DNA of 40,738 bases from an uncultured Bacteroidota bacterium. Lineage in GTDB: Bacteria > Bacteroidota > Rhodothermia > Rhodothermales > Salinibacteraceae. Positions 1 to 40,738 of the stretch are shown here, piece by piece. Location: positions 1 through 40,738 of the forward strand of contig CAKZLV010000347.1 in assembly GCA_937127285.1 (NCBI GenBank). The letters run 5' to 3'. The notes beneath the pieces were generated by a model that ran no database searches, was not told the origin of the DNA, and saw only the letters and a list, made by a program, of their open reading frames with translations. Made by a program: the position numbers and the translations under genes. Numbering within the stretch: the stretch's first letter is position 1; each line of letters begins with the position of its first letter.

Positions 1-2
1 TC

Positions 3-1010
3 CTGTACTCCGCGCAGGCCGTCCCTCTGGGCGGGCAGGGCGGCCTCGCCCAGGCAGGCGCAATCGTCGAGCGGCGCCTGCAGATTACGCAGGCCCAGGT
101 GAGTACCTCGTACCCGCTGAGCACCACCCGCCGGTTTGAAGTGGGCGTTGGCGGGACGCGCTACGGATTCGGCGTCAACATCCGGGAGCTCGGGCCGACG
201 GGCGCCGTCGGCTTCGGCGACGACGTGTCGCTCGACGAGATTCAGCAGGTGTACGGCGAGCGGAACTTCCCCGACGAGCGCGATACACGCTACTTCGCCA
301 ACGCGTCCGTCGCCTACGTCCGCGACTTCTCGCAGCCCGCCCTCACCGGTCCGGTAAAGGGCGGCCGCTGGCGGTTCGAGGTCAGCCCGACGATCGGGTC
401 GCAAAACTTCGTCAGCGTCCGCGCCGACCTTCGCCGCTACTTCTACGCGGAGCCGTTCACGTTCGCCGTTCAGGGACTGCACGTCGGCAACTACGGCGCC
501 AACTTCAGCCGCGAGTTCGGGATCGGCAATGAGTACATCGGCTACCCGTACAGCCAGGGATTTGTGCGCGGATACAACGTCCGCGAGATTGCCGGAGACA
601 CGCGGCGGGCGGCTCCTGAAAACTGCACGCCGGTGCGGGATCGGGAGGTGCGCATCTCCGAGTGTGCCGAGATCGAGCGTCTCTACGGCACGCGCATGGC
701 CGTGGCCCGTGCCGAACTGCGCGTCCCGCTCCTGGGACCCGAGCGGATTTCCCTCATCCCGTTCCCCTATCTGCCCACCACGCTGGCGGTGTTCGGCGAT
801 GCCGGCGTGACGTGGGACGACGACCAGTTTGCAGACCTCGTGTTCGAAACCGATCCGTCGTCTGCGCTCAACATTCCCGTGACCAGCACCGGCGTGGCCG
901 CCCGGTTCAACGTCCTGGGCCGCCTCCTCCTCGAGGCCTACTACGCCAAGCCCTTCCAGCTGCCCGACACCGATTGGGAATTCGGCCTCCGCATCTCTCC
1001 GGGATGGTAG
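3..1010 (+). CDS. C-terminal part of an outer-membrane beta-barrel protein (surface antigen D15/Omp85-like end), 5' truncated
   Basis: The reading frame is open from the window edge, so the true start lies upstream and only the last 335 residues are visible. They alternate hydrophobic and polar residues as in beta strands. Near the end is a 'VFGDAGVTW' motif and a final strand closing with 'FGLRISPGW', the pattern of the last strands of D15/Omp85-type or TolB-linked barrels. Two cysteines about 15 residues apart (in 'ENCTP' and 'SECAE') could form a disulfide in a surface loop. It ends just before a heptad repeat array and converges with the DAHP synthase gene. The family fit is by pattern only; the upstream domain (for example a propeller or protease) cannot be seen. 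An internal ATG at 99 is in frame but the frame and strand pattern continue upstream of it. Confidence 0.65.
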   Translation: MYSAQAVPLGGQGGLAQAGAIVERRLQITQAQVSTSYPLSTTRRFEVGVGGTRYGFGVNIRELGPTGAVGFGDDVSLDEIQQVYGERNFPDERDTRYFANASVAYVRDFSQPALTGPVKGGRWRFEVSPTIGSQNFVSVRADLRRYFYAEPFTFAVQGLHVGNYGANFSREFGIGNEYIGYPYSQGFVRGYNVREIAGDTRRAAPENCTPVRDREVRISECAEIERLYGTRMAVARAELRVPLLGPERISLIPFPYLPTTLAVFGDAGVTWDDDQFADLVFETDPSSALNIPVTSTGVAARFNVLGRLLLEAYYAKPFQLPDTDWEFGLRISPGW

Positions 1011-1030
1011 GACGACGGGATGGTTGGTTG

Positions 1031-1163
1031 GCTGGGTACTGGGTATTCGGTATTGGGTATTGGGGATCGATCGACGATCCCACTGACCAATCCCCACTAC
1101 CGAGTACCCACTACCGAGTACCCACTACCGAGTACCCACTACCGAGTACCGACTGACCAGCCC
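1031..1163. repeat. Heptad/14-bp tandem array in two inverted halves
   Basis: The left half (about 1031-1068) is G/T-rich on the + strand with units like GGGTATT and CGGTATT. The right half (about 1090-1160) carries four copies of a 14-bp unit CCACTACCGAGTAC. The two halves are roughly reverse complements of each other around a GATCGATC centre, so the array could fold into a large hairpin. It fills the gap between two convergent genes and could act as a transcription barrier. The same 14-bp unit family recurs at about 26.2 kb. Confidence 0.85.
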
Positions 1164-1166
1164 CCA

Positions 1167-2495
1167 TCACCGAAACAGCCGGGCCAGGGGGGCGATGTCG
1201 TCGAGGGGCAGGCTCTGCGGGCCGTCGCTCAGGGCCTCGTCGGGGTTCGGGTGGGCTTCGACCATGACGCCGTGGGCGCCGGCAGCCAGGGCGGCACGCA
1301 CCAGCGCGGGCACCCAGCGACGGGTCCCGCAGGCGTGGGCAGGATCGACGACCACCGGCAGGTGCGTGCGCTCCTGAACGACCGGGACGGCGGAAATATC
1401 GAGGGTATTGCGGGTGGCGGTCTCGAACGTCCGGATGCCCCGCTCACAGAGAAAGACGTTCGGGTTGCCGTGGGCCAGAACGTACTCGGCCGCAGCCAGC
1501 CACTCGTCGATCTCGGCCATCATGCCGCGCTTGAGCATGACGGGCGCGTCCGTTTCCCCGAGCGCCTTCAGGAGCGGGAAATTCTGCATGTTGCGCGCTC
1601 CGATCTGAAGGACGTCCGATTTGTCCGCCACCAACGGAACGTCGTCCGGCTCCATCACCTCCGTAATAACCGGAAGGTCGAAGGTGCGCCCGGCCTCGGC
1701 CAACAGGTCGAGCCCCTCCCGGCCCATGCCCTGAAAGGAGTGGGGGGAGGTGCGCGGCTTGAAACATCCCCCGCGCAGAAGGTCGCCCCCGGCCCGCGCC
1801 ACCGCCTCGGCGCTCCGCAGAATTTGCTCGCGCGACTCCACCGAACAGGGACCGGCAATCAGGACCGGGTCGTCTCCGCCGACCGCGAGCCCGTCTCGAA
1901 TGGACACGACGGTGCCGTCGGGGTTCTGCGACCGGGCGGCCATGCGGTACGGTTTGCTCTCGACGTCTACGTCGGCCGCCTCCTGCTCGGCGCTCGTCTG
2001 CAACCGGGGCGGCCATCCGGTCTCGGCGGCGGCATCCGTCGTCGTTTCGGTCTCCACCGGCGACGCGGCCGCCCCTTCGGACACCGAAGCGGACGGCCCA
2101 TTGTGCGTTTCGTTCGCCGTCCTCGAACCGTTCATCCCTTCCTCGACGAGCCGCAGGGGTCCGGACGCGGCCCGGTCGCCGTCGCGCGACGCCGGTTCCT
2201 TGCCGGTGGATGCGTCGCTGCGCCCGAGGCGCCGGCGCTGGCGCTGCACGAAGTGCGCCAGGATGTGCTCGTAGAGCCGCGCCACCAGGTCGGGGGCGAG
2301 GCCGGCCTCGTCGGCCAGCGACCGGATGCGGTCGAGCAGTTGGTCCTCGCGGGAGGCATCGCGGGCCGGCCGGCCGGTTTCCGCTTTCGTTTCGGCGACC
2401 TCGTCGACGATCTGCTGGCGCCGGGCCAGCAAACGGACGAACTGCCGGTCGATGTCGTCGATGCGCTCGCGAGCGTGCTTCAGGGCGGTAGACAT
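1167..2495 (-). CDS. aroF: Bifunctional chorismate mutase / 3-deoxy-7-phosphoheptulonate (DAHP) synthase
   Basis: It catalyses the first step of the shikimate pathway, joining phosphoenolpyruvate and erythrose 4-phosphate, with an N-terminal AroQ-type chorismate mutase that usually gives feedback control by prephenate/chorismate. Residues 1-90 form the helical mutase domain (starting '[16 protein letters not shown]'). An acidic low-complexity linker of about 90 residues follows. The C-terminal 250 residues are a type I-beta DAHP synthase barrel with 'IAGPCSVES', '[10 protein letters not shown]', 'KRGMM' and 'VDPAHACG'. The start at 2495 (MSTALKH) is chosen because it sits right before the mutase domain; an in-frame ATG at 2567 would add 24 residues unlike the family. 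Length is 442 aa. The linker is longer than usual, as expected in a halophile. No adjacent aromatic-pathway genes are seen. Confidence 0.93.
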
Positions 2496-2584
2496 GGGTG
2501 CGGGATCGGGATCTCCAGTGAAAGAGAGGGAGAGCCCGCCGGGGGCGCCGCTGTCGCGGCACTGCACTCATCCAGACCCGGAAG

Positions 2585-2619
2585 TTAAAAACCCACCGGG
2601 CCAGAGAGGCCGGCGGGTT
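2585..2619 (-). terminator. Rho-independent terminator, minus strand
   Basis: Arms at 2590-2599 and 2610-2619 pair over 10 bp with a single G-U wobble (AACCCGCCGG with CCGGTGGGTT on the minus strand) around a 10-nt loop, followed by a T run on the minus strand. It lies just downstream of the small minus-strand gene ending at 2650 and upstream of aroF, so it would separate the two transcripts. Confidence 0.8.
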
Positions 2620-2649
2620 GGGACGATATACAAAGGGGGAAGGGATCGT

Positions 2650-2808
2650 CTACATTCCGCCGGCGTGACCATAGGCAACCACATAAAAATACGCGAGGTC
2701 CAGATACAGGACACTCGCGTACACAGCCCCCAGCACGGCGACAGACGAAGCGGTCGCGTCGGTCAGCACCCGGATGGGTGCGGCGGAATGAGGGGCTGTT
2801 TGATTCAT
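2650..2808 (-). CDS. Small predicted single-span membrane protein, uncharacterised
   Basis: This is a 52-residue frame starting MNQTAPHSAAP. A hydrophobic stretch at about residues 18-44 is rich in V, A, L and Y and could cross the membrane once, and the tail is 'YGHAGGM'. I do not recognise a family. Support for it being real is the hydrophobic segment, its position between a terminator directly downstream and an otherwise empty 257-bp upstream gap, and the lack of a better frame on either strand. The start is chosen at 2808 because upstream in-frame residues are arginine-rich and look like untranslated sequence. No clear Shine-Dalgarno is visible. It could be non-coding. Confidence 0.45.
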   Translation of the reverse strand: MNQTAPHSAAPIRVLTDATASSVAVLGAVYASVLYLDLAYFYVVAYGHAGGM

Positions 2809-3065
2809 AGCATTTGTACGGTACGGTGCAGTCCGGCCGATGTCAAGGCGATCACCTGTGATTGTTTTGTTGAGCGAAGACCTCCTTCCGCTTCGCACAG
2901 CTGGCTTTCTCCCGGTTGCCTGCCAATTCCCGGCGAAAGGTGCCCGCTGGGTGGAGCGGCTCGTTGCGCGTGACGCGATCGGTTCCTTGCTTCTACAACG
3001 TCATGCACGCCCCCAACCTGTCCGTGCATGATCGTCGTCGCCCTCCATGCTGATCCCACCTCCTC

Positions 3066-4757
3066 ATGAAGGATTACCTGCGTACCGAAATCCGTCACGT
3101 ACTCGACACGCTCGGCGACGTGCCGGAGTCGTTCGAGATCGAACTGGAAAAGCCCGCCCGGGAGGAGCACGGAGACCTGGCGACGAACACGGCCATGCGC
3201 CTGGCGAGCGTTCTGCAATCCAATCCCCGGTCGATCGCCGAGGACATCGCCGAGGGGCTGCGCGAGCAGGTCGACCCGGATCGCATTCGGGCCGTCGAGG
3301 TGGCCGGGCCCGGCTTTATCAACTTCCGCTTTTCTCAGAACTATCTGTTTCGAGGGCTGGCCGACCTTCTGGAAGCCGGCGAGTGGTACGGGCGGAGCGA
3401 CCAGGGGGCGGGCCGGACGGCCCTGGTCGAGTACGTGAGCGCCAACCCGACGGGCCCGCTGACGGTCGGGCACGGACGCAACGCCGTTCTGGGGGATACG
3501 ATCGCGAATCTCTTGGACTGGACCGGCCACGAGGTTACCCGCGAATACTACTTCAACGATGCCGGACGCCAGATGCGCGTCCTCGGGGCGTCGGTGCGGG
3601 CGCGGTACGAGGCGATGGCGGCCGACGAGGTGCCGACCAAAACGATCGAGGTCGACGAGGGAGACGCCGTCGAGGTGCCGGAGAGCTTCCCCGAGGACGG
3701 ATACCTGGGCGATTACATCACGGACATCGCGCGGTCGGTCTACGACGAGCACGGCGCGTCTCTTCTCACGACGGAGACGCTCCGCCCCTTTATCGAAGCG
3801 GCCGAGGAGCAGATTCTGGCCGAGATCGAAGAGACGCTCGCCGACCTCGACATCCACATGGATGCCTTCTTCAACGAGCAGTCGCTCTACGACGAGGGGC
3901 AGGTGCAGTCGGTCGTCGACGCCCTTACCGAGAACGGGTACACCTACGAAGAGGACGAGGCCCTGTGGTTTAAGGCGACCGAGTTCGGCCGGGAAAAGGA
4001 CCGCGTTTTGATCAAGCAGAGCGGGGAGGCCACCTACCGGACGCCGGACATCGCGTATCACGTCACGAAGTTCGAGCGGGACTTCGACGTGATCGTCGAC
4101 ATCTTCGGCGCCGATCACATCGACGCGTATCCGGACGTTCTCGCCGCGCTCGACGTCCTCGGATACGACGCCGATCGCGTGGAGGTGATTCTGTATCAGT
4201 TCGTGACGCTCGTGCGCGGCGGGGAGCCGGTCAAGATGAGCACGCGCCGCGCCAACTACGTCACCCTCGACGATCTCATCGAAGAGGTCGGCGCCGACGT
4301 CGCCCGGTTCTTTTTTCTGATGCGCTCATCGGACACCCACCTCAACTTCGACCTCGAGCTGGCGAAGGAGGCCAGCGACAAGAATCCGGTCTTCTACCTT
4401 CAGTACGCGCATGCCCGCATCTGCTCGGTCATCGACAAGGCCGAGGAGGTGGGGCTTTCCTTCGACGCCGAACCGGACCTGTCGCTCTTGACCCACGAGG
4501 ACGAGGTCGCCCTCATGAAGGAGCTCTTGCGCTTTCCGACCGAACTGCAGAAGGCGGCCGAGGCCCGGGCCCCGCACTTCGTCCCGACGTACCTGCGCGA
4601 GGTGGCGACCGCGTTCTCCCAGTTCTACGACCGCTGCCGCATCGTTGGAGAAGACGACGAACTGGCCGTGGCGCGCCTTCACCTCGCCCGGGCAGCACAG
4701 ATCGTGCTGCGCAACGGGCTGACCGTGCTCGGCATCGCGGCCCCGCGGCAGATGTAG
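3066..4757 (+). CDS. argS: Arginyl-tRNA synthetase
   Basis: A class I aminoacyl-tRNA synthetase that charges tRNA-Arg in the cytoplasm. The 563-aa product has the N-terminal Add-1 type domain (about residues 1-85), a Rossmann core with the HIGH-equivalent 'HGRN' at 136-139 following 'SANPTGPLTVG', and the KMSKS-equivalent 'KMSTR' at about 390-394. The C-terminal helical DALR anticodon-binding domain ends in 'APRQM'. Length matches bacterial ArgS. It is preceded by 257 bp without a gene and converges with the next minus-strand gene over a 13-bp gap. A tRNA-Arg(TCT) gene lies at 19.1 kb. Nothing is missing from the catalytic motifs. Confidence 0.97.
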   Translation: MKDYLRTEIRHVLDTLGDVPESFEIELEKPAREEHGDLATNTAMRLASVLQSNPRSIAEDIAEGLREQVDPDRIRAVEVAGPGFINFRFSQNYLFRGLADLLEAGEWYGRSDQGAGRTALVEYVSANPTGPLTVGHGRNAVLGDTIANLLDWTGHEVTREYYFNDAGRQMRVLGASVRARYEAMAADEVPTKTIEVDEGDAVEVPESFPEDGYLGDYITDIARSVYDEHGASLLTTETLRPFIEAAEEQILAEIEETLADLDIHMDAFFNEQSLYDEGQVQSVVDALTENGYTYEEDEALWFKATEFGREKDRVLIKQSGEATYRTPDIAYHVTKFERDFDVIVDIFGADHIDAYPDVLAALDVLGYDADRVEVILYQFVTLVRGGEPVKMSTRRANYVTLDDLIEEVGADVARFFFLMRSSDTHLNFDLELAKEASDKNPVFYLQYAHARICSVIDKAEEVGLSFDAEPDLSLLTHEDEVALMKELLRFPTELQKAAEARAPHFVPTYLREVATAFSQFYDRCRIVGEDDELAVARLHLARAAQIVLRNGLTVLGIAAPRQM

Positions 4758-4771
4758 GCCGCCGGCGGCCT
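4756..4771. terminator. 16-bp perfect palindrome filling the gap between convergent genes
   Basis: AGGCCGCCGGCGGCCT spans the last base of the argS stop codon to the first base of the opposing stop codon, a perfect palindrome. It can form a GC hairpin in either transcript, but no T run follows, so intrinsic termination is only a possibility. Confidence 0.45.
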
Positions 4772-5172
4772 CACCCTTCCGCCACGGCGTCGTCCTCCGG
4801 GCAGCGTTCGGCCCGGTTGCCGGTCGGGGGCGCGATGTCGGCGCCGCGCAGGATGCCATCGAGTTCCAGCATGGCAGTGGCGCCGTGCAGAAGGGTGTCG
4901 AGGCGCAGCACCTCCGTCGAACACAAAACGACAACCGACTGCCCCGGGCCGCGCAGTTGCCACCGGCAGTCGTTGCCGCAGCGATAGACGTCGCCCGCCA
5001 GCGAATGAGTGGCCTCGTGCAGGTCGTGGACCGCCTCGGGAGGGAGCGTCCACCTCAGATCGCCCAGGGTGATGCGCACCAGGCGGTCGGAGAGGCGGTG
5101 GACGGTTCCGTGGTCGGTCGCAAATACGACGGACGGATCGGGAAACGAAGCGTCGGTCTCAGAAAGCGTCAT
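4771..5172 (-). CDS. Uncharacterised 133-aa protein
   Basis: The frame starts MTLSETDAS and ends 'PEDDAVAEG'. It contains a compact, mixed alpha/beta-looking core: 'HGTVHRLSDRLVRITLGDLRWTL', a Cys pair 'YRCGNDCRW', then 'QSVVVLCSTEVLRLDTLLH'. No catalytic motif is evident. It vaguely resembles small Bacteroidota proteins with a 'gntyhltfgn'-type fold, but I cannot name a family. The same frame is open far upstream through the exchanger gene; the ATG at 5172 is chosen because the residues upstream of it are shadow sequence of low quality (Arg/Pro/His-rich). It converges with argS and lies 137 bp downstream of the exchanger, so the two could be co-transcribed. Confidence 0.75.
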   Translation of the reverse strand: MTLSETDASFPDPSVVFATDHGTVHRLSDRLVRITLGDLRWTLPPEAVHDLHEATHSLAGDVYRCGNDCRWQLRGPGQSVVVLCSTEVLRLDTLLHGATAMLELDGILRGADIAPPTGNRAERCPEDDAVAEG

Positions 5173-5309
5173 CGGAGTCGCCGTCAACACGTGAACGTAC
5201 TGCAACGGACTATTTAGATCCGATCCAGATAAGCAGGTTCCGCCGGACGGGCGTCGGGCTTGCGGTCGTCGGGCTCGCGGAGACGCACCGACGCCAGCGA
5301 GGGCGGAGC

Positions 5310-6314
5310 TCAGGCGACGATGGTGGTGACCCCGATCGTTTCCAGAACCATCCACACGATAAAGACGGCGTAGAGGCCGAGCAAGAGGTAGGCGTCGTCG
5401 CTGCGCAGCGTCAGCTCGATCCGCATGGTGGCGAAGAGAACGAGCGTTGCGACGGTGAGATAGGCCATCATTGGAACCGCCGCGGCAAAGTTCACCGATG
5501 CCGCCCCGGCAATGAGAACGCCGGCGGGAACGGCAACGAGGAGGTCGAAGATGTTCGATCCCAGGACGTTGGCAATGCTGACGGTTCCGTAGCCGGAGCG
5601 CGCCGCCCGCACGCTGACGAACGCATCTGGCAGGCTCGTGCCTGCCGCCACGACGGTCAGTCCCCACAGAAAGGGAGGCGTTCCGAACCATTCGCCGAAC
5701 CCGATGGCGGCGTTGACAAGCGCCTCGACCCCGATGAGGATGAGCAGCAGGCTGACCGAGAGCTTTCCCCATTCGCGCCGGATGGGGATGGGCTCTGGCG
5801 ACGAGTCGGCCGTGAAGTCGAACGCATCCTGTTGCTGGAGGAAGAGGTAGAGGGCATAGAGCCCGATGGGAAAAACCGCGAGGGTTCGCGTCACCATCCC
5901 GGTGGTCTGCGGGCCGGGGAGGGGGTGGTAGATGACCGCAAGCGCGAAGGTGAGCAGAAGGACGGCGACCGATGTGAGGTAGAACTGCGCGTCCTTGAAG
6001 ACGAGTTCTCGCTCCACCACGATCTTCTGACTGGCGATGGCGGCCAGGCCGGGGATCACGAGAATATTGAAGATGGCGGATCCGACGATGGCCGCCACCC
6101 CCAAATCGAACGTGCCGTGAAGCAGCGTCGACAGTATGGTGCTGGACAGCTCCGGGAAGCTGGAGCCGACGGCAGTGATCACGCCCCCCTGAACGACGGG
6201 AGGGAGCTGATAGTGAAGCGACAGGCGCCGGGACGCCGACTCCAGTTTTTCGCTTCCCCACCACGTGATGGCCGTGCCGAAAACGGCGAGGCCGGTGTAA
6301 AGAAGAAGAAGCAC
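5310..6314 (-). CDS. CaCA-family Na+/Ca2+ (cation) exchanger, inner membrane
   Basis: A 334-aa polytopic membrane protein with about ten hydrophobic segments. The two inverted alpha repeats of the family are clear: 'GSSFPE' at residues 50-55 with 'GSAIFN' at 78-83, and 'GTSLPD' at 225-230 with 'GSNIFD' at 252-257. The acidic residues E55 and D230 are the expected cation ligands. A hydrophilic cytoplasmic loop (about 160-185) separates the halves. Such proteins exchange cytosolic Ca2+ (or another cation) for Na+ or H+, which suits a high-salt habitat. The family is sure; the ion pair is not. The start at 6314 gives a hydrophobic first segment directly at the N-terminus. The preceding 376 bp hold no gene but a 15-bp repeat array. 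Confidence 0.9.
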   Translation of the reverse strand: MLLLLYTGLAVFGTAITWWGSEKLESASRRLSLHYQLPPVVQGGVITAVGSSFPELSSTILSTLLHGTFDLGVAAIVGSAIFNILVIPGLAAIASQKIVVERELVFKDAQFYLTSVAVLLLTFALAVIYHPLPGPQTTGMVTRTLAVFPIGLYALYLFLQQQDAFDFTADSSPEPIPIRREWGKLSVSLLLILIGVEALVNAAIGFGEWFGTPPFLWGLTVVAAGTSLPDAFVSVRAARSGYGTVSIANVLGSNIFDLLVAVPAGVLIAGAASVNFAAAVPMMAYLTVATLVLFATMRIELTLRSDDAYLLLGLYAVFIVWMVLETIGVTTIVA

Positions 6315-6499
6315 GTGGGGAGCAGGACGCCAGGTGAAAAGGATACCGTCGAACTGGACACATAGGAGAACCGGGGAGCTTCCGGATCTCTCCCATCAAC
6401 TTCTTCTATTCATGCCCCTTTCGAAACCGGTTCTGAAGCCGGGACCGGGGGCCGTCGGGCGTCGCCGTAGAGCCTGCTATCCGCATGCCCCAGATACTG

Positions 6500-6589
6500 G
6501 ACCGGCTTTCGGTCGGCCGGCTTCCGGCGGGCCGGCTTTCGGCAGGCCGGCTTTGGTTGGGTTGGATTTCGTTGGGTTGGATCCGTGCT
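6500..6589. repeat. 15-bp tandem array, six degenerating units
   Basis: Units of exactly 15 bp follow each other at 6500, 6515, 6530, 6545, 6560 and 6575. The first four share GGCCGGCTT (the first with A for G at its second base), and the last two share GGTTGGAT, so the array drifts in sequence along its length. It lies in the 376-bp gap between divergent exchanger and pgi genes, where promoters of both should be. The array is in frame with pgi, but translation through it gives a repetitive Gly-Arg-Leu stretch unlike any Pgi. I see no other feature in the gap. Confidence 0.85.
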
Positions 6590-6691
6590 ATCCGTTATCG
6601 TGCGAAGACACGGGAGCGGCACCGCTTTTTCCGAACGTCCCGGCGATCCTCCCGACCGATCACTTCCTCACCACCGACCTCCACTCGATCG

Positions 6692-8047
6692 ATGATTCGA
6701 CTTGACGACGCGCCCGTTCACGAGTTTCTCCCCGACGACGCCCTCTCCGACCAGATCCCGGACCTTGCCGACGCCCACCGCCGCCTTCTCGACGGCGAGG
6801 GAGCCGGCAGCGACATGCTGGGATGGCGCGACCTGCTGTTGAACCCGGACGACGCGCTGATCGAAGACATCGAGGCAACCGCCGCCCACCTGCGCCGTGA
6901 TGCCGATGTGCTCTTGTGCCTGGGGATCGGGGGATCCTATCTCGGCGCACGGGCCGTCATCGACGCCCTGACTCCGTACTTTCCGTCGCCCGACGCCTCG
7001 TCTCCCGGTTCCGAAGCAGCAGACGCGGACGACGACGTCGACGGCCGGAGCACGGACCCGAGCCGCCCGCCGGAGATCCTCTTTGCCGGTCATCACACCA
7101 GCGGCCGCTACCTGCGCGAACTGCTCGACCGGCTGGAGGGAACGTCCGTCTACGTAAACGTCATCTCGAAGAGCGGGACGACCCTCGAAACAGCCCTCGC
7201 CTTCCGCTTCGTCCGCCAGTGGATGGAGGATCGGTTCGCAGATGCCAGTGACCGCATCATCATCACGACCGATCCCGAGACGGGTGCCCTGAACGCGCTC
7301 CACGCCGAGCGAAACTACAAGAAGTACGTCATTCCGCGGGATGTGGGCGGCCGGTTTTCGGTGTTGACTCCGGTCGGGCTCTTGCCCATTGCTGCGGCCG
7401 GCATCGACATTCGCTCCCTGTTCTACGGCGCCGTATCGATGTGCGAGTCGCTCAGCCGGCGAGAGCCGGTGGCGTCAATGGATGCCCTGCGGTATGCCGG
7501 GATTCGCGCTTTGCTGCTGGAGCAGGGCTACGATCTGGAAGTGCTGGCGGTGTTCGAACCGGCGCTTCGCGGCGTCGGCAGCTGGTGGCAGCAACTCTTC
7601 GGCGAGAGCGAGGGGAAGGACAACACCGGCCTGTTTCCCTCCGTCGTTCAGTACACCACCGACCTCCACTCGCTGGGGCAGTACATGCAGGACGGGCAGC
7701 GGACGATGATGGAGACCTTTCTGATGGCGGAGGACGACGGCGGCGACCTCGACATTCCCGCCAGCGAGGACAACCTCGACGACCTCAATTACGTGGCCGG
7801 CACGTCGCTGTCGGACGTCACACGCGGGGCCTATGAAGGGACGCTTCGGGCCCACACAGACGGTGGCGTCCCGTCCATTACCCTCTGGATGGACCGCATC
7901 GACGCGGAATCGGTGGGCGCGCTGCTGTACTTCTTCGAGCACGCAGTCGCCGTCAGCGGGTATCTCATCGGCGTCCATCCGTTCAATCAACCGGGCGTGG
8001 AGGACTACAAGCGGGAAATGTACCGGCGCCTGGGTCGCGACGACTGA
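6692..8047 (+). CDS. pgi: Glucose-6-phosphate isomerase
   Basis: It interconverts glucose 6-phosphate and fructose 6-phosphate in glycolysis/gluconeogenesis. The 451-aa length matches the short (Bacillus/Thermotoga-type) Pgi. Visible motifs are 'LCLGIGGSYLGARAV' near residue 75, the phosphate-binding 'SKSGTTLET', 'GESEGKDNTGLFPS' with the catalytic glutamate region, and 'GVHPFNQPGVEDYK' with the C-terminal lysine. An acidic low-complexity insertion (about residues 103-127, rich in D, E, S) lies in a surface loop and is a halophile trait. The ATG at 6692 is chosen over an upstream one at 6485 because the extra 69 residues come from the tandem repeat array. The gene ends right before the DnaA-box cluster. 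Confidence 0.95.
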   Translation: MIRLDDAPVHEFLPDDALSDQIPDLADAHRRLLDGEGAGSDMLGWRDLLLNPDDALIEDIEATAAHLRRDADVLLCLGIGGSYLGARAVIDALTPYFPSPDASSPGSEAADADDDVDGRSTDPSRPPEILFAGHHTSGRYLRELLDRLEGTSVYVNVISKSGTTLETALAFRFVRQWMEDRFADASDRIIITTDPETGALNALHAERNYKKYVIPRDVGGRFSVLTPVGLLPIAAAGIDIRSLFYGAVSMCESLSRREPVASMDALRYAGIRALLLEQGYDLEVLAVFEPALRGVGSWWQQLFGESEGKDNTGLFPSVVQYTTDLHSLGQYMQDGQRTMMETFLMAEDDGGDLDIPASEDNLDDLNYVAGTSLSDVTRGAYEGTLRAHTDGGVPSITLWMDRIDAESVGALLYFFEHAVAVSGYLIGVHPFNQPGVEDYKREMYRRLGRDD

Positions 8048-8100
8048 CAGCCGCTATACCAGTCAGACCCGCGTCGCCGCGGCCCCTCCCTGTGCTTTTC

Positions 8101-8516
8101 TTATCCACAATTTTGTGGATAACCGGTGGATAAGTGGGGAATAACACCTTAATAACACGGGAGTCATTCACGAAGCGCGATCGGCTGTGCATAACGGAAC
8201 CCTTCGTCCACCTCCGTCCCGAAGTTCTCAACACTGTGGATGAGTGTGCACAACCGGTCACGTGTTTTCCCCGATCTGACTGTGGATGACTGTGGAAACG
8301 TGGAAAACCGGCCGATTTCGGCCCCAAACGGCGTTTACCAGCATGGAATCCCGCTCTGTTTGTGGATAACTTCGGGGATGAGAGCCCGATTTATCCACAT
8401 CGGGAGCTCCGGCCTGTGGGTAGATCGGTTATCAACATATCCACAGCACCAACAACAACAAACACATTTTTGTACCCAAACCCAGATGCCTTGTACATAA
8501 CAGGGGATGTGGATAA
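8101..8516. other. DnaA-box cluster, candidate replication origin or DnaA-titration site
   Basis: Six perfect TTATNCACA boxes lie at 8101-8109 (+), 8114-8122 (-), 8186-8194 (-), 8361-8369 (-), 8391-8399 (+) and 8508-8516 (-). The first two form an inverted pair with 10-bp arms and a 2-bp spacer. One-mismatch boxes lie at 8125, 8235, 8245, 8281, 8429, 8437 and 8492. The stretch (8048-8740 between pgi and comEC) has no credible gene and is visibly more AT-rich than its surroundings. A run of CAA triplets (about 8449-8461) follows a box at 8437, and short inverted repeats follow at 8549-8600. The density exceeds that upstream of dnaA. Whether it is oriC, half of a bipartite origin, or a datA-like sink cannot be told from sequence. 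Confidence 0.8.
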
Positions 8517-8548
8517 CTCAACCAATCCGCGATACGGCTCACGGAGAA

Positions 8549-8600
8549 CTGATATACAGCAAATCCACCGATCTGAGACTGATATAGAAGGGTATATCAG
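8549..8600. repeat. CTGATATA repeats: two direct copies 30 bp apart plus one inverted copy
   Basis: CTGATATA occurs at 8549-8556 and 8579-8586, and its reverse complement TATATCAG at 8593-8600, giving an 8-bp stem with a 6-nt loop. The AT-rich repeats sit at the right edge of the DnaA-box cluster, where an unwinding element or a protein-binding iteron would be expected. They could instead belong to a comEC-side regulatory site, although comEC reads toward this region. Confidence 0.6.
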
Positions 8601-8740
8601 ATTGCAGACCGAGATATTCGGGTGTAGGAATACACGAGGTCGAGCCGGTGGCGAGCGAAGGTGCCTTCATGAAGCAATCCCATCAAGGGACGTGAAGGAG
8701 GAAACCGGAACGGCGGAATCCGCTGTCCCTCAACCGTTTC

Positions 8741-11242
8741 CTACTCACGCCAGGGGATCCGCCAGATTTCCTCTCCATCCGTCCGTAGCCACACCGCTCC
8801 CTGACGGGATGTAGAGTGAACGATTGCTCCGTACCTCTCCCAACGAGAGAGAACGTCGGAGTTCGGAAGGCCGAACCGGCCGTGCCGACCTACGCTGACC
8901 ACAGCATGAAGGGGAGCGCCCTTCTGCGAAACGCACTCGACAAACGGGATTCCACTGCTGGTCGAAGATCCGTGGTGGGGAACCTTCACGACGTGGCTAG
9001 ACAACATTCCTCCGTATCGGCGAACCAGCCACTGCTCTCCAGCCTCTTCGACATCTCCCGTCAGCAGCCACCGCGTGCTTCCGAAACCAATTCGAAGGAC
9101 GACGGACGCGTCGTTCTCGTGAAACGTGAGGGGGCGGGCGCCGCCGGGGGGCGGCGCAAGAACCTGAAGGACAAGTCCTCCACCTGCTTCGAGGATCTCT
9201 CCTGCCACCGCCGGCCGGTACGGCACCGACAGACGATCCAGGACGCGCCGGCTCTCCTCAAACAGTTCGGTTGACGCCTCCCAGCCGCTGGTCAGCACGG
9301 ACCGGACGTCCACCTCCCGAAGGAGTGTAGGAAGTCCCCCGAGGTGATCGCTGTCGGGGTGTGTGATGACAACAGCATCGAGGGTTCGAATGCCCCGGTG
9401 CTGCAGAACGGGGAGGAGGACGCGACGTCCGGCATCGCTGACGTGCGACCGCGGGCCGGTATCGACCAGGAAATGGCGATTGCCGGGAGTGCTGATGAGG
9501 ATGGCATCGCCGTGGCCCACATCCAGAAACACAACGTCCAGATGCGATCGGGACTCACCGGAGAGGACGGGGGTCCAGGCCCACAGACACAGAAATGCCA
9601 GGCTGGCGGCTCCCAGCCGCCAGCGCAGCCGAGGTCGGGGCCACTGCGCACCCATGGCCAGAAGAGAGGCGAGTGCAGAGAGAACAAACAGAGACAGGCC
9701 GGGGACAGCAAGAAGCCCCCAGTTGAACCACACCGCCCCCCACTGCGCCGTGTGAAGGAGTGCGCGAAGAAATACGTCAGCTGCTGTTCCGAACGCCGCT
9801 GCCGCCCCGGAGAGGACGCCGCCGGCGAGAACACACAGGATGCCGGCCGTCAACCCGGCCGCCGTCAGCGGGATGGCGGGAAGGTTCAAGACCACTCCAC
9901 CAATTTGCGCCTGGCCGAAATGAGCCAGCAGAACGGGACCCGTTCCCAGTGTTGCGGCGACCGACACGGACAGCAGGGAACTCGCCCACCCGCCCACCGG
10001 ATGAGCGAGAACCGCTTCCGGGATTCGCTCCGACAGGCGCGGGTGGAGGGTGATGATCCCGGTTACGGCCGTCATCGATAACTGAAAGCCAGCGTCGAAA
10101 AGAGCCAGAGGACGGTGCATAAGCAGCAGGAGCGCCGCCACGCCGAGACTGTTGAGGGTGTGCGGCGACCGCTGAATAAGGAGTCCGCCGATAAAGACGC
10201 TCGCCATCACCACGGCCCGGACGACCGAGGGCCGGGCCCCGGTCAGCAGCATGTAGAACAGGAGGACGCCGATGGTGAGGATGGCTCGGGCTCCCTCGCG
10301 CACCGGCCGGGGCAGCCGAACGCGCATCAGCAGCGGCCGCAGGAGGCGGTAGAGGATCATCCCCACCAGCAGCACATGCAGTCCCGACACGGCCAGCAGG
10401 TGCATCAGACCGGTGTCGACGAACTGCTCTTGCTGCTGGCCGGTGAGGCTGCTTCGGTTACCGAGAAGGAGCGCCCGCAGGATGCCCCCCGACGCGTCCG
10501 AAGGAACGAACCGCCGGATGTGCCGGTCGACGTATGCGCGTCCGCGCACCGTAATCTCCTGAAGGCTGCTGCGCGTATCGCCGAGGACGCGAACGCCGGC
10601 AGGCGTCTGCACGAACAGCGTGCAGCAGATTCCGCGTCGGTGGAGATAGGCTCCGTAGTCGAACCCTCCCGGATTGCGGGGGCCGGGGGCCGGTCGGAAG
10701 GTCCCCTGAAGCTCGACGCGATCCCCTTCGCGGAGGGTCGGGTAGGACGGTGTGGATATCCACAACGGGTTGTGGAGAGTCGCCCGCAGGCGACCGGTGG
10801 CGTCGATTGCGGCGGCGGGCGGGGCATCCGCTCTCCGGATGGTTGATACCGCCAGGGTAAACCGCCAGCTTCCGGATCGCTGTTCGGGAGGATCGGCAAT
10901 GGTGCCCGCCACGACGGCGTCGAGGCCGGTTTCCCCTGCCGTTGCGGCCAGAACGGCAACGGAGCGTGGGGGCGGGCTCTGGATGGCCGCCGTGCGGGCG
11001 CCGCCGGCGGCGACGGCCAGCACCGCCAGGCTCCCGACCCGGGCCAGAGGGGCGAGAGAGAACAGGCGAGATCGTTCGCGAACCGACGCACCCGCCATCC
11101 CGCCCACCCCGGCCCCAGCAACACCGAGCCAGCCCCCGAGTCCGATGGACAGAGACACCTCCAGGGCGGTCCCGACCGCAAACGTTGCGGCAACGAGCAG
11201 GGCCGGATAGGTCGACCAGTGAATGTGGGAATCCGGCTGCAT
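8741..11242 (-). CDS. comEC: ComEC/Rec2-family DNA uptake channel
   Basis: An 833-aa inner-membrane protein for transport of single-stranded DNA in natural transformation. The N-terminus has several membrane spans, then a soluble OB-like domain ('GDRVELQGTFRPAPGPRNPGGFDY', about 175-200). The polytopic competence domain follows from about residue 250 ('LLHLLAVSGLHVLLVGMI'-like segment). From about residue 560 a metallo-beta-lactamase-like domain carries 'VFLDVGHGDAILI' and the metal motif 'THPDSDHLGG', proposed in this family to be a nuclease. All three domains are present, so it appears intact. No other competence genes are adjacent. It reads toward the DnaA-box cluster, converging with pgi. 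A 14-bp palindrome made of two overlapping DnaA-like boxes lies inside the gene at 10751-10764. Confidence 0.93.
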   Translation of the reverse strand: MQPDSHIHWSTYPALLVAATFAVGTALEVSLSIGLGGWLGVAGAGVGGMAGASVRERSRLFSLAPLARVGSLAVLAVAAGGARTAAIQSPPPRSVAVLAATAGETGLDAVVAGTIADPPEQRSGSWRFTLAVSTIRRADAPPAAAIDATGRLRATLHNPLWISTPSYPTLREGDRVELQGTFRPAPGPRNPGGFDYGAYLHRRGICCTLFVQTPAGVRVLGDTRSSLQEITVRGRAYVDRHIRRFVPSDASGGILRALLLGNRSSLTGQQQEQFVDTGLMHLLAVSGLHVLLVGMILYRLLRPLLMRVRLPRPVREGARAILTIGVLLFYMLLTGARPSVVRAVVMASVFIGGLLIQRSPHTLNSLGVAALLLLMHRPLALFDAGFQLSMTAVTGIITLHPRLSERIPEAVLAHPVGGWASSLLSVSVAATLGTGPVLLAHFGQAQIGGVVLNLPAIPLTAAGLTAGILCVLAGGVLSGAAAAFGTAADVFLRALLHTAQWGAVWFNWGLLAVPGLSLFVLSALASLLAMGAQWPRPRLRWRLGAASLAFLCLWAWTPVLSGESRSHLDVVFLDVGHGDAILISTPGNRHFLVDTGPRSHVSDAGRRVLLPVLQHRGIRTLDAVVITHPDSDHLGGLPTLLREVDVRSVLTSGWEASTELFEESRRVLDRLSVPYRPAVAGEILEAGGGLVLQVLAPPPGGARPLTFHENDASVVLRIGFGSTRWLLTGDVEEAGEQWLVRRYGGMLSSHVVKVPHHGSSTSSGIPFVECVSQKGAPLHAVVSVGRHGRFGLPNSDVLSRWERYGAIVHSTSRQGAVWLRTDGEEIWRIPWRE

Positions 11243-11692
11243 GGCCCACCGCGGTTGGAGGGACAGATGGAAGAACGAGAAGAGAGGCCCGGTGCGCCGT
11301 TGGGGCCGGGACTTTCCTTTCTAGACACGCCAGGGGCGTCGGTATAACCTGATCGTCTCCCTGACCATCTCCGTCGACAACGGCGTCTTGCGGATCGGCA
11401 GACGGACCGGCGCGCAATACCCGCGAGCGGAATATCCAAGATTGAGGGAATCTGGATTGCCGCCCGAACCCGTCTAGCCCTCGCTGATACGAGCAATGGT
11501 TTGGTAAAACGCAATCCGACCTTCCCGCATCCCGTCGACGCACCCCTTCATTCGTCCCGATCGCGTCCACGAGGACAGACTCCGGCCGCAGGCCCAGTCA
11601 GCGAACGGCCCCGCCGCCCGGACCAGGACGTGCCGACGAATTGACGACGAAGCGTCCTGCAACTCCGGTTTTCCTCTCGACTGATTCAGCTT
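11243..11692. other. 450-bp gap between divergent comEC and nusB; no gene seen
   Basis: No frame on either strand shows a recognisable protein or convincing composition. A short imperfect hairpin (ACGCC-AGG-GGCGT) lies near 11325-11338. The promoters of comEC and nusB should be here, but I cannot point to a clear consensus. Confidence 0.5.
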
Positions 11693-12175
11693 ATGAGTAC
11701 CCGACGTCACGCCCGCGAATGCGTCATGCAAGCGCTCTACGCCCGTGAGATGGCGGAAGATGACAGTCGAGACTACTACATTCAGACGGTGATTCAACCC
11801 GAGCTTCAGGACGACGGCGTCCTGCTGGAGTTTGCGAAGAAGCTGTTTCGGACCACGATCGCGACGACCGACGAGGCCGATACCGTCATTGCCAAGCACG
11901 CAGAGAACTGGGAGGTTCATCGCATCAATCCCGTCGACCGCTGCCTGCTGCGCATGGCGACGGCCGAACTGCTCGAGTTCGAGGAAATTCCCCCGAAGGT
12001 GTCGATTGATGAAGCGATCGATATTGCCAAGAAGTACTCGACGCCGCGCAGCGGGAACTTCATCAACGGCGTGCTCGATTCGATCTTGATGGATCTGGAG
12101 CGCCAGGACCGGCTGCACAAGACCGGACGCGGCCTGGTGGGAATCGACTCGATTCGCGACCGGGCTCGCTCGTAG
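11693..12175 (+). CDS. nusB: Transcription antitermination factor NusB
   Basis: It binds boxA RNA with S10 (NusE) in rRNA antitermination complexes. The 160-aa product is all-helical with the family start 'STRRHARECVMQALYA' and the conserved core 'INPVDRCLLRMATAELL' and 'KVSIDEAIDIAKKYSTPRSGNFINGVLD'. Length matches the family. The start at 11693 fits the first conserved helix exactly. The 3' flank is a 382-bp gene-free gap, so it is probably a single-gene transcript. The tail ('GIDSIRDRARS') is slightly longer than usual and not conserved. Confidence 0.96.
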   Translation: MSTRRHARECVMQALYAREMAEDDSRDYYIQTVIQPELQDDGVLLEFAKKLFRTTIATTDEADTVIAKHAENWEVHRINPVDRCLLRMATAELLEFEEIPPKVSIDEAIDIAKKYSTPRSGNFINGVLDSILMDLERQDRLHKTGRGLVGIDSIRDRARS

Positions 12176-12557
12176 GACCCTCCGTGCAGGCATGCAGCCG
12201 CAGGGGCGCGGCGCAGACGCCTCCCCGCCTCCCCGCCTCCCCGCAAGACCGCCCCGCAGGATCTTCCCGCAGGACCAGCCGGCGATCGGTCTCGTTCCTC
12301 TCACAGATCGATCCGATCCACATCAGAAGCGCCGGCCATCAAAAGCGTCGGCGGTCCGTCGGGGGCCGCACGAAACCAGAGGGTGCCGGCAGATCCGGGC
12401 TGGCACCGCCCGGAGACCGGTGCCGGCGGCCATCCGCACGTCGGGTTGTCTTTCTCTTAATAAATCCGCAACATACGGGGCGAGTCGCGACCGTTTCTCC
12501 GACGTTCGCCTGCCACGTTGCCACTCATCACTGGAGCCGCACAGCGGAGCACGCACG
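12176..12557. repeat. 382-bp gene-free gap with an 8-bp tandem repeat (CTCCCCGC x3 at 12221-12244)
   Basis: Three perfect copies of CTCCCCGC lie at 12221, 12229 and 12237, followed by a 13-bp partial duplication (CCCGCAGGA twice near 12253-12275). The rest shows no gene. A stretch with TTAATAAATCCG near 12459-12468 is the only AT-rich part and might be a promoter for the phosphatase gene. Confidence 0.65.
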
Positions 12558-13217
12558 ATGGGCCTCATTGCCGTAGGCGATATACACGGGTGTGCCAAGA
12601 CGCTCGATCTTCTTCTTGACGAACTGGACCCGTCGCCGGATGACCATCTTCTCTTTGTGGGAGACTACATCGACCGCGGACCCGACTCGAAGGGCGTGAT
12701 CGACCGGCTCCTGGAGCTGCGGGAAGAGGTCGACTGCACCTTTCTCCGGGGAAATCACGAGTCGCTCATGCTGGGCTATCTCGACTCCGGGGCGTTCAAC
12801 CTGTGGCGCGTCAACGGCGGAATCGCGACGCTGCAAAGCTACATGCAGAACGCGCAGGACTTCGACATTCCGGAGACGCATGCCGAGTTCGTGCGCAACA
12901 CCAAAATGTACCACGAGACCGACGACTTCGTCTTCGTCCACGCCGGGCTGAAGGCAGACCGGAGCGTGCAGGAAAATCTGGAGGACGGCGATGAGGAGAC
13001 GTTTCTGTGGGAGCGGGGGCACCTGCAGGCCAACGACTTCGCATGGGAGAAGACCGTCGTGTGCGGCCACACCCCGCAGGCCGAACCGATCGATCAAGAA
13101 AAGCTCATCCTGATCGACACGGGCGCCTGCTATCACATGCAGCCGGGGATGGGCCGCCTGACGGCCGTGCGCCTTCCCGAACGCGAGTTTGTCGACGTCG
13201 ACTACGCAGACGGATGA
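12558..13217 (+). CDS. PPP-family metallophosphatase (serine/threonine phosphatase or ApaH/PrpE-like)
   Basis: A 219-aa calcineurin-like phosphatase with two metal ions. The signature motifs are all present: 'GDIHG' at residues 7-11, 'GDYIDRGPDS' near 37-46, 'GNHE' near 65-68, a metal-binding His in 'FVFVHAG', and 'VCGHTP' with the last metal His. This order and the size match bacterial PPP enzymes that act on phosphoproteins or diadenosine polyphosphates; the substrate cannot be read from sequence. The ATG at 12558 lies directly before 'LIAVGDIHG', as in relatives; more upstream in-frame starts would add over 120 unrelated residues. It is followed by 217 bp and then ychF on the same strand. 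Confidence 0.9.
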   Translation: MGLIAVGDIHGCAKTLDLLLDELDPSPDDHLLFVGDYIDRGPDSKGVIDRLLELREEVDCTFLRGNHESLMLGYLDSGAFNLWRVNGGIATLQSYMQNAQDFDIPETHAEFVRNTKMYHETDDFVFVHAGLKADRSVQENLEDGDEETFLWERGHLQANDFAWEKTVVCGHTPQAEPIDQEKLILIDTGACYHMQPGMGRLTAVRLPEREFVDVDYADG

Positions 13218-13434
13218 AGCGGGCGGACGAGCGAAGAGGCCACAGGGCGGAGCGGGAACCGCCCGGCGGAACGGGAGGGCTCGAACACCGACGCCCTGCA
13301 AACACCCACCTCCCTGGGAATTTTCGGTGTGCAATGAGTCCTGAGGGGCGACAGCGCGGCGTGGCCGGAACAGCAGGAGAGACGCCCAATTCATCCCGGT
13401 TGCGCTCCTCTCACCGCCCAATTCCGGACGCTCT

Positions 13435-14538
13435 ATGTCCCTTCGCTGCGGCCTCGTCGGCCTTCCCAACGTAGGCAAATCGACCATCTTCAATGCCCTG
13501 AGCAACGCGGGGGCCGAATCGGACAACTACCCGTTCTGCACGATCGACCCGAACATCGGCGTCGTGCCGGTTCCGGACGACCGTCTCCACCGGCTCGCCG
13601 AGCTGGCCGACGCCGCCGAGACGACCCCCGCATCGATCGAGTTCGTCGACATCGCCGGGCTCGTCGAGGGAGCGTCGAAAGGGGAAGGCCTGGGGAACCA
13701 GTTCCTGGCCAACATCCGCGAGGTCGACGCGATCATCCACGTCGTCCGCTGCTTCGACGATGAGAACGTCGTTCACGTCTCCGGGTCCGTCAACCCCCGG
13801 CGCGACATCGACGTCATCAACACCGAGCTCCTGCTCAAAGACATGGAGACGGTGGAGAAGCGCATCGAAAAGACCCGCAAGCCGGCCCAAAGCGGCGAGA
13901 AGGAAGCCCAGCAGAAGCTCACCGTCTACGAGAACCTGCACGAGCACCTGTCGGACGGCGCGTGGGCGCGCTCGTTCGAGGTCGAAACGAAGGGGACCGG
14001 CCGCGAGATCGTCGACGAGCTGTTTCTGCTGACGGACAAGCCCGTCCTGTACGCCGCAAACGTCGCCGAGGAAGACCTGCCCGACGGCAACGCGTACGTC
14101 GACGAGGTGCGCGAGGTCGCGGAGGAAGAGGATGCGGGCGTCGTCGTCATCTCCGCCGAGGTGGAGGCACAGATCGTCGAGATCGACGATCCGGACGAGC
14201 GGCAGCTGTTTCTGGAAGACATGGGGCTGGAAGAATCCGGCCTCGAGCGGCTCATCCGGGCGGCGTTCGACCTGCTCGGGCTCATTACCTTCTTCACCGC
14301 CGGCCCGAAAGAAGCCCGCGCCTGGACGATTCGCAAGGGCACGAAGGCCCCGCAAGCGGCCGGGCAGATCCACTCCGACTTCGAGAAGGGATTCATCCGT
14401 GCCGAGACGATCCACTTCACCGACTACGAAGAGCAGGGCTCCGAAGAAGCGGCGCGGCGCGCCGGCGTGATGCGAACCGAGGGCAAAGAGTACGTCGTGC
14501 AGGATGGCGACGTGATTCTCTTCCGCTTCAACGTGTAA
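13435..14538 (+). CDS. ychF: Redox-regulated ATPase YchF (OLA1 family)
   Basis: A universally conserved P-loop protein of the Obg class that binds ATP rather than GTP and associates with ribosomes. The 367-aa product begins 'LRCGLVGLPNVGKSTIFNAL' with the Walker A at about residues 8-16. The G3 region 'VDIAGLVEGASKGEGLGNQFL' and the NxxE-type G4 'NVAEED', which accounts for ATP preference, are present. A coiled-coil insert ('KDMETVEKRIEKT...') follows, and the C-terminal TGS domain ends 'EYVVQDGDVILFRFNV'. Length and termini match the family exactly. Confidence 0.97.
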   Translation: MSLRCGLVGLPNVGKSTIFNALSNAGAESDNYPFCTIDPNIGVVPVPDDRLHRLAELADAAETTPASIEFVDIAGLVEGASKGEGLGNQFLANIREVDAIIHVVRCFDDENVVHVSGSVNPRRDIDVINTELLLKDMETVEKRIEKTRKPAQSGEKEAQQKLTVYENLHEHLSDGAWARSFEVETKGTGREIVDELFLLTDKPVLYAANVAEEDLPDGNAYVDEVREVAEEEDAGVVVISAEVEAQIVEIDDPDERQLFLEDMGLEESGLERLIRAAFDLLGLITFFTAGPKEARAWTIRKGTKAPQAAGQIHSDFEKGFIRAETIHFTDYEEQGSEEAARRAGVMRTEGKEYVVQDGDVILFRFNV

Positions 14539-14601
14539 CCCCAAATCCGACGGATTCGGGGCTGGAAGGCCAGATGGATGGTGCGAACGCCCCCCTTGCC
14601 C

Positions 14602-14656
14602 CATCCCTCCGTCCCCCCTTTCATCCTTCCATCCCTCCATCCTTCCATCCCTCCCG
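14602..14656. repeat. 8-bp tandem repeat array (CCTTCCAT/CCCTCCAT)
   Basis: Alternating octamers CCTTCCAT and CCCTCCAT run from about 14625 to 14656, with degenerate units before. The strand is strongly pyrimidine-biased. It lies in the 210-bp gap between ychF and a lipoprotein gene, in frame with an apparent upstream extension of that gene that is best read as non-coding. Confidence 0.8.
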
Positions 14657-14748
14657 ACCCCCGAAGGCGCCGGGCGCCCGGTGTGCACCTCCGGCGAGCG
14701 CATCGTATGTTGCGCAGTGGATCCCCTACCGAAACGACGCTGCCGTCC

Positions 14749-15618
14749 ATGCGCCTGCCTCTGCTTTCTCTCTTGCCTCTTCTCGCCGTCGCGCTCACCG
14801 GCACCGCCTGTACGTCCGACGCACCGGCGGATGAAACCGCCGACGGAGAGGAGCCGGTCGCGGCCGTCGACACCGTGACGGTCGATTCGAAGGCCGATTC
14901 GGTCGCGATGCGCCTCGTGGAGGCTCACGGTGGACGGGCCTGGGCGTCGGCGCCGATGCTTCGCTTCGACTTTGCCGTCGAGCGCGGCGACCAGGCGGGG
15001 CCGCCGCGGCGGCATCTGTGGAACCGGGAAACGGGCGCGTATCGCCTCGAGTGGACGGGCGGGGAGGACTCGACCTACGTCGCGCTTCTGGACGTGAGCG
15101 CCGCCTCCGGGACGCTCACTCCCGGCACCGTCTATCTGAACGGATCCGAACTGACGGGGGCGCAGGACTCGACCCGTCGCGCGCAGGCCTACCGGGCGTT
15201 CATCAACGACACCTACTGGCTCCTCGCTCCGCTGAAGGTGTTCGACCCGGGCGTGAACCGCTCCTACGTCGCCGATTCGTCTACCGCCGACCACGACGTC
15301 CTCCACCTGAGCTTCGGCGAGGTGGGGTTGACGCCGGGCGACGAGTACTGGATGTACGTCGACGCCGAAACGGGGCGGCTCGACCGGTGGGCGTTCCACC
15401 TGCAGAGCATGCCCGAAGCGGCTCCGCCCGCCCGGTTCACCTGGACCGGGGCCGACACCCTGCAGGCGCCGGGCGGCTCCGTCGTGCTGGCCACCGAGAA
15501 GCCGTCGACCGGCGGGCCGGTAACCATCTACACGCGCAACGTTTCGCTGCCGGCGTCCGCCCCCGACGACGCCTTCACCCGGCCCGACCCGATGTGGGCT
15601 GCCGCATCGGGGCGGTAG
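14749..15618 (+). CDS. Predicted lipoprotein, DUF6503-like, periplasmic/outer-membrane facing
   Basis: A 289-aa protein with an N-terminal signal (MRLPLLSLLPLLAVALTGTAC). The cysteine is followed by an acidic, Asp/Glu-rich spacer, as in mature lipoproteins, although the residue at -3 is Gly rather than the usual Leu/Val/Ile, so lipidation is likely but not certain. The body ('RLVEAHGGRAWASAPMLRF', 'RAFINDTYWLLAPLKVFDP', 'YVDAETGRLDRWAFHLQ') looks like the Bacteroidota HGG-type families related in fold to LolA sorting proteins; the assignment is by pattern. The start at 14749 is chosen because it opens the signal peptide, while earlier in-frame codons run through the octamer array. It is 72 bp upstream of a LolC/E-type permease, and they may be co-transcribed. 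Confidence 0.72.
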   Translation: MRLPLLSLLPLLAVALTGTACTSDAPADETADGEEPVAAVDTVTVDSKADSVAMRLVEAHGGRAWASAPMLRFDFAVERGDQAGPPRRHLWNRETGAYRLEWTGGEDSTYVALLDVSAASGTLTPGTVYLNGSELTGAQDSTRRAQAYRAFINDTYWLLAPLKVFDPGVNRSYVADSSTADHDVLHLSFGEVGLTPGDEYWMYVDAETGRLDRWAFHLQSMPEAAPPARFTWTGADTLQAPGGSVVLATEKPSTGGPVTIYTRNVSLPASAPDDAFTRPDPMWAAASGR

Positions 15619-15690
15619 CCGGCACGCGAAGAACGCCGGACGAGCGGGGCGGGGGCGACCGTTCCGAACATCGAACCTGAGGTTGGAAGG

Positions 15691-16956
15691 GTGGACTATC
15701 GCTTTCAGATTGCGCGGCGCTATCTCCTGGGACGCCGGGACGTGTCGCTCATCTCGATCATCACGGGTATCTCGATGACGGGGGTCGCCCTCGGCGTGGC
15801 CGCGCTCATCGTCGTCCTCTCGGTGATGAACGGCTTCTACGACTTCGTCCGAGATCTTCTCGTATCGATCGATCCGCACGTCCGCGTCGTCAGCACCGAC
15901 GAGCGGGGACTGGCGAATGCCGATTCGCTTCTCGACCTGACGGGCAGCGTCAATCACGTGGAATCGGCCTCTCCATACGTGGAGGGGAAGGCGCTCTTTC
16001 TCCATCCGGAAGAGCCGGGAACGCAGCAGGTCGTCATCGTGCGCGGGGTCGACCCGGCGGCACTGTCGGAAGGCCGGGAGATCGTGCAGCAGACCGGGGT
16101 TGGCTCGTTCAACGTCGAGCGAACGGAGGACGGGCCCGGCATCGTCGTGGGGCGGCGGCTGTCGCAGCAGGTCGGCGTCGTGCCGTCGCGAGGAGACGGA
16201 GACGGGAGCCGGGTCGGTCTTCTCTCCGCCCCCGGCATCGAGCGCACGCTTACGCAGGTCTTCGGCAGTCCGCCCGTTCGACGCTACGAGGTGCGCGGAT
16301 TGTTCGAAATGCAGGCTGCCTACGACCAGAACCACGTGTTCATCGCCCTGGACGAAGCCCAGCGCCTGTTTCGGATGGACGGGCGGGTGAGCGGCATCGA
16401 CCTGCGCCTCAGCGATCTGGACCGCGCCGACGAGGTGAAGGCCGCTCTGCAAGGTCGCCTTTCCCCCGAGCGCTTCCAGGTTAAGACCTGGTACGACCTG
16501 CAGCAGTCCCTTTACGACGTCATGCAGCTCGAAAAGTGGGGGGCGTCGGCCATTCTCCTTCTCATCGTGGTCGTGGCGGCGTTCAACATCGTCGGATCGC
16601 TGACCATGGTGGTGATTGAGAAGCGGCGAGACATTGGCGCGCTGCAGGCCATGGGGGTGTCCCGCACCAACATCCGCAGGATTTTCCTCCTGGAAGGGGC
16701 TCTCATCGGTGCGATCGGTACCGGTGCCGGCCTCGTTCTCGGACTGGGGCTGGCCACCCTCCAGAAACATTTCAAACTGGTTTCGATGACCCAGGCCGAA
16801 TCCTTTCTGATTAATGCATACCCTGTGTCCATCCAGTTCGCCGACGTGTTCGTGATCGCCGTCGTCGCGTTCGGTCTGTGCGTTCTGGCCGCCTTCTACC
16901 CGGCCGTGCGAGCGTCGTCGGTCGAACCGGCCCGTGCGGTTCACCTGGATGCTTGA
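15691..16956 (+). CDS. ABC transporter permease of the LolC/LolE (lipoprotein-releasing) type
   Basis: A 421-aa inner-membrane permease. It has one N-terminal span ('SLISIITGISMTGVALGVAALIV'-like, about residues 20-42), a large periplasmic MacB-like domain (about 45-265), and three C-terminal spans of the FtsX domain (about 275-415) with 'NIVGSLTMVVIEKRRDIGALQAMG'-type sequence. The start motif 'FQIARRYLLGRR' is typical of LolC/E. In Lol systems a LolD ATPase partners it to release lipoproteins to LolA; no ATPase gene is in the window. The start is GTG at 15691 with GAGG 8 bases upstream. Other MacB/FtsX-type exporters remain possible. Confidence 0.88.
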   Translation: MDYRFQIARRYLLGRRDVSLISIITGISMTGVALGVAALIVVLSVMNGFYDFVRDLLVSIDPHVRVVSTDERGLANADSLLDLTGSVNHVESASPYVEGKALFLHPEEPGTQQVVIVRGVDPAALSEGREIVQQTGVGSFNVERTEDGPGIVVGRRLSQQVGVVPSRGDGDGSRVGLLSAPGIERTLTQVFGSPPVRRYEVRGLFEMQAAYDQNHVFIALDEAQRLFRMDGRVSGIDLRLSDLDRADEVKAALQGRLSPERFQVKTWYDLQQSLYDVMQLEKWGASAILLLIVVVAAFNIVGSLTMVVIEKRRDIGALQAMGVSRTNIRRIFLLEGALIGAIGTGAGLVLGLGLATLQKHFKLVSMTQAESFLINAYPVSIQFADVFVIAVVAFGLCVLAAFYPAVRASSVEPARAVHLDA

Positions 16957-17044
16957 GGCGCTCGGACGCTTCCCGCGACGTCCTGGGCCGGATCGACGTC
17001 TGCCGGCCCTCGTTTTCGCTTCCTGCTCATCTCGGCCCCTGCCC

Positions 17045-17869
17045 ATGATTACGGACGAGTACGACATCATCGGCCTGCCCGACCGGCCGGAGAAGCCCCG
17101 CCACAAGGGCCTGACCCATATGCTGGACAAGGCGCTGGGCCCGCGTCAGATCCGCGACATCCTCGACACGGCGGCCGAGGTGATCGATCTCGTGAAACTG
17201 GGATGGGGGACGGCGGCCATCACGCCGAACCTGGAAACGAAGCTGGCTCTGTACCGGGAGGCGGACCTCCCGATCTATTTCGGTGGGACGCTCTTCGAAG
17301 CCTTCTTCCTGCGCGATCAGATCGATACCTACCGGCGGCTGCTGGACGACCTCGGCGTCCGGCACGTCGAGATCTCCGACGGATCGGTGTCGATGCCGCA
17401 GGAAGAAAAGCTGCGCGCGATCGAGCTCTTCGCGCAGGACTTCACCGTGCTCAGCGAGGTGGGGTCGAAGGACGCCAACAACATCATGCCGCCCTACCGG
17501 TGGGTGGAAGCGATGCAGGCCGAGCTGGAAGCCGGCAGCTGGAAGGTCATCGCCGAGTCGCGGGAAACGGGAACGGCCGGTCTCTTCCGTCCCAACGGCG
17601 AGGTGCGAACCGGCCTCGTGGACGAGATCGTCGCGCGCGTCGACCCGCGCGACATCATCTTCGAAGCGCCACATAAGATGCAGCAGGTCTGGTTCATCAA
17701 GCACCAGGGAGCGAACGTCAACCTGGGCAATATCGCGCCTTCGGAAGTCATTCCGCTCGAAACGCTCCGCCTGGGCCTGCGCGGCGATACGCTGTTCGAG
17801 TTCTTGACGCCGGGCGTCACCCCTCACCGGCCGGACGGAACCGCCTCCGGAGACGGGCAGGGGCAGTAA
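17045..17869 (+). CDS. comA: Phosphosulfolactate synthase (ComA/YitD family)
   Basis: It adds sulfite to phosphoenolpyruvate to give (2R)-phospho-3-sulfolactate, the first committed step of the sulfolactate/coenzyme M route. The 274-aa TIM-barrel product has the family motifs 'DLVKLGWGTAAI' (about residue 55), 'IYFGGTLFEAFF', 'HVEISDGSVSMP', 'VLSEVGSKD', 'VIAESRETGTAGLF' and 'EAPHKMQQVWFIKHQGANVNLGN'. The start at 17045 precedes the conserved region by a few residues. It follows the permease by 88 bp on the same strand. In a Salinibacter-like organism the product could feed cysteate for sulfonolipids; that is inference, and no other gene of that route is in the window. The name comA here is unrelated to competence. 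Confidence 0.92.
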   Translation: MITDEYDIIGLPDRPEKPRHKGLTHMLDKALGPRQIRDILDTAAEVIDLVKLGWGTAAITPNLETKLALYREADLPIYFGGTLFEAFFLRDQIDTYRRLLDDLGVRHVEISDGSVSMPQEEKLRAIELFAQDFTVLSEVGSKDANNIMPPYRWVEAMQAELEAGSWKVIAESRETGTAGLFRPNGEVRTGLVDEIVARVDPRDIIFEAPHKMQQVWFIKHQGANVNLGNIAPSEVIPLETLRLGLRGDTLFEFLTPGVTPHRPDGTASGDGQGQ

Positions 17870-18200
17870 AGCGCGGCGAAACGCCGAAGGACGCCGCATC
17901 GCCCTGCCTTCGACCTCCGGTGCCCGTTCCTCGTCTGTCTCCACCGTCGTCTCCACAGCGACCGGGAGGAGGAAAAACACCCCGCCGGGGAACGGGACCT
18001 CTCTCCAAGGATTTCCGCAGAAGAAAGGGGAGATCAGCCCTTCTTCACAAACAAATCGTGGATTCGCTGCCTTCAATACGACTGTCTACTCCAGATGCAT
18101 CTACAGCTACCGGTGGCCTCTGTCGCTGGAGTTCAGGCCACGCGGCGCGGTTTGTCACGTAGGTGCTCTCACAGCGATCTTCACAGACATCGGTCGGATC
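17870..18200. other. 331-bp gap upstream of the L28 operon; no gene seen
   Basis: A purine-rich arm at 18020-18030 (GAAGAAAGGGG) and a pyrimidine-rich arm at 18038-18046 (CCCTTCTTC) can form a hairpin with one bulge. No T run follows it. This could be a leader structure of the ribosomal protein operon, but I have no consensus to match it to. Confidence 0.4.
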
Positions 18201-18437
18201 ATGGCGCGCAAAGACGACATTACCGGTGAAGGCCCGGTTACTGGAAACAGCGTTTCACCGTCGAACCAGAAGTCGAAGCGGCGCTTTCAGCGCAACCTGC
18301 AGAAGAAGCGGTTTTACATCCCCTCGCAAGACCGCTACGTGACGCTGAAGGTCTCCGCCAAGACCATCAAGACGATTAACAAGAAGGGAATCGAGGCCGT
18401 GCTCAACGAGGCGCGGGCCCAGGGCTACGACGTGTAG
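18201..18437 (+). CDS. rpmB: 50S ribosomal protein L28
   Basis: A 78-aa basic protein of the large subunit. It shows the family signature 'GNSVSPSNQKSKRRFQRNLQKK', 'RYVTLKVSAKTIKTINKKG', ending 'ARAQGYDV'. Bacteroidota L28 begins similarly with a short polar leader ('ARKDDITGEGPVTG'). It is first in a tight L28-L33-DUF4295 cluster (47 bp to the next gene), an order conserved in Bacteroidota. Confidence 0.97.
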   Translation: MARKDDITGEGPVTGNSVSPSNQKSKRRFQRNLQKKRFYIPSQDRYVTLKVSAKTIKTINKKGIEAVLNEARAQGYDV

Positions 18438-18484
18438 CGCCTCCGATTTCTCTTCGTTCTCGCTCACCGACCTCCTGACCCGCT

Positions 18485-18649
18485 ATGGCCAAGGGAAACC
18501 GCGTTCAGGTCATCCTTGAATGCACCGAAGAGCCGGGCACGTCGCGCTACCACACGACGAAGAACCGGCGGAATACCAGCGACCGGCTGGAACTGATGAA
18601 GTACAACCCGGTCCTCCAAAAGCATACCCTTCACCGAGAGAAAAAGTAA
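18485..18649 (+). CDS. rpmG: 50S ribosomal protein L33
   Basis: A 54-aa protein starting [18 protein letters not shown] and containing '[21 protein letters not shown]', the L33 signature. Only one cysteine (in 'LECTE') is present, and no zinc-binding Cys pairs, so it is the zinc-free (C-minus) type. The gap to the following gene is 3 bp, indicating translational coupling. Confidence 0.96.
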
Positions 18650-18652
18650 ACG

Positions 18653-18805
18653 ATGGCTAGGACTCGACGAAGCGGCAAGGGCTCCCGGAAGATGGCCCAG
18701 ATTGTCGTTGCCGAAAAGAAAGAAAACGGAAGCTACGGGTACCGTCAGAAGATGGTCCCCCTCGATGATGTCGAAGAGGAACTGAAGGCGGCGAAGCAGC
18801 AGTAG
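18653..18805 (+). CDS. DUF4295 family small basic protein
   Basis: A 50-aa protein starting MARTRRSGKGSRKMAQIV, Lys/Arg-rich in its first half, with 'GSYGYRQKMVPLDDVEEELKAAKQQ' at the end. This matches the small Bacteroidota protein always found downstream of rpmB-rpmG. Its role is unknown; the context points to the ribosome. It starts 3 bp after the rpmG stop codon. It is easily missed because of its size. Confidence 0.88.
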   Translation: MARTRRSGKGSRKMAQIVVAEKKENGSYGYRQKMVPLDDVEEELKAAKQQ

Positions 18806-18870
18806 GCAGAGCGATCGCATCCGCCGACGACGGATGCCGAGCCGCCCCTGTCGCCTTGGCATCCTCCCAC

Positions 18871-18945
18871 CGGGGCGTGGCGCAGTCCGGTTAGCGCACC
18901 TGCTTTGGGAGCAGGAGGTCGCCGGTTCGAATCCGGCCGCCCCGA
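18871..18945 (+). tRNA. tRNA-Pro (anticodon TGG)
   Basis: The acceptor stem CGGGGCG (18871-18877) pairs with CGCCCCG (18938-18944). The anticodon stem CCTGC/GCAGG encloses loop TTTGGGA with TGG at positions 34-36. The T arm GCCGG-TTCGAAT-CCGGC is perfect. CCA is not encoded. It lies 65 bp after the DUF4295 gene and may share its transcript. Confidence 0.97.
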
Positions 18946-19120
18946 CCGATTTCCCCGACCGACGGCCGATGCGCCCCGCGGGTGCCGCGAAGCGTTGTGC
19001 ACGCTGCAGGCGGCAACGTCCTCCGTCTGTGCCGGGCCGCTTCATCCTACCGGGCCGTCTGCCGAAGCGTCGGGGCCGGCCGCCGCCGGTGATGCCGCGG
19101 CCCGATGGCTCCACCGACCT

Positions 19121-19194
19121 GCGCCCGTAGCTCAGTTGGATAGAGCATCGGACTTCTAATCCGGAGGTCGCAGGTTCGAATCCTGCCGGGCGTG
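19121..19194 (+). tRNA. tRNA-Arg (anticodon TCT)
   Basis: The acceptor GCGCCCG (19121-19127) pairs with CGGGCGT (19187-19193), with a terminal G-U. Loop CTTCTAA gives anticodon TCT, and the T loop TTCGAAT is canonical. CCA is not encoded. It is separated from tRNA-Pro by 175 bp with nothing recognisable. Confidence 0.97.
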
Positions 19195-19438
19195 CAACGA
19201 GCGCGGCTCCCTGCCGTCCGGTCTTTTGCGACCCGGGTGTCGGGCACCGGAGGAACCCACCAACAGACCGCGCATTTATCGGAACACACGGTGGGAACAC
19301 AACAGAAAGACCCTCGCGCAGGTTCGCGACACCCACGCCCGGACCGCGCTGAAAGCAGGACAGCCACCCCGAAGGCGGGCCGAAAACTGAGACCGAACAA
19401 AGCGACCTGCTGCGCCAGTCCGAATCACCCCGAATCAC

Positions 19439-19512
19439 GGTGACGTGGCCGAGTGGTTAGGCAGAGGCCTGCAAAGCCTCGTACGGCGGTTCGAATCCGC
19501 CCGTCACCTCCA
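19439..19512 (+). tRNA. tRNA-Cys (anticodon GCA), CCA encoded
   Basis: The acceptor GGTGACG (19439-19445) pairs with CGTCACC (19502-19508). The discriminator is T, as required for tRNA-Cys, followed by genomic CCA at 19510-19512. Stem GAGGC/GCCTC encloses loop CTGCAAA with anticodon GCA. It is the last gene before the strong terminator. The 244 bp between it and tRNA-Arg show no feature. Confidence 0.97.
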
Positions 19513-19545
19513 ACGCAGAGACCCAAGAACGCAGAGATACAGAAA

Positions 19546-19583
19546 AGCGCCCTGAGCACGACGCTCAGGGCGCTTTGTTTTTT
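19546..19583 (+). terminator. Strong Rho-independent terminator
   Basis: A perfect 12-bp stem (AGCGCCCTGAGC at 19546-19557 with GCTCAGGGCGCT at 19563-19574), a 5-nt loop, and a T-rich tail (TTTGTTTTTTG) follow tRNA-Cys. Four A residues precede the left arm, so it may also stop leftward transcripts coming from dnaB. Confidence 0.95.
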
Positions 19584-19679
19584 GTATTTCGGGGGATGTC
19601 ATTGGGCGACGTCTGCACACCCGTCCCGGGTCTCGACGTGGGAGGGAGGCTTGTGCTGGATGGAGGGCGGACTCCCCTT

Positions 19680-19709
19680 TGATCTTTACGTCTCTGATCT
19701 TTACATCTC
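19680..19709. repeat. 15-bp direct duplication
   Basis: TGATCTTTACGTCTC at 19680-19694 is followed immediately by the same sequence with one change at 19695-19709. It lies just past the dnaB stop codon. Confidence 0.8.
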
Positions 19710-19766
19710 GCGTGCCTTCTCGCCGCGTCGTTCGACCCTCGTCTTGGGAACGATTCTTTCGATTCG

Positions 19767-22430
19767 TTAGAACGGTGCGTCTTCCTCGAACGACGGCTCG
19801 CCGGCGCCTTGTCCGCCGCCGTCGCCGTCGAAGCCGCCACCGGACGGCGGGGGGGCGCCGCCCTGCACATCGCCGCCGTCGAAGCCGCCGCCCATGCCGG
19901 GATCGTCGTCGTAGCGGCTCGTCAGGTTTTCGAAGCGGGCGTACTGCTTCACGAAGGCAAGCTCGACGGTGCCGATGGGGCCGTTACGCTGCTTCTCGAT
20001 GATGATTTCGGCGATGCCCTCGGTCGAGTTGCCCTGTTCGTCGACTGTGATGCCGTATCGCTCGGCGCGGTAGATGAACGATACGACGTCGGCGTCCTGC
20101 TCGATGGAGCCGCTTTCCCGCAGGTCGGAGAGTTGGGGGCGCTTGTCGCCGCCGCGGTTTTCGACGGCCCGGTTGAGCTGCGAGAGCGCGACGACGGGCA
20201 GGTCCAACTCTTTTGCCAGCCCCTTGAGCGAACGCGAGATGTGGGCGATCTCCTGCTCGCGGTTGGCGTTGTTGCGCAGCCCGCCGGAGGCCTGCATGAG
20301 CTGCAGGTAGTCGACGATGACGAGGCCGACGTCGTGTTCGGCCTTCAGGCGGCGGCACTTCGCGCGCAACTCCAGAACGCTCAGGCCCGGCGTGTCGTCG
20401 ATAAAGATGTCGGCCTCGCTCAGCTTTCCGGCCGCCCGGGCCAGGCGCTGCCAGTCCTCGTTGTTCATCTGCCCGGTGCGCGCCTTGTGCGCGTCCACAC
20501 GGGCCTGAGAGGTAAGAAGCCGCTGCGCGAGCTGCTGCGCGCCCATCTCCAGCGAGAAGATCGCCACCCCGGTCGGCTTCTCCGGATGCGTCGCGGCGTT
20601 CAGGCCGCAGGCGAGGCTAAACGCGGTGTTGTGCGTTACGGTGCCGTCGGCCAGGAGGAAGCGACCGTTGCCGTCGAGCGTAAACCCGTAGTAGTCGCCG
20701 ACGCCATCGGGTTCCACCTCGATGCCGGTTACGCGCCAGTTCCGCCGGTCCGTCCATTCGTCGGCCTTTTTCCGGTCGACGCGAACAGGAATCTCGTCGA
20801 CGTTGCCGTTGAAGCGGACGCGATAGGCAGTTGAGGTATGATCGATCGACGCGATGCGGACCGTCTTCTCGGTCAACGACGTTCGGTACCCGAGGGTGTC
20901 GCACAGGTATTTGATTTGCTCGGCGAGACGCCGGCTGGACTGGGTGATTTCGTAGGTGCCGCCGTGCCCGGCGTTCAGGTGTCCATCACTATCGATCAGT
21001 CCGGCGAGCAGGCGCAACCGCTTCTCGCGGGAGTTTCCGATGTAGAGGTGGGGAATGTGCTTGTCGTTCAGAACGCCGAGGGTCCGGAGAACGGCTTGAA
21101 CCGAGCGTTTCTTGTCGGCAAGTCCTTGCGTTCCACTCCGAATCAGATACGAGGGGCAGGACCGGTCGGCGTCGTGGATGCGCAAGGTGTCTCCCCGGGC
21201 ATCGGCCGTCTGTTGCAGATAAGAGACGACCCCATCGTCCGTTGAGTAGATCCGGGCATTGTCCGCCTTCCCGTCTCCAAGCCAGAGCCCAAGCAGATAG
21301 GGATCGAGGGGGACGGGTTGTTCGGGAAACGACGCCGGGGCCTTAAAGCCCTTGTTGTCGTCCTTCCACCTGTCGGATTTCTGGAGGTAGTCGCGCACGG
21401 AAATGTCCGTGACCGATCCGCGCGGCCGGCGGTCGCCGCTCCGGCTTTTTTTGAGGCTCAAGATGTGGCTCTCGTTGACGCGGTAGTCCATCCCGCGCTT
21501 CTGGCGGACCCAGTACATCGGCTCTCGGCCACGGGCCAGAGATTGGACTCTGCGGGGCGATCCGTCGTCTCCCATCAGCCGGTCGCCCACCTCGATGTCC
21601 TCGACGGGTTTCGTTCTTCCGTCGTACATCATGACGGGTGTGCCCCTGCCCAGGCACTTGCCCATACTGGGCCGCGCAGCGACGATGATCAGGTCGCTGT
21701 CCTGCCAGCCGCTCGTCAGCTTGTCGAGCTTCGGGAAACCGCTCGGCACGCCGGTGATGGCCTCGTCCTGACCGTGGATGGACTCGAGGTGCTCGAAGGT
21801 CTCCTTCACCACCTCGTTGAGCGGCGAGGCGGCCTTGCGCAACTGCGTGTCCGAGATCTGAAAGATTTCGCTCTCCGCTTCGTCGAGCAGCTCGAAGGCG
21901 TCGGCACCCGGGTCGTAGGCCTTGCCCACCAGCGACGTCATCGTCTCGATCATTTTGCGGAGAAGAGATTTCTCCGCAATGATGCGAGCATGGTACTCGA
22001 CGTTGGCCGCGGAGGCGACCTGGGTGGTCAGCTCCGTCAGATAGTACGGCCCGCCGATGTCGTCGAGCTGGTCGCGCCGCTTCAGCTCCTCGGTCAGCGT
22101 GACGAGGTCGACCGGATTGCCTCGTTCGAAGAGGCTGCAGATCGCGCCGTAAATTTTCTGGTGCTTCGCGCTGTAGAAGGCTTCCGGCGGGAGCACCTCG
22201 ATGGCCTGCGGGATGGCCTCCCGCTCGATCAGCATCGCGCCGAGGACGGACTTCTCGACATCGGTCGCCTGCGGCGGCACGCGGCCGGACTGCTCGTGGA
22301 TCTTCTGCGCCTCGGCCCGCCGACGGTCGCTCTGCCGACCCCGCATCTTCTCGAGGGGATACGAGGGCTGCGAGCTGTCGTCAATGTTCATGCGCTGCTG
22401 CGACTCGTCGTTCTCCGCCATAAACGCCAT
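19767..22430 (-). CDS. dnaB: Replicative DNA helicase DnaB, interrupted by an intein
   Basis: The 887-aa precursor should yield a 544-aa hexameric fork helicase after removal of a 343-aa intein. The N-terminal domain ('VPPQATDVEKSVLGAMLIE', about 51-70) and linker are normal. The RecA-like domain is split at Walker A: 'AARPSMGK' ends at residue 258 and 'TAFSLACGLN' resumes at 602, so the unspliced protein cannot bind ATP properly. After the intein come 'IFSLEMGAQQLAQRLL', Walker B 'LVIVDYLQLM' and 'VVALSQLNRAVENRG'. The tail is Gly/Asp-rich ('GGGFDGDGGGQG'). The start could be 22430, 22421 or 22391; no Shine-Dalgarno decides. dnaB stands alone here, 126 bp downstream of the next minus-strand gene end... 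upstream sequence holds no other gene. Confidence 0.96.
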   Translation of the reverse strand: MAFMAENDESQQRMNIDDSSQPSYPLEKMRGRQSDRRRAEAQKIHEQSGRVPPQATDVEKSVLGAMLIEREAIPQAIEVLPPEAFYSAKHQKIYGAICSLFERGNPVDLVTLTEELKRRDQLDDIGGPYYLTELTTQVASAANVEYHARIIAEKSLLRKMIETMTSLVGKAYDPGADAFELLDEAESEIFQISDTQLRKAASPLNEVVKETFEHLESIHGQDEAITGVPSGFPKLDKLTSGWQDSDLIIVAARPSMGKCLGRGTPVMMYDGRTKPVEDIEVGDRLMGDDGSPRRVQSLARGREPMYWVRQKRGMDYRVNESHILSLKKSRSGDRRPRGSVTDISVRDYLQKSDRWKDDNKGFKAPASFPEQPVPLDPYLLGLWLGDGKADNARIYSTDDGVVSYLQQTADARGDTLRIHDADRSCPSYLIRSGTQGLADKKRSVQAVLRTLGVLNDKHIPHLYIGNSREKRLRLLAGLIDSDGHLNAGHGGTYEITQSSRRLAEQIKYLCDTLGYRTSLTEKTVRIASIDHTSTAYRVRFNGNVDEIPVRVDRKKADEWTDRRNWRVTGIEVEPDGVGDYYGFTLDGNGRFLLADGTVTHNTAFSLACGLNAATHPEKPTGVAIFSLEMGAQQLAQRLLTSQARVDAHKARTGQMNNEDWQRLARAAGKLSEADIFIDDTPGLSVLELRAKCRRLKAEHDVGLVIVDYLQLMQASGGLRNNANREQEIAHISRSLKGLAKELDLPVVALSQLNRAVENRGGDKRPQLSDLRESGSIEQDADVVSFIYRAERYGITVDEQGNSTEGIAEIIIEKQRNGPIGTVELAFVKQYARFENLTSRYDDDPGMGGGFDGGDVQGGAPPPSGGGFDGDGGGQGAGEPSFEEDAPF
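20628..21656 (-). other. DnaB intein with LAGLIDADG homing endonuclease
   Basis: It spans residues 259-601 of the precursor (343 aa). The splice junctions are textbook: it begins with Cys (CLGRGTPVMMYDG, block A), contains block B around 'RVNESHILSL', and ends 'GRFLLADGTVTHN' with the terminal His-Asn followed by +1 Thr. Endonuclease motifs are 'LLGLWLGDG' (about 379-387) and 'LLAGLIDSDG' (about 474-483), both with their acidic residue, so the homing enzyme looks intact. The insertion point is between Lys and Thr of the Walker A motif. Whether it matches the known Rhodothermus/cyanobacterial DnaB site I cannot confirm from memory. Confidence 0.95.
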
Positions 22431-22556
22431 CCAGTTGGAGAATGAGAAAGGCCGGCCGAGCGGGGAAACGCTATCGTAATCTGCAACCCGTGTCTGGTAT
22501 GAGCAAGCACGGCTCGGAGTTGCAGGCGCCCCACCCGCGGCCCCGGCGACTCCTGC

Positions 22557-23492
22557 CTACGCGTCTCCGTCGGTGAGCTGGTCGTACCGCGTGCGAAGGA
22601 GCTTGACGTCCTCCCAGGTCGGGCGCTTCCACTGCGAGTTGCGCAGCAGCGCCGCCGGGTGGTACGTCACCATCGTGGGGATGCCGTAGAAGTCGTGTTC
22701 CTGGTCCCGAAGCGAGGAGAGAGACGAGCTTCGGTCCAGCATCGTGTTTCCCGCCACCTTCCCCACGCACAAGATGATCTTCGGCCGGATCAGGGTGATC
22801 TGTTTGTAGAGGACGGGGAGATGGGCCTCCACCTCGTCGGCATGCGGGTCGCGGTTTCGCGGGGGACGACTCTTCAGGATGTTGGTGATGTAGACCTCCT
22901 CCCGCTCGAAGTTGATCGCATCCAGAATCTTGTCCAGCAGTGTTCCGGCCCGTCCGACGAACGGCTCGCCCTTCTTGTCCTCGTCGCGGCCGGGTGCCTC
23001 GCCGATGATGACCAGATCGGCAGTCGGGTCGCCCACGCCGAACACCGGGTTCTCGCGCTCCTCGTCGATCGGAACGAGCACCGTGTCGGCGAGAAACGTT
23101 TCGACCGCCTCCAGGCTTTCAGCGTCCTTGTAGGGCGCATCGTCCGGAATGAGGGACTCGATTCGCTCCCACGGCGGAAGGGACGGGTCGTCGGCAGGGT
23201 TGACTTCGTTCCCGAAAAGGTCGCGGTTCGGCATGGCGTCGGTTTCTTCTGAGGAATCGGGTGAGGAAGAGGGGGCGGCGTTCGGCGGATCCTCCGCCGA
23301 CGAAGCGTCCGGTTGCGCGGCCGCCCGTGCGGGCGAGGACGCCTCGGAGGCGTCCTCCTGGTCCGGCGGCAGCTCCCGGTCCGACGGCTCCGGCGACGCG
23401 CCGGCCCCATCGGGCGGAAGGGCGAGACGATTGCCGTACACGGCCTGTTCGTGCTCGAGGATGCTTCGGAGGGCGCGGAGGAGTTCGTGCAT
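22557..23492 (-). CDS. Family 4-like uracil-DNA glycosylase lacking the iron-sulfur cysteines
   Basis: It should excise uracil from DNA. The 311-aa product has an N-terminal helix, a long acidic/Ser/Pro-rich disordered region (about 28-110) and a C-terminal UDG domain with motif A 'GEAPGRDED' (164-172), '[16 protein letters not shown]', '[17 protein letters not shown]' and motif B 'HPAALLRN' (278-285). Family 4 enzymes normally hold a [4Fe-4S] cluster by four cysteines. Here the only cysteine is in 'IILCVGK'; the KCRPP position reads KSRPP and the later Cys reads His ('EAHLP'). The start at 23492 is chosen because '[15 protein letters not shown]' opens a clean helix; the frame upstream is shadow of coaBC. 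It follows coaBC with a 268-bp gap. Confidence 0.88.
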
Positions 23493-23760
23493 GGGCGAGG
23501 ATCGGGGGCGATGGGCGCACGTGAGCGGGGCGGCCGCCCGGGTGCGACGCCGGGCCATCCGCAAACGCCCGGAATGAGCAGACGCCCGGAACGAACGGCA
23601 GAGACGGTAGGGCGCGATGCGAAAGAGCGGTCCGGGAGCGGTGCGGGCTGATGCAGTACTGCGACAGACGCCGAGATCATCGGGCAGGCTCCGCCGCGAT
23701 CCCGGCTCCTCTGCGCCGGAGTGCAGGATCGCGAAGGATGCTCGCAGGACGCCCCGCCCT

Positions 23761-25104
23761 TCAGGACGGAGACGGGACCGGGGCGAGATCGGGATCGACG
23801 ATCCGGTCGAGAAGCGCATCGGCCACGTCTCGTTTCGAAAGGAGCGGAAGCTCATCCACCGTTCCGTCGCGTCCCAGGAGCGTGACTCGGTTGGTGGACG
23901 TGCCGAAGCCGGCGCCGTCCTCGCGGGGGTTGTTGAGGGCAATCCAGTCCAGGTTCTTCGCCTCCAGCTTCCGGCGGGCGTTCTCCCGTTCGTCGTCGGT
24001 TTCGAGGGCGAAGCCGACGAGAACCTGCCCGGGCCGCTTGTTGGCGCCGACGGTCTTGAGGACGTCGGGCGTGCGGCGGAGGGAGAGCGTGAGCTCGGCC
24101 TCGTCCTTCTTCGTTTTGGAGGAGGACGCGCGGCGCGGGGCGTAGTCGGCCACTGCTGCGGCCCCGATGATGACGTCGGCGTCGTCGCGCCGGCTCTGGA
24201 CGGCCTCATGCATTTCCTGGGCCCGCTGGATGCGGACGACGGTTACGCCGCCGGGAGGATCGAGATGCGTGGGGCCGGAGACGAGGGTGACGTCGGCGCC
24301 GCGAGCGCGGGCGGCCTCGGCGATGGCGTACCCCATGCGCCCGGTGGAGGGGTTGGTGAGCATCCGCACCGGGTCGATGGGTTCCTGCGTGGGGCCGGCG
24401 GTAACGAGCACGCGCAGTCCGCGGAGGTCGGCAGGCGTGCTGGAGGCCGACGCCGGCGACGGGTCGGCCGGGGGGTCGGCCTCCTCGTCGGTGACCGACG
24501 GGGAGGCGAGGGCATCGGCGGCGGGCGGACGTCCGTCCAACAGGTCGGCGATGCGGCGGAGGATTGCCTCCGGCTCGGGCATTCGCCCACGACCGACGAG
24601 ACCGCTGGCCAGCTCGCCGTGGGCGGCGGGCATCACGGTGTAGTCGTAGTCGCGCAGCTGCTGCAGGTTGCGCTGCGTGGCCGGGTGGCGGTACATGTCG
24701 CGGTCCATCGCCGGGCAGACCAGGATGGGGCAGCGGGCCGACAGCGCCGTGGCCGTTAGCATCGAATTGCTGAAGCCACCGGCCAGGTTGGCAAGGGTCT
24801 GGGCCGTGGCCGGGGCGATGACGAACAGGTCGGCCCACAGACCCAGGCGCACGTGCTGCGTCCAGCTTCCGGACGCATCGCTGGACTCGGGGAAGATATC
24901 TCCCAGGACGTCGGCTTCGGACAGGGTGCCCAGCGTCAACGGTGTGATAAACCGCTTCGCGTCGTCGGTCATCACGACGCGGACGTCGGCGCCGGCCCGT
25001 TTCATCTGCCGGATCAGGAGAGCGGATTTGTATGCTGCGATGCTTCCCGTGACACCGAGGATCAACCGTCGGCCCTCCAGGGAAGGGGAAGAATCATCAG
25101 ACAT
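23761..25104 (-). CDS. coaBC: Phosphopantothenoylcysteine decarboxylase / phosphopantothenate-cysteine ligase
   Basis: This bifunctional coenzyme A enzyme couples 4'-phosphopantothenate to cysteine and then decarboxylates it. The N-terminal flavoprotein (about 1-190) has 'LGVTGSIAAYKSA', the catalytic His in 'TQHVRLG' (H84) and 'CPAMDRDMY'. After an acidic linker, the CoaB domain (about 225-447) shows 'VLVTAGPTQEPIDPVRMLTN' and the dimer motif 'KNLDWIALNNP'. In the substrate flap the sequence is 'LASGLVGRGRM', with Ser where E. coli has the reducing Cys158. That is noted as a deviation, possibly lineage-typical. Length is 447 aa. Gene order yicC-gmk-rpoZ-coaBC is common in bacteria and supports an operon (99 bp to rpoZ). 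Confidence 0.95.
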   Translation of the reverse strand: MSDDSSPSLEGRRLILGVTGSIAAYKSALLIRQMKRAGADVRVVMTDDAKRFITPLTLGTLSEADVLGDIFPESSDASGSWTQHVRLGLWADLFVIAPATAQTLANLAGGFSNSMLTATALSARCPILVCPAMDRDMYRHPATQRNLQQLRDYDYTVMPAAHGELASGLVGRGRMPEPEAILRRIADLLDGRPPAADALASPSVTDEEADPPADPSPASASSTPADLRGLRVLVTAGPTQEPIDPVRMLTNPSTGRMGYAIAEAARARGADVTLVSGPTHLDPPGGVTVVRIQRAQEMHEAVQSRRDDADVIIGAAAVADYAPRRASSSKTKKDEAELTLSLRRTPDVLKTVGANKRPGQVLVGFALETDDERENARRKLEAKNLDWIALNNPREDGAGFGTSTNRVTLLGRDGTVDELPLLSKRDVADALLDRIVDPDLAPVPSPS

Positions 25105-25203
25105 GAGGACGGAAGGAGAATCGGGTCCTGCCAGGCCACGGGTCGGCGGAGCGCTCGCACGCCCCTGCGCCGTCCGATGAGCATGCCAGAGGGCGGCGAA
25201 GAG

Positions 25204-25491
25204 CTACTCCGGCTTCCGGTAGTACAGCTGGTCGTCCATGAACTCCTCGATGGCGACCTCGGTGGGCTCCGGCTTCTCCTCGTACTCGATGGAGACCTGC
25301 GCCTGCTCCTCCTGCATCGTCACGTCTTCCATCTCCGGGCCGAAGCCCTCAAAGTAGGAAAGCTTGTCTTCGAGTTCCGACTTCATGTCGGAGGCGACCT
25401 GGCGGGATCGCTTTGAGAGAATCGCCACCGACTCGTACAGGTTGCCGGTTTTGTTGGCGAGTTTCTCGACGTCCAGCGTTTCGATAGCCAT
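25204..25491 (-). CDS. rpoZ: RNA polymerase omega subunit (Bacteroidota type)
   Basis: A 95-aa protein that helps assemble RNA polymerase by holding beta prime. The segment 'VEKLANKTGNLYESVAILSKRSRQVA' (about residues 8-33) corresponds to the omega core in which a tyrosine/alanine-rich helix and 'RSRQI' contact beta prime. The C-terminal part is acidic ('EEKPEPTEVAIEEFMDDQLYYRKPE') and typical of Bacteroidota omega. The start MAIETLDVEKLA at 25491 is chosen; upstream in-frame residues are unrelated. The gene lies between gmk (37 bp) and coaBC, the usual location. Confidence 0.9.
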   Translation of the reverse strand: MAIETLDVEKLANKTGNLYESVAILSKRSRQVASDMKSELEDKLSYFEGFGPEMEDVTMQEEQAQVSIEYEEKPEPTEVAIEEFMDDQLYYRKPE

Positions 25492-25528
25492 AGGCGGGTC
25501 GGATCGTTCTGCGCTTCGGGAAGAGTGC

Positions 25529-26095
25529 TTAGCTCGACAAAAACTGACGGATCTCCTGCAAAGTTTCCTCGACTGCGCGGTCGAGATCGTCATTCACCAC
25601 GACCGCATCGAAGCGGTCTGCTTCGTCCATCTCCATCTCGGCTCGTTCGAGGCGTTCGCGGAGTGCGCGATCCGACTCCGTGCCCCGTTTGCGAAGGCGC
25701 CGGCGAAGCTCCTCCATCGACGGGGGCGCCACGAAAAGGACCCGCGCGTCGTCCCCGAAGGCGTCTTTGACGCTGTGCGCCCCGCGAACGTCGATGTCGA
25801 GAAGCACGCCGCCGTCCTCCGCCTTGCTGGCGACTTCCGACCGCAGCGTTCCGTAGAACTGGCCGGGGTAGACTTCTTCGTATTCCAGGACCTCTCCCTG
25901 GTCGACGTACGAGCGAAACGCTTCGTCGGAGAGAAAGAAGTAGTCTTCCCCGTGCGTCTCGTCGGGCCGTGCCTCCCGGGTCGTTGCCGAAACGGAGAAA
26001 GACAGCTCCGGGATTTCCGCCATCACCCGTCGGGCAATCGTCGTTTTGCCGGCACCACTCGGGGCGGTGAGAACGATAATCTTGCGGTCGGACAT
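25529..26095 (-). CDS. gmk: Guanylate kinase
   Basis: It converts GMP to GDP with ATP. The 188-aa product shows a P-loop 'APSGAGKTTIARRV' (about residues 9-22), the GMP-binding 'SVSATTREARPDETHGEDYFFLS' and 'EVYPGQFYGTLRSEV', and the lid and core 'VLLDIDVRGAHSVK'. The ATG at 26095 opens 'MSDRKIIVLTAPSG' as in relatives; the upstream in-frame sequence comes from the 14-bp repeat array. It lies between rpoZ and yicC. Confidence 0.96.
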   Translation of the reverse strand: MSDRKIIVLTAPSGAGKTTIARRVMAEIPELSFSVSATTREARPDETHGEDYFFLSDEAFRSYVDQGEVLEYEEVYPGQFYGTLRSEVASKAEDGGVLLDIDVRGAHSVKDAFGDDARVLFVAPPSMEELRRRLRKRGTESDRALRERLERAEMEMDEADRFDAVVVNDDLDRAVEETLQEIRQFLSS

Positions 26096-26160
26096 GCAGA
26101 GAGAGGGTCGTGGATGGTTTGTGCGTCGTTTGCAGCAGACAGAATCCCCCACCCCCCGTA

Positions 26161-26250
26161 CCCACACCGAGCCCCCAACACCCAATACCGAGTACCCAAT
26201 ACCGAGTACCCAGTACCGAGTACCCAGTACCGAGTACCCAACACCGAGCC
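26161..26250. repeat. 14-bp tandem array, same unit family as at 1.1 kb
   Basis: Units of 14 bp (CCAATACCGAGTAC and CCAGTACCGAGTAC) repeat from about 26180 to 26240, with degenerate flanks to about 26151 and 26250. The pattern is two heptads, ACCGAGT and ACCCART. The array ends within a few bases of the yicC stop codon and occupies most of the gap to gmk. Confidence 0.88.
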
Positions 26251-26254
26251 CCCC

Positions 26255-27139
26255 TTACTCCACGTTGCTGATCTGCTCGCGGATCTTTTCGATTTCCTCC
26301 TTGATCTGAACGGCGCAGCGAGAGATCGCTTCGTCGTTGGCCTTGGCGCCGATCGTGTTCGCCTCGCGGTGGATCTCCTGCGTGATGAACTTGAGCTTGC
26401 GCCCGGCGGGTTCGTCTCCCGCCATCGCCTCCCGAAACATCTCCAGATGAGAGTCGAGGCGGACGCACTCCTCCGTCACGTCGAGCTTGTCGGCGAGGAG
26501 GGCGATCTCGGTTTCGATCCGGTCGGGGTCGATGCGGTCGTCGTCCACCAGTTCCTCCAGCCGGTCGCGCAGCCGCTGCTGGCGTTCGCGGACGCGTTCG
26601 GGTGCCCGGTCTTCGATGGCGTCGAGGTTGTCTTCAATCGCGTCGATGCGGGCCGCGAGGTCGGTGCGGAGCGCTTGGCCCTCCTGGGCACGCATCGCGC
26701 GGAGGGCATCGATGGCCTCGTCCAGAGCCGCTGCTACGGCGGGCCACATCTCATCTGCTGCCGCTTCACGGGTCTCGTCGGCGGCGACGAACACGTCGTC
26801 GAACTGCAGCAGATGATCGAGGCGGATGGGCTCTTGAATCTGGGCGGCCGCCGAGAGGCGCTCCAGAAGCTTTTTGTAGGCCAGGGCCTTTTCCGTGTCC
26901 AGGTCAACGGGAAGCGCCTCGTCCTCTTCGGCGACCACGTCGATGTCGGCGAGGAACCGGCCTCGCTCGAACGCCTCCTTGAGGCGGGCCTGGACGTCGC
27001 CTTCCCGGTCGGCCAGGGCGTCGGGCATGCGGAGGGAGACGTCGTGATGGCGCTTGTTGACCGAGCGCAGTTCGACGCTTGCGGTGGTGCCATCGACGGT
27101 CGCCTGGCCGCGACCGAATCCAGTCATGCTGTGGACCAT
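26255..27139 (-). CDS. yicC: YicC family protein (endoribonuclease-like)
   Basis: A 294-aa member of the YicC/YloC family, linked in E. coli to RNA turnover. Family marks are the N-terminal 'HSMTGFGRGQA' with 'VELRSVNKRHHDVSLRMP', a central helical region, and the C-terminal signature 'GRKLKFITQEIHREANTIGAKANDEAISRCAVQIKEEIEKIREQISNVE' split over the last 50 residues. The start at 27139 (MVHSMTGFG) fits best; Met at the TGFG motif three codons on is an alternative. It heads the minus-strand yicC-gmk-rpoZ-coaBC-udg run, separated from gmk by the repeat array. Confidence 0.95.
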   Translation of the reverse strand: MVHSMTGFGRGQATVDGTTASVELRSVNKRHHDVSLRMPDALADREGDVQARLKEAFERGRFLADIDVVAEEDEALPVDLDTEKALAYKKLLERLSAAAQIQEPIRLDHLLQFDDVFVAADETREAAADEMWPAVAAALDEAIDALRAMRAQEGQALRTDLAARIDAIEDNLDAIEDRAPERVRERQQRLRDRLEELVDDDRIDPDRIETEIALLADKLDVTEECVRLDSHLEMFREAMAGDEPAGRKLKFITQEIHREANTIGAKANDEAISRCAVQIKEEIEKIREQISNVE

Positions 27140-27293
27140 GACGAAAAACAGCCTCGTGAGAGGAAGGACAAGCAAACAAGAAAGGCGAGAGAGCCGGAGC
27201 GAGCCTGGAAGAACGAGTCAGAACGAATCAGGTCGAACGAACCGGTGCGCTACCGCTCACCGCCCCGAGCCCCACCGCATATCCCCCGATACC

Positions 27294-27380
27294 CCACAAC
27301 CCACACCCCGCAACCCACAACCCATAACCCGTAACCCATAACCCGTAACCCATAACCCGTAACCCATAACCCGTAACCCA
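27294..27380. repeat. Telomere-like heptad array (ACCCATA/ACCCGTA)
   Basis: At least four nearly perfect copies of the 14-mer ACCCATAACCCGTA run from about 27321 to 27380, preceded by degenerate heptads (ACCCACA). It occupies the gap between divergent... or rather head-side of yicC and tail-side of tRNA-Ser, and has the same 7+7 period as the arrays at 1.1 and 26.2 kb but a different unit. No gene is seen in this 310-bp gap. Confidence 0.88.
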
Positions 27381-27394
27381 TCCCCCTCGGCATA

Positions 27395-27432
27395 AAGAAA
27401 AAGCCGAGCCGTCCTCCGGACAACTCGGCTTT
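27395..27432 (-). terminator. Rho-independent terminator for tRNA-Ser, minus strand
   Basis: Arms at 27400-27408 and 27424-27432 (AAAGCCGAG and CTCGGCTTT) form a 9-bp stem. On the minus strand it is followed by TTTTTCTTT. It lies 19 bp past the tRNA-Ser 3' end. Confidence 0.9.
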
Positions 27433-27450
27433 GCTGATCGTGCAGGAAGG

Positions 27451-27538
27451 CGGAGGGGGAGGGATTCGAACCCCCGGTACCGCATGGCGGCACACTCGCT
27501 TTCCAGGCGAGCCCCTTCGACCGCTCGGGCACCCCTCC
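27451..27538 (-). tRNA. tRNA-Ser (anticodon GGA)
   Basis: An 88-nt tRNA with the long variable arm of tRNA-Ser. On the minus strand the acceptor GGAGGGG pairs with CCCCTCC, the anticodon stem CTCGC/GCGAG encloses GGA, a variable stem with GCCGC/GCGG follows, and the T loop is GTTCGAAT. Discriminator is G and CCA is not encoded. Confidence 0.97.
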
Positions 27539-27558
27539 AGCATTTCTCTGTCGAATTG

Positions 27559-27639
27559 CGCGTGTCGAATGTCGAGTGGGGGCAGATGATCCACCCCGGC
27601 ATCGGAAGCGAACTCATCTCATTCGAAATTCGACACGCG
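27559..27639. repeat. Inverted repeat with 12-bp perfect arms downstream of frr
   Basis: CGCGTGTCGAAT at 27559-27570 is matched by its reverse complement at 27628-27639. The arms carry GTGTCGAATGTCGAGTGG (27562-27579), which recurs with one change at 31625-31642. It lies between frr and tRNA-Ser and could act as a boundary or RNA-processing hairpin. Confidence 0.8.
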
Positions 27640-27656
27640 GCGTTCTGCGGGTCGGC

Positions 27657-28226
27657 TCAGACCTGCATCAGCTCGTTCTCCTTCTTCTCCTGCAGCTGGT
27701 CGACGCGCTCCGTGTAGGTGTCGGTGATGTCCTGCAGGTCTTCCTCGGCGCCGTACTCGACGTCCTCCGAGAAGTTGTGCTTTTCGACGGCCGACTGGAT
27801 TTCGTCCTTCGTGTCGCGCCGGATGTTGCGGATGGAGATTTTGGCTTCCTCGGCGCGCTCCCGCACGGTCTTCGCCAGCTCCTCGCGGCGCTCCTGCGAG
27901 AGAGGCGGTACGGGGACGCGAATCTTTTCGCCGTCGTTGTTCGGGTTGAGGCCCAGGTCGGCCTTCATGATGCCTTTCTCGATGTCGTGGAGCGAATCCC
28001 GATCGAAGGGCTGGACGACGATCAAGTCCGGCTGGGGAGCACTGACGCTGGCCACCTGGTTGAGCGGTACCTGGCTGCCGTAGTATTCGACCTTGACGCT
28101 ATCGAGCATGGCCGGGGTGGCGCGTCCGGCGCGGATCGACTTCAGTTCCGATCGCATGTACTGGACGGCATCGTCCATCCGGGTGGCGGCGTCATCGAGA
28201 ACATCCTGAATCGGGTCGTCGGACAT
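27657..28226 (-). CDS. frr: Ribosome recycling factor
   Basis: It splits post-termination ribosomes together with EF-G. The 189-aa product has 'MDDAVQYMRSELKSIRAGRATPAMLDSVKVEYYGSQVPLNQVASVS' features near the N-terminus, 'QPFDRDSLHDIEKGIMKADLGLNPNNDGEKIRVPVPPLSQERREEL' features in the middle, and the helical 'RNIRRDTKDEIQS' end. The ATG at 28226 (MSDDPIQDVL) matches the normal family start. Gene order pyrH-frr is conserved; the gap here is 254 bp, longer than usual, and appears empty. Confidence 0.97.
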   Translation of the reverse strand: MSDDPIQDVLDDAATRMDDAVQYMRSELKSIRAGRATPAMLDSVKVEYYGSQVPLNQVASVSAPQPDLIVVQPFDRDSLHDIEKGIMKADLGLNPNNDGEKIRVPVPPLSQERREELAKTVRERAEEAKISIRNIRRDTKDEIQSAVEKHNFSEDVEYGAEEDLQDITDTYTERVDQLQEKKENELMQV

Positions 28227-28480
28227 AAACTTCGAGCAAGTTGACGGGCAAGGTGACGGGGGGTGGCGACGTCGAGCGAGGGGCACCGAGAGCGGCCAGG
28301 GAGGGCCTCGAAGCGCTGGGTCGGTCGTGCGGCTCCGAGCGGGGGCCTCCCGGTTGGTCGTCCCGGTTTCCGAGAAACCGGTTTCGTGATGCGGTTCGTC
28401 GCAGGCGTTCGGTGCTTGGGCGGGTCGCCGGTGCTCGTCCGGCGTGCAGCGTTCCTCGGCCGGTGCCCGGTGGGGCCCTC

Positions 28481-29284
28481 CTAAGCCGGTGCACGCTCTG
28501 CGGACTGCTGCGCCTCGTCCCAATGCACATGGGTGCCCACGGTTTCTCCGCGGAGAACCTGCCGAAGGGTTCCCCGCTCGCTCATGTTGAAGACGATGAT
28601 GGGCATGCCGGACTCCTGGCAGAGCGTAAACGCCGTCATGTCCATCACGCGCAGATTGCGGCGGATCACTTCGCGGCCATGGATCCGCGTGAAGAGTTCG
28701 GCGGAGTCGTCCTCTTCTGGGTCGGCGGTAAAGACGCCATCGACACGTGTGCCTTTTAAGATGACGTCGGCTCCGATTTCCAGCCCTCGAAGGGCGGCGG
28801 CGGTGTCGGTGGTAAAGTACGGATTGCCGGTTCCGGCCCCGAAGATCACCACGCGCCCCTTCTCGAGGTGGCGGATGGCGCGCCGCCGGATGAACGGTTC
28901 GGCAATCTCCTCCATCTTGATGCTCGACTGCAGGCGGGTTTGCAGGTCCACTTGTTCGAGCGCGTCCTGCAGCGCCATTCCGTTGATCATGGTGGCGAGC
29001 ATCCCCATGTAGTCGGCATGGGCCCGCGTCATTCCTTCCATGGCGTTTTCGACGCCCCGGAAGATGTTGCCTCCTCCGATGACGAGGGCAATTTCGGCTC
29101 CCAGGCCGACTGCGGCTTTGATTTCGGCGGCGTATGTACGCAGAACCGTTTCGTCGATCCCGAACTCGCGATCCGTACCGAGCAGGGCTTCTCCACTCAA
29201 CTTGACCAGAACGCGCTGGTAGGTCAGGTCGGCGTCCGGTTCGTCCGGACCTGCATTTTTGGAGGGGCTGGAACTCGGGCTCAT
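28481..29284 (-). CDS. pyrH: UMP kinase
   Basis: It phosphorylates UMP to UDP as a hexamer regulated by GTP and UTP. The 267-aa product has a polar 20-residue leader, then '[13 protein letters not shown]', '[12 protein letters not shown]', '[23 protein letters not shown]', '[29 protein letters not shown]' features and '[22 protein letters not shown]'. All are typical. The leader is longer than in E. coli and acidic. It sits between tsf and frr in the standard order. Confidence 0.97.
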
Positions 29285-29474
29285 GGAATCGGGCGGGTCG
29301 TCATCGCAGGGAGGAGGGTACGAGCAAGGAGCCGGTGACGAGCGATCGCAACGCGGGAGACGGCCGCCGGTTCATCGACCGTTCACAGGGAGGGTCGAGC
29401 CCCCGCGACCGTTTTGGACGCATCGGCTCGACCCGAAAGAACCCTCAATCCGGACGCAAAAGTCCAGATCCGTT

Positions 29475-30302
29475 TCAGTCGCCGAGGGCGTACCGCGTAA
29501 AGCGTTCCACGTCGATGTCGGCATCGTCGATGTGCTCCTGCACGGACTTCGACGAGTCTTTCACGAAGGCCTGCTCGAGCAGGACGTTGTCTTCGAAGAA
29601 GCGCTCGACCTTGCCGTTGACGATGTTGTCGATGACGTGCTCGGGCTTGCCTTCGTTGACGGCTGCGTCCTTGGCAATTTCGCGCTCCTTTTCCACGACG
29701 TCTTCCGGCACGTCCTCACGGGTGACGCCGATGGGGTCGAGCGCGGCGATCTGCATGGCGACGTCGCGACCGGCCGCCTCGACCTCCCCGTTTCCGCTGA
29801 CCTCGACGAGAACGCCTAGTTTTGATCCGGGATGCACGTAGGAGATGATGCGTCCGTCCGTGCTTTCCAGCACGTCGAAGCGGCGAATGGCAATCTTCTC
29901 TCCGATCCGGCCGGTGATGGCGCCGAGCTCCTTCTCGACGGTCTCGCCGTTGAAGTCGAGGTCGAGCAGCTCGTCCACGTCGTCGGGCCGGTGAGACAGG
30001 ACGATCGAGCCGATGGTGTCGGCAAACGACTGAAAGTCGTCGTTGCGAGCCACGAAGTCCGTCTCGCAATTGACTTCCACGATGGCACCGGCGCGCTGAT
30101 CGTCTGCAATCTGGGTGACGATCAGTCCTTCGTCGGCCTCCTTCTCGGCACGGTTGGCCGCAACCTTCTGGCCCTTCTTGCGCAGCAGGTCAACGGCGGC
30201 GTCGAAGTCGCCGTCGGCCTCCTGCAGGGCCTTTTTGCAGTCCATCATGCCGACGCCGGTGGCGTCGCGCAGCTTCTTGACATCTTGGGCGGAAATGCTC
30301 AT
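29475..30302 (-). CDS. tsf: Translation elongation factor Ts
   Basis: It recycles EF-Tu-GDP. The 275-aa product has the N-terminal UBA-like domain with '[25 protein letters not shown]' (residues about 8-32), then '[17 protein letters not shown]' and a C-terminal coiled/dimer region ending '[13 protein letters not shown]'. Length matches the long form of the family. It follows rpsB, but a perfect terminator hairpin lies in the 80-bp gap, so only part of the rpsB transcripts should reach it unless it has its own promoter. Confidence 0.97.
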
Positions 30303-30343
30303 TGCGTCCGGTTTCTTGATCTCTCTTCGGGCGGGTTCGGGCG

Positions 30344-30372
30344 AAAAAAAGCCGGGTCTCAGGCGACCCGGC
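30344..30372 (-). terminator. Terminator/attenuator between rpsB and tsf, minus strand
   Basis: A perfect 8-bp stem (30351-30358 with 30365-30372, GCCGGGTC and GACCCGGC) encloses a 6-nt loop and is followed on the minus strand by seven T residues. It lies 11 bp past the rpsB stop codon and 42 bp before tsf. A similar attenuator is known in the E. coli rpsB-tsf gap. Confidence 0.92.
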
Positions 30373-30382
30373 GGAAACGGCG

Positions 30383-31465
30383 CTACGACTGCTGGGCCTT
30401 CTTCTTCCGGGCCTTTTGCTTCATCTGCCGCTCGTGTTTGCCTTCCTGAATGGCTTCGGCGATCGTTCCGGTAACCAGGTCGATCGAGCTGAGCGCGTCG
30501 TCGTTGGCCGGAATGGGGTAGTCGATTCCCTCCGGATTTCCGTTCGTGTCGACCATCGCAATGATGGGAATGCCCAGCTTCTGGGCTTCGTTGACGGCAA
30601 TCTCCTCTCGCTTCACGTCGACGATGAAGATGGCGCCCGGCAGGTCCGCCATGTAGCGGATGCCGCCCAGCGTATTTTCGAGCTTCTCGTGCTCCCGCAG
30701 GCGCATGAGTTTCTCCTTCTTCTTGAGCTTATCGAGCGTGCCGTCTTTCTCCATCCGCTCGATTTCCTCCATCCGCCGAATCGACTTCCGGATCGTCTGG
30801 AAGTTGGTCATCGTGCCGCCGAGCCAGCGGTCGACCATGAAGGGCATGTCGCAGTCTTCGGCGTACTCGCGGACGATTTCTTGCGCCTGCTTCTTCGTGC
30901 CGGCAAAGAGGATCTTCTTGCCGCGCTCGGCAAAGCGGCGGGCGGCATCGGCTGCACGGTCGAGGAGGACCTGCGTCTGCATCAGGTCGACGATGTGGAT
31001 GTTGTTCCGCTCCATGAAGATGTACTTCTCCATGCGCGGGCTCCACCGGCTGGTGAGGTGGCCGAAGTGGGCCCCGGCCTTCAACAGCTCCTCAATGGTG
31101 ACGCGATGCGAGGACTCGGCCTCGCTCTGCGCCTGCGTGGCGTCCTCCTCCGCGGGATCGTCCGTCGGAGCCTCGTCGGCGGAAACGGTTCGAGCGCCGT
31201 CATCCGCCTCTCCGGTGGCTACGCCGTCGGCCTCGGACACGTCCGTCTCGGACGCCTCCGCATCCTTCGTCTCGGCCTCGTCGGTTTCGGCCTCGTCGTC
31301 CGGGCCGGCTTCGGCGTCGTCGCTGGGCGCGTCACCGGGTTCATCATCGGACGACGGGGCCTCTGCGTCGGCCGTCTGGGCATCAGCCGTCTGGGCGTCG
31401 GCCGTTTCGGCCTCGGCGTTCGGAGCGTCGGTGTCTTGCGTGTCGGTGTTTTTGGGGTCAGCCAT
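30383..31465 (-). CDS. rpsB: 30S ribosomal protein S2 with a long acidic N-terminal extension
   Basis: The conserved S2 domain starts at about residue 119 with '[31 protein letters not shown]' features and includes '[12 protein letters not shown]', '[15 protein letters not shown]' and '[26 protein letters not shown]' features; the tail is basic ('[12 protein letters not shown]'). The first ~118 residues are almost entirely A, D, E, T and S, with 'TADAQ' and 'TADAE' units repeated. The ATG at 31465 has AGGAG at 31469-31473, a short 3-base spacing. An earlier in-frame start would read through an inverted-repeat region. The product is 360 aa against about 250 for most S2. The extension is most likely an unstructured halophile tail. 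Confidence 0.94.
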
Positions 31466-31624
31466 GATCTCCTGGTTGGAAAGGGTCGGTTGGGTTTGGG
31501 CTACTACGACCGTCTTCTGCGCGGCGAAACCGGAGTCAACCGCCGGTCGGCCGAAGCCGATCCGCGGTTCGTCCACAGTCAACCCACCGACACATCGGGC
31601 CGTATGGTTGATTATCGGTGTCGA

Positions 31625-31681
31625 GTGTCGAATTTCGAGTGGCGAACGGGAAGACCGTCGCACATCGAAACTCGCCACTCG
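31625..31681. repeat. Inverted repeat related to that at 27.56 kb
   Basis: CGAGTGGCGA at 31636-31645 is matched by TCGCCACTCG at 31672-31681. The left flank GTGTCGAATTTCGAGTGG (31625-31642) differs from the 27.56-kb copy at one of 18 positions. It ends 8 bp before the rpsI stop codon on the opposite side, filling the rpsI-rpsB gap. Confidence 0.78.
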
Positions 31682-31689
31682 CAAAGGAT

Positions 31690-32088
31690 CTAGCGCTTGC
31701 TGTACTGGCTCTTCTTGCGAGCTTTCGGCTGGCCGTACTTCTTCCGCTCGACCATCCGGTCGTCGCGGGTGAGGTAGCCGGCGTCGCGCAGCGGTCCCCG
31801 AAGCTCCTCGTCGAACTCGACGAGGGCGCGGGCGATGCCGAGGCGAATGGCTTCGGCCTGGCCGGTGAGCCCGCCGCCGCTCACGTTCACCTTGACGTTA
31901 AACTTGCCGATCGTATCGGTGGCGGCGAACGGCTGGTCGAGGGTGCGGCGACGCCAGGCGACCGGGAAGTAGTCGGAGGCGTCGTCCCCGTTGATGATGA
32001 AGCTCGTCCCATCCCCGGGGCGAAGATAGACGCGGGCCGTCGACGTCTTGCGGCGACCCACGGCCTGAAACTGAGTCATGGTGGCCAT
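31690..32088 (-). CDS. rpsI: 30S ribosomal protein S9
   Basis: The 132-aa product has the family start '[19 protein letters not shown]', the middle '[23 protein letters not shown]' and the signature C-terminus '[19 protein letters not shown]', whose tail reaches the P-site tRNA. Starts at 32088 (MATMTQF) or 32079 are both possible. It lies 85 bp after rplM in the standard L13-S9 pair. Confidence 0.97.
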
Positions 32089-32173
32089 AGCGATACCAGT
32101 GTTGGTCGAAAAAGGTGTCAGCGAAAACCCGTGTGGTCGTCGGCACCAGACGGAGCCGTTTCGGCCCGGCGCG

Positions 32174-32620
32174 TCACGCCGTCTCCAGCGGCTCCGGCTG
32201 CTGGGCCTCGTGCGGGTGCTCCGGCCCGGTGTACACGCGCAGTTTTTCAAACATCCGGCGGCCGAGAGGACCATTTGGCAGCATCCCCTTCACGGCCTGA
32301 CGCAGAATCCGCTCCGGCGTCTGCTCGCGAACCGTTTCGGCCGACTTGCTTTTGTCGCCGCCCGGATACCCGCTGTACGTGCGGTATTCCTTCTGCTGCT
32401 CTTTCCTGCCCTTCAGCCGCACCTTTTCCGCGTTGACCACAACGACATGATCGCCGGTATCCATGTGCGGCGTGTACGTGGGCTTGTGCTTGCCCCGCAG
32501 AACGCGAGCGATGCGGGAGGCGAGCCGCCCCACGACCCGGTTCGTCGCGTCGACGACGAACCAGTCGCGCTCAATCGTGTCGGGCGTTGCGTTGAACGTT
32601 TTGAAGCTTTGAGTGTCCAT
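32174..32620 (-). CDS. rplM: 50S ribosomal protein L13
   Basis: The 148-aa product shows '[39 protein letters not shown]' features, 'RTYSGYPGG', and '[35 protein letters not shown]' features at the end, all typical of L13. The start [10 protein letters not shown] at 32620 matches the Bacteroidota form. It is first in the rplM-rpsI-rpsB-tsf-pyrH-frr run, so the operon promoter should lie in the 839-bp gap upstream. Confidence 0.97.
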
Positions 32621-33459
32621 GGGTATCAGTTGTTGGCTCGGGTCGGAGGAGCGCCGGTCACAGCGCTCCGAAAACGCAGGCAGCAGCGGAAGTCGTGGCG
32701 CGAACGTCGTGGCGCGGAAATCGAACGGATTCGAAAACCGGGGGCAGCAGCAAGGCCACGGGGCGTACCCCCGGTCGCTCGTATCGCCTTCGGGCCCCAA
32801 CCGGCGGCGTCACGCCGGCCGTCACCGGCTTTCGCCGGCCGGTGCATGCGACTGGTGCATGCGAGAGGCGGGCGGCGCGGCCCATGCCCGTGTGTCCATC
32901 CGCGCCCCAGTACCTGTCCGCGATGCAACCGCGATGCAACGGGTACCGGCGGTGCACCGGCCTCCGTGAAGGTGCTCCCCGCAGCCGGGGGCAACGTGGC
33001 AAAAGGCAATCGGCCCGCCCGAAAAGGGCAGTGACTGGAATGGGCAGTGGCTGGAAAGGGGCACTCCGCGAAACCGCCTGAAGCCAGCGGTCCTCCGAAG
33101 TGCGTTCTTTGTCGGATCCGTTTCGAGGCGGAGACCGCCGGTGGCAGTCAGCAGACCGCATACAGGCAGTGTGGCACGTACATCCCCGGTGCAGGTTTTA
33201 GATCGTCCAGATATTCCTGTAATCTTGACGGTCGTCGGATTGTTTTCTCCGTCCGTTGATGGGCGCGTCACCGTACCCTATATTGCCGACGCGTTCCGTC
33301 ATCTTCCGGTGCCGCTCTGGCCTACCGCTGGCCGGTACCGTCCAGGAATGCTTCCTTCGGGACGACCGCTTTGGGCATCGAGCCCAGTGCCGTCTATGGA
33401 TCGGTGAGGCCGCCCCGCGCACGCGAGCCAGATTTGTGATCGATTCCGCTTCATGGACC
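32621..33459. other. 839-bp gap between divergent rplM and sigma factor genes; short tandem duplications only
   Basis: No frame looks like a gene. Visible are several short direct duplications: GGTGCATGCGA twice (32841-32864), CGCGATGCAAC twice overlapping by one base (32920-32940), and a 16-bp unit GGGCAGTGACTGGAAT repeated at 33026 and 33042 with a partial third. Such a long leader before a ribosomal operon could hold an autoregulatory RNA, but I cannot identify a known one. Confidence 0.6.
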
Positions 33460-34080
33460 ATGCCCACCTCTCGCGTTGGTTCCCTTGCCGAGCGGCTTCC
33501 CTTCCGCCTCTCCGACACGGAGGCGGCCAACGAGGTTTTCCAGCAGTGGCTCGATGGCGACGAGCAGCGCAAGCGCGATTTGGACCTCTGGACGTACTGC
33601 TACATCTGGAAGTACTTCCTGGTTAAGAAAGCACAGAAGAGCATCACGGAGGCGGCGGCGATTGATGATTTGATCGCCCGAGCCTATCAGAAGGTCGAAC
33701 AGAACCGGACGGAGATCCAGAACCCGAGCCGGTACGCGAGTTGGGTCAGCGTCGTCTGCAAAAATACGTTTTTGAACCACGCACGAAAGGATCGGGTCAC
33801 CGAGTCGATCCACGACGAAGACGGGCCGGAACTTGTCGCCGAACCGTCCGGCGTCGAGCCCGACACGCTGTCGCAGACGCTCCTCCAGGCCATCGACCGC
33901 TTGCCCCCGTACTTGCAGCAGACAGCCCGCCTTTACTTCCTGGAACGACGAACCTTCCCGGAAATCGCGGAGGTGGTCGGAAAGTCTGTAGCCACGGTTC
34001 GCACCTACAAGCACAAGGCCATTCAGCGGCTGCGAGACGACGAGGCCCTCCGTGAGCACCTGCACGCCTCGTCGTCATGA
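33460..34080 (+). CDS. ECF-like RNA polymerase sigma factor
   Basis: A 206-aa sigma-70 family protein with only regions 2 and 4. Region 2 lies around 'AAIDDLIARAYQKVEQNRTEIQNPSRYASWVSVVCKNTFLNHARK' features (about residues 65-110). Region 4 is the helix-turn-helix 'LPPYLQQTARLYFLERRTFPEIAEVVGKSVATVRTYKHKAIQRLR' features (about 148-195), where 'SVATVRTYKHKA' is the recognition helix. The start at 33460 is chosen because earlier in-frame codons lead through unrelated residues. The next gene on the strand is a probable membrane partner, although 742 bp away. The last codons overlap a 16-bp tandem repeat. Its regulon is unknown. Confidence 0.88.
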   Translation: MPTSRVGSLAERLPFRLSDTEAANEVFQQWLDGDEQRKRDLDLWTYCYIWKYFLVKKAQKSITEAAAIDDLIARAYQKVEQNRTEIQNPSRYASWVSVVCKNTFLNHARKDRVTESIHDEDGPELVAEPSGVEPDTLSQTLLQAIDRLPPYLQQTARLYFLERRTFPEIAEVVGKSVATVRTYKHKAIQRLRDDEALREHLHASSS

Positions 34081-34117
34081 GACTGCGTCGTCATGAGATT
34101 GCGTCGTTCGGAGACTG
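34070..34117. repeat. 16-bp tandem repeat, three units, overlapping the sigma gene stop codon
   Basis: CGTCGTCATGAGACTG at 34070-34085, the same with one change at 34086-34101, and a more diverged third at 34102-34117. The first unit contains the TGA stop codon of the sigma factor. Confidence 0.82.
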
Positions 34118-34485
34118 CCCTCCTCTGGGAATGCGCCTCTCCAGGGGGCGCCTCCCCCCGTGCTGAGCGATAGGACCGATGCCGCAGACGCACCGACCGC
34201 CGCCGACCCAGCCTGCCGGTGCCCGCGGTCCACACCTGCAGCTCCGACGATTCGGGACGGACCGATTCGGGACAAACAATGCCTCTTTTTTTGTGCTGAT
34301 TTTTTGTGCTGACGCCTCTTCGTGCTGTCTATATGAATATTTGTAGATGGAGGTTATGCATACGGTTGCTCGTGTGTCTACACAACCCGGAGGAGGAATA
34401 GGCATCCCGTACGGCGCCTCTCCTCCATCTTTTCGTGTACACCTCAGAGGCTCTCGGTCCCTGCATCGTGTCTCCCGGCGTCCGT

Positions 34486-34750
34486 TCTGAGAACCTGCTT
34501 GGTGGATAGATGCGACGCCGACACGAGCGAAGCGCCGTGACCGAAGGGAGCAAGTACTCCTGGGGATGCGACTGACGCAGTAAACACAGTGGGCGAAGTC
34601 TCCACGGAGCGCTCAAACGAGGCCTCTGGTGAGCTACCGGGCGAGGGCCGTAGCTTCATGGAGCGAGATCCACGACGTCGCAGCGCCCTGAGCGGAGCGA
34701 AGAAGTGCCCTTGGGGTGGCCGTAGACCGTCCGCCAAACAGGTTCTGAGA
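34486..34750. mobile_element. MITE-like element with imperfect terminal inverted repeats
   Basis: Outer ends at 34486-34506 and 34730-34750 are inverted copies over 21 bp with three differences; the core is AGAACCTGCTTGGTGGA on the left and TCCGCCAAACAGGTTCT on the right. The 265-bp interior has no gene, but carries two copies of a motif (GGGAGCAAGTACTCCTGGGG near 34546 and GAAGAAGTGCCCTTGGGGTG near 34699) that recurs inside the element at 39.8-40.2 kb. No target duplication is visible at its edges. The rest of the 742-bp gap (34081-34822) shows no gene. Confidence 0.55.
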
Positions 34751-34822
34751 GCATCATGCACCGCGACGTCTCTCTCGCGCCTCACTTCTCGCATTGCTCT
34801 TCTCTCTCGTTTTTCGTCCTGT

Positions 34823-35902
34823 ATGACTCGCACCGAGCATCGTATCTTATCGTATCCGCACCTCTCGCCGGAAGAGCAGCGCGAGGTCGAAGCATACGTA
34901 GACGAGCATCCCGAATGGGCGGCCCTTCTTGATGATGTACGGTCGTTGCAGACGCTTGCAGAGGCCGTTCAGCGCGAGCAGGACGCGTCGCGAACGGCCA
35001 GCGTGCTGGCGGTGTATGTCGTCGGGCGGCACCTGGCTCCTGACGACGCATCGACCGAACTGCAGGAAGCATTTGCAGACATGGAGGCACGGCTGCAGGA
35101 CGACGAAGTGCTGCGTCGCCGGGCCGAAGCCATGCAGGACCGCGTGGAAGAAGCGGAGGCGGCCGTCAACCCCCGTCAGCACTTCGAAACGTTGACCGGC
35201 CAGGAGGTCGCCGCCGGCCCGGCTGTGCCCGACGAGACGATTCGCGGGGTGGCCGAGTCGTCTCCGCCACCCCGCGAGCCGACCGGCGAATCGCGCTCCT
35301 CGGGCGAGATCAAGGCGGATCGCGCCCCGGATCGCGCCCCCGCCACGGGGGCGGCCACGATGAGCCGGCCGGCTCGGTGGGCCATGGCCGCTGTGGTCCT
35401 GGTTGCGGCCGTGTACGGATTGCTCTATGCCGCGAGCTGGTCGACGCAGTCCACCGCCCAGCAGCTCGCCGTCATGAACGTCAACACGGACGTTATTGAA
35501 AGCTACCAGACCCGGGTGCGAAGCCCGATGCCGCAGGCGGCCAGCGACACCACGCCCGATGCGCTGTACCTTGAAGCGCTGCCGCTCCTGCGCGATGCCC
35601 GAACGTCGACGCTCGGGCTCTTTCCGCACTTTGATCAGCGCAAGCTGAAGGAGGCGGAGACGCTGCTGCACCGCGTGCTGGAGAAGACCCCCGATGGCTC
35701 CTTCCTCCAGCTCGAAGCGTACTTCCATCTGGGCAAGATCAATCTGGCCCAGGGAGAGGTGGAAACGGCCCGCGGCCAGTTCAAGGAGGTCGTCCGTCGA
35801 GAAGGCCGACGAGCGACTGAGGCCTACCGAATTCTGAGAGAGCTCGAAGAGGCGCGCTCGCGCGGTGCGGCGGCCGATGCGTCTCTCGGTGGCGGTCGGT
35901 GA
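34823..35902 (+). CDS. Single-span membrane protein with TPR-like C-terminus, probable anti-sigma factor
   Basis: A 359-aa protein. Residues 1-180 are cytoplasmic-looking: an acidic helical start 'LSPEEQREVEAYVDEHPEWAALLDDV' (about 14-39) resembling the zinc-free anti-sigma fold, then a coiled-coil-like segment (75-115) and a polar linker. One membrane span lies at about 185-205. The C-terminal, presumably periplasmic, part (about 255-350) has TPR-like helices ('LKEAETLLHRVLEKTPD', 'LEAYFHLGKINLAQGEVETARGQFKEVVRREG' features). It is the only gene downstream of the ECF-like sigma factor on the same strand, which supports a sigma/anti-sigma pair, but the 742-bp gap means it probably has its own promoter. 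The start at 34823 skips an in-frame upstream ATG at 34589 inside the repeat element. Confidence 0.78.
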   Translation: MTRTEHRILSYPHLSPEEQREVEAYVDEHPEWAALLDDVRSLQTLAEAVQREQDASRTASVLAVYVVGRHLAPDDASTELQEAFADMEARLQDDEVLRRRAEAMQDRVEEAEAAVNPRQHFETLTGQEVAAGPAVPDETIRGVAESSPPPREPTGESRSSGEIKADRAPDRAPATGAATMSRPARWAMAAVVLVAAVYGLLYAASWSTQSTAQQLAVMNVNTDVIESYQTRVRSPMPQAASDTTPDALYLEALPLLRDARTSTLGLFPHFDQRKLKEAETLLHRVLEKTPDGSFLQLEAYFHLGKINLAQGEVETARGQFKEVVRREGRRATEAYRILRELEEARSRGAAADASLGGGR

Positions 35903-36022
35903 TCGGAGCCGGCGCTGCTGGTGGGGGGTGTGGGACCGTACGTCCCGCGGTGCCGCCTACCCCGGTGGCGGAACGCCGGGGGAGGAGGACCTACCTGGCC
36001 GAGCGGTCCGCGGATCCGCTGC

Positions 36023-36484
36023 TCAACGGCTCCTCGACGGCTTCTCCGATCCGCTGAGAGCACGGGCGGCAACGTCTGCCAGTCCGGTGGGATAGAGGGG
36101 AGCGCCTGCACGCGGAGACATCCACGTGACGGGGAGGGAGGCGGAGCCGCGCTCTGATTCTTCGGTGGCGACGAAATGCTCCTGTTCGTATGCGGTCTCG
36201 TCGACGAAGGCCGCATCCATGACGAACACGATCTCGTGGGCCTGCTCGCCGCGGTCACGAAATACATTTTCCAGTACGGCGCGGCGACGGATGCGATGGA
36301 TGGAGCGGCCCAGCTCCTCATTCACTTCTCGGGCAACGGCCTCCTGGGCGTACTCCCCCACTTCGATCCCGCCGCCGAGCGGCCGGTAAAAACGACCGTC
36401 GTCGCGCTCGTGCCGGGCAACAAGGATCTCGTCGTCTCGGCAGATGAGCGCAAGCGCGATCGGGCGCACGCGGTTCCAGGCCAT
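36023..36484 (-). CDS. Nudix hydrolase
   Basis: A 153-aa pyrophosphohydrolase of nucleotide derivatives. The Nudix box runs from G38 to G59: 'GGGIEVGEYAQEAVAREVNEELG', matching GX5EX7REUXEEXG with E44, R52, E53, E56 and E57. 'RPIALALICRDDEILVARHERDDG' before it is the typical first strand pair. The substrate is not predictable. It is 166 bp downstream of dnaN on the same strand. The tail after about residue 115 is not conserved. Confidence 0.9.
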   Translation of the reverse strand: MAWNRVRPIALALICRDDEILVARHERDDGRFYRPLGGGIEVGEYAQEAVAREVNEELGRSIHRIRRRAVLENVFRDRGEQAHEIVFVMDAAFVDETAYEQEHFVATEESERGSASLPVTWMSPRAGAPLYPTGLADVAARALSGSEKPSRSR

Positions 36485-36650
36485 GTCGATGGAGGAGGGA
36501 GTCGGTTCACCAAATTGTCGTGTGCGTCTCGCGCCCTTCCCGGGTCACCCGTCGCGGTGCGCCCCTCGCATCCCCGTACTCAGATCCCGGCGTCCGTCTC
36601 GAATCCCCGATACCGAACGGATCCCGAATCCCGTTCCGCGTTCTTCGTTC

Positions 36651-37787
36651 CTACGCGTAGGTGTTGAGCATCACCGGCATGATGAGCATGAGGATCTCTT
36701 CGTCCTCTTCCTGTTCCTGCGGCACGACGATTCCGGCACGGTTCGGAGAGCTGAGTTCGAAGACGACCTCCTCGCACGACACGTTGCTGAGCACCTCGGT
36801 TAGGTACTCGGAGTTGAAGCCGATCTCCATGTCGTCGCTGTCGAAGTCGCAGTACACCACCTCTTCCGCCTCGCTGGAGCGCTCGACGTCTTCGGCGGAA
36901 ATCGTCACCTGATCGCTCTCGATGTCGAGGCGAATCTGGTTGGTCATGCTCGACGAGTAGAGACCGACGCGCTTCACGGCGTTGAGCATGTCCTCGCGCC
37001 CGATCGTCAGCCGCTTGTCGTTCTCGTCGGGGATGACCGCCTGGTAGTTTGGGTACGTCTCGTCGATCAGCCGGGCGATGACCCGGGCATTGCCGAAGTC
37101 GAACCCGACGTGCCCTTCATCGACCGTAATGGTACACATCTCGTCGGCGTCAACGACGCGGCCGGCCAGTTTGGTGGCCTTCTCCGGAACGATAAAGTCA
37201 AGGTCCTGCGCGGTGCTGAGCTCCGGGAGCGTCAACTTGACGAGCCGGTGCCCGTCCGTGGCGACGACGTTCGACGTGTCGGGAGACAGCTGAAAGTACA
37301 CGCCCATCATGGCCGGGCGAAGCGCGTCCTTGCTGACGGCAAAGGCCGTCTTGTCGATCGAGCGCTTCAGCAGGTTTCCTTCCGTCGTGATTTCGTGCTC
37401 TCCGTCCAGCTCCGGAAGTTCGGGGTAATCCTCCCCGTCGTGCCCGACCATTTTATAATGCCCCTGGTCGGTTTCCATCCGAATCTCGAAGTCGCTGTCC
37501 GTCGAAAACTCGATGGGCAGGTCGTCCGGCAGTGCGCGCAGCGTGTCGGTCAGCCGCTTCGACGGAACCGCCACCCGGGCGCCTTCCGGGGTGCCATTCG
37601 TTTCGAACTGTACCGGCAGCTTCCGAACGATCGAGATCTCCAGGTCGGTGGCGCTCAGGACCAGATCGTCGCCCTTCTGTTCGAAGAGGATGCACTCCAG
37701 AATCGGGAGTGTGCTCTTCGACGGAACGGCGCCCTTCACGGTATTGAGCGCATCGAGAAGGTCACCACTCTTCGTCGTGAATTTCAT
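36651..37787 (-). CDS. dnaN: DNA polymerase III beta sliding clamp
   Basis: It forms the ring-shaped processivity clamp. The 378-aa product has three clamp domains, starting 'MKFTTKSGDLLDALNTVKGAVPSK' features with 'LPILECILFE', containing 'TDGHRLVKL' in domain 2 and ending 'LIMPVMLNTYA', the canonical C-terminal strand lining the protein-binding pocket. The start at 37787 is fixed by the conserved MKFTT; upstream in-frame residues are not conserved. It follows dnaA in the classic order with a 235-bp gap. Confidence 0.97.
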   Translation of the reverse strand: MKFTTKSGDLLDALNTVKGAVPSKSTLPILECILFEQKGDDLVLSATDLEISIVRKLPVQFETNGTPEGARVAVPSKRLTDTLRALPDDLPIEFSTDSDFEIRMETDQGHYKMVGHDGEDYPELPELDGEHEITTEGNLLKRSIDKTAFAVSKDALRPAMMGVYFQLSPDTSNVVATDGHRLVKLTLPELSTAQDLDFIVPEKATKLAGRVVDADEMCTITVDEGHVGFDFGNARVIARLIDETYPNYQAVIPDENDKRLTIGREDMLNAVKRVGLYSSSMTNQIRLDIESDQVTISAEDVERSSEAEEVVYCDFDSDDMEIGFNSEYLTEVLSNVSCEEVVFELSSPNRAGIVVPQEQEEDEEILMLIMPVMLNTYA

Positions 37788-38000
37788 GGCGGGGTGCGAG
37801 ACGGACGGTTGCGGGAAGGACAGAACGTGTGTACAAACTGGTACGATACCGAAACGCAAACGGATCCAGCCGGGGGCGCCGCTTCGCTTGCTCCGGGGGC
37901 GCGGTTCGAAGTCGTGCGTGCGGGGCGTTCAGCGCGGTGCCTGCAGGAGGGGCGTCTGGAGCCGCGACGGGGCGGGCCGAGGCGGTTGTCTCCGGCGACC

Positions 38001-38036
38001 CTTCAGTGGGCGCGAACGCGCTTCAGCGGGCGCGAA
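38001..38036. repeat. 20-bp direct duplication overlapping the dnaA stop codon
   Basis: CTTCAGTGGGCGCGAA at 38001-38016 and CTTCAGCGGGCGCGAA at 38021-38036, spaced by CGCG. The second copy includes the dnaA stop codon, so the first looks like a duplicate of the gene's 3' end. Confidence 0.82.
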
Positions 38037-39651
38037 GCTCGATCTTGCGCCCGATCGTTTCGACGAGGCTGCGAAACGGCTCGTCGGTCTCCATCTGATC
38101 CTCGACGGACTGGTTGGCGTGGATCACGGTGGAGTGGTCGCGCCCTCCGAAGTGCAGCCCGATCGTTTTCAGGGAGTGCTGCGTCCACTGCTTGCAGAAG
38201 TACATCGCGATCTGGCGGGCACGGACGGCTTCTCGCTTGCGGGTGCGGTCGCGCACAAGGTCTTCCGCCAGGTCGAGATACTCGCAGACGATGCGCTGGA
38301 TTTCTTCGATCGTCAGGTTGACCTGTCGGTCCTCCACCAGGTCGTGCAGGACGTCCTTCGCCAGGGCGAGGTCGAGGTCGCGCTGGTGAAGGGTGCTGTG
38401 GGCGAGCAGCCGGATGAGTGCCCCCTCCAGTTCGCGAATGTTGCTTTTGATGTTGTGAGCGATGAACTCGATCACCGCCTCGTCGAGGTCGACGCCGTCG
38501 TCTTCGGCTTTGCGCTGCAGAATCGCGATTCGCGTTTCGAGCCCCGGAGGCTGGACGTCGGCCGAAAGGCCCCACTGGAATCGCGACAGCAGCCGCTTTT
38601 CGATGCCCTCGATGTCGCGCGGCGGTCGGTCGGCCGATAGTACGATCTGTCGTCCACTCTGATGCAGGGCATTGAAGATGTGAAAGAATTCCTCCTGCGT
38701 CTTTTCCTTTCCGCTAAAGAACTGCACGTCGTCGACGATCAGCACGTCGATCTGGCGGTAGAACATCGAAAACTCTCCGATGCGGTTGCGCCGGATCGAC
38801 TGGACGAAGTCGGTCGTGAAGCGCTCGCTCGACACGTAGAGGACCGTGCGGTCGGCAGTACCCTGCGCGTAGTTACCCACCGCCTGGATCAGATGCGTCT
38901 TCCCCAGGCCGACGCCGCCGTAGACGAGAAACGGGTTGAAGCTGGTTCCTCCCGGTTCCCGCGCAATGGCCCAGGCGGCCGATCGGGCAAGCCGGTTGCA
39001 GTCGCCCTCGATAAATCGTTCGAAGGTGTAACTCCGGTTCAGGCGGCTGTCGATTTCATTCGTCTGCAGTCCAGGAATGGCGAACGGATTGCTGACCGGA
39101 GGATCGTTCTCCCCCGCCCGGGGGCCGTCCGTAGAGGGACCGGCAGCCGAGGCGCGCGTTGCGTCCGACGACGTTGCGCCCGTCGGGTCCGAGGTGGCCG
39201 GCTGCCGTCCGTCCCGGCGTGCAGCGGCCGGGCCGTTCCGGGAAACGCCCGGTGCGGCATCCGGACCGGCGGCGCGCGGCGAGCCGGATGCCTCGGGGGC
39301 AGGAGGGGCGCCGTCGGAATCGGGGCGACGGGCCGGGAGCTGCATCGATGCCCCTTGGTCGGGATCGGACGGGTCTTCTCGCTCGATGACGACATCGTAG
39401 AAGAGGCGCCCGCTCGGGCCGAGCACGTGGGTGACCGTCTTGCGCAGAAGCGAGAAGTAATGCTCCTCCAGCCACTCGTAGTAGAAACGGCTGGGAAGCT
39501 GAATGGTCAGCTTCGTGATACCATCTTCCTCCGTCAGAGACTGCGCCTGCAACGGCTCGAACCAGGTCTTGTAGCTCTGGCGACTCACTTGTGCGCGGAT
39601 GAGATCCAGGCACTGCTCCCAGACCTGTGGTGCCGTCGGGTTCGGACTCAT
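38023..39651 (-). CDS. dnaA: Chromosomal replication initiator DnaA
   Basis: It binds DnaA boxes and opens oriC. The 542-aa product has domain I (1-90, 'VWEQCLDLIRAQVSRQSYKTWFEPL' features), a long disordered domain II (about 92-204, rich in P, A, D, S), the AAA+ domain III with Walker A 'GGVGLGKT' at 245-252 and Walker B 'VLIVDDVQFF', and domain IV with the box-recognition signature 'FGGRDHSTVIHA' near the end. Domain II is longer than in E. coli. The start at 39651 fits the conserved domain I. The 5' flank holds a MITE-like element and then DnaA boxes, so autoregulation could be altered by that insertion. Confidence 0.98.
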   Translation of the reverse strand: MSPNPTAPQVWEQCLDLIRAQVSRQSYKTWFEPLQAQSLTEEDGITKLTIQLPSRFYYEWLEEHYFSLLRKTVTHVLGPSGRLFYDVVIEREDPSDPDQGASMQLPARRPDSDGAPPAPEASGSPRAAGPDAAPGVSRNGPAAARRDGRQPATSDPTGATSSDATRASAAGPSTDGPRAGENDPPVSNPFAIPGLQTNEIDSRLNRSYTFERFIEGDCNRLARSAAWAIAREPGGTSFNPFLVYGGVGLGKTHLIQAVGNYAQGTADRTVLYVSSERFTTDFVQSIRRNRIGEFSMFYRQIDVLIVDDVQFFSGKEKTQEEFFHIFNALHQSGRQIVLSADRPPRDIEGIEKRLLSRFQWGLSADVQPPGLETRIAILQRKAEDDGVDLDEAVIEFIAHNIKSNIRELEGALIRLLAHSTLHQRDLDLALAKDVLHDLVEDRQVNLTIEEIQRIVCEYLDLAEDLVRDRTRKREAVRARQIAMYFCKQWTQHSLKTIGLHFGGRDHSTVIHANQSVEDQMETDEPFRSLVETIGRKIELRAR

Positions 39652-39774
39652 ATCGATGGGGGGATCGATTGAGGAATCGGGCCGACCGCGATGCCGGCGC
39701 GCCGCTTACGGGAAGAATCAGCGTCTGATGCAGGCGTAGCAACTCAATCGCGGCACAGACAAAAGGGCCAAGAC

Positions 39775-40208
39775 CAATGGTGTGAAGTTGTTTTCGGGGA
39801 AGCTCTACACTATCCCCTGCACGGTAGGTCTGTCTCCACTTCGTTCATTCAGCAGGTCTGTTCTCTCCATTCATTGAGATGGATACCAAACCCGATGTCC
39901 ATTTTGATGGCCCCAAAATGGACCAGACGAGCGAAGCGCCCCGACCAGCGGGAGGAAGTGCCCGTGGGGTGCGACTCACGAAGTAAAAGGGCTTGGCTGT
40001 CTGAAAAGGACCTGACCCTCGCCCGCGCTCCACTGAAATTGATCCAACTCGCGCGATGGGGTCGCGCTCAGACAGGATCAATTTCGGTCGTTGAGCGCGG
40101 CCGAGCGTCCGGGCGGTCCTTTTCAGAAGGCCGATCTCAGCAATAAACGGTACGGGCTCCGAGATTCGCGAGGGACATCTTGTCCAAACGAGCAACTTTA
40201 CACTATTG
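39775..40208. mobile_element. 434-bp MITE-like element with 16-bp inverted ends and a 9-bp target duplication
   Basis: The left end CAATGGTGTGAAGTTG (39775-39790) and the right end CAACTTTACACTATTG (40193-40208) are inverted copies differing at two of 16 positions. Immediately outside, the same 9 bp, GGCCAAGAC, occurs at 39766-39774 and 40209-40217, the mark of a transposition event. No transposase frame is inside. The interior holds a small hairpin (GTCCATTTTG with CAAAATGGAC near 39897-39922), a dispersed motif shared with 34.5 kb (39931-39987), and a long nested hairpin (40001-40126). It lies 123 bp upstream of the dnaA start, between dnaA and the nearby DnaA boxes. Confidence 0.85.
40001..40126. 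repeat. 126-bp nested hairpin inside the MITE-like element
   Basis: Four nested perfect arm pairs share almost one axis: CTGAAAAGGACC 40001-40012 with 40115-40126; CCGCGCTC 40023-40030 with 40093-40100; GAAATTGATCC 40035-40045 with 40075-40085; GCGCGA 40051-40056 with 40062-40067. Only small bulges separate them, so either strand could fold into one long rod. It may be the fold-back core of the element or a structured RNA. Confidence 0.85.
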
Positions 40209-40397
40209 GGCCAAGACAAAAGGGCAAGGACGAAGGGCCGAGCACCGAGAAGAACACCGAGAAGAAGACAGCGAAGCGAAGAGGGAGAGCCGCCACCGCG
40301 GGGAGGGCGCGCCGGAAGTCGCGGAGGACGGGAGCGGGGCGCCCCGACCTCGGCAGGCTCCCGCAGACGGCCCTGCTCCTCCGGGGCGTCCACAATG

Positions 40398-40620
40398 TTA
40401 TCCACACATTCACGGAGCGACGTCGGTAAAAAAGAACCAGGCTCCGACCGACGCCCTCGATATCCACAAGTTATCCACAAGTTTTCAACGTTACGTAAGG
40501 TTCTGGATTACAAACCTTACGGAAAAACAGGGGGCGTTGTGATTTCCAGGATGGAGTCGGCGGTCTGGCGCTCTGCCCTTGTACCTTTCGTCCCTTCACT
40601 CCGTGCTCCGGTTATCCACA
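40398..40620. other. DnaA-box cluster upstream of dnaA, candidate oriC part
   Basis: Perfect TTATCCACA boxes lie at 40398-40406, 40471-40479 and 40612-40620, with a one-mismatch box at 40460-40468. The middle pair is part of an 11-bp tandem duplication ATCCACAAGTT (40462-40483). An AT-richer stretch with a TTACGTAA palindrome and CGTAAGG/CCTTACG arms (40494-40521) follows. The region from 40209 to the window end shows no gene; the origin may continue past 40738. Position next to dnaA-dnaN is the classic oriC place, though boxes are fewer than at 8.1-8.5 kb. Confidence 0.78.
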
Positions 40621-40738
40621 CGTTGCTCACACGCAGAACCGGGGCGTGCCCCCGGTGTTTGCCTTTGCCGAAGCGGCCGGCCGGAGCCGCCCGGAAGAAC
40701 GGCAGCGAGCCGAGTCGAAAACCGGCAGGGCGGATCGA

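Follow-up and report, generated by a model that had tools for sequence, protein, structure and literature searches.

A DnaA-box cluster beside comEC as the probable chromosomal origin of a Salinibacteraceae genome, at a distance from dnaA

Where does a salt-loving bacterium begin replication when a dense group of DnaA boxes lies far from dnaA? The window (the whole 40,738-nucleotide stretch analysed here, contig C347 of an assembly of 370 contigs that is 88% complete) carries dnaA at 38023-39651 on the minus strand and, ~29.5 kb from it, a gap between pgi and comEC at 8048-8740. The sequence-only reading described a dense box cluster in this gap and left three explanations side by side: the real oriC with dnaA displaced, one half of a long-range bipartite origin, or a datA-like sink for DnaA. 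The first is strongly supported by a GC-skew switch at the cluster in relatives together with the conservation of the boxes. From box content, gene orientation and conservation, we consider it very probable that the interval 8048-8740 is the chromosomal oriC and that dnaA is displaced from it.

A box cluster with a putative unwinding core

The gap lies where the 3' ends of pgi (phosphoglucose isomerase; 6485-8047, plus strand, stop at 8047) and comEC (DNA uptake channel; 8741-11242, minus strand, stop at 8741) converge. As the sequence-only reading had it, the gap holds no convincing gene and is AT-richer than its surroundings, with 52% GC vs 64% in the window, and its six perfect and seven one-mismatch boxes are found at 8101-8516. 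The left array (8101-8289) comprises perfect TTATNCACA boxes at 8101 (plus), 8114 and 8186 (both minus) and one-mismatch boxes at 8125, 8235, 8245 and 8281 (all minus); the inverted pair 8101/8114 keeps its position in relatives. Two perfect boxes follow in the middle (8361-8399), at 8361 on the minus and 8391 on the plus strand, then two overlapping one-mismatch boxes at 8429 and 8437, and finally the distal minus-strand boxes (8492-8516) at 8492, with one mismatch, and 8508, which is perfect. The sequence TGTGGATAA(C) of the distal boxes, at the far side of the predicted melting stretch, is kept in most relatives. In the whole window, perfect boxes number 9 vs 0.07 expected from dinucleotide shuffles, and matches with at most one mismatch number 23 vs 5.0. 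Lying between two genes, the cluster could be thought to control the transcription of pgi or comEC. Both genes, however, terminate at the gap, so the boxes are in the promoter of neither. In addition, relatives can keep the cluster without having pgi next to it: G017 has its cluster in its own pgi-comEC gap, but in G014, G015 and G023 (G-numbers denote genomes of relatives) the only pgi matches are weak, distant and elsewhere. Transcriptional control thus has next to no probability in our view.

The two overlapping boxes form the predicted core of the cluster. These tandem boxes, TTATCAACA/ATATCCACA (8429-8445, plus strand), share one base and would be the double-strand anchor of an unwinding system. 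A 4-nt spacer, GCAC (8446-8449), leads on the same strand to the triplet repeats CAA CAA CAA CAA ACA CAT (8450-8467), at the place where outgroups have CTA-type DnaA-trios. The stretch 8446-8500, with 40% GC vs 64% in the window, is predicted to melt first; the least stable 46-bp stretches of the window lie elsewhere, tied between 8552-8597 and 34317-34362. The basal unwinding system (BUS) has been described for B. subtilis and many other bacteria (PMC8287927), and the architecture of the putative core matches it. The succession of one or two DnaA boxes and a spacer is found at 8429-8449; the window's core lacks a run of three or more adjacent triplets that carry a middle adenine (NAN) on the strand presumed to be engaged, and several outgroups have such a run (CTA CTA CTA).

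A common block is found in every family member with the cluster: two tandem boxes followed by 4 nt, the triplet repeats and a T/A-rich run. A core pattern of tandem boxes, 4 nt and triplets, with one mismatch allowed, gave a single match in each of 49 genomes out of the 114 of the order, and the reversed pattern used as a control matched none in the same search. In the other 65 genomes the pattern was not found, through divergence or incomplete assembly. Outside the order, an exact CTA-type version was run on 131 more genomes of the class and matched only 2.

Conservation beside comEC and the GC-skew switch in relatives

The sequence-only reading proposed that the boxes be sought in close relatives, and there they are conserved, with aligned positions. 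Among the 27 genomes searched of the window's family in the Rhodothermales, which cover nine genera, 24 have comEC, and in 23 of these the cluster sits immediately beyond its 3' end; in the exception, G009, the core motif is on another contig. Box order and spacing are largely conserved across the family, and several genomes keep the same order and orientation. In all four closed or near-closed relatives, the cluster is the largest group of perfect boxes in the genome (6, 6, 4 and 10 boxes per 600 bp vs at most 3 elsewhere). In other families, most genomes that yielded both have the core within ~0.2-1.5 kb of comEC; it is on the 3' side of the gene or, in family f15, on the 5' side. Over all families, the core is not adjacent to comEC in G009, G045, G058, G059, G072 and G107.

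The position of the skew minimum, another check proposed, was examined in relatives by reading tiles around the region and computing cumulative GC skew in seven genomes of five genera. In all seven, the local minimum coincides with the cluster, at a distance of 0.7-6 kb, and does not map elsewhere; dnaA is 10-150 kb away from it. The most telling single case is G016, where 150 kb separate dnaA (2.391 Mb), well inside one replichore, from the cluster (2.5446 Mb); the skew is negative across dnaA, reaches its minimum at 2,539,911 beside the cluster, and switches in the opposite sense between 0.32 and 0.5 Mb. In G015, a closed genome that we take to be Salinibacter ruber DSM 13855, the skew is still falling through dnaA (position 11) and continues down to 17.4 kb, beyond the cluster at 12.7-13.1 kb. 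The signal is weaker in two genomes of other families. In G061 the core is separated from the minimum by 30 kb, with dnaA 230 kb away; the switch of G045, beyond 2.44 Mb, falls outside the contiguous stretch that was sampled, at a distance of more than 40 kb from the core and closer to it than to dnaA. These two cases favour the core over dnaA and nothing closer. Inside the window itself, which comes from an assembly of 370 contigs, the skew is weak and has its minimum at 2144.

These data bear on the idea of a sink, in which replication would begin near dnaA and the cluster would titrate or inactivate DnaA. The datA locus of E. coli likewise gathers DnaA boxes away from dnaA, and the cluster described here resembles it in being rich in boxes, intergenic and tens of kilobases from the initiator gene. 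Unlike datA, which is not at a skew switch and has no unwinding core, this cluster is at the skew switch in relatives, where dnaA is not, so that it would not lie away from the replication start there. It also contains the tandem-box and triplet core, found once per genome and only at the cluster. S. ruber-like genomes, moreover, have no comparable box cluster near dnaA. It is mainly the BUS-like core and the skew that argue for an origin rather than a sink, which we regard as very unlikely.

The boxes on the dnaA side raise a different alternative, namely that they and the cluster act together as one long-range bipartite origin. The three perfect boxes that had been reported there are present at 40398, 40471 and 40612, with a one-mismatch box at 40460 (40398-40620, plus strand), and boxes upstream of dnaA recur in G002, G003, G004 and G016, which would fit a bipartite origin. 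However, the distance between dnaA and the cluster varies from ~10 kb (G004) to 150 kb (G016), and dnaA is on the comEC side of the cluster in the window and on the opposite side in G015. No triplet repeats accompany the dnaA-side boxes at 40398-40620, the unwinding core being unique to the cluster, and G015 lacks a perfect box immediately upstream of dnaA. We therefore see very little chance of a bipartite origin. The boxes upstream of dnaA probably serve dnaA autoregulation or titration, autoregulation being the simplest explanation. In the window (40398-40620), G002, G004 and G016, they are spaced near 11 bp.

The boxes, the core architecture, the conservation beside comEC and the skew coincidence in relatives can be read directly from the genomes; for an oriC at 8048-8740, they suggest the following course of events. 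DnaA made from the gene ~30 kb away would bind the box array at 8101-8399. A DnaA oligomer would then grow from the tandem core boxes across the 4-nt spacer and engage one strand of the triplets at 8450-8467. The AT-richer stretch at ~8446-8500 would open and the helicase would load there, so that the window's own chromosome would start replication within the interval.

Like the BUS-type oriC of B. subtilis, the predicted origin combines a cluster of 9-mer DnaA boxes with tandem boxes, a short spacer, triplets beyond it and an AT-richer stretch, and it coincides with the GC-skew switch (here in relatives). It differs in lying beside comEC instead of dnaA, and in the CAA/TAA triplets of the window and several related genera, which lack the middle adenine in the aligned register. 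An origin distant from the initiator gene is itself familiar, since the oriC of E. coli is at a distance from dnaA. The origin of Synechococcus lividus PCC 6715 also lies away from dnaA (PMC6323995). In contrast to these two, comEC stays the neighbour across most of the order while dnaA moves (10-150 kb, on either side; 230 kb in G061). A displaced dnaA alone is thus unremarkable, and what is newer in the proposed origin is its association with comEC across the order, together with altered triplets and a second motif. Our literature search found no paper giving the origin's location in Salinibacter or Rhodothermus; DoriC may hold a prediction. The assignment would place the origin in a lineage whose genome records start at dnaA, as that of G015 does. 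In addition, comEC synteny and the tandem-box/triplet core would offer a way of finding origins in Rhodothermales.

Altered triplets and DnaA residue 187

The first triplet is CTA, often repeated, in all 15 genomes of other families that were examined. Within the family, G004, G005, G006 and G024-G026 likewise carry CTA repeats, and in G023 a single CTA precedes CAA. At the corresponding position, CAA or TAA (TAG once) stands in the window, in G001-G003 and G009, and in the g7 genomes (Salinibacter, Salinivenus). On the strand presumed to be engaged, 3'-GAT-5' is thereby replaced by 3'-GTT-5' or 3'-ATT-5', the window reading 3'-GTT GTT GTT GTT-5', and the middle adenine of the DnaA-trios is therefore absent in the aligned register. 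In the S. ruber-like sequence TAATAATAACAA, shifting the register by one base keeps some middle adenines; in pure CAA repeats no register does.

In B. subtilis, the middle adenine of the trio contacts Asn187 of DnaA, and A-to-T changes in trios 1-3 impair initiation (PMC10721633). Variants of such triplets have already been suspected (PMC8287927). The closest solved relative of the window's DnaA by sequence is B. subtilis DnaA (8btg). The family has Thr at residue 187 (Ser in G023) and Ser at residue 202, where B. subtilis has Arg. Many outgroups, though not all, retain Asn187, and many of those that do have Ser202. It is possible, and we propose it only tentatively, that the Salinibacteraceae include altered DnaA-trios in which the middle adenine of the engaged strand became thymine after Asn187 had changed to Thr or Ser at the base of the family. 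A DnaA pocket that co-varies with the triplets inside the family was considered and rejected, as residues 187 and 202 are alike in canonical and altered members. Since residue 187 fails to separate the two groups, its link to the triplet change is only suggestive. If the proposal is true, it would describe a change in the specificity of origin opening that arose in nature and can be dated. The altered triplets would also provide a naturally occurring case for testing how strict the requirement of DnaA for the middle adenine is.

A second motif array and further observations

To the right of the core lies an array of YGRTATA-type sites (8548-8632), enriched and conserved in position: ACTGATATA at 8548 and 8578, GTATATCA at 8592, GATATTC at 8613 and GGAATA at 8627. 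Across relatives, the YGRTATA-type sites have roughly fixed offsets from the core (~+105, +135 and +146), and in many genomes the GATATTC...GGAATA pair follows at ~+167/+180. The motif was picked after viewing the alignment and its enrichment figures are thus descriptive: G[AG]TATA occurs 52 times in 5,320 bp vs 0.9 expected from the genomic background, and in the +70 to +210 stretch 50 times vs 7.2 in dinucleotide shuffles (17 vs 2.8 in other families). This second, non-DnaA motif array points to a possible further origin-binding factor.

Several genera of the family carry a DnaA paralog with 45-53% identity to the window's DnaA (G015 C1:1718074-1719723; G016 C4:413821; G014 C1:3580703; G000 C58:19475-21202). 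The five copies that were aligned have an intact Walker A motif, initiator motif and DNA-binding domain, and in three Salinibacter-type genomes the distance of the gene from the site opposite the origin is 0.6-3.5% of the chromosome. The second motif is unlikely to be the site of this paralog, as G023, G004, G005 and G024 have the motif and no paralog was found in them.

Perfect DnaA boxes also occur as pairs 148-149 bp apart, at 3347317/3347466 and 3547105/3547253 in G015, 2523644/2523792 in G016 and C280:7534/7682 in G000, with inner arms like ATAACGGA...TCTGTTATT. A role as rRNA promoters was rejected, as no rRNA turned up in the two stretches examined. In the window, the replicative helicase gene dnaB (19767-22430) carries an intein with a homing-endonuclease domain. 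In G015, a Bacteroidales-type small SRP RNA (C1:10482-10589) lies ~2 kb from the origin cluster.

Follow-up and report, generated by a model that had tools for sequence, protein, structure and literature searches.

Elements of the IS200/IS605 and REP/RAYT kinds carry hairpins near both ends and have neither inverted ends nor a target duplication. Among bacterial MITEs, an example is MITECca01 of Cardinium, which is derived from an IS982-family element, and the available part of its description presents MITEs of this type as short, gene-less elements with inverted ends that occur in many, mostly intergenic copies and are presumed to be mobilised in trans, a set of traits that aligns them with the element described here (PMC9769881). 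Also related in kind is the RAGATH-18-derived reRNA of IS607 TnpB, which, as far as the available part of the source describes it, is likewise a noncoding RNA of a mobile element, built of stem-loops and pseudoknots (PMC11061315). The locus analysed here has traits of each of these groups: a MITE-type element lies between dnaA and its upstream DnaA boxes, and within it sits a structured core that is also found well outside the element. The explanation that takes insertion and core together, namely a MITE moved in trans to dnaA and carrying a dispersed structured core, is given a probability of about 0.72.

The element between dnaA and its boxes

The window, by which is meant the whole stretch of 40,738 nucleotides that was analysed, is contig C347 of a draft genome of 370 contigs. 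The features of the insertion and its surroundings are:

38023..39651, minus strand: dnaA, its sense strand being the one on which the core seems to fold
39766..39774, no strand assigned: left copy of the 9-bp target duplication GGCCAAGAC
39775..40208, no strand assigned: whole element, non-autonomous (MITE-type), 434 bp
39775..39792, plus strand: left terminal inverted repeat CAATGGTGTGAAGTTGTT
40191..40208, minus strand: right terminal inverted repeat CAATAGTGTAAAGTTGCT (minus-strand reading), 15/18 identical to the left one
40209..40217, no strand assigned: right copy of the 9-bp target duplication GGCCAAGAC
40398..40620, no strand assigned: span of three TTATCCACA DnaA boxes, parted from dnaA by the element

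An earlier note on this DNA had described 16-bp inverted ends, a perfect 9-bp target duplication and the absence of a transposase. The inverted ends are present where the note placed them, but they are imperfect, with an identity of 15/18 over 18 bp and 14/16 over 16 bp, which the note left unmentioned. The duplication is as perfect as claimed, both 9-bp repeats outside the element ends reading GGCCAAGAC, and the three ORFs that cross the element gave no Pfam transposase match. Perfect 9-bp direct repeats that directly adjoin ends with an identity of at least 14/16 are seen once in the window and in none of 20 block-shuffled windows. The search of the own genome for further copies, proposed in the note, returned 25 stretches matching the element, the query counted among them; one copy, on contig C106, is near full length with 86% identity to the window element, and many others are cut at contig ends, as would be expected if the repeat breaks the assembly. 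Several of the own-genome copies (L006, L008-L010 and L015-L017) adjoin sequences resembling one arm of the palindrome CCCCTTTTTGACCGGTCAAAAAGGGG, and this arm is perhaps a favoured target of the element.

Sister copies in related genomes carry ends similar to those of the window element, and near-perfect 9-bp repeats surround the copies in G007 (TCCTGGGCC/TCCCGGGCC and GGCGCTAAC/GGCACTAAC) and G025 (CTCTGGGCC/CTCTGGGTC). For one of them the empty site can be read in another genome: in the neighbouring species G012 a single GGCGCTGAC occupies the place at which the G007 element stands between GGCGCTAAC and GGCACTAAC. For the second G007 copy that was tried, no empty site could be read. The empty-site comparison suggested for the window copy was thus achieved for a sister copy, the genus of the window copy having one genome in the set. 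Together, the ends, the 9-bp duplication, the multiple copies and the empty site of the sister copy identify a non-autonomous MITE-type insertion. With its inverted ends, its 9-bp duplication, its small size of 434 bp and no transposase gene, the element passes as a MITE on every test run, apart from the locating of a parent element. A full IS with these ends, which the note had proposed to look for, was found neither in the own genome nor in 27 family genomes, nor in a looser scan of 7 genomes; the end scans gave short elements only, with no facing ends at IS distance as judged from their positions. Consequently, the transposase is absent from the assembly, belongs to an IS too divergent in its ends, or went unrecognised. 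The claim that the element was moved in trans is still a fair conclusion from its missing transposase, although no IS with these ends turned up, and a cut-and-paste transposase encoded outside the assembled part of the genome would have been the mover.

The separation of dnaA from its boxes by more than 600 bp, as stated in the note, is borne out: the nearest consensus box lies at 755 bp, and, counted upstream from the start of dnaA, the far edges of the three boxes are at 755, 828 and 969 bp. Minus 443 bp, these boxes would sit at 312, 385 and 526, close to the boxes of G004 at 300, 386 and 517, and with the insertion their upstream distance from dnaA grows from about 312-526 to 755-969 bp. 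A dnaA gene was found in 60/60 genomes searched, the own genome included, and dnaA loci were taken from 29 relatives, 28 of which had usable upstream DNA. With TTWTNCACA as the consensus, and distances counted from the start of the dnaA match, boxes were found in the stretch examined upstream of dnaA in 22 of the 28 relatives, and the other 6/28 had no match there; in these element-free relatives the distance to the nearest box ranges from 146 to 594 bp. In view of this range and of the boxless loci, to call the site one of the most constrained regions of a chromosome, as the note did, was an overstatement. The core had no match at the dnaA loci of 28/28 relatives examined, nor did the element by blastn.

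These data bear directly on the alternative to an insertion, in which the stretch would be an ancestral component of the origin, the outcome that the note had named as its refutation. No point in support of such an origin part was found, and it conflicts with the presence of the element in many copies, with the 9-bp duplication, with the 28 element-free dnaA loci and with the box spacing, which comes close to that of G004 once 443 bp are removed. It is rejected, with its probability put at practically nil. In the preferred reading, a MITE inserted between dnaA and the upstream DnaA boxes, duplicating its 9-bp target.

Structure and distribution of the core

The note was right in seeing a transposon-like insertion with no transposase of its own, but it missed a structured core of roughly 170-200 nt that extends across the phylum. 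In the window copy its parts are:

39897..39923, minus strand: core hairpin H1, a 10-bp stem with a 7-nt loop at 39907-39913
39924..39984, no strand assigned: nested 61-bp module between H1 and the A-run linker, missing from many copies and itself a dispersed repeat
39985..39993, minus strand: A-run linker and pseudoknot strand (AAAA + GGGCT), pairing with GGCCC of the loop, one of the pairs being a G.T in plus-strand reading
39995..40133, minus strand: core long hairpin H2, with a covariance-model match at 39959-40133 of 146.6 bits

When 13 related copies without the 61-bp module were folded by RNAalifold, H2 was predicted to comprise 38 pairs, 25 of them changed on both sides, and covariance model R1 was built from these copies. 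Across 108 copies from many taxa (106 of them distinct), all 38/38 helix pairs show double changes. The paired cells amount to 88.9%, against 56.1% after shuffling and no more than 55.8% in slid controls, the latter serving to gauge the effect size since the alignment was fitted to the model's structure and so favours pairing; the covariation score of this alignment is 0.648 versus 0.155. Unpaired letters around AAACTC and CTCA are conserved as well. The folded structure of the core is well supported, and it is the function, the mover and the effect on dnaA that we infer. A known RNA family as the identity of the core was rejected, as Rfam gave no core match at the gathering threshold over the window, and sets of 10 and 20 core-bearing loci gave none even below that threshold. 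The 61-bp module is GC-rich; a diverged copy lies at 34523-34584 of the window, and copies occur in relatives, seemingly even within coding DNA (L033, L042).

The H1 loop is complementary to the linker that precedes H2, and the two change together (CTTGAT/ATCAAG, CTTGAC/GTCAAG, AAGCCC/GGGCTT, CGGCCC/GGGCCG), so that loop-linker pairing with covariation, the mark of an H-type pseudoknot, is found in related copies. From 195 matches, 139 distinct H1 regions were drawn for this comparison. Complementarity is 6/6 in 89/129 distinct cases, against a mean of 48.9 and a maximum of 62 in 500 shuffles, a figure that is no probability because related sequences are not independent. An earlier form of the test, with a usable H1 in 76/83 matches, agrees. 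A sub-group with the loops CTGGAT or CTAGAT pairs with its linker only in part, and the window copy, whose linker holds the 61-bp insert, may have a damaged pseudoknot of its own.

The length of the linker follows a simple rule: in 179/196 copies it exceeds the T-run in the stem of H1 by one, in 15 the two are equal, and 2 copies have another length; shuffling gave a mean of 79.6 and a maximum of 95 of 196. Linker and T-run lengths correlate at a Spearman value of 0.936 (0.935 as a partial value given GC), and the outer part of the H1 stem shows no link with linker length (0.03). The initial count of this rule was confined to copies in which the loop reads CTTGA(T/C) and the T run is as long as the A run. 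A linker that matches the A-T run base for base would provide the third strand that a triple helix requires, and the length rule in these copies agrees with a U.A-U triple helix formed by the bottom strand. As judged from sequence, such a helix is a specific and easily tested prediction.

The core has a wide and patchy distribution. Model R1 detected it in 25/114 genomes of the order and, as a strict search, in 31/296 genomes sampled across the phylum, and 22/27 family genomes carry it. A pattern of H1 plus linker, applied to one genome per species, gave at least 120 stretches; among those listed most are from Bacteroidota, and a few are, by their record titles, from Ignavibacteria, Chlorobi, Propionigenium, Desulfobacterota, Deltaproteobacteria and Delongbacteria. 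Viral contigs gave 3 pattern matches to the core, and a search of plasmids and phages gave no useful match. In G032, 14 copies share the core, from H1 to a closing GGCC, amid unrelated flanks; these core-only copies end sharply, show neither inverted ends nor visible duplications, and include one with a disrupted H1. Within the Rhodothermales set, only 9/83 cores are flanked left and right by recognisable element-type inverted ends, and 19 have such an end on one flank or both, with 3/83 in the shuffled control for one side. As so few cores are framed by these ends, the MITE is just one of the settings of a unit that is more widespread, and its cargo is a copy of a structured core that is also dispersed by itself through Bacteroidota.

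Several loci merit mention in their own right. At L359, L361 and L363 (G045) and L036 (G017), inverted-repeat frames with different ends seem to surround the core, which suggests that different MITEs captured it repeatedly. Ten cores lie in one orientation within about 32 kb at L211 and L212 (G356), among glycosyltransferase and radical-SAM genes and in many cases between successive genes, a clustering that brought integron attC sites into consideration, whose hallmarks are R'/R'' core sites and recombination by IntI. At L217 (G200), three tandem cores spaced at 333 bp occupy 11133-12001, and two more, in the opposite orientation, lie at 5006-5534. Finally, L147 (G012) and L164 (G015), whose flanks are about 85% identical, appear to have kept the core at one place in two species.

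Strand of the fold and competing explanations

Predicted folding energy is lower on the bottom strand in 90/104 copies, by a mean of 6.1 kcal/mol; the window stretch 39900-40140 is an exception, at -117.3 for the top versus -114.7 for the bottom strand. Read on the top strand, the four helices contain 70 A.C against 22 G.U combinations, and H1 27 against 3, an excess of the form that G.U pairs on the bottom strand would take when read from the other side, part of it stemming from a few columns and clades. Wobble pairs on the bottom strand amount to 2.9%, compared with 8.0% in a small control of 18 distinct tRNAs, a scarcity that also fits constraint at the DNA level. The folded molecule would be RNA rather than single-stranded DNA. 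Since the folded strand is the sense strand of dnaA, effects through the leader are possible: if transcription of dnaA began at the boxes, the folded core would be part of the leader. The element may also change dnaA autoregulation, as the note suggested. The insertion offers a natural test of how much change in dnaA-box spacing and leader is tolerated.

The genes near the cores point to no constant partner. No protein family recurs beside the core in 41 loci, where the best cluster, of 5 loci, overlaps the core itself, and none recurs among the pattern-scan stretches, where the best, unannotated, reaches 7/120. Fic proteins near the cores of L149 and L168 look like chance. Within 150 bp, the core follows the 3' end of a bottom-sense gene 45 times and of a top-sense gene 36 times, and neighbours at gene 3' ends outnumber those at 5' ends by 81 to 45. 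A strand bias relative to genes (bottom-sense 83/137, and 45/60 within 150 bp; top-sense 36/66) was discarded as mostly a general preference for 3' ends.

Against this background, an ordinary MITE with a passive interior has to be considered, in which the compensating changes would reflect DNA-level correction of a palindrome by template switching and not selection on the fold. Long palindromes are prone to such correction, and both strands are poorer in G.U pairs than tRNAs are, yet the process predicts none of four features of the core, namely the complementarity of loop and linker, the length rule that ties T-run to linker, the strand difference in folding energy and the conservation of unpaired letters around AAACTC and CTCA, and it is judged unlikely. 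The main rival, held to be unlikely as well, is a host RNA that regulates or stabilises from 3' untranslated regions and was spread by transposons because it is useful. It would account for the excess of cores at gene 3' ends, for the core kept in place in G012 and G015 and for the G356 cores between successive genes of the glycosyltransferase region; general avoidance of promoters yields the same 3' bias, however, the core has no tie to one gene class, and its presence is patchy under the strict phylum-wide search.

Two further possibilities concern the mover. In the first, the core would be a single-stranded-DNA element, mobilised by a Y1 (HUH) transposase like those of IS200/IS605 or RAYT elements, and the MITE would have captured one copy. 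In favour of this are the sharp ends of core-only copies, free of inverted ends and visible duplication; a Y1_Tnp match is present in 28/31 core-bearing genomes versus 182/265 others, and one Y1 gene adjoins cores in G319. Three core-bearing genomes that are 99-100% complete (G012, G015 and G219) have no Y1_Tnp match, however, all other core loci hold only 2 Y1-like ORFs, 30 Y1 loci yielded a single weak core-like match, and the left flanks at 14 G032 junctions, inspected by eye, show no fixed tetranucleotide. With 3/31 core genomes lacking a match and adjacency rare, a Y1 transposase is unsupported as obligate partner, and this origin is decidedly unlikely. A SINE-like retro-element RNA copied by a reverse transcriptase would agree with the core-only copies, with a folded RNA and with an RT gene about 1.7 kb from a core in G012, but RT matches occur in only 4/27 family genomes against cores in 22/27; a reverse transcriptase as obligate partner was discarded on these counts, and the retro-element reading is very improbable.

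As the likeliest role of the core we propose, tentatively and at below even odds, that it serves recognition and stability within a mobile noncoding element, being read by a putative protein acting in trans. A fuller and more doubtful version would make the core an undescribed, self-dispersing noncoding RNA of Bacteroidota that ends in a triple-helix pseudoknot, by which the trans protein would recognise it in order to copy or move it, and which was captured by DDE-type Rhodothermales MITEs, here in the dnaA leader.

Relation to known systems

A literature search, mostly of open-access titles and the openings of abstracts, returned no description of the element or the core, and the available part of PMC7002113 contains none of the core element; the core is apparently undescribed. 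Taken alone, a MITE that parts dnaA from its boxes would be of modest interest. The core, as a large, strongly covarying and apparently undescribed structure spread over a phylum, matters beyond the dnaA insertion, and identification of what moves or binds it would reveal either a new RNA-linked mechanism of mobility or a common 3'-region RNA in Bacteroidota.

Core-only copies resemble IS200/IS605 and REP/RAYT elements in their end hairpins and in having no inverted ends or duplication; unlike these, the core has no obligate Y1 partner or fixed target tetranucleotide and bears the signature of a pseudoknot with a triple helix. It differs from the SAM-V riboswitch fold, as given in the available part of its description, in having no Rfam match to SAM-V and in being multicopy, dispersed and joined to a long hairpin (PMC6061858). 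From the IS607 TnpB reRNA, to the extent that the source at hand covers it, the core is set apart by having no recurring neighbour protein and no visible variable guide segment (PMC11061315). Compared with MITECca01-type MITEs, as portrayed in the same partial source, the window element measures 434 bp, its parent IS was not found in the genomes scanned, and its interior holds a structured core that also occurs phylum-wide without the ends (PMC9769881).
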